From an uncultured Methylococcaceae bacterium (GTDB lineage Bacteria > Pseudomonadota > Gammaproteobacteria > Methylococcales > Methylomonadaceae), in the NCBI GenBank assembly GCA_903945375.1, contig CAJAVP010000005.1:1-39848 (forward strand): a stretch of 39,848 bases of DNA, written 5' to 3'. The notes beneath the pieces are model-generated. The model was not told the origin of the DNA and searched no databases. It saw only the letters and a list, made by a program, of their open reading frames with translations. This document shows positions 1 through 39,848 of the stretch, in pieces (the stretch's first letter is position 1; the number at the start of each line of letters is the position of its first letter). Position numbers and translations under genes: made by a program.

Positions 1-294
1 CTTTATCATGACGGACGGCTTCAGCGTTTACCGCATTTTCCCCAAACGGTTGCGCTGTTGGGCGCATTTGATCCGCAAAGCCCGGGCACTTCATCAAAGC
101 TTAGACCTTGGTGACCAAGACTTTGGAAGTAATTTATTGCTGGTACTGACGTCAGTAGTCGTGTCGTTGCTCTACTTGCGAGCGTCATAGGTTCTGCCCG
201 TTTAAGGCAAGTCAACCCTTGGTCATTTATCGCCCAAGCTGTTGCAAACCGTCGTAAAAACTTGGCTGTGCCGGTATTGACTATGCTGGCTTGA
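1..294 (+). pseudogene. IS66-type transposase, C-terminal remnant
   Basis: Broken 3' end of a transposase gene entering from the left edge. From position 2 one frame reads a catalytic-core stretch containing MTDGFSVYR and RLRCWAHLIRKARAL, as in IS66-family transposases, then loses homology and stops at 190. The family C-terminus (VVALLASVIGSARLRQ, then NPWSFIAQAVANRRKNL) continues in a different frame and ends with the stop at 292-294. At least one frameshift, and probably an internal deletion, separate the halves, so no active enzyme is made. Family assignment is from memory of IS66 C-terminal motifs. The rest of the element lies outside the window. No terminal inverted repeat was recognised downstream. 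Confidence 0.75.
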
Positions 295-678
295 TGTTAT
301 GGGGAGCTAAACGATTACATTTCGACAGCCTAGGCTAGTCTCCTGCGTTTTGTCCCGTTTTAAGTTGGTAGCCGCAAATAAAGAAACGGAGAAGGTGATC
401 ATTGCCGCATCGCAGATCTGGTATTTTTGATGATTCACTTTTTTGCAAAAATACGGCAACTCGCATGTTGCTGCAATACTTGAGACGATGGCATGAAATG
501 AAAACGTGGGTTGGGCTACTTTGCGCTGGATTTGAGTGCTAATAGCGGCTTACCTAGTAGAAACTCGAAATTACCTTAAGTATAGCCGAGTTTTAAATTG
601 GGAATTGCTGCACTATTGTTGCTATACCAAGCCCTAAGATATCCTATGCCTACCCCGTCTTCATTGATAGTCAATCGC
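295..678. other. Gene-less stretch between transposase remnant and parB
   Basis: About 380 bases with stops in all frames and no convincing start with a ribosome site. It follows the decayed insertion sequence and may include further decayed mobile DNA, but no protein family was recognised. No clear terminator hairpin is visible downstream of parB, whose transcription runs into this stretch. Confidence 0.5.
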
Positions 679-1536
679 TCAACAGGACTTTAAGCGCTCA
701 ATGATGCCATCTAATTCTTCCAAACTAGCATAGGCGATAACCAGTTTACCGATACCTGTTTTCTTATGATCGATATGAACTTTAGCACCCAGTTTTGCCG
801 TCAATTCATCCTGTAAACGCACTGTATCATGATCGATTATTTTTTCTTTAGATACTTTAGGCTCGGCTTGCAACTCTTTAACTAAACGTTCAGCTGCTCT
901 TACCGTCATGGCCTCCTTAGCAATTTTATTGGCAGCGGCTACTTGCCTCGCACTATCTAGCGATAACAATGCGCGGGCATGTCCCATATCCAACTGCCGA
1001 CTAATCAATAACGATTTAACATCGCCATGCAAATCCATCAAACGCAATAAATTGGTTACCGTAACGCGCGATTTACCGACGGCTTCTGCAACTTGTTGGT
1101 GAGTCATTTCAAACTCATCCAATAAGCGTCGCAAGGCTTCCGCCTCTTCCAGTGGATTTAAATCCTCACGCTGAATATTTTCAATTAAGGTTTGCGCCAT
1201 GACCGTTCTATCATCTAACTCCCTGATAATAACCGGCACATCTTGTAAACCTGCGAGTTGAGCCGCTCGCCAACGTCGCTCGCCAGCCACAATCTCATAT
1301 TTATCGTGCCCAACTTTTCTGACAATAATGGGCTGAATAATCCCCTGCGCTTTAATAGAATCCGCAAGCTCTTGCAGTTTTTCTGGATCAATATCCTTAC
1401 GTGGTTGATACTTGCCGCGTTGTAAATATTCAATTGGCAGGCTTTGCTGCTGATTTTGTGGCGTGTCTTCTTTCGCTGAGACATCACCCAAAAGAGCGTC
1501 CAGCCCTCGTCCTAGTCCTCGTTTTTGTACTGACAT
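679..1536 (-). CDS. parB: Chromosome partitioning protein ParB
   Basis: ParB loads onto parS sites near the origin as a CTP-dependent DNA clamp and, with ParA, segregates the chromosome. The 285-residue length is normal for chromosomal ParB. The N-terminus carries the ParA-contacting peptide KRGLGRGLDALL (residues 5-16). The CTP-binding fold holds GERRWRA (85-91) and ENIQR (119-123), followed by a helix-turn-helix around THQQVAEAVGKSRVTVTNLL and a C-terminal dimerisation segment ending SLEELDGIIERLKSC. It is the last gene of the mnmG-rsmG-parA-mini-parB-parB run, the usual near-origin order in gammaproteobacteria apart from the inserted small gene. No consensus parS palindrome was noticed in the window. 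Confidence 0.97.
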   Translation of the reverse strand: MSVQKRGLGRGLDALLGDVSAKEDTPQNQQQSLPIEYLQRGKYQPRKDIDPEKLQELADSIKAQGIIQPIIVRKVGHDKYEIVAGERRWRAAQLAGLQDVPVIIRELDDRTVMAQTLIENIQREDLNPLEEAEALRRLLDEFEMTHQQVAEAVGKSRVTVTNLLRLMDLHGDVKSLLISRQLDMGHARALLSLDSARQVAAANKIAKEAMTVRAAERLVKELQAEPKVSKEKIIDHDTVRLQDELTAKLGAKVHIDHKKTGIGKLVIAYASLEELDGIIERLKSC

Positions 1537-1582
1537 TAGATTTTTCTCAGTGGGTCAATTAGCAATAACAAAGATGACGGGC

Positions 1583-1825
1583 TTATTCAACTTGCGGTTT
1601 AACATGAATGCTTGCTTCAATCTCGTTAATTAATTCGAGTAACGCCTCCGCTTCAAACAACAAACTCGTTTTTTCTTGTTGTAAGTGATAAGACCGCTCC
1701 GTAGATTGAATAACGTACGATGGTGCTAAGGTTTGCTCACCGCCTGCTATTGATGTATCAGCTAACAATACCTCAAGCCCTCTACCTAAACCTCGTTTAT
1801 TTAATGTCATGCGTTCACTTTTCAT
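1583..1825 (-). CDS. Small protein repeating the ParB N-terminal ParA-contact motif
   Basis: An 80-residue protein between parA and parB. Residues 7-16 (TLNKRGLGRGLEVLLAD region) nearly duplicate the start of the neighbouring ParB (KRGLGRGLDALLGD), the segment known in ParB/Spo0J proteins to stimulate ParA ATPase. The CTP-binding and helix-turn-helix domains are absent. The rest is a linker and a predicted helix (LLFEAEALLELINEIEASIH) that could pair with itself. Its ATG lies inside the parA 3' end, an 11-base overlap, which suggests translational coupling; an internal ATG at 1810 is the alternative start. It could be a ParA modulator or a decayed parB duplicate. The intact reading frame favours a functional gene. 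The function is inference. Confidence 0.75.
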   Translation of the reverse strand: MKSERMTLNKRGLGRGLEVLLADTSIAGGEQTLAPSYVIQSTERSYHLQQEKTSLLFEAEALLELINEIEASIHVKPQVE

Positions 1826-2579
1826 GGTTAATCATTTCATTTGCCAAAGCCATATAAGCCAAAGCACCACGGGACGATTTGTCATAACTTAAAACCGGCA
1901 AGCCATGACTGGGCGCTTCTGCCAAGCGAATATTTCTGGGCACACAGGTTCTAAATACTTGATCGCCAAAATAACGAATTAATTGCTCAGAAACATCTTT
2001 AGTCAAGCGATTACGGTCATCAAACATTGTTCGCAAAATACCTTCCAGATGCAATTTTGGGTTAACGGTATCTTGAATATTTTTAAGCGTTGACATCAAT
2101 GCCGATAAACCCTCCAACGCATAATACTCACATTGCATAGGGATTAATAAACTATCGGCCGCTACCATGGCATTGAGCGTCAACATATTCAATGAAGGAG
2201 GACAGTCAATTAGCAGATAATCGTAATCGGGTTTACTGGGCAATAACGCATCAGCAAGACGCAATTCCTTACGATCCGCTTTCATTAATTGCACTTCTGC
2301 GGCGGTTAAATCCGCATTACCCGGAATTACCGAAAAGCCAAATTCAGGTAATAGAATAGCGGTTTCTGAAGCCGGTACGGATTCCATCAATAAGTCGTAG
2401 CTGGAGTAGCGAATGGTTTCTTTATCAACCCCACAGCCCATTGCCGCATTACCTTGTGGATCAAGATCCACCAATAAAACTCGACGTTTTAAAGCCGCTA
2501 ATGAAGCGGCTAAATTGACACTGGTTGTTGTTTTACCTACGCCACCTTTTTGATTAGTGACCGCTATTATTTTTCCCAC
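1815..2579 (-). CDS. parA: Chromosome partitioning ATPase ParA
   Basis: ParA/Soj is a deviant-Walker ATPase that binds DNA nonspecifically as an ATP dimer and is released by ParB, driving segregation of origin regions. The protein starts MGKIIAVTNQKGGVGKTTTS, with the signature-lysine P-loop at residues 11-17, and holds the switch segment LLIDCPPSL. I choose the GTG at 2579 because AGAGG lies seven bases upstream and the product then starts exactly at the family's N-terminus (254 residues). The longer ATG frame from 2624 would add 15 unrelated residues read from rsmG. The start overlaps the rsmG end by 13 bases, and the 3' end overlaps the small ParB-like gene. Confidence 0.96.
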   Translation of the reverse strand: MGKIIAVTNQKGGVGKTTTSVNLAASLAALKRRVLLVDLDPQGNAAMGCGVDKETIRYSSYDLLMESVPASETAILLPEFGFSVIPGNADLTAAEVQLMKADRKELRLADALLPSKPDYDYLLIDCPPSLNMLTLNAMVAADSLLIPMQCEYYALEGLSALMSTLKNIQDTVNPKLHLEGILRTMFDDRNRLTKDVSEQLIRYFGDQVFRTCVPRNIRLAEAPSHGLPVLSYDKSSRGALAYMALANEMINHEK

Positions 2580-3253
2580 GAAATAACCTCTGTTGTCGCC
2601 AGTGACGCTATCCGGATCAGGCATCGTTCTGCTTCAACGCCTGGAACACTGACAGGTATAACGGTTGTGTTTGCCAATATAGATGCAGGAAGCTCGATTA
2701 ATTCGGCTTCCGAAGATTGTCCTTTCATTGCAAGCAATTGCCCGTCTTTGCCTAATAGGTGAGCGGTTAATTTAATAATTTCAGCTAGGCTTGCAAAAGC
2801 CCTAGTTAGCACCGTACTAAAAGCCAATTCAGGATGATAATTCTCAACGCGCTGATGACAGACGTGGACATTATGGAGCTTTAATTCTAAAACCACCTGC
2901 TGAACAAAGCGGGTTTTTTTAGCATTACTATCCAACAATGTAAACTGACAATTAGGCAGGCAAATAGCCAGCGGAATTCCCGGCAATCCCGCACCAGTCC
3001 CAATATCAATAACGTGATTACCCTCAATAAACGGAAGAATTGCCAAGCTATCTAATAAATGCAAGCCAATCATGGTTTCCTTATTGCGAATTGCCGTTAA
3101 ATTATAGGTCTTATTCCATTTTTCCATTAACTGCACATAATCAAGTAATTGCTGGATTTGTGAAGTCGATAAGTTTAAATGTAATGCCTCAAGCCCAACA
3201 TCTAATAGCAATCGACACGTTTCAGTGTGAATTGAAATGAATTGATTATCCAT
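2567..3253 (-). CDS. rsmG: 16S rRNA (guanine527-N7)-methyltransferase RsmG
   Basis: RsmG (GidB) uses S-adenosylmethionine to methylate N7 of G527 in 16S rRNA. At 228 residues it is slightly longer than the E. coli enzyme. The SAM-binding loop is visible as VIDIGTGAGLPGIPLA (residues 81-96), with the family segment EKWNKTYNLTAIR before it and VLTRAFASL after it. It lies directly downstream of mnmG, sharing one base in a TAATG overlap, and upstream of parA. This order is conserved near the replication origin in many bacteria. Expression is probably coupled to mnmG. Confidence 0.96.
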   Translation of the reverse strand: MDNQFISIHTETCRLLLDVGLEALHLNLSTSQIQQLLDYVQLMEKWNKTYNLTAIRNKETMIGLHLLDSLAILPFIEGNHVIDIGTGAGLPGIPLAICLPNCQFTLLDSNAKKTRFVQQVVLELKLHNVHVCHQRVENYHPELAFSTVLTRAFASLAEIIKLTAHLLGKDGQLLAMKGQSSEAELIELPASILANTTVIPVSVPGVEAERCLIRIASLATTEVISWEK

Positions 3254-5124
3254 TAAGCTGATTTTTTCTTTAAATAAACCAGCAACAATGAAATAGCCGC
3301 TGGGGTAATGCCAGGAATTCGAGAGGCTTGGCCTAAGGTTTCTGGACGCTGTGATTTTAACTTTTCGCCGACTTCATTTGATAAGCCGGGGATATTTTGA
3401 TAATCCATCGATTCAGGCAATTTGAGATGATCATAACGCAAGGATTTGTCAATTTCTGACTGCTGCCTAACAATATAACCGGCATATTTTGCCTGGATTT
3501 CAACTTGCTCCGCAACATCCTCAGCAATACCATCGCCCGCTTCATAAAAACCAAGTAAATGGGCGACATCGACTTCAGGTCGACGGAGCAATTCCATTAA
3601 ATTGGCTTCTTTCAATAACGGCTTACCCCAAATCGTTTCGACTTGGACGGCTTCATCCGTCTCTGCCCGTATCCATTGTTTTTTTAAACCATCCTGCAAG
3701 GTATCAATCGCCGCACGTTTGCGAGTAAATGCTTGCCAACGTGCGTCGTCAACCAAACCCAACTCCCGACCTTTTTCTGTCAATCGCAAATCCGCATTAT
3801 CTTCCCGTAATAACAAACGGTATTCAGCACGACTGGTAAACATGCGATAGGGTTCTTGCGTACCGCGCGTGATCAAATCATCAATCATAACGCCCATATA
3901 CGCCTCATCACGGCGTGGACACCAACTGTCTTGACCTTGCGCTAAACGGGCAGCATTTAAGCCCGCGATCAAGCCTTGTGCGGCGGCTTCTTCATAACCT
4001 GTTGTGCCGTTAATTTGCCCGGCAAAAAACAAGCCGTCCATCAACTTAGTCTCCAAAGACATTTTTAAATCACGCGGATCGAAAAAATCATACTCGATGG
4101 CATAACCGGGACGGACAATCTCCGCATTTTCAAAACCCAACATGGAACGGACAAACGCATATTGCACATCAAACGGTAAGCTAGTCGATATGCCGTTAGG
4201 ATAAATTTCATGCGTATCCAAACCTTCCGGTTCAACAAAAATCTGGTGGGTATCTCGATCAGCAAAGCGGACTACTTTATCTTCAATAGAAGGGCAATAG
4301 CGCGGCCCGATGCCTTCAATAATACCGGAATACAATGGTGAGCGATCTAAACCCGCCCGAATAATATCGTGAGTTTTCGCATTAGTTCGAGTGATATAGC
4401 AGGGAATTTGTGTAGGGTGTTGTTCGCGCTTACCCATGAAAGAAAATACGGGCACGGGCTCATCGCCGTGTTGTTCCGCCAATTTGCTAAAATCAATCGT
4501 GCGTCCATCAATACGAGGCGGCGTACCTGTTTTTAAACGATTGATACGAAACGGTAATTCACGCAAGCGTTCCGCTAGACCAATCGATGCCGGATCGCCC
4601 GCACGTCCACCGCTATAATTTTCCAGACCAATATGGATTTTACCCGCTAAGAAAGTACCAGTAGTCAATACCACCGCACCAGCGGAAAAATCCAAGCCCA
4701 TTTGCGTCTTTACGCCAACAACTTTACCGCCTTCAACAATCAAATCAGAGGCAGTTTGCTGAAATAAAGCCAGGTTAGGTTGATTTTCTAAAGCAAATCG
4801 AATGGCTTGTTTATACAGCCTGCGATCCGCTTGTGCGCGAGTCGCACGAACCGCTGCACCTTTACTGGCATTGAGTGTGCGAAACTGAATCCCACTGACA
4901 TCTATCGCTTTAGCCATGATGCCACCCAACGCATCAATTTCCTTAACCAAGTGCCCCTTACCAATACCGCCTATCGCCGGATTACAGCTCATTTGCCCCA
5001 AGGTTTCGATATTTTGCGTCAGCAATAATGTTTTTACTCCACAGCGAGCCGCTGCTAATGCAGCTTCAGTGCCCGCATGACCTCCCCCAATGACGATTAC
5101 ATCAAAATTTTTTTTGAATTTCAC
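3253..5124 (-). CDS. mnmG: tRNA uridine-5-carboxymethylaminomethyl modification enzyme MnmG
   Basis: MnmG (GidA) works with MnmE to place carboxymethylaminomethyl groups on wobble uridine 34 of certain tRNAs, using FAD, NADH and methylenetetrahydrofolate. The 623 residues match the family length. The FAD-binding Rossmann motif [19 protein letters not shown] starts at residue 11, followed by the conserved [20 protein letters not shown] region and the C-terminal helical domain that contacts MnmE and tRNA. It is the first gene of the minus-strand origin-proximal operon. The 63-base gap to the divergent gene at 5188 must contain the promoters of both. Confidence 0.97.
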
Positions 5125-5187
5125 AGCGTTTAAAATACTCTACACAACAGTTACAGGTTTAATAACGGCTATTATAAGAGGTAAACG

Positions 5188-5445
5188 ATGAAAAGACGTA
5201 AAAATCAACACAGAAAAGAAAGTATGCAACCACAAAAACCGAATCCGGTCGCAAAATTTGCACACCAATTCAACAAATCCCATTGCTTTAGCGACAAAAG
5301 CAAATACCGTCGCAATGCAAAACACAAGAGGCAGGAGGCTTCACTAATGGCTTTATTCAATAAAATCATTAGCGAAGTCACTTGCTCCCCCAGCTATTTT
5401 GACGAAAATCTGCCTCAATTCCGCATTACTGCAAAGCCAGCCTAA
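5188..5445 (+). CDS. Small basic conserved protein (NPVAKFAHQFNK family)
   Basis: An 85-residue, Lys/Arg-rich protein without signal peptide or membrane segment. AGAGG lies seven bases before the ATG. The core NPVAKFAHQFNKSHCFSDKS, followed by KYRRNAKHK, resembles a family of short proteobacterial proteins of unknown function, which I recall as DUF7230 without being able to verify it. The basic first half suggests nucleic-acid or ribosome contact, which is inference. It is divergent from mnmG across 63 bases. An overlapping minus-strand frame is a shadow. Confidence 0.7.
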   Translation: MKRRKNQHRKESMQPQKPNPVAKFAHQFNKSHCFSDKSKYRRNAKHKRQEASLMALFNKIISEVTCSPSYFDENLPQFRITAKPA

Positions 5446-5588
5446 ATTTTTTACCATCTCATCGCATAATTTTAAATATTGCCATTGTAGCCAAATAAAA
5501 AACAATCACTTTCTTATTGATAAATAATGGATTTTTTTAAGAATTCTGCTAACTGCAAAAAAACCTCTTTATTTTTTTATTTATCGCT

Positions 5589-5617
5589 TTGACATGAGCA
5601 CTTATCTCATGATAAAA
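5589..5617 (+). promoter_or_regulatory. Putative sigma-70 promoter with palindromic operator
   Basis: A perfect -35 hexamer TTGACA at 5589-5594 is followed after 17 bases by ATAAAA. The spacer contains the perfect inverted repeat CATGAG-N7-CTCATG (5593-5611), placed as a repressor operator would be. It lies about 120 bases upstream of the small membrane-protein gene at 5740. It is read from sequence only. Confidence 0.4.
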
Positions 5618-5681
5618 ATTACAGCGTTGTTACGGCATTATTACGAAAAAATAACAACCAACTGAGATATTTGCTATCCAG

Positions 5682-5709
5682 TTGACGTCCTTCTCGAAAG
5701 GAACATAAC
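5682..5709 (+). promoter_or_regulatory. Second putative promoter for the small membrane protein gene
   Basis: TTGACG at 5682-5687, a 16-base spacer and CATAAC at 5704-5709, about 30 bases before the start at 5740. Hexamer matches are fair (5/6 and 4/6). The surrounding 5446-5739 stretch is AT-rich and holds no gene. Confidence 0.3.
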
Positions 5710-5739
5710 AATTAATAATAACTAAATGAGGATTTAAAA

Positions 5740-5949
5740 ATGGCTGAAGTAAAAGAAGATAACACGATGTGGTACATTGTAGGTGCCTGTATTGCTGGCA
5801 TAATACTTTTGGTTGTTCTTTTGAAAAAAGACGAAACCAAGCATTTACAAAGTGGTGCGGTCGCTTCACTGCAACAAGAAACCTTCAGTAAAATTGAAAA
5901 AAGACATACCAGCAATAATAGCTCTGCTGAGCAAATTTCAGGTAAATAA
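5740..5949 (+). CDS. Small single-pass membrane protein, unknown function
   Basis: A 69-residue protein with a short acidic N-terminus, one clear membrane helix (residues 11-28, MWYIVGACIAGIILLVVL) and a polar, Ser/Gln/Lys-rich tail. Positive charges directly after the helix (LKKDETK) predict a cytoplasmic C-terminus. GAGG seven to eight bases before the ATG is a good ribosome site. Putative promoters lie upstream and a hairpin follows directly downstream, so it looks like a monocistronic gene. No family was recognised. Confidence 0.65.
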   Translation: MAEVKEDNTMWYIVGACIAGIILLVVLLKKDETKHLQSGAVASLQQETFSKIEKRHTSNNSSAEQISGK

Positions 5950-5956
5950 TTGATTA

Positions 5957-5983
5957 CCCTCCCTTGTTTTGTACACGGGAGGG
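5957..5983 (+). terminator. Hairpin after the small membrane protein gene
   Basis: CCCTCCC (5957-5963) and GGGAGGG (5977-5983) form a seven-pair GC-rich stem with a 13-base loop, starting seven bases after the stop codon. The following TTGTTC is only a weak T-tract, so termination is plausible but not assured. Confidence 0.5.
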
Positions 5984-5998
5984 TTGTTCGAGCCAATA

Positions 5999-6029
5999 AT
6001 CAGTAGGAACGCTATTTATTCCTACTGAT
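5999..6029. repeat. Perfect 11-bp inverted repeat hairpin
   Basis: ATCAGTAGGAA (5999-6009), a nine-base loop and TTCCTACTGAT (6019-6029). It has no T-tract on either side and lies 15 bases after the previous hairpin. It could be part of a 3' end structure, a binding site or an element end. Confidence 0.6.
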
Positions 6030-6131
6030 ATCCCCCTGCTTAGTTAATCCACATTAAATTGTAATGGTCTAATAATTTTGGACTCTCAGAAGCGTTGCTT
6101 ATAATTCTGACCGAGTCACAAAAGAAGCACC

Positions 6132-6316
6132 ATGACAAAACCTAAAACTTCAGCCTCAGCTTTCTCAATTTGCGAATCACCAAACTGAGAATTGACGAAA
6201 ATCACATCATCAAACAACCTAATGAAGCGTCAGATGCTGGCAAACCCGCAGTAAAACGCTCCGTCTTGGACTTGATTAAATCCTCTACGCTTGGCAAAGG
6301 GCTTTGTAATGCCTAG
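6132..6316 (+). pseudogene. Decayed coding stretch, unknown family
   Basis: An ATG at 6132 opens MTKPKTSASAFS and stops at 6186. A second frame then reads LRIDENHIIKQPNEASDAGK and KRSVLDLIKSSTLGKGLCNA before a stop at 6314. The switch between two protein-like frames suggests a frameshifted remnant, possibly of a mobile element. The upstream TAATGGTCTAATAATTTTGG resembles an insertion-sequence end, but that is uncertain. No family is recognised. Confidence 0.3.
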
Positions 6317-6351
6317 GCCTATTGCTGCTTAAAACTATCGGCCACCAACGT

Positions 6352-6379
6352 AAATGAGGAGAGCAGGCAAAGCCTGCTC
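6352..6379. repeat. REP-like palindromic element, copy A
   Basis: GAGCAGGC-AAA-GCCTGCTC is a perfect eight-pair hairpin (6361-6379), preceded by AAATGAGGA. Fifteen bases (AAATGAGGAGAGCAG) recur exactly on the opposite strand at 31776-31790, next to a similar but imperfect hairpin. This indicates a dispersed intergenic repeat. Confidence 0.6.
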
Positions 6380-6433
6380 CGACTATTGGCAACTTGCCTA
6401 AGTTATTCCATGCTCATTCCTAACCAAATTGAC

Positions 6434-6467
6434 AAAAAACCGCCCTCAGCAAACTGGGGCGTTTTTT
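6434..6467 (-). terminator. Bidirectional terminator downstream of alaS
   Basis: AAAAAAC and GTTTTTT flank a GCCC/GGGC-centred stem (6434-6467). Read on the minus strand it is a GC-containing hairpin followed by a T-run, about 40 bases after the alaS stop. It is symmetric enough to work both ways. Confidence 0.75.
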
Positions 6468-6508
6468 ATGTTCGATGGTCGTGAGTAAAACGTTCTGTCG
6501 AGGGAGTG

Positions 6509-9118
6509 TTATTGTGATTTTTCTTTAATCCAAGTCACAACACTGGTTAAGGCGTCGGTTAAACCGGCGGGATTTGTTCCTCCCGCCATTGCCATATCGG
6601 GTCTACCGCCACCTTTTCCACCGACTTGTAGGGCGACATGGTTTACTAAATCACCCGCTTTAATACGGTCTGTTAAGTCTTTAGAGACACCTGCAATGAG
6701 ACTTACTTTTTCATTTTCGACGACCGCTAAAACGATGGCACAGCGTCCGAGTTTGTTTTTTAATTGATCGAGCATATCTCTCAGTGCTTTCGCTTCAATG
6801 CCTTCTAGTTTGACAGATAAAACTTTTATACCTTCCATATCAATTGCTTGAGCTGATAGCTCACCGCCGGCGGTAGTTGCTAATTTGCTATTTAAACGCT
6901 CTAGTTGTTTTTCGAGTGTTCTGGTTTTTTCCAATAATTGACTAACTTTTTCAGCGGCTTTATCGGGTGAGCTTTTGACTAAGCCGGCAATGCTAAGTAG
7001 TGCTTGCTCGCGCTGATCTAACCAAGCCAAACATGCAGCGCCGGTGACGGCTTCAATGCGTCGAACACCGGCGGCAACTCCGGTTTCACTGATAATTTTA
7101 AAGCAGCCAATATCGCCTGTACGTTCAACATGAGTGCCACCGCATAATTCGACGGAAAACTCACCAATTTTTAATACACGCACCTCATCACCGTATTTTT
7201 CGCCAAACAAAGCCATCGCGCCGGCTTTTACGGCCTCATCTTTGGGCATTGTTTGTGCAGATACCGACTGATTTAGACGAATTTGGGCGTTGACCAAGGT
7301 TTCTAAGCGGCTTATTTGGGCAGGCGTGATCGGTTCAAAATGTGAAAAATCAAAACGCAAGCGCTCAGGATTGACTAATGAGCCTTTTTGCGCAACATGG
7401 TCACCTAAAACTTCGCGTAGAGCGGCATGTAGCAAATGCGTTGCGGAATGATTTAGTTCAGTCGCATTGCGTTGTTCAGCACTAACTTGGGCGGTACAGG
7501 TTTGACCGACGCTTAGATTTCCAGAGAGTATTTTGCCTTTATGCAGAAATAATGTCCCACCTTGTTTTTGGGTGTCGGTCACAGTAAAGCTTGCGGTTTT
7601 TGTAATCAGCTGGCCGCAATCGCCTATTTGTCCACCCGATTCAGCATAAAAAGGCGTCTTATTGAGTACGACGATGCCTTCTTCACCGCTTGCTAACTGG
7701 GTTACGGACTGACCTTGGTGATATAAAGCGACAATCTGTGCTTCGTCATCCAATTGGTAATAGCCGGTAAATTCGGTCTGTGCATCGAGTTTAATGTCTT
7801 GATCGTAATCTGCACCAAAACTACTGGCCGAGCGTGCGCGTTCGCGTTGTGCCGCCATTGCGGTTTCAAAGCCATCATAATCAACCGTCAGGTTTTGTTC
7901 ACGGGCAAAATCAGCGGTTAAATCGACGGGGAAGCCGTAGGTGTCGTATAACTGGAAGACGATATCGCCGGGAATTGTGGCGCTTTCCAATTTGGCAACA
8001 CAGGCTTCCAAGATTTTCATGCCTTGCCCCAGTGTTTCTGCAAAACGCTCCTCTTCTTTTTTTAGAACACGCTCAACTTGGGCTTGGGCAGCAGTTAATT
8101 CCGGGTAGGCGATACCCATTTCTGCAACCAAAGGCGCGACTAATTTGTAGAAGAACGTGTCGTTAATGCCTAAGCGATAGCCGTGTCGGATGGCGCGGCG
8201 AATAATTCGGCGCAACACGTAGCCGCGTCCTTCATTTGAGGGCATCACACCATCAGTAATTAAAAAAGCGCAGGAACGGATATGGTCGGCAATGACACGT
8301 AACGAGCTATTGTTTTTGTCCGGTGTGTTAGCCAATTGTGCGGCGGCATTCAGCAAGTTTTGGAAGAGGTCAATTTCATAATTGCTGTGTACGCCTTGTA
8401 AGATAGCCGATATTCGCTCTAAACCCATGCCGGTATCGACTGACGGTTTGGGTAAGGGGGTCATGCTGCCATCGGCGGCACGATCATATTGCATAAAGAC
8501 GAGATTCCAAATTTCAATATAGCGATCGCCATCTTCATCGGGACTGCCTGGCGGGCCTCCGGCGATATGTGTACCGTGATCGTAGAAAATTTCGGTACAA
8601 GGGCCACAGGGCCCGACATCCCCCATAGACCAAAAATTGTCTTTAGTCGCAATTCGCGAAAATCGCTCGGGGTTGATGCCTATCTCATTCAGCCAAATAG
8701 CTTCGGCTTCTTGGTCTTCCGCATAAACGGTGATCCATAGTTTTTCTGATGGAATTTCCATTTCTTTGACGAGAAACTCCCATGCGTAGTGAATCGCCTC
8801 TCTTTTGAAATAATCACCAAAGCTAAAATTGCCAAGCATTTCAAAAAACGTGTGATGCCTTGCCGTATAGCCAACATTTTCCAAATCGTTATGTTTGCCA
8901 CCCGCACGAACACAGCGTTGGCTGGTTGCTGCGGTCACAAATTCGCGTTGTTCACGACCTAAAAATACGTCTTTAAACTGCACCATGCCTGCATTAGTGA
9001 ATAATAAGGTGGGGTCGTTGCCAGGCACTAAAGAGCTAGAAGGTTCAATTGCATGACCGTGTTGGGCAAAATAATTCAGGAAGGCGGCGCGTAGTTGTGC
9101 GCTTGTCATTTGTTTCAT
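6509..9118 (-). CDS. alaS: Alanyl-tRNA synthetase
   Basis: AlaRS charges tRNA-Ala and edits mischarged Ser/Gly-tRNA. The 869 residues are full length. The N-terminal class II catalytic domain shows [20 protein letters not shown] and the ATP-site segment. The editing domain holds the zinc-binding HSATH (around 555) and CGGTH (around 657). The C-terminal C-Ala domain ends with the glycine-rich [17 protein letters not shown]. It follows recX-recA on the same strand, as in many gammaproteobacteria, with a 113-base gap to recX in which no gene or clear promoter was found. Confidence 0.98.
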
Positions 9119-9231
9119 AATTTATTTTTCACTGAGGACTTAAGGTGTTTGGGTTAATAGCACTGGAGCGCATTGTTAATAATTTTGTGAAAACTAGCAA
9201 GCTTAAGCCGACAATCATTTCACGTCAGTAT

Positions 9232-9726
9232 CTAGTCGAGTTGGTTTAAGTGGGTCAGTAGTTGGTTAACCATACTTGACGGAAAGCCTCGCTGTAACAA
9301 AAAACGACTGCGTTTTGCGTATTCACTGGCATTGAGGGGGTTGATATTGCGGTATTTTTTTACATAAACCTGCTGCAAATGGGTTTGCCAACTGTCGGCT
9401 AACAAACTTACGACAGCATCAAGATTGAAGTCGGTAATACCGTTACGACTCAGCTCAAATTTAATGGCAATCGGCCCGTAGCCTTGCTGGATGCGGTGAC
9501 GCGCGTAACTTTCGGCGTAACGCGCGTCACTTTGCCAGTTTTGTTGCGTTAATTGTTCAATAATCGGTGTGCAATCTTCTGGACTAAAGCCTTTTAATTG
9601 CAATTTAGTCAGTAATTCTTTGTGACTGTGTTCTCGACGCGCTAATAAACGCAAACACGTGGCTTTAATGGTCTCGGCTTGGTTTGTCACGTTGAATAGG
9701 GTTAGGGAATCATTGGGATTGAACAA
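9232..9726 (-). CDS. recX: RecA regulatory protein RecX
   Basis: RecX caps RecA filaments and inhibits recombinase and coprotease activity. The 164-residue helical protein shows the family features: LRLLARREHSHKELLTKL near the N-terminus, DARYAESYARHRIQQGYGP in the middle and RSRFLLQRGFPSSMVNQLL at the end. It starts ten bases after the recA stop, so it is probably expressed by readthrough from recA. The start is uncertain: the frame opens with TTG at 9726, a GTG at 9690 is the main alternative, and neither has a strong ribosome site. Confidence 0.92.
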   Translation of the reverse strand: MFNPNDSLTLFNVTNQAETIKATCLRLLARREHSHKELLTKLQLKGFSPEDCTPIIEQLTQQNWQSDARYAESYARHRIQQGYGPIAIKFELSRNGITDFNLDAVVSLLADSWQTHLQQVYVKKYRNINPLNASEYAKRSRFLLQRGFPSSMVNQLLTHLNQLD

Positions 9727-9736
9727 CTAAATGAGC

Positions 9737-10795
9737 TTATTCTGACTCGTCTTCATCATCGACTTCAACGACAGTCACTTGATCTATTTCACTATTGGGC
9801 TTGTTTTTGCTTAACGCAATTTCTCGGATTTTATTTTCAATATCTTTTGCTTTGTCGGGATGCTCTTTTAGGAAAAGTTTAGCATTATCTTTGCCTTGAC
9901 CAATTTTTTCACTGCCATAGCTATACCATGATCCAGATTTTTGCACGAAGCCGTATTTAACGCCCAACTCGACTAATTCACCCAAAAAAGAAACACCCTC
10001 ACCGTATAAAATTTCAAATGTAGCTTCTTTAAAAGGCGGGGCAACTTTGTTTTTTACGACTTTGACTTTAGTTTCATTACCAATAATTTCTTCATCTTTT
10101 TTAACAGAGCCGGTTCGGCGAATATCTAAACGTACGGACGCATAAAATTTAAGGGCGTTGCCTCCTGTTGTCGTCTCTGGGCTACCAAACATGACACCAA
10201 TTTTCATGCGAATTTGGTTAATAAAGATGACTAAGGTATTGGAGCGTTTGATGTTGGCGGTGAGTTTTCTTAGAGCTTGCGACATGAGTCGGGCTTGCAG
10301 TCCCATGTGAGAATCGCCCATATCTCCTTCAATTTCTGCTTTTGGCGTTAGTGCGGCAACTGAATCAATAACGACAATATCAACAGCACCAGAGCGCACC
10401 AACATATCGGTTATTTCTAAGGCTTGTTCTCCGGTATCCGGTTGAGAAACCAATAAATCATCAACGTTGACCCCCAGTTTTTCCGCATAACCTGGGTCGA
10501 GGGCGTGCTCAGCATCAACAAATGCCGCAGTGCCACCCAGTTTTTGCATTTCCGCAATAACTTGCAAGGTTAAGGTGGTTTTGCCAGAAGATTCAGGGCC
10601 ATAGATTTCTACAACCCGTCCGCGTGGTAATCCGCCACAACCGAGCGCAATATCTAAGCCTAGTGAGCCGGTTGATACCACATCAATGTCACGTGAAGCG
10701 GCGACATCCCCCATACGCATCACTGAGCCTTTACCAAATTGTTTCTCAATCTGCATGAGTGCTGCGCCGAGTGCTTTCTTTTTGTTGTCGTCCAT
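9737..10795 (-). CDS. recA: Recombinase RecA
   Basis: RecA forms ATP-dependent filaments on single-stranded DNA for homologous recombination and triggers LexA self-cleavage. The 352 residues match the family. The Walker A motif GPESSGKTT lies at 66-74, with the VVIDSVAAL Walker B region, the [20 protein letters not shown] loop and an acidic C-terminal tail (EVDDEDESE). It is first in a recA-recX unit. The 160-base gap to the divergent kinase gene contains no perfect SOS box (CTGT-N8-ACAG), so LexA control is not demonstrated by sequence. Confidence 0.99.
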
Positions 10796-10956
10796 ATTTA
10801 ATGCCTGGTTAGAGTTAAGACCGTAAAATAACGGGAGAGGGCTATACAGCCATAAAGAAATATCGCAAAATCAAACAACTTTATTATTACATAGGCAGAT
10901 TACTTCGGATAGTGCTGTTTTGTTAAGTCGCGTAGCCTTAATGGGTAAGAAAAATT

Positions 10957-11856
10957 ATGAAAACCAAACCGATTGCGATTTTTGGTGAAGTGTTATTTGA
11001 TCATTTCCCAGACGGTAAAAAAATCTTGGGCGGAGCACCTTTTAATGTGGCGTGGCATCTTCAGGCGTTAGGTTTGCGACCAGATGTCATGAGTCGAGTG
11101 GGCGAGGATGTACAGGCCCTGCAGATTCAGTTGATGATGTACTCTTGGGGGATGAATGCCGCTAATCTGCAAATCGATAGCGAGCATCCTACGGGTCATG
11201 TTGTGGTTAGTCTCGACAATGGCGAGCCCAATTATGCCATTCTCGATGATCAAGCCTATGATTTTATAGCCGTCGAAGACCTAGACCTCAGCGACTCATA
11301 TGCGATTGTTTATCATGGTAGTTTGGCTTTGCGCCATGAATCATCTGAACAAACACTAAAGCATATTTTGAAAAACCATCAAGGCAAAGTGTTTGTTGAT
11401 GTTAATTTACGCCATCCTTGGTGGCAAGCGGAGCGACTGGATGAGTGGCTTCATCATGCCGATTGGCTCAAATTAAATCGTGATGAATTGCGTCAGCTAT
11501 CGCCAGAATCAGAGGATATAACCGGCGCAATGCATAAAATGCTCACACACTATAAACTGGAGTTACTGGTTGTTACGTTGGGCAGTGAAGGTGCAGTAGC
11601 ACTAACTGAAGGCGGTGAGCTAGTGAGCGTTCGACCGCAAGCGACACCTCTGTTGATAGATACCGTGGGAGCGGGCGATGCGTTTACTGCGGTGTTATTG
11701 TTAGGTTTATATTTGGGATGGTCGTTAAGTTTAACGATGGAAAGAGCTCAAGCCTTTGCTTCCGCTTTAGTGGAGCTGCCAGGAGCAACTGTTCAGAATA
11801 TAGATTTTTATCGGTCATTTGCGGATTCTTGGTGCTTACCTCGCACTGACGATTAA
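10957..11856 (+). CDS. PfkB-family carbohydrate kinase, fructokinase-like
   Basis: A 299-residue ribokinase/PfkB-fold sugar kinase. The N-terminal signature GEVLFDHFPDG, then GGAPFNVAWHLQALG, fits the fructokinase branch. The C-terminal PfkB motif DTVGAGDAF starts at D235 and contains the catalytic base Asp241. It probably phosphorylates fructose or a related sugar in the cytoplasm. Methanotrophs use a similar kinase in sucrose metabolism, but no sucrose genes are adjacent, so the substrate is inferred. It lies divergent from recA and 109 bases upstream of proS. The ribosome site is weak (GGGTAAG before the ATG). Confidence 0.85.
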   Translation: MKTKPIAIFGEVLFDHFPDGKKILGGAPFNVAWHLQALGLRPDVMSRVGEDVQALQIQLMMYSWGMNAANLQIDSEHPTGHVVVSLDNGEPNYAILDDQAYDFIAVEDLDLSDSYAIVYHGSLALRHESSEQTLKHILKNHQGKVFVDVNLRHPWWQAERLDEWLHHADWLKLNRDELRQLSPESEDITGAMHKMLTHYKLELLVVTLGSEGAVALTEGGELVSVRPQATPLLIDTVGAGDAFTAVLLLGLYLGWSLSLTMERAQAFASALVELPGATVQNIDFYRSFADSWCLPRTDD

Positions 11857-11965
11857 CCAAGAGAGCCACCCTAATGAGAATTGCTGGCTAACGATAGGAT
11901 TGACTTGGGAACGGCTCAAAAATCTGTAAAATAGCCGCTTTCTAATCAATCCATATTATCTGAAC

Positions 11966-13720
11966 ATGCGTACCAGCCAATTTCCCCTAAATACTGTAAA
12001 AGAAACCCCTGCCGATGCTGAAATTGCTAGTCATCAACTGATGATTCGTGCTGGCCTGATCCGCAAACTGGCGGCGGGTCTTTATACTTGGCTCCCTTTA
12101 GGACTTAGGGTGTTGCGTAAAGTTGAAAAAATAACCCGCGAAGAAATGGAGAAAGCGGGGGCGCTAGAAGTCTTAATGCCGGCTTTACAACCTGCCGAGT
12201 TATGGCAAGAAACTGGACGTTGGCAACAATACGGCCCTGAACTTGCCCGCTTAAAAGACCGCCACGATCGTGATTTTTGCCTAGGGCCTACGCATGAGGA
12301 AATTATTACCGATCTCGCGCGTAACGAGCTTAAAAGCTATAAACAACTGCCCATCACGTTTTATCAAATTCAAACTAAATTCCGTGATGAGATTCGCCCG
12401 CGTTTTGGCGTGATGCGTTGTCGTGAATTTATCATGAAAGATGCGTATTCATTCCATTTGGATCAAGCCTCATTGCAACAGACTTATGATCTGATGTATC
12501 AAGCGTATAGCAATATTTTTAATCATCTCGGCTTAAAATTCCGCGCGGTGATTGCAGATTCAGGTTCTATTGGCGGTGCGGTTTCTCATGAGTTTCATGT
12601 ATTAGCCGATTCAGGTGAAGATGCGATTGCTTTCTCAACCGGTAGTGATTACGCCGCCAATGTAGAGAGCGCGACAGCATTAATACCTGAACAAGGCCTT
12701 GCGCCACCAGCTGAAGTTTTTGCCAAAGTTGCCACGCCGGGACAGAAAACTATTGCCGAAATCAGCGCATTTTTAGACGTGCCCGCGCAAAAAATCCTTA
12801 AAACACTCGCTATCATGAAAATAAGCGTGAATGAGGCCGGTGAAACCGCTGAGGAATTTTATAATTTATTGCTGCGTGGCGACCATGAGCTTAATGAAAT
12901 CAAAACACGCAAATTACTTGGCGATTTTCGTTTTGCGACTGACGAAGAAATCATTCAACATCATGGCTGTGGTGCCGGTTTTATTGGTCCCAAAACCGAT
13001 GCCAAGCATGGCGTTATTTTTGATCACTCGGTTAAATATCTAAGCGATTTTGTCTGTGGCGCGAATGAAGTCGACTTCCACCTGCGCGGCTGCAACTGGT
13101 CAGCCGATCCTAAAACGCAAGCCTTCTACGAAAAAGCCCTCGCAGAAAATACCTTTCAGGATATACGCAATGTTGTCGCTGGCGATTTAAGTCCCGATGG
13201 TCAAGGTGAAATCACGCTGGCGCGAGGTATTGAAGTGGGGCATATTTTTCAGCTAGGCACTAAATACAGCACGGCCATGAAAGCCGGCATTATTAATGAA
13301 GAAGGGAAAAGCCAAATCATGATTATGGGCTGTTATGGCATCGGTATTTCGCGTATTGTGGCGGCGGCGATTGAACAAAATCATGATAGTCGTGGCATTA
13401 TTTGGCCAACTAAGCTTGCGCCTTTCCAAGTCGCCATTTGTCCTATGAATATGCACAAATCCGAGCGTCTTAAAGTGGCTGCGGAACAGTTATATCAAGA
13501 TTTATTAGCCGCCGGCATTGATGTGCTATTAGATGATCGCAAAGTCCGCGCGGGCTTTATGTTTTCGGATATGGAATTAATCGGCATTCCGCATTGCATT
13601 ATCTTAAGCGATCGAGGTCTAGATGCCGGTACGTTTGAATACAAAGCCAGAGAAACCAAAGACAATATCGAATGTCCTCTAACCGAGCTTATCTCTTTCA
13701 TACAAGAAAAACTTCACTAG
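11966..13720 (+). CDS. proS: Prolyl-tRNA synthetase, bacterial type with editing domain
   Basis: ProRS charges tRNA-Pro. The 584-residue length and architecture are those of the bacterial class II form: a catalytic domain with [21 protein letters not shown] and [20 protein letters not shown], a YbaK-like insertion domain (about residues 220-410) that hydrolyses Ala-tRNA-Pro, and a C-terminal anticodon-binding domain ([17 protein letters not shown] onward). The start follows a short AT-rich leader. A large inverted repeat lies downstream between proS and the convergent HD-GYP gene. Confidence 0.98.
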
Positions 13721-13743
13721 CCCCTAAAGCCTTAACGCATTAA

Positions 13744-13803
13744 CTGTCATTAAGTTAATTTATGCTATTGATTTTTAATAAATTAATATTAGCTTAATGA
13801 CAG
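13744..13803. terminator. Long bipartite hairpin between convergent genes
   Basis: CTGTCATTAAG (13744-13754) pairs perfectly with CTTAATGACAG (13793-13803). Inside, TTAATTTAT (13755-13763) pairs with ATAAATTAA (13778-13786), leaving a six-base bulge. The 60-base structure lies between the ends of proS and the convergent HD-GYP gene, so it may stop transcription from both sides. It could also be a miniature repeat element. Confidence 0.55.
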
Positions 13804-13893
13804 AACCCCAGATCCTACGATCGTTGTAAATTCGGAGCACTGGCTGGTTGAATCTATCCGAAGACTTGAAATGGGACATTTATTTTTAAATCC

Positions 13894-15201
13894 CTAGCTT
13901 CGTTTTCGATAAAAAGACCATCTTATTTTGCGGCGGGGTAATAGGTATTCCAATTCTTCTTCGGTACGCTCTTTTAGACTCAGTGGGCGCTCAATTTTGA
14001 TTAAAGTTTCTTGTGTCAGATCAAGGATTGCTGCTTCATGTCTCGGCACATTACGCTCATATATCAAAACCTGAGGACTGACTGAATTAACCACTGAGGT
14101 TGACGCAACAACAACACCAATCCGTTGATCCGATAGCAGTACAATCGACCCCGGGGGATAAACCCCCATCGCCCGAATAAAAAGCTGTAACAGCGTTTTA
14201 TCAAACCGATCTTTTTCTTTAGACCACATCACCCCCAGTGCTTGTGAAGGCAATTTTGAGTGATAAGGATCAATCGGATTAATGATGTTATCAAATCGGT
14301 TAGCGATAGACACGATACGAGTTGCAAGAGCAATTTTTTCACCCTTTAGTTGATCAGGAAAACCCTTAGCATCAAAGCATTCATGGTGATGAAGAATTAT
14401 ATCCAGCATCTCTGATGAAAGCCCTCCTGCTAAAAGTGCTTTGTCATAACCTACTCGACAATGTGAGCGATATACGGATTCTTCAAATGAATTACGATGC
14501 GTATTTAGCAAAACCGACGAATGGAAGGTGAGTTTTCCAATATCATGCAGTAATGCACCAACACCAATCACATGCAGTGCGTCTTCTGTTAAACCAGCCT
14601 GTTTACCTAATAATTGTGCTAAGGTCATCACTGACATGGCGTGGGCCGCCTGTCCCTCATATTGACCCTTTTCTGTAATTAGGGTAATCGCACTATCGGG
14701 ATCAGCCAGTAACTCGGCTATGGATTTCTCACTTACCTCAGCCACCTGCATCATGCTTTTTTTGGGTTCTGAGTCAATAAATTTAAATGCGTTATTGACC
14801 GCAATTACCGCTTCAGCATAGTGCCGATGCGTGGTATTTAATCGTCTTCGCAATATGGCTGTGATATTGGTACGCTCTTGATACACCTTCGTCATTGAGT
14901 TTTTGACGAGCGGCGTAGCAGGGTCGTTCGTCGGTAACAAAGTTACCGGTACAACAGGGTTAGCTTGTCTAGGCAAAGGATCAACTTTGCAACGTGAAGG
15001 ATCGCTATAAAGTTTTGGCAATTTCAAAGAGGCGATTTGACGCACTTGCACCTCGTCTGTAATGACAAACGAGTTAAACATAAAGCCATGCGTCAACCAA
15101 GACCCAGGTATTCTGACATGAACCCCGGGGCGTAATTGCGAAATATCAATTTCGATTTCACTGTCTTTGGAATGTTGTGTCTGATCAGGTTTTGGCATCA
15201 A
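13894..15201 (-). CDS. HD-GYP domain protein with DUF3391 N-terminus
   Basis: A 435-residue soluble protein. Residues about 15-140 match the DUF3391 domain (IDISQLRPGVHVRIPGSWL), and about 170-400 an HD-GYP phosphodiesterase domain, the family that cleaves cyclic di-GMP. HD residues are present in GALLHDIGKLTFHSS and the second His cluster in LHHHECFDAKGFPDQLKG. The usual GYP signature is GFP and the preceding DGxG is DAKG, a deviation that may affect activity. AGGAGGT five bases before the ATG is a near-perfect ribosome site. It lies 75 bases downstream of glnD on the same strand and could be cotranscribed. Confidence 0.88.
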   Translation of the reverse strand: MMPKPDQTQHSKDSEIEIDISQLRPGVHVRIPGSWLTHGFMFNSFVITDEVQVRQIASLKLPKLYSDPSRCKVDPLPRQANPVVPVTLLPTNDPATPLVKNSMTKVYQERTNITAILRRRLNTTHRHYAEAVIAVNNAFKFIDSEPKKSMMQVAEVSEKSIAELLADPDSAITLITEKGQYEGQAAHAMSVMTLAQLLGKQAGLTEDALHVIGVGALLHDIGKLTFHSSVLLNTHRNSFEESVYRSHCRVGYDKALLAGGLSSEMLDIILHHHECFDAKGFPDQLKGEKIALATRIVSIANRFDNIINPIDPYHSKLPSQALGVMWSKEKDRFDKTLLQLFIRAMGVYPPGSIVLLSDQRIGVVVASTSVVNSVSPQVLIYERNVPRHEAAILDLTQETLIKIERPLSLKERTEEELEYLLPRRKIRWSFYRKRS

Positions 15202-15276
15202 GACCTCCTGTCCACTGATTTAAAATGTTTATAGCATTTAATAACAAAAGCAAACGTCATAAGGCGACTCCCGCAC

Positions 15277-17925
15277 TTATTCTTCCGTTTCCAGAGCGAT
15301 TAACATCGTTTCTCTTATTTGCTCTTGTCTATTGAGATCGTCTATGGGCTGATTGTGTACATCCGTAATATAAAACATATCTTCCGCACGGCTGCCAATC
15401 GTGGTGATTTTCGCGCTATGTAAATTAATGGCTTGTTGAATAAACGCTTGACCTATTTTTGACAACAAGCCCGCATGATCGGTGGTAATTAATTCAATAA
15501 TGGTATGTCGATTTAACGAATCCGCATGAAAATTGATACAAGTCGGTATCGGAAAATGTTTGGCCTGCCGAGATTGGCGATGCAGATTAATGTTCTTATT
15601 GACTTTTTGCTGCAACAAATTTTGCTGCAACGCCAGGCAAATATGCTCTTCACGACAGCGGTCGTTAATGGGCTCGCCGGTTTGCTCAAGGACTTGAAAA
15701 CTATTCAACACAAAGTCATCCAGCGTGGTCATAATTCTCGCATCCAGAATTGTTAAACCCAGTTGGTCTAAGGTGGCGGTACTCAACGAAAACACCGGCC
15801 CTTTATTCTCTGTGTAAACAAAAATTTCAGCACTGCCGCGTTGCGTATGTGGGCGTAACAACACCAAAGGCAAATCTAACGCGCTGCAGGATTGAATGGC
15901 CAAAGTGTGCCAAACAATTTCATCCGTCGCGTAGCGTAAGAAATAATCATCACTGACATGCTGCCAAAGCGTCTCTAAAACGACCTCGCTAAGTCCTTGC
16001 TGCATTAATTCTTCTTTGGCTTCTTTCTTGTTTTCTTGTAACCGATCAACAATCGCCACGGGGTTTTTTAAGCCTTTACGCAATGCGCTATGTGTCGCGG
16101 TATACAGTTCTTTTAGTAAGGCATCTTTCCAAGAATTCCAAAGCTCAGGATTGGTAGCACGAATATCTGCTACCGTTAGTAAATATAAATTGTTTAAGTA
16201 TTCGACACTACCGACTAACCGAGCAAATTCATGAATAATATCGGCGTCGCTAATGTCTTTTCGCTGTGCTGTCATTGACATAATCAGATGATGCCGCACT
16301 AACCAAGTCACCAGTTTAGTATCATGCGAGGAAAGATCATGCTGAATACAAAACTGACGAGCCATTTCTTCTCCCAAAGCAGAATGATCGCCATTTTGAC
16401 CTTTGGCTATATCATGGAATAACGCGGCGATATACAGTAATTCAGGCTTGGCGACTAATAGAAAAATGCTATTACAAAATGGCAATTCATCGTTATGCGC
16501 TTCCAGTGAAAAACGTCGTAAATTACGAATAACGAATAAGGTATGCTCATCGACCGTATAAATATGAAATAGATCATATTGCATACGCGCGACGATATTA
16601 GCAAAATTTGGTAAATAGGCGGCTAATATGCCATAACGATTCATGCGCCTTAATTGTGTGGTAATACCGCCTGGCTGACACAATAAGTCAATAAACAAAT
16701 GATTGGCGGTTTTATTGGTGCGAAAAGCCTCGTCAATTAAATGCAAGCTCTTGCGTATTAAGCGTATCGTTGTTGCTCTAATACCGTTTAACCAAGGATT
16801 TTGTTGAAGAACGACAAACACCTGTAATAATGCCAACGGCTGCTCTGTAAAAACGTGCTCATTTTTAACTTCAATATAGCGATTAATGGCAACAAATTGC
16901 TCAGAAATGACAATCGGACGACAAGCGATTTCACCGCAAACAAAACGCTCATTAAATAACTGCAAAAGCATTTCGTTTAAACGTTCTAGGCCTTGTACAG
17001 TTTTAAAATAAAACTGCATAAACTCTTCAACGTCTTCATTGTATTGCTGATCAATTCGACTAAATCCAAACTGACGGGCTAAATCACGTTGATAATCAAA
17101 AACTAGGCGATCTTCACCGCGATCGGTTAATAAATGCAAGGCATAGCGAATACGCCAAAGCACATCACGCGCTGCAATAAGTTCGTTATATTCTGATTCA
17201 GGCAAAAAACCGTATTTAATTAATTCTTTTAAGGTAGACGAATTGTAATGCCGCTTAAAAACCCAAGCGATAACTTGCATATCACGCAAACCGCCTGGGC
17301 CTTCTTTGATATTCGGCTCAAGGTTGTAAGCGGTATCATGGGATTTCGCATAGCGTTGTTGCTGCTCTTCCATTTTGGCCTCAAAAAAACGATCTGACGG
17401 CCAAATTTTATCGGGCGCGGTTTGCAATTTAAGTGAGTCATATAAACTTGCACAGCCATCAATCAGACGAATTTCCATCAAGCTCGTCATAATCGTCTGA
17501 TCGGCTATTGCCGCCTCAACACATTCGCACACGGTGCGTACACTTTGCCCCGGCTTAAGCCCCATATCCCACAGAAAGGTAAAGAAATCGCCTAAGGCTT
17601 CTTGATAGGGTGCAGTGTCCGTAGAATCCAGTAGCACCATAATATCAATATCAGAATAAGGAAAAAGTTCACGTCGACCATAGCCACCTACGGCAACTAG
17701 ACTCAGATGACTTGCATGGTCAGCAAGAAAATGCTGCCAACAACTCGATAAAATGCCATCAATGAAATCAGAGCGTTCTTTAAGCAAATCAGAAACGGAG
17801 TAAAAAGGATCAAACTGTAACCCTAACTGCGCCGTTTTTTCTCGTAATAACTGCTTAAAATAACGTAACGAGCCGGGTTCAGCGGCTACCTCAGAGATAT
17901 CTTGATTATTATCTAAACGTGTCAT
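15277..17925 (-). CDS. glnD: Bifunctional PII uridylyltransferase/uridylyl-removing enzyme GlnD
   Basis: GlnD senses glutamine: it uridylylates PII proteins when nitrogen is short and deuridylylates them when it is ample, thereby tuning NtrBC and, in diazotrophs, nif expression. The 882 residues are full length. The nucleotidyltransferase motif GGYGRRELFPYSDIDIMVLL starts at residue 80, with metal-binding Asp92 and Asp94. The HD domain (around residue 500) contains ALFHDIAKGQNGDHS, and two ACT domains form the C-terminus (TIIELITTDHAGLLSKIG in the second). Its ATG overlaps the map stop by four bases (ATGA), implying translational coupling. Confidence 0.98.
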   Translation of the reverse strand: MTRLDNNQDISEVAAEPGSLRYFKQLLREKTAQLGLQFDPFYSVSDLLKERSDFIDGILSSCWQHFLADHASHLSLVAVGGYGRRELFPYSDIDIMVLLDSTDTAPYQEALGDFFTFLWDMGLKPGQSVRTVCECVEAAIADQTIMTSLMEIRLIDGCASLYDSLKLQTAPDKIWPSDRFFEAKMEEQQQRYAKSHDTAYNLEPNIKEGPGGLRDMQVIAWVFKRHYNSSTLKELIKYGFLPESEYNELIAARDVLWRIRYALHLLTDRGEDRLVFDYQRDLARQFGFSRIDQQYNEDVEEFMQFYFKTVQGLERLNEMLLQLFNERFVCGEIACRPIVISEQFVAINRYIEVKNEHVFTEQPLALLQVFVVLQQNPWLNGIRATTIRLIRKSLHLIDEAFRTNKTANHLFIDLLCQPGGITTQLRRMNRYGILAAYLPNFANIVARMQYDLFHIYTVDEHTLFVIRNLRRFSLEAHNDELPFCNSIFLLVAKPELLYIAALFHDIAKGQNGDHSALGEEMARQFCIQHDLSSHDTKLVTWLVRHHLIMSMTAQRKDISDADIIHEFARLVGSVEYLNNLYLLTVADIRATNPELWNSWKDALLKELYTATHSALRKGLKNPVAIVDRLQENKKEAKEELMQQGLSEVVLETLWQHVSDDYFLRYATDEIVWHTLAIQSCSALDLPLVLLRPHTQRGSAEIFVYTENKGPVFSLSTATLDQLGLTILDARIMTTLDDFVLNSFQVLEQTGEPINDRCREEHICLALQQNLLQQKVNKNINLHRQSRQAKHFPIPTCINFHADSLNRHTIIELITTDHAGLLSKIGQAFIQQAINLHSAKITTIGSRAEDMFYITDVHNQPIDDLNRQEQIRETMLIALETEE

Positions 17926-18686
17926 TGTTCTTCTTGGCGTAAAGTCAAAATTTCAAAACCATCTGCCTTTACTAAAACGGTATGCTCCCATTGTGCCGAC
18001 AGACTTCGATCCTTTGTTACCGCCGTCCAGCCATCTGGCAATACTTTAACGTAGCGTTTACCTAAGTTAATCATGGGCTCGATGGTGATAATCATCCCTT
18101 CTTCAAGAGCATTCCCTGTTCCAGGTTTGCCGTAATGTAATACCTGAGGCTCTTCATGAAACGCCATACCAATACCGTGCCCACAAAACTCTCGGACGAC
18201 CGAATAACGATGGCTTTCTGCATGTTTTTGGATAGCTGAGCCAATATCCCCCAACGTTGCTCCAGGTCTAACTTGTTCAATACCTTTAAACATGGCTTCT
18301 TGCGTAATTTTTACCAGTCGTTGTGCATGTGGACTGACCTCACCCACACAAAACATTTTGCTCGTGTCGCCATGATAACCTTCCTTAATGACGGTAATAT
18401 CTACATTCACAATATCTCCCGATTTTAGTTTCTTGTCGCAGGGAATACCATGACAGACCTGGTGATTGACAGACGTACAGATAGATTTAGGAAAACCATG
18501 ATAATCCAGCGGAGCAGGAATAGCATCTTGCACATCGACGATATACTGATGACAAAGCCTATCAAGCTCATTGGTAGTGATACCAGGCAAAACATAGGGG
18601 GCTATCATTTCTAGTACATCAGCGGCCAACTTACCCGCCACACGCATTTTTTCAATTTCACTTTCAGTTTTGATAATTATATTCAT
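17922..18686 (-). CDS. map: Methionine aminopeptidase, type I
   Basis: MAP removes the initiator methionine from nascent proteins using a two-metal site. The 254 residues match type Ia enzymes. Metal-ligand segments are visible: GDIVNVDITVIKEGYHGDTS (two Asp), EFCGHGIGMAFHEEP (His) and GMIITIEPMINLG (Glu), with the substrate-side His in SVNHQVCHGIP. It leads a map-glnD unit, an arrangement common in gammaproteobacteria. rpsB, often divergent from map, is not present upstream, where about 900 gene-less bases occur instead. Confidence 0.97.
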   Translation of the reverse strand: MNIIIKTESEIEKMRVAGKLAADVLEMIAPYVLPGITTNELDRLCHQYIVDVQDAIPAPLDYHGFPKSICTSVNHQVCHGIPCDKKLKSGDIVNVDITVIKEGYHGDTSKMFCVGEVSPHAQRLVKITQEAMFKGIEQVRPGATLGDIGSAIQKHAESHRYSVVREFCGHGIGMAFHEEPQVLHYGKPGTGNALEEGMIITIEPMINLGKRYVKVLPDGWTAVTKDRSLSAQWEHTVLVKADGFEILTLRQEEQ

Positions 18687-19034
18687 GGATTATTTAGCAA
18701 TGGTCGCCCAAACTCGGTATTTCGTAGTACGAAGATTGAAAAAGATTAGCTACACTAACAAGGGACAGGTTAAGTCTCACCGCTTGTCCGGCTTTAAGTA
18801 GGTCGCTAAAAGATTAAAGTTTAACAGAGTATAACGTTTGCGTTTAACTTACCCCGATGATTAGGGCGCATAATCCTAGCCGCCTGCCATTATATCGTAA
18901 CTATTCAGCCACCTACCGAGTGAGATATCATCTCGACAGGGATTCGTTATCGCGTTCTGACGGCTTAATCGCAGGGGGCTGAAAATTGCATTATATCAAG
19001 TCTAACGGTACGGGCGCATGGATAAAAAACCGCG

Positions 19035-19080
19035 TCAGTCGAGCGGGATTGTGCTAAACCCTAATTCCCGGAACGACTGA
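19035..19080. repeat. Imperfect palindrome
   Basis: TCAGTCG (19035-19041) pairs with CGACTGA (19074-19080) and an inner CGGGA pairs with TCCCG, separated by short bulges. No T-tract follows. It may be a repeat-element hairpin or part of a longer leader. Confidence 0.4.
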
Positions 19081-19125
19081 TTTATACCAAACTAAATGAA
19101 AAAATGAAAAAACGGCAACAACACG

Positions 19126-19153
19126 TTGACAATAAATTAAATCCCGTTATCTT
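19126..19153 (+). promoter_or_regulatory. Putative promoter upstream of the SRPBCC/LOV block
   Basis: A perfect TTGACA (19126-19131), 16-base spacer and TATCTT (19148-19153). It is about 430 bases upstream of the first gene, so a long leader would be needed. It may serve another transcript or be fortuitous in AT-rich DNA. Confidence 0.25.
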
Positions 19154-19584
19154 GTTTTTGTATCGCTAAACATGATCTTTTAAACTAAGCTATAAAGCCT
19201 TACCTTACACAAACTGAGCTTTTATATTTGCCTAGATTAACGCTATTTTAATTTGCTAATCCTATTTTTTTGCGCTATAGCTATATCGCTTCAATCATTA
19301 TTTGAAAATATCTATTGATGCAGAAAAAACTAAGTTCCATAAATTTTACATAAACTAAAGTAGGAACAAAAATGGATCAGATCAACGTCTTATAAACTGG
19401 ATTGCCTCAACTTGCCTAAGCCACTATTGAGATAATAAATAAGTCATGCTAGCTCAAATAAAACGAGACAATTGACCTATTTTCCACAGACTTATACGTT
19501 TAAACACATCCTAGCTTAACTGTTCTGAAGATAACTAAAATAATAATACCTTCGAGTCGTGTACTCAAATTGAGAGGATATGTG

Positions 19585-20058
19585 ATGCAGATTAAATTAC
19601 CCTATGATATAACCAAGCCTATTTCCGGAGAAGCAAGTATTGAAATTGATAAATCAACCCAAGATGTTTTTGATTATATAGGTGTCAATTTTTTTGAAAA
19701 CTATCCTAAATGGGCAGAGGAAGTCATTGAATTTGAGCCATTAAATGGCAAAGAAGTGTTTATTGGCGCAAAAGCCAAACAAGTGCGTCAAGATAATGGC
19801 GATAAAGTTGAATCTATTTTTGAAATCATAGAATACCAGTCGAATTGTAAATTAGTCTTTCAGGGGGTCAGCACACCTTATAGAAATAGTTACTTAATCG
19901 AAAATAATGAACGACCTTTATCGACTCGATTGACTTTCCGTTTTGAATTATTAGAAATAGAAATTTTTATGCGACCCTTTCAAAAATTACTTAGAACCGC
20001 TATTGAAGACGGCGCAGAAACTATTGTAGATAATTTAAAAAATCTGCTTGCCGCATAA
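19585..20058 (+). CDS. SRPBCC/START-like ligand-binding protein
   Basis: A 157-residue cytoplasmic protein with the pattern of the SRPBCC (Bet v1/START-like) fold: EASIEIDKSTQDVFDYIG at the start, a central beta-rich segment with GAKAKQVRQDNGDKVES, and a long C-terminal helix (FQKLLRTAIEDGAETIVDNL). Such proteins hold a hydrophobic ligand in a cavity, and the ligand here is unknown. ATG 19585 is chosen because AGAGG lies seven bases upstream; an in-frame TTG at 19570 is unlikely. The LOV gene follows after 36 bases, suggesting cotranscription. No enzyme motif is visible. Confidence 0.8.
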   Translation: MQIKLPYDITKPISGEASIEIDKSTQDVFDYIGVNFFENYPKWAEEVIEFEPLNGKEVFIGAKAKQVRQDNGDKVESIFEIIEYQSNCKLVFQGVSTPYRNSYLIENNERPLSTRLTFRFELLEIEIFMRPFQKLLRTAIEDGAETIVDNLKNLLAA

Positions 20059-20094
20059 AGTAATACAAATCTAATAACAACACAGGAATTAATT

Positions 20095-20553
20095 ATGTCA
20101 TTTATTGTTGAAAAAGATAGCGGTTTGATTCCGCAGGTACTCTCCGCTATTCTGGATGAATGCGTGAATGGTGTGACACTGGCTGATCCAGATTTAGACG
20201 ATGCCCCAATTGTTTATGCCAACAAAGCATTTGAACGCTTAACGGGTTACAGCCAAGCCGAAATTATTGGTCATAATTGTCGTTTTTTACAAGGCGATGA
20301 TCGTAATCAAGAGGCGCGATTTAAAATAAAAGAAGCCATGGAGAATCAGCAAGCCGTTGAAGTCACATTAAGAAATTATAAAAAAGACGGTACGCTATTT
20401 TATAATAATTTTAAAATAACTCCGCTATTTGACAAAAAACATCGTGTTATATATTACCTTGGCGTGCAATACGATATTACGGAACAGGTCAATGCAAACA
20501 ACGAAATTGCCACACTGAATAAATTGATTAATGCCTTGCAAGCTGACAATTAA
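20095..20553 (+). CDS. Short LOV blue-light photoreceptor
   Basis: A 152-residue protein consisting almost entirely of one LOV-type PAS domain. The flavin-adduct motif GHNCRFLQGDDR contains the photoactive Cys62. Flavin-contacting Asn residues are present in LRNYKKDGT and FYNNFKITP, and the signalling Gln125 is in YLGVQYDITEQ. A C-terminal helix (residues 131-152) continues as a likely coiled coil, and there is no kinase, GGDEF or DNA-binding domain. It resembles the stand-alone short LOV proteins of Pseudomonas putida, which dimerise and switch slowly or quickly with blue light. The partner is unknown. The adjacent SRPBCC and hydroxylase genes are candidates. The ribosome site AGGAATTA precedes the ATG. 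Confidence 0.93.
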   Translation: MSFIVEKDSGLIPQVLSAILDECVNGVTLADPDLDDAPIVYANKAFERLTGYSQAEIIGHNCRFLQGDDRNQEARFKIKEAMENQQAVEVTLRNYKKDGTLFYNNFKITPLFDKKHRVIYYLGVQYDITEQVNANNEIATLNKLINALQADN

Positions 20554-20714
20554 AATTTAATATCATAACATTAAGACGTTCTCTGAATACTTATTTACAG
20601 CGTTTTCAAACTCTTTTGAGACAGCCTAAGCGCAGCCAAAAGCTTACTGACACCATATGCAAAGCGCTGTATGTAATCACTTAGCCATTATTAACCTCGT
20701 GAGATATCGTCATT

Positions 20715-21545
20715 ATGAATACCAGCGCAGAAGTTAGCGTGAATGCCGGACTAATGTTTAATCAAATACTATTCGGCATTGCAATTGTTGCATTTATTTT
20801 TTTGCTATCGATTGAGAAAAAACAGCCTTTTCGTAAATTTTCAGCAAAAGTTTTTAAAGAATCATTTACGACCAATGTCACCGCATTTTTGGTTAACAAC
20901 TTAATATTAGCCACTTTGCGCGTCACCTCGTTGTTTTTTATTGCTCAACAATATTCAGGTTATGGTTTATTAAGTGGTATTGACAATCCATTTTTAAAAT
21001 GGACTTTATCATTTGCATTTTATGATCTTGCGATTTACTTTTGGCATTGGTTAAGTCACAAATACGAATTTTTATGGCGTTTCCATAAAATTCATCATTC
21101 TGATAAAAGCTTTAATGTTTCAACCGGATTTCGTTTTCATGTATTCGATCTCTTTTTAGAAATTATTTATAAATGTCTTTTTGTTATCGTGTTTGGAGTA
21201 GATGCGTTTATCGTCATATCCATTGAAACGTTCCAACTTTTCTTTATATTTTTCCATCATGCCAATATTCAAATACCCAACGAACAAGCGCTCTCACAAG
21301 TTATAATAACCCCTTCCTTACACCGTGTTCATCATTCTACATCACGTAAAGAACATGATAATAATTATGGCATTGTATTTTCTGTTTGGGACCGATTATT
21401 TGACACTCGAAAAGAAGCTATCCCCGTCAATATCGGATTAGATATTATTGAAGCTGAAAACTTTGTCCAACTTTTTTCATTAGCGTTTATTACGGAAAGA
21501 AAGCTATTTAAATTATTACGCCTTATTCCCAAAGGTAAAAAATAA
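20715..21545 (+). CDS. Sterol desaturase/fatty acid hydroxylase superfamily membrane protein
   Basis: A 276-residue di-iron membrane oxygenase-like protein. Hydrophobic helices cover about 17-32, 50-75, 95-112 and 150-180. The three His clusters that bind the iron pair are intact: HWLSH (111-115), HKIHH (124-128) and HRVHH (203-207), with an extra HH at 181-182. Family members hydroxylate or desaturate sterols, hopanoids, fatty acids or carotenoids. The substrate cannot be read from sequence. It lies 161 bases after the LOV gene on the same strand and may be a separate transcript. Confidence 0.88.
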   Translation: MNTSAEVSVNAGLMFNQILFGIAIVAFIFLLSIEKKQPFRKFSAKVFKESFTTNVTAFLVNNLILATLRVTSLFFIAQQYSGYGLLSGIDNPFLKWTLSFAFYDLAIYFWHWLSHKYEFLWRFHKIHHSDKSFNVSTGFRFHVFDLFLEIIYKCLFVIVFGVDAFIVISIETFQLFFIFFHHANIQIPNEQALSQVIITPSLHRVHHSTSRKEHDNNYGIVFSVWDRLFDTRKEAIPVNIGLDIIEAENFVQLFSLAFITERKLFKLLRLIPKGKK

Positions 21546-21867
21546 GGATTAACCGTTTAGCTTTCACGCTGTTTCGCGTATTCCAACAGTGGAGTGAGAG
21601 CGGAAGTATTATGATGTTAGCCTCCCCCCCCTTTGCAAAAGGAAGAGTGCTTGTGGGGGGAGCGGAGTGGCATTATCTAAATAACAATCTACTGATATTT
21701 AATGTTTATTTTTAATATATCAAACATCCCCTAAGGCTTTGGCCATTCTTTGCTAAAGAGGGAAAATACAAGAATACTTTCACAGTCTCTGGCACTTTAG
21801 TAATGAGTGCAGCGGCTATAAACGGTAAGTCATTGATAAAAATAAACGTCATACTGGAAAACCGATT
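21546..21867. other. Gene-less stretch between hydroxylase and msrP
   Basis: About 320 bases without a gene. It contains the hairpin CTCCCCCC (from 21622) paired with GGGGGGAG (21655-21662), with a loop of about 25 bases and no T-tract. This may separate the hydroxylase and msrPQ transcripts. No promoter was convincingly identified before msrP. Confidence 0.45.
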
Positions 21868-22821
21868 ATGGCAAACAATAAAATAAAATACTCTATACCC
21901 AGTTATGAAATTACTGATATTAGCACTTTCAAAAATAGACGTAATATCATTAAAGCCGCTTTTGCCAGTGGATTACTAGGTTCAGGCATTAGGCTTCATG
22001 CGGATGACAATAAGCCCAAATGGTCAGGTTTATCAAAAAGCCATTTATCTATTGACACCCCGAATACGCCAAAAGAAATCATTGAAAATTATACTAATTA
22101 TTATGAATTTTCATTTAATAAGAATGATAGCACCGTGCTATCACAACGTCTAACCGTTGACCCATGGACTATTGAGATCAGTGGCGAAGTTGAAAAACCT
22201 GGAAAATTTAATTTAGAGGATTTGCTTAGACAAAATACCTTGGAAGAACGTATTTATCGCTTTCGTTGTGTTGAAGCATGGTCGATGGTTGTTCCTTGGG
22301 TTGGGTTTTCTTTAGGTGATTTACTTAAAAAAGTTCAACCTTTATCGACAGCGCAATTTGTCAAATTCACGTCCATTTATCAACCTGAAATCATGCCCAA
22401 TCAAAAAAGCAATTCGATGTTACAATGGCCTTATGAAGAAGCGCTGCGTATTGATGAAGCAATGCATCCATTGACGCTATTAGCTGTTGGAATGTATGGA
22501 GACACCTTACCTAAACAAAATGGCGCCCCCTTACGCTTGATTGTGCCTTGGAAATATGGTTTTAAAAATATCAAAGCGATTGTCAAAATTGAGCTTTTAA
22601 AACGCGCCCCGAATACCAGTTGGAATTTGTTTGCACCCGATGAATATGGTTTTTATGCGAATGTTAATCCAGATTTACCCCACCCACGTTGGAGTCAAAA
22701 TACGGAACGCTTATTAGGTGGTGGTTTTTTTACGCCGCGAAGAAAAACTGAATTATTTAATGGCTACGCTGAACACGTAGCGTATTTATACAAAGATATG
22801 GATTTACGGCATTTCTTTTAA
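21868..22821 (+). CDS. msrP: Protein-methionine-sulfoxide reductase catalytic subunit MsrP
   Basis: MsrP (YedY) is a periplasmic molybdopterin enzyme that repairs oxidised methionines in envelope proteins, receiving electrons from the membrane haem protein MsrQ. The 317 residues include a Tat signal with twin Arg at 24-25 (RRNIIKAAFASGLLGSG). The sulfite-oxidase fold shows DPWTIEISGEVEKPGKFNLE, and RFRCVEAWSM holds the molybdenum-ligand Cys134. GAPLRLIVPWKYGFKNIKAI is also typical of the family. msrQ follows after two bases. The gene is AT-rich like its upstream neighbours. Confidence 0.96.
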   Translation: MANNKIKYSIPSYEITDISTFKNRRNIIKAAFASGLLGSGIRLHADDNKPKWSGLSKSHLSIDTPNTPKEIIENYTNYYEFSFNKNDSTVLSQRLTVDPWTIEISGEVEKPGKFNLEDLLRQNTLEERIYRFRCVEAWSMVVPWVGFSLGDLLKKVQPLSTAQFVKFTSIYQPEIMPNQKSNSMLQWPYEEALRIDEAMHPLTLLAVGMYGDTLPKQNGAPLRLIVPWKYGFKNIKAIVKIELLKRAPNTSWNLFAPDEYGFYANVNPDLPHPRWSQNTERLLGGGFFTPRRKTELFNGYAEHVAYLYKDMDLRHFF

Positions 22822-22823
22822 CT

Positions 22824-23441
22824 ATGATAGATAAAAAGAATTTACACTTTAAAATTCTTGTAATTTGCTGGTTGCCTTTATTATTAATAATCGTTGATAT
22901 TTTCTTGGATCATTTAGGCCCTAATCCAATTCGCGCATTACATATCCGATTAGGTGATTGGTCTTTACGTTTTTTATGGATCACACTGGCTATTACACCG
23001 ATTCAAGTAATAACGAATTGGCGTGGCATGTCTGATTATAGACGCATGTTTGGATTATTCTGTTTTACTTATGCCAGCTTACATCTATTCGTTTATTTAG
23101 TTATGGATCAAGCTTTACAATGGCAAGCGATTGGTCAGGATATTCTCGAAAGCACTTATATTTGGTTTGGTGTTTTAGCGTATATTATTATTTTTTTATT
23201 AGCGATAACAACGCCAAATCGATCAAAAAAACTAATGGGGAAAAACTGGAAAAAGCTACATCGGTTTATCTATTTAGCATCACTATTAGCAATTCTACAT
23301 TATTTCTTACAACTTAAAGGAAATTTAGCTTTGCCTTTTTTATATGCGTTAATTTTATTTATATTACTAAGCTTTAGGCTTATTTTAGTATTCAAAACGC
23401 GACAAGTGAGTAAATTGATGTTACCTAAAGGTCGAAGATAA
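22824..23441 (+). CDS. msrQ: Protein-methionine-sulfoxide reductase haem subunit MsrQ
   Basis: MsrQ (YedZ) is an inner-membrane b-type haem protein that passes electrons from the quinone pool or a flavin reductase to MsrP. The 205-residue protein has about six hydrophobic helices. Family markers are GPNPIRALHIRLGDWSLRFL, DYRRMFGLFCFTYASLHLF with a haem His, and WKKLHRFIYLASLLAILHYF with two more candidate His ligands. It starts two bases after the msrP stop. A strong bidirectional terminator hairpin lies 36 bases after its stop. Confidence 0.95.
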   Translation: MIDKKNLHFKILVICWLPLLLIIVDIFLDHLGPNPIRALHIRLGDWSLRFLWITLAITPIQVITNWRGMSDYRRMFGLFCFTYASLHLFVYLVMDQALQWQAIGQDILESTYIWFGVLAYIIIFLLAITTPNRSKKLMGKNWKKLHRFIYLASLLAILHYFLQLKGNLALPFLYALILFILLSFRLILVFKTRQVSKLMLPKGRR

Positions 23442-23477
23442 AATAGTTTGAGCAGATTTTTATGAGGGCGTAAACAT

Positions 23478-23512
23478 TGATACGCCAACAGGTAAAAACG
23501 GTTGGCGTATCA
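23478..23512. terminator. Bidirectional terminator between msrQ and nif11
   Basis: A perfect 12-pair stem, TGATACGCCAAC (23478-23489) with GTTGGCGTATCA (23501-23512), and an 11-base loop. It lies between convergent msrQ and the last nif-operon gene. The right flank, TCTTATTA, is a modest T-tract for the plus-strand direction. Confidence 0.7.
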
Positions 23513-23543
23513 TCTTATTAGTAAAGTGGTATTAACAGATGAG

Positions 23544-23762
23544 TTACACTCTTAACAGGGCTTTGGCCATACGCTCGGATAATTGCTCTTCGGTAAATTG
23601 CGGCTCATTCGGTGGATATAATTCCACTTCATCTAATTCAAAATTGTAATCTTTGCCTAGGGCAATCAGTTCTCTAATTTTCTGAACAGCTAACAATTTT
23701 TCTTTTAATCCAGCATCTGTTTTGGCTAACTCGGAAAAAGCTTTAATTTGGGCGATTGACAT
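23544..23762 (-). CDS. Nif11 domain protein
   Basis: A 72-residue protein starting MSIAQIKAFSELAKTDAGLK, the Nif11 pattern, followed by IRELIALGKDYNFELDE. The start at 23762 is chosen because AAAGGAG lies eight bases upstream; a longer frame from 23798 would read through the terminator hairpin. Nif11 proteins occur in nif clusters of cyanobacteria and proteobacteria, and related domains are leaders of ribosomal peptide natural products. Here no Gly-Gly cleavage site or Cys/Ser/Thr-rich core follows and the tail is acidic and charged, so a peptide precursor role is unlikely. Its function in nitrogen fixation is unknown. It is the last gene before the convergent msrQ. Confidence 0.82.
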   Translation of the reverse strand: MSIAQIKAFSELAKTDAGLKEKLLAVQKIRELIALGKDYNFELDEVELYPPNEPQFTEEQLSERMAKALLRV

Positions 23763-23777
23763 AGTTGTTGCTCCTTT

Positions 23778-23806
23778 AAAAAAAGACTTTGTTTTCATAC
23801 AAAGCC
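23778..23806 (-). terminator. Attenuator-like terminator directly before nif11
   Basis: On the minus strand GGCTTTGT, a six-base loop and ACAAAGTC form an eight-pair stem (one G-U), followed immediately by seven T and then the nif11 ribosome site AAAGGAG. The stem is GC-poor, so readthrough is likely. It would reduce expression of nif11 relative to the rest of the nif operon. Confidence 0.6.
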
Positions 23807-23847
23807 GTTGAAAAAATCAAATAATCTGACTTAAGACGAAATTAAGC

Positions 23848-24831
23848 TCAGATGTTATAAGGCGAGGTTATCCATTCTTTTAACACCAGTGCATCACGCT
23901 CAGGTAAATACGAAAAATCACCACTGATATCTTCAAATACAGACACCGCACATTGTGGTGATACACGCTTACCCTCTAGCATATAAAAAAACCAAGCGAA
24001 CGGATAACCCGCTTGACGGTCGAAACGCGTCAATAGGTTATTGAGCTGCACACCTTTTTTACCTCTAACCTCATCTAATTGCGGCATATTTTTAGATTGA
24101 TTATTAATCAGTTCAATATTGATGCACTGCTCACCAAAACGCCCCGTATGACGGAAGGGTCGAACCATCCAATCCTCTGACAATAGTGCTTTTTGACCTG
24201 CGCTACTGCGATTCCAGTCATCCATAAAGCGTTGTACTGGATGCGGATCCAGCTGGTATTTATTCAGCTCAGCCATAAAAACTGCAACATCAACTTTCCG
24301 CCGATAGGCATACCGCGCAGTACCAATACCAAACGTGCTAATACATTCAGGCACTAAGGGATCAATAAAATCTTCTAAATCTTCTGGCGGATGAGTCTGG
24401 CTGACTAATAAGCGGTCAGACATTTCGCGTATGCGGTCGATATCCAGTTGAATAAAATCTTCAGCCTTAACCCCTGCTTGAATGACAATAGACAAGGTAT
24501 TGCCGGTTTGTCGTGTAGCAATTAGTTGCTGATGACACGTGTGGTCAATCAGCGTTTGCAGATCTTTACCGCACTCAATATACGTGCGCTCAATCCATTC
24601 CACTAAATCTTTTGCGACACGATTACCGTGTCTATCGACAATACCGCCCAAGCGATACCACTCACTCCCTGTGAATGCGAGACGTACTGAATAATCGGGC
24701 ACTAAGGCTTGAATATTTGCCAATAGCTGTTCATCATTTTGATTGGGCAAAGTAGTCTTGCATAAATCGGCAAGTTGCGGCCCCGTCAACACAGTATGAT
24801 GGCGTTTGGCTTCTAAAGGTTCATCGGACAT
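23848..24831 (-). CDS. nif-operon protein of unknown function
   Basis: A 327-residue soluble protein without signal peptide, membrane helix or Cys cluster, starting three bases after the lrv stop and thus part of the nif operon. I recognise no domain. Recognisable stretches for searching are WYRLGGIVDRHGNRVAKDLV, HPPEDLEDFIDPLVPECIST and QAGYPFAWFFYMLEGKRVSP. A central Arg/Tyr-rich segment (ARYAYRRKVDVAVFMAELNK) precedes a C-terminal half with scattered Trp/Phe. Similar-length hypothetical genes sit near lrv in other gammaproteobacterial nif clusters as far as I recall. A role in nitrogenase maturation or protection is inference from position only. Confidence 0.75.
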   Translation of the reverse strand: MSDEPLEAKRHHTVLTGPQLADLCKTTLPNQNDEQLLANIQALVPDYSVRLAFTGSEWYRLGGIVDRHGNRVAKDLVEWIERTYIECGKDLQTLIDHTCHQQLIATRQTGNTLSIVIQAGVKAEDFIQLDIDRIREMSDRLLVSQTHPPEDLEDFIDPLVPECISTFGIGTARYAYRRKVDVAVFMAELNKYQLDPHPVQRFMDDWNRSSAGQKALLSEDWMVRPFRHTGRFGEQCINIELINNQSKNMPQLDEVRGKKGVQLNNLLTRFDRQAGYPFAWFFYMLEGKRVSPQCAVSVFEDISGDFSYLPERDALVLKEWITSPYNI

Positions 24832-24834
24832 AAC

Positions 24835-25599
24835 TTAAGACTCCGGTGTCGGATATTGGGCTTCGCTGCTCAGACGTTCTTGCACGGCCATTTGCACATC
24901 CGGCTCTGGATCATCAGGAAAATCACGCAAAGCATCGACAGGTACACGCAGCACAGCGGTATAACGCACCACCCAATCCGGATCATTGAGTAAAATAATG
25001 GCATCCTCAGCATCCATACGCTCGGCAACAATGCGCCGGACTTCTGATGCATCGTCTTCGGCCATCAAGGCAAGGCTGACTTCAGGTAAACGTTCCGCAA
25101 CGATTTTTCGCACCTCAACATCACTATCTCTAATCAAGCGAAACAAACGACCTTCTGGCAAGCGCCTAGCAACCGTCAAACGCACAATATAATCAGGATC
25201 ATTGGCTAATTGTTCTAGCAAATCGATAGGCATACGATCAGCAACGGTCATCCGCACTTCACGATCGGGATCATTGACTAAGGGAAGCAATTGCGTAATC
25301 GGCAAACGATACGCTATCGCTCGTCGAACCACCTCATCTTCATCGTTAATCAGTTCTGCAATGGCTTTTTGAGGGGCATAGCGCACCGCAATTGCGCGTC
25401 GCTCCCAAAAATCATCATGCAAAAAATGCTCCGCATAGACTGGATTGATGCGTAAAAATCGATCGATCTGGCGTCCACTTTCCACGCGAATACACGTATC
25501 GCCGGGCATACAACGTCCCATTAATAAGGTTTTGCCGCGAAAAGGACAAAAACTACAATCAGCAATCGGAACATTAACGGGGCGTTCTTGACCGGACAT
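24835..25599 (-). CDS. Leucine-rich-repeat-variant (LRV) 4Fe-4S protein
   Basis: A 254-residue protein with an N-terminal iron-sulfur domain followed by LRV helical repeats. Cys15, Cys18, Cys30 and Cys36 (CSFCPF, GRCMPGDTC) fit the 4Fe-4S site known from the Azotobacter vinelandii LRV protein. From about residue 75 the chain is a series of roughly 24-residue repeats of the form (V/I)R..(V/I)A.R(L/M)P...L..L..D.D. The function of LRV in nitrogen fixation is not known. It lies 14 bases after the DUF6129 gene and three bases before the next gene, firmly inside the nif operon. Confidence 0.92.
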   Translation of the reverse strand: MSGQERPVNVPIADCSFCPFRGKTLLMGRCMPGDTCIRVESGRQIDRFLRINPVYAEHFLHDDFWERRAIAVRYAPQKAIAELINDEDEVVRRAIAYRLPITQLLPLVNDPDREVRMTVADRMPIDLLEQLANDPDYIVRLTVARRLPEGRLFRLIRDSDVEVRKIVAERLPEVSLALMAEDDASEVRRIVAERMDAEDAIILLNDPDWVVRYTAVLRVPVDALRDFPDDPEPDVQMAVQERLSSEAQYPTPES

Positions 25600-25613
25600 G
25601 TGCTACGTTCCGT

Positions 25614-25880
25614 TTATTCAGGGATGATTTCTGCAACCACAACGCCGGTTGCAATCTCATAATCATTAGTTAAACACAAACAATGCTCACGACCATCCAC
25701 TAAATAGAGATTGAATGCCGATTGTTCCAGCACTGGTTTTTTATTCGACAAATCATCATCCATACAATACGTAAAATGCAGGGAGGGAAAATCTTGGCGC
25801 AATTTGAATACGGTGCTGTCATCCAGACCGAATTGTTTAACACGCTCGGCGACTGCCTGAACTTGTTCGGCTGTTATCAT
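25614..25880 (-). CDS. DUF6129 family nif-associated small protein
   Basis: An 88-residue acidic protein. The segment FTYCMDDDLSNKKPVLEQ followed by FNLYLVDGREHCLCLT and a C-terminal ATGVVVAEI matches the small nif-cluster family I know as DUF6129. No cofactor motif is established for it; three Cys and two His are present but not in a known binding pattern. GAGGGGAA eight bases upstream supports the start. It lies between nifY (110-base gap) and lrv. Confidence 0.82.
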   Translation of the reverse strand: MITAEQVQAVAERVKQFGLDDSTVFKLRQDFPSLHFTYCMDDDLSNKKPVLEQSAFNLYLVDGREHCLCLTNDYEIATGVVVAEIIPE

Positions 25881-25990
25881 CGAAGTTTCCCCTCGTTTAA
25901 AAGCACGGAGATTAGCTAAGCTGAGGGCTTAACTGAATAACCGTGTTGTAAATAATGAACTAAGCGCATTTGCCTAGCGACAATATTGGC

Positions 25991-26695
25991 TTAGCCCGTT
26001 GCTAACCTATCAAATTTAAAACGCTCACTGGCATCAACACCCATCGCCTTGGCCAACCAAGGCGGTGGAGAATCGGCAATCACGGCTTGTAACTCACTGA
26101 GAATATCCACCAGACTTTGTGGCTCATCTAACTTAATGGGATGAATACCCTGCTTGACAATTTTTGCAACCGCAGGGCCGCCCACTGACACCACATACAA
26201 CACCTTGCAGTCTTGAATTAGCTCCGCACGGTAGCTATTCTTATCTTGAACCCACAAACCCTCAGGAATTTCAGTGTGACGTATATCAATCAAACGCGCT
26301 TCTTCTGCATTCACTTGATACACCATAAACCAAGGGCACGTTGCAAATTGTCCATTGGCGTGAATCGCATCATCGCTAGCGCAAGCCATGCGTACTGAAT
26401 TAGGTAACTCACCTTCTTGATACGCTTTAATAGCAGGCATGACTTTGTCGGCCGCCGTATTTTTCAAAATACTCAAGGCATTCAGTAAACACTGATCGCT
26501 ATACCCCCCAAAAAAACCGTCATTAGCTTGCTTAAACTCGTCTAAGCAAATAGATGCCACAGCACTTTCGGTCATTACTGCATGGGTACATTCAGCCAGC
26601 ACACTTAATAAACGTTTCGCGTCGGTATCAGGCAAAGCCCGCGCCGCCAGAGCAATCCGTAATGCCAGTTCTCGTGAACACACGTTCTGGCTCAT
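25991..26695 (-). CDS. nifY: NifY/NafY-type nitrogenase cofactor-binding protein
   Basis: A 234-residue protein matching the NifY/NafY pattern: an N-terminal helical domain (SRELALRIALAARALPDTDA onward) and a C-terminal dinitrogenase FeMo-cofactor-binding domain of the NifX/NafY type (about 110-225, with VRMACASDDAIHANGQFATC and VVSVGGPAVAKIVKQGIHPI). NifY/NafY bind apo-dinitrogenase or FeMo-co and help insert the cofactor. The ATG at 26695 is preferred, with AGAGG nine bases upstream; a GTG lies one codon earlier. Its place after nifT and a ferredoxin resembles the nifHDKTY order of Azotobacter. Confidence 0.88.
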   Translation of the reverse strand: MSQNVCSRELALRIALAARALPDTDAKRLLSVLAECTHAVMTESAVASICLDEFKQANDGFFGGYSDQCLLNALSILKNTAADKVMPAIKAYQEGELPNSVRMACASDDAIHANGQFATCPWFMVYQVNAEEARLIDIRHTEIPEGLWVQDKNSYRAELIQDCKVLYVVSVGGPAVAKIVKQGIHPIKLDEPQSLVDILSELQAVIADSPPPWLAKAMGVDASERFKFDRLATG

Positions 26696-26699
26696 CACA

Positions 26700-26900
26700 C
26701 TACGCCTCTAACGGCAAAATACAGTTATCAATAGGACACACTTTGACGCATTGCGGCACATCAAAATCGCCTTCACATTCGGTACAGGTGCGTTTGTCAA
26801 TCTTAAAGACCACAGGGCCCTCGGTAATGGATTGGGTTGGACAGACGGGTTCGCAGTCACCACATGAAATACAATCGGCTTCAACAATATAAAGGGCCAT
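26700..26900 (-). CDS. 2[4Fe-4S] ferredoxin, nif-associated
   Basis: A 66-residue ferredoxin. The first cluster is bound by CISCGDCEPVCP (Cys10, 13, 16, 20). The second motif is C39-x2-C42-x8-C51-x3-C55, with the enlarged loop (CTECEGDFDVPQCVKVCP) typical of Chlorobium/FdxN-like ferredoxins. Cys60 is extra. It probably supplies electrons to nitrogenase or to cofactor assembly. Its ATG overlaps the nifT stop by one base and GGAGAAG precedes it, so translation is coupled. Confidence 0.95.
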   Translation of the reverse strand: MALYIVEADCISCGDCEPVCPTQSITEGPVVFKIDKRTCTECEGDFDVPQCVKVCPIDNCILPLEA

Positions 26901-27124
26901 TATTCTTCTCCTGAATCGAGTCGTTTTGCGCGTAAGGTAATGGGAAAATCAGGCGGAGCGATAGGTTCAAAATAATATTTTGAACCATCAGCTAACAACA
27001 CTTCTCCGCCCCACTTGTCAGCCGTATCAAATTCGACTGACTCAGCCACTTCTTCCAAATCTTTTTTAGGAACGTAGAAGATCAACTTGCCTTCTGAGTT
27101 TTTTTTCAACATAACACTAGGCAT
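26900..27124 (-). CDS. nifT: NifT/FixU family protein
   Basis: A 74-residue protein with the NifT pattern: MPSVMLKKNSEGKLIFYVPK at the N-terminus, then WGGEVLLADGSKYYFEP and a C-terminal PITLRAKRL. Its biochemical role is unknown. In other diazotrophs it is dispensable under standard conditions and lies after nifK, as here. GGAG six bases before the ATG is a good ribosome site. A hairpin separates it from nifK. Confidence 0.95.
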   Translation of the reverse strand: MPSVMLKKNSEGKLIFYVPKKDLEEVAESVEFDTADKWGGEVLLADGSKYYFEPIAPPDFPITLRAKRLDSGEE

Positions 27125-27169
27125 TGGATTCTCCGTAAATCATTATTGACTCACTCCCCAACAACTGAC

Positions 27170-27200
27170 ATAGCGTTCTATAGTCATTATAAAACGCCAT
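27170..27200 (-). repeat. Hairpin in the nifK-nifT intercistronic RNA
   Basis: On the minus strand ATGGCGTTTTATA pairs over all 13 positions (two G-U) with TATAGAACGCTAT around a five-base loop. No T-run follows, so it is more likely a 3' stabiliser or processing site for the nifHDK message than a terminator. Confidence 0.65.
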
Positions 27201-27231
27201 GCCGTATTTAAGAATGAGTAGGCTGGATAAC

Positions 27232-28803
27232 TTAACGAATTAAATCGTAGTTATAATCCGTTGTACCCATACCTCGGGTATCTTTATCCAACTGCTCAAG
27301 TACCGCGTTCACAATCGTGGTCAAGAGATAAATCCCACCTTCATAACCTAAGGTCGTCATTCTGTGTAAATGATGACGGTCGAAAATAGGGAAGCCGATA
27401 CGAATTAATGGCACCTCATCCGCTTCACTTTTGTACAAGGTATCGCGTTGAATAAATTTGGCGTATGAATTACCAATCATGAAGTCCGGTTTATTGGTAA
27501 ACATCAATGAGCGGAAATGCCATAAATCACGACCAATATGGATTTGCGTGTTTTTGCCATAAGGTGATTCGCTACAAATTTTTTCCATCGCTTTCAGCCA
27601 GCGTTTGTTGGCATGATTGCATAATACGTCTGAAGGCTCAGCACCCAATTCCAACAAGAATTTGGTCATACCCATGACAAAATCAGCATCGCCATACAGC
27701 GCAAACTTTTTACCGTGCAGCCAAGCGTGAGAGTCGGTCATCATGTCAACCAAACGTCCGCGCTCCAGTTCTAAGGAGGCTGGAATGGCTTTACCGGTCA
27801 GTTTGGAAATTTCCATCAAAAACGCATCCGTCCACTCTAAACCCATTGGGATATTGATTGCCGTAGCGGGTTGATGCCAGATGTTTTGCACAAACTTTTT
27901 GGTTTTTTCCAATTGCCAAGGTTGCAACAATAGGGTGTCAATAGCATTCGGCGCGTCTTTGACTTCTGCTTGCGTCGTGCCACCAGCATACATACGGAAT
28001 GTGCCATCCGCCGGTGTGTCCAACACTTCAGAGGGATCGCTTAATAAGGTGTAATCCACGCCCATTTCTTTCATCATACGATGCATGACGCGGAAATTGC
28101 CGAGATAGGTCTCAAAGCCAGGCACTAAATTGATTTTGCCATTAGAGCCAACCGCCTTGTCCGTCATGTGGTTGAGTGTGAAATACTTAATCATCCCTTC
28201 AAACATATTGTCCCAACCGGTCGTATGGCTGCCGACAAAACTGGGGGTATGTGCGAATGGGGTTGGAAATTCTTGCTCAATATGACCGGCTTTTTTGGCA
28301 TTATTGATAAAGGCGTTTAAGTCGTCACCAATAACTTCTGCCATACAGGTTGTAGAAACCGCAATCACTTCCGGTTGATACAGGGCTTTGGCATTTTCTA
28401 AACCGGCAAACATATTCTTTTGCCCCCCAAATACCGCAGCATCTTCCGTCATTGAATCAGACACGCACGCAATCGGCTCTTTAAAATGCCGGTTAAAATA
28501 CGTTCTAAAATACGCGACGCAACCTTGTGAGCCGTGGACATAAGGCATGGTTTTTTCAAAACCTAAGGCACACAGCACAGCACCTAACGGTTGACACGCT
28601 TTAGCTGGATTAACCGTTAAGGCTTCACGGTTGAAATTCAGTTCTTGATATTCTTTGGTGGTCGTCCATTGAAAAACCTCATCAATTTTTTCTTGCGGAT
28701 GACGTTCTTCGTAAGCTTCACGCTTGTTACTCAGATTGTCCTTGTATTCATCATTTCTAAATAAAGGATAGCTGGCTTGGATGTTATCGACTTCTTGGCT
28801 CAT
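27232..28803 (-). CDS. nifK: Nitrogenase molybdenum-iron protein beta chain
   Basis: The beta subunit of dinitrogenase (component I) shares the P-cluster with NifD. The 523-residue length is that of the Azotobacter protein, and P-cluster ligands are at the matching positions: Cys70 (NPAKACQPLG), Cys95 (HGSQGCVAYFR) and Cys153 (STTCMAEVIGDD). The N-terminal extension (about 60 residues) typical of the Azotobacter/Klebsiella type is present. GTAGGAG precedes the ATG. The 133-base gap to nifD contains a palindrome pair and, right before the ribosome site, the small hairpin CCACA-AATC-TGTGG (28820-28833). No frameshift or missing residue is seen. Confidence 0.99.
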   Translation of the reverse strand: MSQEVDNIQASYPLFRNDEYKDNLSNKREAYEERHPQEKIDEVFQWTTTKEYQELNFNREALTVNPAKACQPLGAVLCALGFEKTMPYVHGSQGCVAYFRTYFNRHFKEPIACVSDSMTEDAAVFGGQKNMFAGLENAKALYQPEVIAVSTTCMAEVIGDDLNAFINNAKKAGHIEQEFPTPFAHTPSFVGSHTTGWDNMFEGMIKYFTLNHMTDKAVGSNGKINLVPGFETYLGNFRVMHRMMKEMGVDYTLLSDPSEVLDTPADGTFRMYAGGTTQAEVKDAPNAIDTLLLQPWQLEKTKKFVQNIWHQPATAINIPMGLEWTDAFLMEISKLTGKAIPASLELERGRLVDMMTDSHAWLHGKKFALYGDADFVMGMTKFLLELGAEPSDVLCNHANKRWLKAMEKICSESPYGKNTQIHIGRDLWHFRSLMFTNKPDFMIGNSYAKFIQRDTLYKSEADEVPLIRIGFPIFDRHHLHRMTTLGYEGGIYLLTTIVNAVLEQLDKDTRGMGTTDYNYDLIR

Positions 28804-28850
28804 GGTAATCTCCTACGCGCCACAAATCTGTGGACGACGTTTTGAAGTAA

Positions 28851-28918
28851 GGTGGGCAAGATTGTTTTGCCCACCGTTGGGTCTTTGATCTGCGGTGGGC
28901 AAAACAGCGTTGCCCACC
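28851..28918. repeat. REPIN-like inverted palindrome pair between nifD and nifK
   Basis: Two 25-base palindromes, each with nine-pair arms GGTGGGCAA/TTGCCCACC (28851-28875 and 28894-28918), are in inverted orientation 18 bases apart. Reverse-complementing the second gives 22 of 25 identical positions, the differences being in the loop. This is the layout of paired REP sequences (REPIN/BIME). Confidence 0.8.
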
Positions 28919-28936
28919 TAACGATTTTTGCGTTGT

Positions 28937-30415
28937 TTAAGCCGCGATTTTTACGTCTTCGCTGCCTGCTTCCGTTTTCCACGGTGCTTTCACTTGTTTC
29001 CAGCACGGATTGTTCAAAGTCATGTCCATATCGCGGGCAAAAATGGCAAAACCATCGTAGCCATGATATGGGCCAGAATAATCCCATGAGTGCATTTGTC
29101 GGAACGGAATGCCCATTTTTTGGAAAATGTATTTTTCTTTGATGCCTGAACCGATAAGATCAGGTTGTACACGTTTGACAAACTCTTCAAACTCATAACC
29201 CGTCACATCGTCATACAACAAAGTCGCATTACCCATTTCTTTGATAGTACGGTCATAGTCATCATTGTGACCAAATTCATAACCGGTACCGACCACTTCC
29301 ATACCCAAATCTTCATACGCACCAATGACATGACGCGGACGTAAGCCACCGATGTACAACATAACGCGCTTACCTTCCAAGCGTGGTTTGTATTTGTCGA
29401 TAACCGCTTGATATTCCGCTTCATAACGTTTAATTACGCGCTCAGCGCCTTCTTTAATCGTGTCGTCAAAATGCGAAGCGATGCGACGCAGTGACTCAGC
29501 GATTTTGGTTGGGCCAAAGAAGTTGTACTCAATCCAAGGGATTTTGTATTTTTCTTCCATATGGCGAGCGATATAATTCATCGAACGATAGCAATGGATT
29601 AAATTTAATTTAACTTTTGGGGTGTTTTCAATTTCTGCCAACGTACCATCACCTGACCATTGTGCTACGACGCGTAAGCCCATTTCTTCCAACAATGTCC
29701 GAGATGCCCACGCATCACCACCAATGTTGTAATCACCGATAACCGCAACATCATAAGGCGTGGTTGGGAAACTTTCATCCCCATCACGATTGCCTAATAC
29801 CCAGTCACGAATAGCGTCATTAGCGATATGATGGCCTAGCGATTGAGATACGCCTCTAAAGCCTTCACAGCGAACGGGAATAACCGGTTTGTCGATTTCT
29901 TTGTTGCCTTTTTTAGCAACCGCTTCGATATCATCACCGATTAAACCAATTGGACACTCTGATTGAATACTAATGCCTTTATGAAGTGGAAAGAGTCCTT
30001 CGATTTCCGTGATAATTTTTGCTAATTTTTTATCACCACCAAAAACAATATCTTTTTCAGTGAAGTCAGACGTAAAGTTCATCGTACCAAAGGTATTCAC
30101 ACCCGTAGTACCGACATAATAATTACGGCGACCTGCACGTGAATATTGTCCACAACCCACTGGGCCGTGAGAAATATGAATCATGTCTTTAATAGGGCCC
30201 CAAACCACCCCTTTTGAACCAGCATACGCACAACCACGAATGGTCATCACGCCTGGCTGAGATTTACGGTTTGAGGTAATACATTTGTTGGATTTTTCCA
30301 GCGTTGGATCGTTGACAGCTAAATGTTTAGCGCGATCTTTTTTAGCTTGTTCAGGATAAATTTCTAATACTTCCTGAATCAACGCTTCGGTTTCTTCTTT
30401 TGTTAAAGCGGCCAT
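28937..30415 (-). CDS. nifD: Nitrogenase molybdenum-iron protein alpha chain
   Basis: The alpha subunit of dinitrogenase holds the FeMo-cofactor active site that reduces N2. The 492 residues carry all key positions with Azotobacter numbering: P-cluster Cys62, Cys88 and Cys154; FeMo-co ligands Cys275 ([10 protein letters not shown]) and His442 ([14 protein letters not shown]); and active-site His195 ([10 protein letters not shown]). This is a molybdenum, not vanadium or iron-only, enzyme by these features. AGGAG precedes the ATG. It lies 121 bases after nifH across a stem-loop. Confidence 0.99.
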
Positions 30416-30470
30416 GTGAATCTCCTACTGATGTCATGGGCAATCTCCCATAGACAGATTTGAGGATAGA

Positions 30471-30526
30471 AACCGCAGTATTGTCAGGTTTTACGTCTTA
30501 ATGTTTTGGCTGACCTTACTGCGGTT
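30471..30526 (-). repeat. Stem-loop in the nifH-nifD intercistronic RNA
   Basis: AACCGCAGTA (30471-30480) and TACTGCGGTT (30517-30526) form a perfect ten-pair outer stem, and inner GTCAG/CTGAC extends it after a two-base internal loop. It starts about ten bases after the nifH stop. No T-run follows in the sense direction. Similar hairpins in other diazotrophs stabilise the abundant nifH message. Confidence 0.7.
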
Positions 30527-30536
30527 AATAAAATTA

Positions 30537-31445
<909 letters not shown>

Positions 31446-31464
31446 TTAATGACAAGACAGATAA

Positions 31465-31480
31465 AGCAACCGCTATGCCA
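31465..31480 (-). promoter_or_regulatory. Sigma-54 -24/-12 promoter of nifH
   Basis: On the minus strand TGGCATAGCGGTTGCT fits the consensus TGGCAC-N5-TTGCW with one mismatch, with the essential GG and GC correctly spaced. Transcription would start near 31455, giving a leader of about 35 bases before the nifH ATG. Confidence 0.88.
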
Positions 31481-31496
31481 ACTTAAAATAAACAAA

Positions 31497-31509
31497 TAAC
31501 TAACTGATA
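31497..31509 (-). promoter_or_regulatory. IHF-binding site in nifH promoter
   Basis: On the minus strand TATCAGTTAGTTA is a complete match to WATCARNNNNTTR. It lies between the sigma-54 promoter and the NifA site in AT-rich DNA, where a bend would bring NifA to the polymerase. Confidence 0.6.
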
Positions 31510-31576
31510 TATAAAGAATATTATCTTTATTAGCACGATTCAGAGGCGTTAGCTTTCACACATTTTGTGTTGTGGG

Positions 31577-31592
31577 TGTAAGCTTGCTGACA
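31577..31592 (-). promoter_or_regulatory. NifA upstream activator sequence
   Basis: TGT-AAGCTTGCTG-ACA is a perfect TGT-N10-ACA NifA site, about 130 bases upstream of the predicted nifH transcription start, the usual distance. No second copy was found nearby. Control by NifA and hence by fixed nitrogen and oxygen is inferred. Confidence 0.8.
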
Positions 31593-32033
31593 TGGATTGA
31601 GGATGGATTGGTTGTTACTGCTGTTCAGATTAGGAGCGAGCATGCAATAACATGAACAACGGTGTGCGGCTAGAGTGCTTTTTTTCGCTTAAGGCGTCTG
31701 CTGCCGATGAGAATGGCTACCCGCTTAACACGGGACAATGTGAATAGGCTATGCGTATTGACTTGCAGGCAGAGTCTGCTCTCCTCATTTAGCAGGGGTA
31801 AAACAGATGCTTACTCACATCAGCTGAAATCGCTGTAAGCACTAACGATATTTGTAGTCAATCGGAGTAAAAAACATGCTTTTTACCCCCTAAAGATACG
31901 TTTAAAATAAAGGCTAAATAGTGTAAGCTCCAACATTAGCTTGAACTTGTTTGTACTCAAAAACAGATAAAAAAGATAATTATGCTCTACCAACTGTTTA
32001 GCATTTAATTTTTACCCTCTCACAAGATAAACT
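31593..32033. other. Gene-less region upstream of the hybrid kinase
   Basis: About 440 bases between the nifH control region and the divergent kinase gene. It contains the second REP-like copy and AT-rich DNA before 32034, but no protein-like frame, tRNA or clear sigma-70 promoter was recognised. Confidence 0.5.
31765..31790. repeat. REP-like palindromic element, copy B
   Basis: CTGCTCTCCTCATTT (31776-31790) is the exact reverse complement of 6352-6366. The adjacent GCAGGC...GTCTGC forms an imperfect version of the same hairpin. It lies in opposite orientation to copy A, between the nifH control region and the kinase gene. Confidence 0.55.
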
Positions 32034-35000
32034 ATGTACCGCAACAGCAAGCGTATTACGCCTTTACTCTCTCTACTCGTAGTTGGCGGCTTCACTGTAA
32101 CTTATTATTTGCAGCTACAAGCACAACAAACCGCTTTTCAAAAACAAAAAGACCGTTTTTTTTACCGCTCGCATGAAATTATTTCGCATATTCAGCAACA
32201 CGTCTCTATTTACGAAACGCATTTGTTGGGCATTAAAGGGCTTTTTATCGCTTCGAATGCCGTGAGTCGACAAGAGTTTCATGATTTCATCAGCTTGCCA
32301 CAATTACAACTTCATTATCCGGGTATCACTGCCGTAGGCTTTGCGCCCAAAGTGCCGATTGAGAAAACAAACGAGTATGTCCAACAACTGCACAAAGATG
32401 GCTTTGGCAATTTTCAAATAAAAACCGATGTTGAGCGCAATCTTTATGCGCCGGTGATTTATATAGAGCCTTATACAGGAATCAATTTGTCGACATTCGG
32501 TATCGATATGTATGCCAACCCTGTTTTTCGTACCAGCATGGAATACGCATGCGATTTTGATACAACAGTAATTTCTGGAAAAATAAACTTAGCACCGACA
32601 AGCCAACAACCGAGTCAAACCGGTTTTCAAATGTACACACCCATTTACCGTAACGGTTACCCCCATAACAGCCTCGTTGAACGCCGCACCAATCTAGTGG
32701 GCTGGGTTTTTGCTACATTGTCTATCAATAATTTCCTACGCGATGTTTTTGATGAGCAAACTAATGGCATCCAAATCGAAATTTTTGACGGCAGTGAAAC
32801 CATAGCTGCCAATCAACTCTTTCAGTATACCAATGACTCACCAACACAATCTCCCTCAGACAACGCGCATATCGTTAACCAAACCATTCATATTTTCGGT
32901 CAGCTCTGGACTATCCGCTTACAAGCCCTAGCTGATTTTGACGATGACATTGACTCGCAACCCGTGATGCTTATTCGCATCATTGGTATCAGCACAACCA
33001 GCTTATTGGCTGTATTATTTTGGCTAATGGGTAACGCGCGTAATAATGCCCTCGGATTGGCAAAAGCCATGACTCAAGAACTCCAGAAAAACGAAACCCG
33101 TTGGAAATTTGCTATCGAAGGCGCGGGTGATGGCATGTGGGATTGGGACATGACAACAAATAGTGTCTTTTGCTCGGATAGTTATAACGAATTACTCGGC
33201 CTAACCGGGGCAGAAGTCTATCGTACAGTAAGTGATTGGGAAAAACTCATCCATACAAATGATAAGCCCTCGGTAATCGCCGCATTACACGCTTACGTGG
33301 AAGGAAAATCGCCCGTTTACCGTTGTGAATATCGCATTCAGTGTAAAGACCAACAATGGAAATGGGTACTGGATCGTGGCACGGCGATCCATTTTTGCAA
33401 AAATGGCAAACCCTCACACCTCATCGGCACACTCAGCGACATCACTGAACGTAAAGAATTAGATCAACAACTTCGTGATAAGGATTTATTCAATATCAGC
33501 GTACTCGATTCCTTACAAGCACACATTGCCGTACTAGATGCTCAGGGCTTTATTATTTCCGTTAACCAAGCATGGCGTGAATTCGCTGCCGCCAATGGCG
33601 GTCAAGCCATTGATTTTATAGGCGTTAATTATTTTGCTATTTGCCGATCTGCCGAGGTATCGGAATACCATCAAGAAGCGTCCGAAATTTATAAAGCTAT
33701 TATTGATGTTTTACAAGGACAAAAAACCCATTTTAACTCGGAATATCCTTGCCAAACTCCCACTGAAACCCTATGGTTTCAGCTGAACATTACCCCCTTA
33801 CAGAGTGCGTTAGGCGGTGTTGTCATCAGTCATAAAAATATTACAGCCAGTAAACGCGCAGAACTGGAACAACAAGAATCAGAACAACGCTTCCGACGTC
33901 TCGCTGATGCCGCACCGGTGCTGATTTGGCTGGCCAATACCGACAAGCTTTGTATTTGGTTCAATCAAGTTTGGCTAGACTTTACCGGACAAACACAAGA
34001 GCATGAGCATGGCAACGGCTGGCTAGAGGGCGTACATCCTGAGGATTATCAACAGTGCTTAGACACGTATATTCAGTCTTTTGACCGCCGTGAGCCGTTC
34101 CAAATGGAATACCGCTTAAAACGTCACGATGGCGAATACCGTTGGCTGCTGGATACAGGCACTCCAATCTATCAACCCAATGGCGATTTTGCAGGCTATA
34201 TTGGCTCGTGTGTTGATATTTCTGATATACGTTATGCAAAACAACAAGTTGAACAAACAAATACCCTATTCCATTCCCTCTTACGGCAAATTCCTGGGGT
34301 GGTTTATCAATATCAGGTTTATCCGAATGGTCGTTCCTGTTTTCCCTTTGCCAGTGAAGCAATCTGGGATATTTACGAAGTAACCCCCGAACAAGTCCGC
34401 TTAGATGCATCACAGGTGCTGGCACGGATTCATCCCGCTGATTACTCAAAAGTCGTTGAGTCCATTCGCGTATCGATCGAGACTTTACAAGTTTGGCAAA
34501 TGGAATACCGTGTCGTGTTACCCGAAAAAGGTTTGCGCTGGCTCTCTGGTTTTGCAAGCCCTGAACAATTAGCTGATGGCAGCGTACTTTGGCATGGCTT
34601 TATTTCCGACATCACGGAACAAATCGCTATGAGACGTGAGGGGCAACAATCCAAAGAAATGCTCGGTACAATGCTATCTATGACAACAGACTTTGCGATT
34701 ATTGCAAGTGATGATCAAGGCTTGATTACTGTTTATAATCGCGGAGCTGAAAAACTTTATGGTTATAGTGCGGATGAAATGATTGGCAAACAAACCCCCG
34801 CTATACTCCACGATCTCGAAGAAATCAGTCAATGCGCCAAAGAGCTCACCTTACAACTAGGTCGTACGGTGCATGACTTTGAAGTTTTTGTTGAACTCGC
34901 CTCTCGGCCTATCAACCCCAGCCGAGAATGGACAATAATTCGCAAAGACGGCACTACACTGCAAATTTCATTAGTTATTACCGTGATTCGCAACGACAAA

Positions 35001-36599
35001 CAAGAAATAACGGGACTGGTCGGCATCGCCAACGACATCTCCCAACGCAAACAAGCGGAAGAAGAGCGTAATCGCTTGCTGAATATTATTGACGATGCCA
35101 CTGATTTTATCGGGCTAGGAACCTTGCAAGCCGAACCGCTGTATATCAATAATCACGGCTTAGCCATGACGGGACTTACCGGATCGGTCAATTTTTCAGA
35201 ATTAAACTTTAAGAATTTCCACCCACCAACGGCTCTCAAGCGCCTATTAGAAGAAATTATTCCAACGGTACTACAACAGGGGTCTTGGCAAGGCGAAAAT
35301 TTACTCTTGCACAAAGACGGTCATGAAATCCCTGTGGCTCAATCTATTTTGCTGCATCGCGATCGCGTAGGTGAGCCGCGCTTCCTCTCAACCATCATGC
35401 GTGACATCACGCTTGAAAAACAAACCCAAGAGGCTTTACAAAAAGCCAAACAAGCGGCGGAAGACTTAGCGCAATCCAAATCAGACTTTCTTGCCAAGAT
35501 GTCCCATGAAATCCGTACCCCCATGAATGCGATTATGGGGTTATCACAATTAGCCCTTAATCATGAGCTATCAGAGCAAATACAAGATTATTTGCAAAAG
35601 ATTTATTACTCTTCAACCAATTTACTGGATATTTTGAATGACATTCTGGATTTCTCGAAACTCGATGCCAAAAGTTTGACACTTAACCGCTACGATTTTA
35701 ATTTAGATGAGTTAATCCATAATCTCGAAGCCTTATTCACCCATACCACCGTTCAAAAAGGCATTGAATACCACAATGATATAGCGAACGATATTCCTAA
35801 GCATCTCAATGGTGACGCCCAACGTCTGCAACAAATTTTAGTCAACTTATTAGGGAATGCGATCAAGTTTACGGAACGTGGCTCGGTCACCTTGACGATT
35901 CGCCTGTTAAGCGTACAAGCACCACAGATTACTCTTTTATTTAGCGTTCGTGATACAGGAATTGGCATCTTGGCAGCTGACCAACAAAAACTGTTTCAAG
36001 CCTTCAGCCAAGTAGATAATTCAAACACACGCCAATTTGGTGGAACCGGTTTAGGGCTGGCGATTAGCCAACATTTACTGCAATTAATGGGTAGCGAATT
36101 TGTTTTGGAAAGCTCGCACGGTGTTGGCAGTACCTTTCAGTTTGAATTGACTTTGGGTATTGCCGCACCTATTGATAAACCTGCTAATCATAAGGCGTTC
36201 GTCGCTGATCCTTTGCTGCTACAAGGCAAACGGGTATTGGTTGCAGAAGACAATATGATTAATCAATTGGTCGTGAGAGAGTTTTTAAAATTATCAGGAT
36301 TCGTCGTTACGATCGTCAATAATGGACAAGAAGCCTTAAATCAATTGGCAAGCGACGAATTTGATGTGGTCTTGATGGATGCTCACATGCCAGTAATGGA
36401 TGGTTTTGAAGCCACCGCGTTAATCCGCAGTCAACCCCGTTTTGCCAATTTGCCTATCATCGCGCTTACCGCCGGTGTCACCCAAGATGAACGTGAGCAG
36501 TGTCTAAATTGCGGTATGAATGATTTTGTCGCCAAACCGATTGTACCTGAAACATTACTGGCAACATTAAGCCATTGGCTTAATATTGTTAGAACATAA
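32034..36599 (+). CDS. CHASE/multi-PAS hybrid sensor histidine kinase
   Basis: A 1521-residue membrane-anchored sensor. A membrane helix (9-27) is followed by a periplasmic CHASE domain (about 50-260, with PGITAVGFAPKVP) and a second helix (about 311-333). Six PAS/PAC units follow in the cytoplasm at about 350-475, 490-610, 620-735, 750-870, 880-1005 and 1015-1135. The HisKA domain has phospho-acceptor His1158 in SHEIRTPMNAIMG. The ATPase domain shows NLLGNAIKFTE, DTGIGI and GGTGLGLAI. A C-terminal receiver has Asp1449 in VLMDAHMPVMDGF. No Hpt domain is present, so phosphate must pass to a separate protein. The signal is unknown. It is divergent from nifH over 615 bases; a role in nif control is not indicated. 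Confidence 0.95.
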   Translation: MYRNSKRITPLLSLLVVGGFTVTYYLQLQAQQTAFQKQKDRFFYRSHEIISHIQQHVSIYETHLLGIKGLFIASNAVSRQEFHDFISLPQLQLHYPGITAVGFAPKVPIEKTNEYVQQLHKDGFGNFQIKTDVERNLYAPVIYIEPYTGINLSTFGIDMYANPVFRTSMEYACDFDTTVISGKINLAPTSQQPSQTGFQMYTPIYRNGYPHNSLVERRTNLVGWVFATLSINNFLRDVFDEQTNGIQIEIFDGSETIAANQLFQYTNDSPTQSPSDNAHIVNQTIHIFGQLWTIRLQALADFDDDIDSQPVMLIRIIGISTTSLLAVLFWLMGNARNNALGLAKAMTQELQKNETRWKFAIEGAGDGMWDWDMTTNSVFCSDSYNELLGLTGAEVYRTVSDWEKLIHTNDKPSVIAALHAYVEGKSPVYRCEYRIQCKDQQWKWVLDRGTAIHFCKNGKPSHLIGTLSDITERKELDQQLRDKDLFNISVLDSLQAHIAVLDAQGFIISVNQAWREFAAANGGQAIDFIGVNYFAICRSAEVSEYHQEASEIYKAIIDVLQGQKTHFNSEYPCQTPTETLWFQLNITPLQSALGGVVISHKNITASKRAELEQQESEQRFRRLADAAPVLIWLANTDKLCIWFNQVWLDFTGQTQEHEHGNGWLEGVHPEDYQQCLDTYIQSFDRREPFQMEYRLKRHDGEYRWLLDTGTPIYQPNGDFAGYIGSCVDISDIRYAKQQVEQTNTLFHSLLRQIPGVVYQYQVYPNGRSCFPFASEAIWDIYEVTPEQVRLDASQVLARIHPADYSKVVESIRVSIETLQVWQMEYRVVLPEKGLRWLSGFASPEQLADGSVLWHGFISDITEQIAMRREGQQSKEMLGTMLSMTTDFAIIASDDQGLITVYNRGAEKLYGYSADEMIGKQTPAILHDLEEISQCAKELTLQLGRTVHDFEVFVELASRPINPSREWTIIRKDGTTLQISLVITVIRNDKQEITGLVGIANDISQRKQAEEERNRLLNIIDDATDFIGLGTLQAEPLYINNHGLAMTGLTGSVNFSELNFKNFHPPTALKRLLEEIIPTVLQQGSWQGENLLLHKDGHEIPVAQSILLHRDRVGEPRFLSTIMRDITLEKQTQEALQKAKQAAEDLAQSKSDFLAKMSHEIRTPMNAIMGLSQLALNHELSEQIQDYLQKIYYSSTNLLDILNDILDFSKLDAKSLTLNRYDFNLDELIHNLEALFTHTTVQKGIEYHNDIANDIPKHLNGDAQRLQQILVNLLGNAIKFTERGSVTLTIRLLSVQAPQITLLFSVRDTGIGILAADQQKLFQAFSQVDNSNTRQFGGTGLGLAISQHLLQLMGSEFVLESSHGVGSTFQFELTLGIAAPIDKPANHKAFVADPLLLQGKRVLVAEDNMINQLVVREFLKLSGFVVTIVNNGQEALNQLASDEFDVVLMDAHMPVMDGFEATALIRSQPRFANLPIIALTAGVTQDEREQCLNCGMNDFVAKPIVPETLLATLSHWLNIVRT

Positions 36600-36861
36600 G
36601 TCCGCTAGATTCACGTTTCAGTATAGGATAAATGCTAAGGGAAGGAGACGGGCTATTAGCTGGCTATCGCCAGACATTCATAATTTTTTTTAAACTCTGA
36701 TCGGTTACCGCGTGTGTCACAAGTTTATCGACAAGCTCAGAAACATAAAATAGCGACGGTGAAAATCAAAACTTTTTGTTTGCTTTTTAGAACTTGCAGG
36801 ATTTAGGTTCAATGTCATAATGTTCTTTCAAAATTTCACTACTTGTTGACTATCATCATTA

Positions 36862-37980
36862 ATGACCGCCGTTACTCAATCATCTTTTCAAACGACTATC
36901 TTGGTTGTCGACGATACCCCAGAAAACATCACGGTAATTGGCGAACTGCTGAAACCGTTGTATTCGGTGCGTGTGAGTACCAACGGCAGGCGAGCATTGG
37001 ATTTTGCCGCTGCCATTCCTCGCCCAGACCTGATATTACTGGATGTGATGATGCCAGAGATGGATGGTTACGAAGTCTTGTGCAGGCTAAAAGAACTTCC
37101 GGAAACTCGTGATATACCGGTCATTTTTATTACTGCATTGGATGGCACAGAAGACGAATCGCACGGACTCGAGCTGGGTGCAGCAGATTACATCACCAAA
37201 CCCATACGGCCTACGGTCATGTTGGCTCGGGTTAGAGCCCAGCTAGAATTGAAGCAAGCACGCGACCGCTTATGCGATCAAAATGCTTGGCTGGAAACGG
37301 AAGTAGCGCGGCGTATGAGGCAAAATCAGCGGATTCAGGATGCCAGCATGCGTGCTCTTGCCAGTCTGGCTGAAACCCGTGACAACGAAACCGGAAATCA
37401 CATTTTACGTACCCAAGCCTATGTCAATATTCTGGCCAATGAATTGGCCAAGCAGCCTCATCATAATGATATTCTCACTCCCGCCATTATAGACAGTTAT
37501 ACCAAAGCCGCTCCGTTACACGACATCGGCAAAGTCGGGATACCCGATGAAATCCTCAATAAGCCCGGTCAATTTGAACCTGAAGAATGGATCATCATGC
37601 AAACCCACGCCCGTATTGGCTCAGATGCGATCTGGCGAGCGATTCAAAACGAGGAATATCAATCAGAGTTGGATTTTTTACGTATTGCTATGGAAATATC
37701 TCATTACCATCATGAAAAATGGGATGGCAGTGGCTATCCAGAAGGTTTAAAAGGCAACAGTATTCCGCTATCGGCACGCTTGATGGCGCTTGCCGATGTG
37801 TTTGATGCTTTGATCAGCAAACGTGTCTATAAATCTGCATTTACAGTCGATAAAGCCATCGAAATCATTATCGAGGGAAAAGGCAAGCATTTCGACCCGG
37901 AGATCGTAGAGGCATTTCTAGCCAGACTCGATGACTTTCGGATTATCGCCGCACGTTACCGGGAACAGGCGGTGGCGTGA
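36862..37980 (+). CDS. Response regulator with HD-GYP phosphodiesterase domain (RpfG-like)
   Basis: A 372-residue two-domain protein. The receiver domain (about 12-128) has Asp61 as phospho-acceptor in LILLDVMMPEMDGYEVL and the conserved Lys in DYITKPI. The HD-GYP domain (about 165-365) is canonical: TRDNETGNHILRTQAY, LHDIGKVGIPDEILNKPG and HHEKWDGSGYPEGLKG, so cyclic di-GMP hydrolysis is likely. A coiled segment (VRAQLELKQARDRLCDQNAW) links the two. It lies 262 bases after the hybrid kinase, which lacks an Hpt, and its last codons overlap the next gene by four bases. No good ribosome site precedes the ATG. Confidence 0.95.
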   Translation: MTAVTQSSFQTTILVVDDTPENITVIGELLKPLYSVRVSTNGRRALDFAAAIPRPDLILLDVMMPEMDGYEVLCRLKELPETRDIPVIFITALDGTEDESHGLELGAADYITKPIRPTVMLARVRAQLELKQARDRLCDQNAWLETEVARRMRQNQRIQDASMRALASLAETRDNETGNHILRTQAYVNILANELAKQPHHNDILTPAIIDSYTKAAPLHDIGKVGIPDEILNKPGQFEPEEWIIMQTHARIGSDAIWRAIQNEEYQSELDFLRIAMEISHYHHEKWDGSGYPEGLKGNSIPLSARLMALADVFDALISKRVYKSAFTVDKAIEIIIEGKGKHFDPEIVEAFLARLDDFRIIAARYREQAVA

Positions 37981-38960
37981 TAATTGTCAGTCAATCTTGT
38001 TCGCAGCCAAACCGGCGCCGCTTTTTAAAAGCCATGTCCGTCATTTCTGTTGCCGCATGGTTTGGAGAACTAAGTGGCTGCAGCGCATCGGGCCCCATCA
38101 GAATTGCCAGTCACGTCTGGCCAGGTTATGAATTCTTATTTCTTGCCCGCAACATGGGGTGGCTAAAACCCGAAGCGGCAACCTTGGTGGAAACCCATAA
38201 CGCCTCAGAATCACTAGAGCATTTGTTGAGCGGCAAAGTGCAGGGAGCGGCATTGACCCTAGACGAAACCATGCGCGGCATTCAACAGGGGATACCGCTT
38301 TGCGTTGTGTTGTTATTCGACGTGTCATCTGGTGCTGATGCATTAATGGTTAAATCGCACATCAAAAGCCTGTCTGATCTAAAGGGCGTCCGAATCGGGG
38401 TTGAAACCTCCGCAGTGGGCGCGTTGATGTTGGATAATATCATGGCTAAAGCGGGCTTACTTCCCGCAGATATTGAAGTTGCTCACATCACTTTCGACAA
38501 CCATCTGACGAGTTGGCAGAATAATAACTTAGATGCGTTGATTACTTACGAACCAACCGCTACTAAAATTGAACAGTTGGGAGCTGTTCGGCTGTTCGAC
38601 AGTCGCGAAATACCGAATACCATTTTTGATGTTTTGGCCGTGCGACAGGATGCTGCCGAACATTATAGTCGACAGCTTCAAGCCTTGATCAGCAGTCATT
38701 TTAAGGCGCAAGAGGCTTGGAAATCCAACCCGGTTGACACGGCTTACCGTCTAGCCAAGCGACTGGATACCAATGCCGGTGACATACAATTGTTGTTCCG
38801 AGGCCTAGAATTGCCAGATCTCGTTTATAACAATCACATGCTGAGTGGGACAGCGAACGAGTTAAACGCATTATCAATGAAAATCTCCGCCTTGATCGAC
38901 ATAAACCCTAGTCTAATCCCAGCAGACTTTTTTAAAGCGGATTATCTGCCTAAGTCTTGA
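37977..38960 (+). CDS. ABC-type solute-binding lipoprotein (NMT1/SsuA-like)
   Basis: A 327-residue periplasmic binding protein. The N-terminus has a Tat-like RRRFLK (13-18), a hydrophobic stretch and a lipobox LSGC with Cys35, so it is probably exported and lipid-anchored. The mature part follows the NMT1/SsuA-like pattern: IRIASHVWPGYEFLFLARNM, LDETMRGIQQGIPL, SLSDLKGVRIGVE and LDALITYEPTATKIEQ. Such proteins bind aliphatic sulfonates, pyrimidines or similar small molecules; the ligand is unknown. The GTG start overlaps the regulator stop (GTGA), and the next gene begins two bases after its stop. No permease or ATPase gene is in view, which points to sensing rather than import. Confidence 0.88.
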   Translation: MIIVSQSCSQPNRRRFLKAMSVISVAAWFGELSGCSASGPIRIASHVWPGYEFLFLARNMGWLKPEAATLVETHNASESLEHLLSGKVQGAALTLDETMRGIQQGIPLCVVLLFDVSSGADALMVKSHIKSLSDLKGVRIGVETSAVGALMLDNIMAKAGLLPADIEVAHITFDNHLTSWQNNNLDALITYEPTATKIEQLGAVRLFDSREIPNTIFDVLAVRQDAAEHYSRQLQALISSHFKAQEAWKSNPVDTAYRLAKRLDTNAGDIQLLFRGLELPDLVYNNHMLSGTANELNALSMKISALIDINPSLIPADFFKADYLPKS

Positions 38961-38961
38961 C

Positions 38962-39848
38962 ATGATGAGCACGTTTACCCGCCTCGCGTTGATATGGCTC
39001 GCTATGTTATTCAGCTTGCCATGTTTCTCGGAAAATACGCTTTACATTGGCATATTGGCCTATCGACCCAAAGCACAAGTCGAAACGCAATGGCAGGCGC
39101 TTGTACCCTATCTGGATCAGCATTTCAAAACGTATTTCCATACCGAGCACTTCAAGCTCAAAGTCTACGATTACCAGGAACTGGAAACAGCTATCCAACG
39201 ACGGGAAATCGATTTCATCATCACCAATCCCGCCAATTACATCTTGCTGGAACATCGGCTTGGGTTAACCCAGCCTCTGGCGGGCCTGGTAACCGAATAT
39301 CAGGGTATCCCGATGAGGGGTTTCGGTGGTGCCATGTTGATTAAAGCCGATCGTAACGATTTAAAAACCTTAAATGACATCAGAGGCAAGCGCATCGGAG
39401 CGGTTACCAAGAACTCGCTCGGCGGCTACCAAATGCAGACTTTCGAACTGGCAGAGCATGGTCTGAACCTGTCCCAGGAGGCAAAATCAATCGAGATGTT
39501 TGGGATGCCACAAGACAAGATCATTGAGGCGCTGATCGGGGGACATATCGACGTTGGTTTCGTGCGCAGTGGCCTGCTGGAAGAAATGCTCAACGAAAAT
39601 AAAGTGGCACCGGGCATATTGAAGGTACTTAACCAGCAAGATCTGCCGGGTTTCCCGCTGGCGGTCTCGACAAGGCTTTATCCGGAATGGCCTGTAGCCG
39701 CTCTGCCGCATGTAAGTCCCGAGCACGCCGCCCAATTAACTGCAGCCTTATTGTCGTTACCGGAAGGCGGCAGTATTACGAAGAGCATGGGCATCCACGC
39801 TTTTGTGATTCCTTACAATTACGAACCGGTACGCGATTTAGCAAGAAC
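38962..39848 (+). CDS. PhnD-like periplasmic binding domain protein, C-terminus beyond window
   Basis: An open frame from ATG 38962 to the window edge (295 codons, no stop); ATG 38965 is an alternative start. A signal peptide (residues 1-23, LALIWLAMLFSLPCFS) precedes a phosphate/phosphonate-binding (PhnD-type) domain with LYIGILAYRPKAQVETQWQA, IDFIITNPANYILLEH, LNDIRGKRIGAVTKNSLGGY and GHIDVGFVRSGLLEEML. The domain ends near the edge with IPYNYEPVRDL. In free-living bacteria this domain often forms the N-terminal sensor of histidine kinases or GGDEF/EAL proteins, so a membrane helix and signalling domain may follow. That is inference. It starts two bases after the upstream lipoprotein stop and belongs to the same operon. 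Confidence 0.88.
   Translation, partial: MMSTFTRLALIWLAMLFSLPCFSENTLYIGILAYRPKAQVETQWQALVPYLDQHFKTYFHTEHFKLKVYDYQELETAIQRREIDFIITNPANYILLEHRLGLTQPLAGLVTEYQGIPMRGFGGAMLIKADRNDLKTLNDIRGKRIGAVTKNSLGGYQMQTFELAEHGLNLSQEAKSIEMFGMPQDKIIEALIGGHIDVGFVRSGLLEEMLNENKVAPGILKVLNQQDLPGFPLAVSTRLYPEWPVAALPHVSPEHAAQLTAALLSLPEGGSITKSMGIHAFVIPYNYEPVRDLAR

Follow-up and report, generated by a model that had tools for sequence, protein, structure and literature searches.

A short gene between parA and parB in the window (the whole analysed stretch of 39,848 nucleotides from an uncultured Methylococcaceae bacterium) encodes a mini-protein that is, judged by sequence, a ParB paralogue without the CTP-binding core and the DNA-binding and dimerisation domains. 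It retains the ParA-contact peptide and the α3–α4 segment of ParB (ParB residues about 97–144) and looks like a purpose-made regulator of the ParA motor, not a dying gene. On balance we favour the view that this parB-derived protein pairs by a coiled coil, holds two ParA peptides and acts on ParA without CTP or parS.

The genes are ordered rsmG, parA, mini-protein and parB on the minus strand, the gene ahead of parA being presumably rsmG. parA (1815–2624, minus strand; Pfam AAA_31, 3.9e-61; ParA of PDB 8ray, E 1e-81) lies directly upstream of the mini-protein gene, and full-length parB (679–1536, minus strand; Pfam ParB_N, HTH_ParB and ParB_C) directly downstream. The original prediction of an intact, open frame of 80 residues between them (1825–1583, minus strand) was confirmed, and KRGLGRGL is, as it stated, identical in the mini-protein and in ParB, near the N-terminus of each. 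Its start at 1825, inside parA, is not favoured by the relatives, which point to the ATG at 1810, just beyond the end of parA; beginning at 1825 instead would add five residues. The likeliest gene therefore spans 1583–1810 (minus strand, 75 residues plus stop), and its product begins with MTLNKRGLGRGLEVLLADTS. In most relatives the start lies 3 or 4 residues ahead of KRGLG, a position held here by ATG 1810, and starts were assigned by rule to the nearest ATG. In 35 of the 97 genomes checked, no more than one or two codons of open frame precede the chosen start (38 such frames in all, less three that lack a start codon in the stretch), so that the start is forced in those genomes. A 4-nt overlap with the parA stop (ATGA) occurs in 60 of 92 operonic relatives compared, row G143, an artefact of parsing, being left out of this count, and in 91 of 92 the start falls within −35 to +12 of that stop. 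For the window mini-protein no family was found in Pfam or NCBIfam (E up to 1) or in PHROGs (E up to 0.1), and, judged by titles and abstract starts, none of the papers listed in literature searches, in which subscription papers were mostly not covered, deals with such a protein. Downstream of parB, where the contig has its edge, positions 1–190 (plus strand) hold an IS66 transposase fragment (Pfam DDE_Tnp_IS66, E 9e-5, just under the cut-off).

The ParA-contact peptide KRGLGRGLEVLL (residues 5–16; 1763–1798, minus strand) matches residues 5–16 of the window's ParB (1489–1524, minus strand) by sequence comparison. Residues were counted in an alignment of 97 distinct mini-proteins with 83 distinct ParBs. 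Because these 97, which also served for dN/dS and heptads, had been picked by a GxGxGx motif, the presence of (L/F/I)G(K/R)G(L/F/I) in the window protein and all 97 is circular, and the search was repeated by profile alone. This added 12 distinct forms, of which 10 have the motif and two (L058, L129) have the middle Gly of LGRGL replaced. Leu8, Leu12, Leu15 and Leu16 are retained in 97/97 mini-proteins and Arg10 in 95, with Lys in the other two. They correspond to L11, L15, L18, I19 and R13 of Myxococcus xanthus ParB, for which passages of PMC12462528 report from mutations that the four hydrophobic residues are needed for ParA binding and the arginine for ATPase stimulation. The contact peptide that had been predicted is thus present with the side chains that matter in those passages. 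A state specific to the mini-proteins is Glu13 (95/97), where ParB has Asp in 78 of 83. On the side of ParA we found no covariation of the binding pocket, since the residue aligned with E117 of M. xanthus ParA, termed invariant in a passage of PMC12462528, may be Q, E, K, N or another whether or not the genome has the mini-protein. The ParBs of Methylomonas (L193–L206) carry GLGRGLSELLG in place of GLGRGLDALLG.

By its sequence the mini-protein is not a canonical ParB, as three defining features are absent. CTP box I (GxxQP) is found in 0/97 mini-proteins versus 83/83 ParBs and box II (GERRxRA) in 0/97 versus 82/83, while box III (ENxQR), whose E119, N120, Q122 and R123 are invariant in the 83 ParBs, persists in a single mini-protein. 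The parS-binding HTH domain is missing, with no residue of the 97 aligned past ParB residue 142, and so is the C-terminal dimerisation domain; the window protein has no Pfam match to either. The predicted lack of the CTP clamp and of the DNA-binding domain is supported.

The original prediction located the likeness to ParB in the N-terminal peptide, which stands, but this is not the sole match, as the C-terminal helix is ParB-derived too. A profile of 22 relatives, run against 177,635 PDB sequences, had ParB (6t1f/7bm8) as its best match (sequence E 6e-6, stretch E 1.3e-4), in which both pieces align collinearly within residues 1–150 and the middle is passed over. The C-terminal half of the profile (positions about 21–73) matches parB frames with E 5e-10 to 4e-9 among the matches listed. 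Homology outside the N-terminal peptide is also present when a profile of 56 short forms, trimmed of their N-terminal part, is compared with 151 distinct ParBs without their first 20 residues: the best i-E is 1.2e-12, most often over ParB residues about 97–144, and the controls (reversed ParB, shuffled ParB and ParA) reach 220 or worse. Read from these alignments, the helix is ParB's own α3–α4 and not an acquisition from outside. The forms also make up a size series from 139–160 residues grading to 63–80, and several long forms of the Crenothrix group (g13) still have a ParB N-terminal domain that can be recognised as far as α4. Pfam ParB_N was found in 2 of 21 members scanned (best E 1e-17), and L082 has a PHROGs ParB-like match (1e-12); Foldseek with the low-confidence model of a 147-residue form returned no meaningful match. 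Ten forms bearing the N-terminal domain make one clade within the family ParBs (100/100), and because its placement beside Crenothrix/g30 ParBs is weak, gene conversion or a second duplication may have taken place there. That the long forms of the Crenothrix group arose separately and later is less likely, as the shared truncation point, the tail and Glu13 argue for a single origin.

Intact mini-protein frames occur in 109 genomes, 108 in the family and one (G288) in another family. In the 108, the gene lies between parA and parB in 100, beside parA only in one (G088, whose contig ends there) and as an orphan in seven Methylomonas genomes. The window protein readily matches relatives within its own genus, in which 19 of 20 genomes have the mini-protein; in the twentieth (G010) neither it nor parB was found. 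Many matches of the 22-row profile, which hit at least 209 of 237 family genomes at E ≤ 0.001, are ParB itself, and frames were therefore checked. Matching contigs include those of Methylobacter, Methylovulum, Methylomonas and Crenothrix, and four loci of other groups (L079, L081, L083, L084) showed full ParB only. Among 30 parB loci of genomes that at first seemed to have no mini-protein, the ParB motif lies at most 82 nt from the parA end in 27, which leaves no room for it, and the remaining three do carry it (L160, L161 and L173, the latter being the 63-residue copy of G012). A search of 369 genomes across the class (E ≤ 1e-8), which would miss a form that evolved independently and carries a different helix, returned the window's own frame as the sole short match, the others lying in frames of at least 290 residues, i.e. 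ParBs. In the order-wide search (311 genomes, E ≤ 1e-6) 23 genomes from outside the family were among the matches listed; only G288 (7e-17) goes beyond the ParB level, the others being judged by score at 6.6e-8 or weaker. No tblastn match at E 0.01 was obtained in plasmids (query, one orphan form) or phages (query, the window form). In G006 (L026/L045) about 600 nt extra separate the mini-protein from parB and contain an open frame of 107 residues without a Pfam match at E 0.1.

The frames are under purifying selection. In 37 disjoint pairs, selected by a greedy procedure on dS that does not guarantee sister species, pooled dN/dS comes to 0.112 in the peptide, 0.556 in the fast-evolving linker (1721–1762, minus strand) and 0.228 in the helix (1604–1720, minus strand), and it is below one in 36 of 37 pairs, the exception being 1.20 at a dS of 0.06. 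Of these pairs 32 entered the parA/parB control and 29 were usable, giving 0.043 for parA and 0.062 for parB. Within ParB the first 18 residues gave 0.048, the linker 0.253 and the N-terminal domain 0.037, so that selection acts on the mini-protein but is looser than on the adjoining genes, and looser on its helix than on the ParB N-terminal domain (0.23 versus 0.037). Orthologues in close relatives and a dN/dS well under one, two points on which the original prediction could have failed, thus came out in its favour. Its alternative of a decayed parB duplicate was right about the duplicate, which has been remodelled, and not about the decay. A decaying copy without function would agree with the large deletions, with the several family genera that have no mini-protein gene and so manage without it, and with G100, which lacks it though its genus has it. 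However, intact frames in 109 genomes, the pooled dN/dS values with 36 of 37 pairs below one, new conserved states foreign to ParB and intact copies persisting at orphan sites largely refute the pseudogene reading, which we regard as very improbable.

A tree of ParA plus ParB (146 rows) confines the operonic form to one clade of 103 rows (SH-aLRT 99; 95 with and 8 without), and in an inner clade of 93 rows the mini-protein is present in 92. The tree covers a chosen sample by a quick method with long-branch warnings (L207 included), and it omits loci L061–L085, mostly named duplicates, and identical pairs. One gain and a few losses fit this distribution. The seven orphan copies of Methylomonas adjoin tRNA-Arg(CCG), and the orphan loci in this genus are L075 (2983–3204), L073, L121, L124 and L130–L133; at L075, which is from Methylomonas sp. 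LW13, a CRISPR-like repeat array, recognised by eye, ends just upstream. The orphan of G288 (L155, about 1505–1783, minus strand) may start at a GTG preceded by a purine-rich site and stands directly behind a gene that we take to be rapZ-like. In all eight orphan hosts (the seven Methylomonas and G288) the ParB motif starts 17–34 nt beyond the parA end, and in G288 parA adjoins parB. Seven other Methylomonas genomes with the same neighbourhood have no mini-protein within 1.5 kb. Horizontal transfer of the lone mini-protein gene is the simplest reading of these orphans.

The helix has been altered in comparison with ParB residues 113–142 (1111–1200, minus strand), its counterpart in the window. 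The proline between α3 and α4, as placed by the alignment, is lost in 97/97 mini-proteins; position 128 is Leu in 86/97 and Leu, Ile or Val in 97/97, where ParB has Pro in 66/83; and positions 145–146, Thr-His in ParB, are mostly hydrophobic. Residues of α4 are kept (Glu131 in 97/97, Leu135 in 96/97, Leu138 in 92/97). One common heptad register applies to 91 of 97 mini-proteins, six favouring another, and the pattern beats shuffles (p < 0.05) in 66/97 versus 6/83 ParBs, 31 mini-proteins falling short. In the window helix the signal is borderline (shuffle p 0.05), with Lys at 'a' residue 125 and Ser at 118. Asn, which at an 'a' position generally favours parallel pairs, is found at 'a' in 44/97. 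For the window protein AlphaFold2 gives one continuous helix over residues 31–69 (mean pLDDT of the model 68, pTM 0.38), with block means of 59 for residues 31–40 and then 85, 95 and 88 over 41–70, the former α3–α4 joint lying near residue 50; the linker has low pLDDT. In the 147-residue form the helix covers 99–146 with block means of 79 to 98 in a model of mean 60, the old CTPase core being of low confidence. The α3–α4 segment is thus predicted to be rebuilt as a single continuous helix.

These observations can be arranged into a probable history. parB would have been duplicated in tandem between parA and parB in the ancestor of a large methanotroph clade, and the paralogue then truncated right after α4, with loss of the DNA-binding and C-terminal dimerisation domains. 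The CTP-binding boxes would have decayed and the CTPase core been deleted in most lineages, while selection would have kept the ParA-binding peptide, a floppy linker and α3–α4 fused into one amphipathic helix. That helix could still meet its parent: α3 and α4 are swapped between ParB subunits on clamp closure, α3 packing on α4 of the other subunit (stated in passages of PMC8367383), so that a protein whose helix stems from there might pack into the N-terminal gate of full-length ParB, forming mixed dimers or blocking closure. We consider such a modulator of ParB quite improbable, since box III is not conserved in the mini-proteins, the proline of the α3–α4 loop is gone, the helix is predicted to be continuous and the most constrained part is the ParA peptide.

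We propose instead, in line with the original prediction of a dedicated ParA modulator, that ParA is the target, and we infer dimerisation, ParA binding and the sign of the effect as follows. Two copies would pair via the helix as a coiled coil, which would keep two ParA-binding peptides permanently together. In ParB this juxtaposition arises when CTP and parS close the clamp, and it stimulates the ATPase considerably more strongly, according to passages of PMC12462528; the paired mini-protein would be a permanent mimic of that closed clamp without CTP or parS. With its peptides always paired, it would bind the ATP-bound ParA dimer anywhere in the cell and would either trigger the ATPase or occupy the ParB site, and the retained arginine favours stimulation over mere competition with ParB. 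The DNA-bound ParA pool or gradient would then be trimmed independently of partition complexes. The mini-protein, a paralogue derived from ParB, may thus function in the manner of an ATPase-activating partner of ParA. The most specific version, a diffusible, always-closed ParB mimic that activates ParA independently of CTP, parS and DNA and whose gene has moved between lineages, has in our estimate somewhat less than an even chance. An ordinary ParABS system appears to be present in the same genome, as contig C78 (G000) carries two parS-like palindromes 53 bp apart (3522–3537 and 3575–3590), one of them perfect and the other with 1 mismatch; in the window no parS-like site was found within 2 mismatches. 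The search used the canonical parS consensus.

The peptide might also serve for docking on ParA while the helix binds another partner (pole, membrane or cargo), which would be carried along the ParA gradient or would recruit ParA. PadC, a ParB relative that recruits ParA to bactofilins as described in part of PMC12704722, is a precedent for such an adaptor, and the broad conserved face of the helix (128, 129, 135, 138, 139 and 142) could serve a partner. We think this unlikely, as the Pfam scan of 21 members gave only ParB_N in two and two weak single matches, the usual neighbours are parA and parB, and the two orphan sites have no neighbour in common.

In comparison with known systems, the mini-protein shares with chromosomal ParB/Spo0J (PDB 6t1f/7bm8, 1vz0) the N-terminal LG-R/K-GL motif, the α3–α4 segment and a gene beside parA, and its longest forms still show the ParB_N domain, but it differs in having no intact CTP boxes, HTH or C-terminal dimerisation domain and in the predicted fusion of α3 and α4 into one helix. 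ParG binds DNA, and MinE binds the membrane and MinD. These small activators of ParA/MinD ATPases resemble the mini-protein in size and in a basic N-terminal activating segment (partly after passages of PMC12462528), and in the dimeric state if our dimer holds; in contrast, the mini-protein descends from ParB, and no module for DNA or membranes is known in it. The ParB1–20 peptide, an in vitro ParA ligand in the same passages of PMC12462528, has the four hydrophobic residues and the arginine at identical spacing, whereas the mini-protein occurs naturally as the product of a gene and adds a helix through which it might pair. PadC, Noc and orphan ParB-like proteins are likewise ParB relatives with new jobs, and PadC also has a ParA-binding motif, but they retain the CTPase fold that the mini-protein has lost (after passages of PMC12704722).

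If the most specific version is true, these methanotrophs have a second means of switching off the ParA gradient, one that acts freely. In the picture drawn in passages of PMC12462528, clamp closure effectively limits contact between ParA and ParB to partition complexes, and a clamp-free carrier of ParA peptides would break this limit. The graded forms would show a route from a CTPase switch to a constitutive adaptor, and the mini-protein opens the question of how chromosome segregation responds to a diffusible ParA switch.
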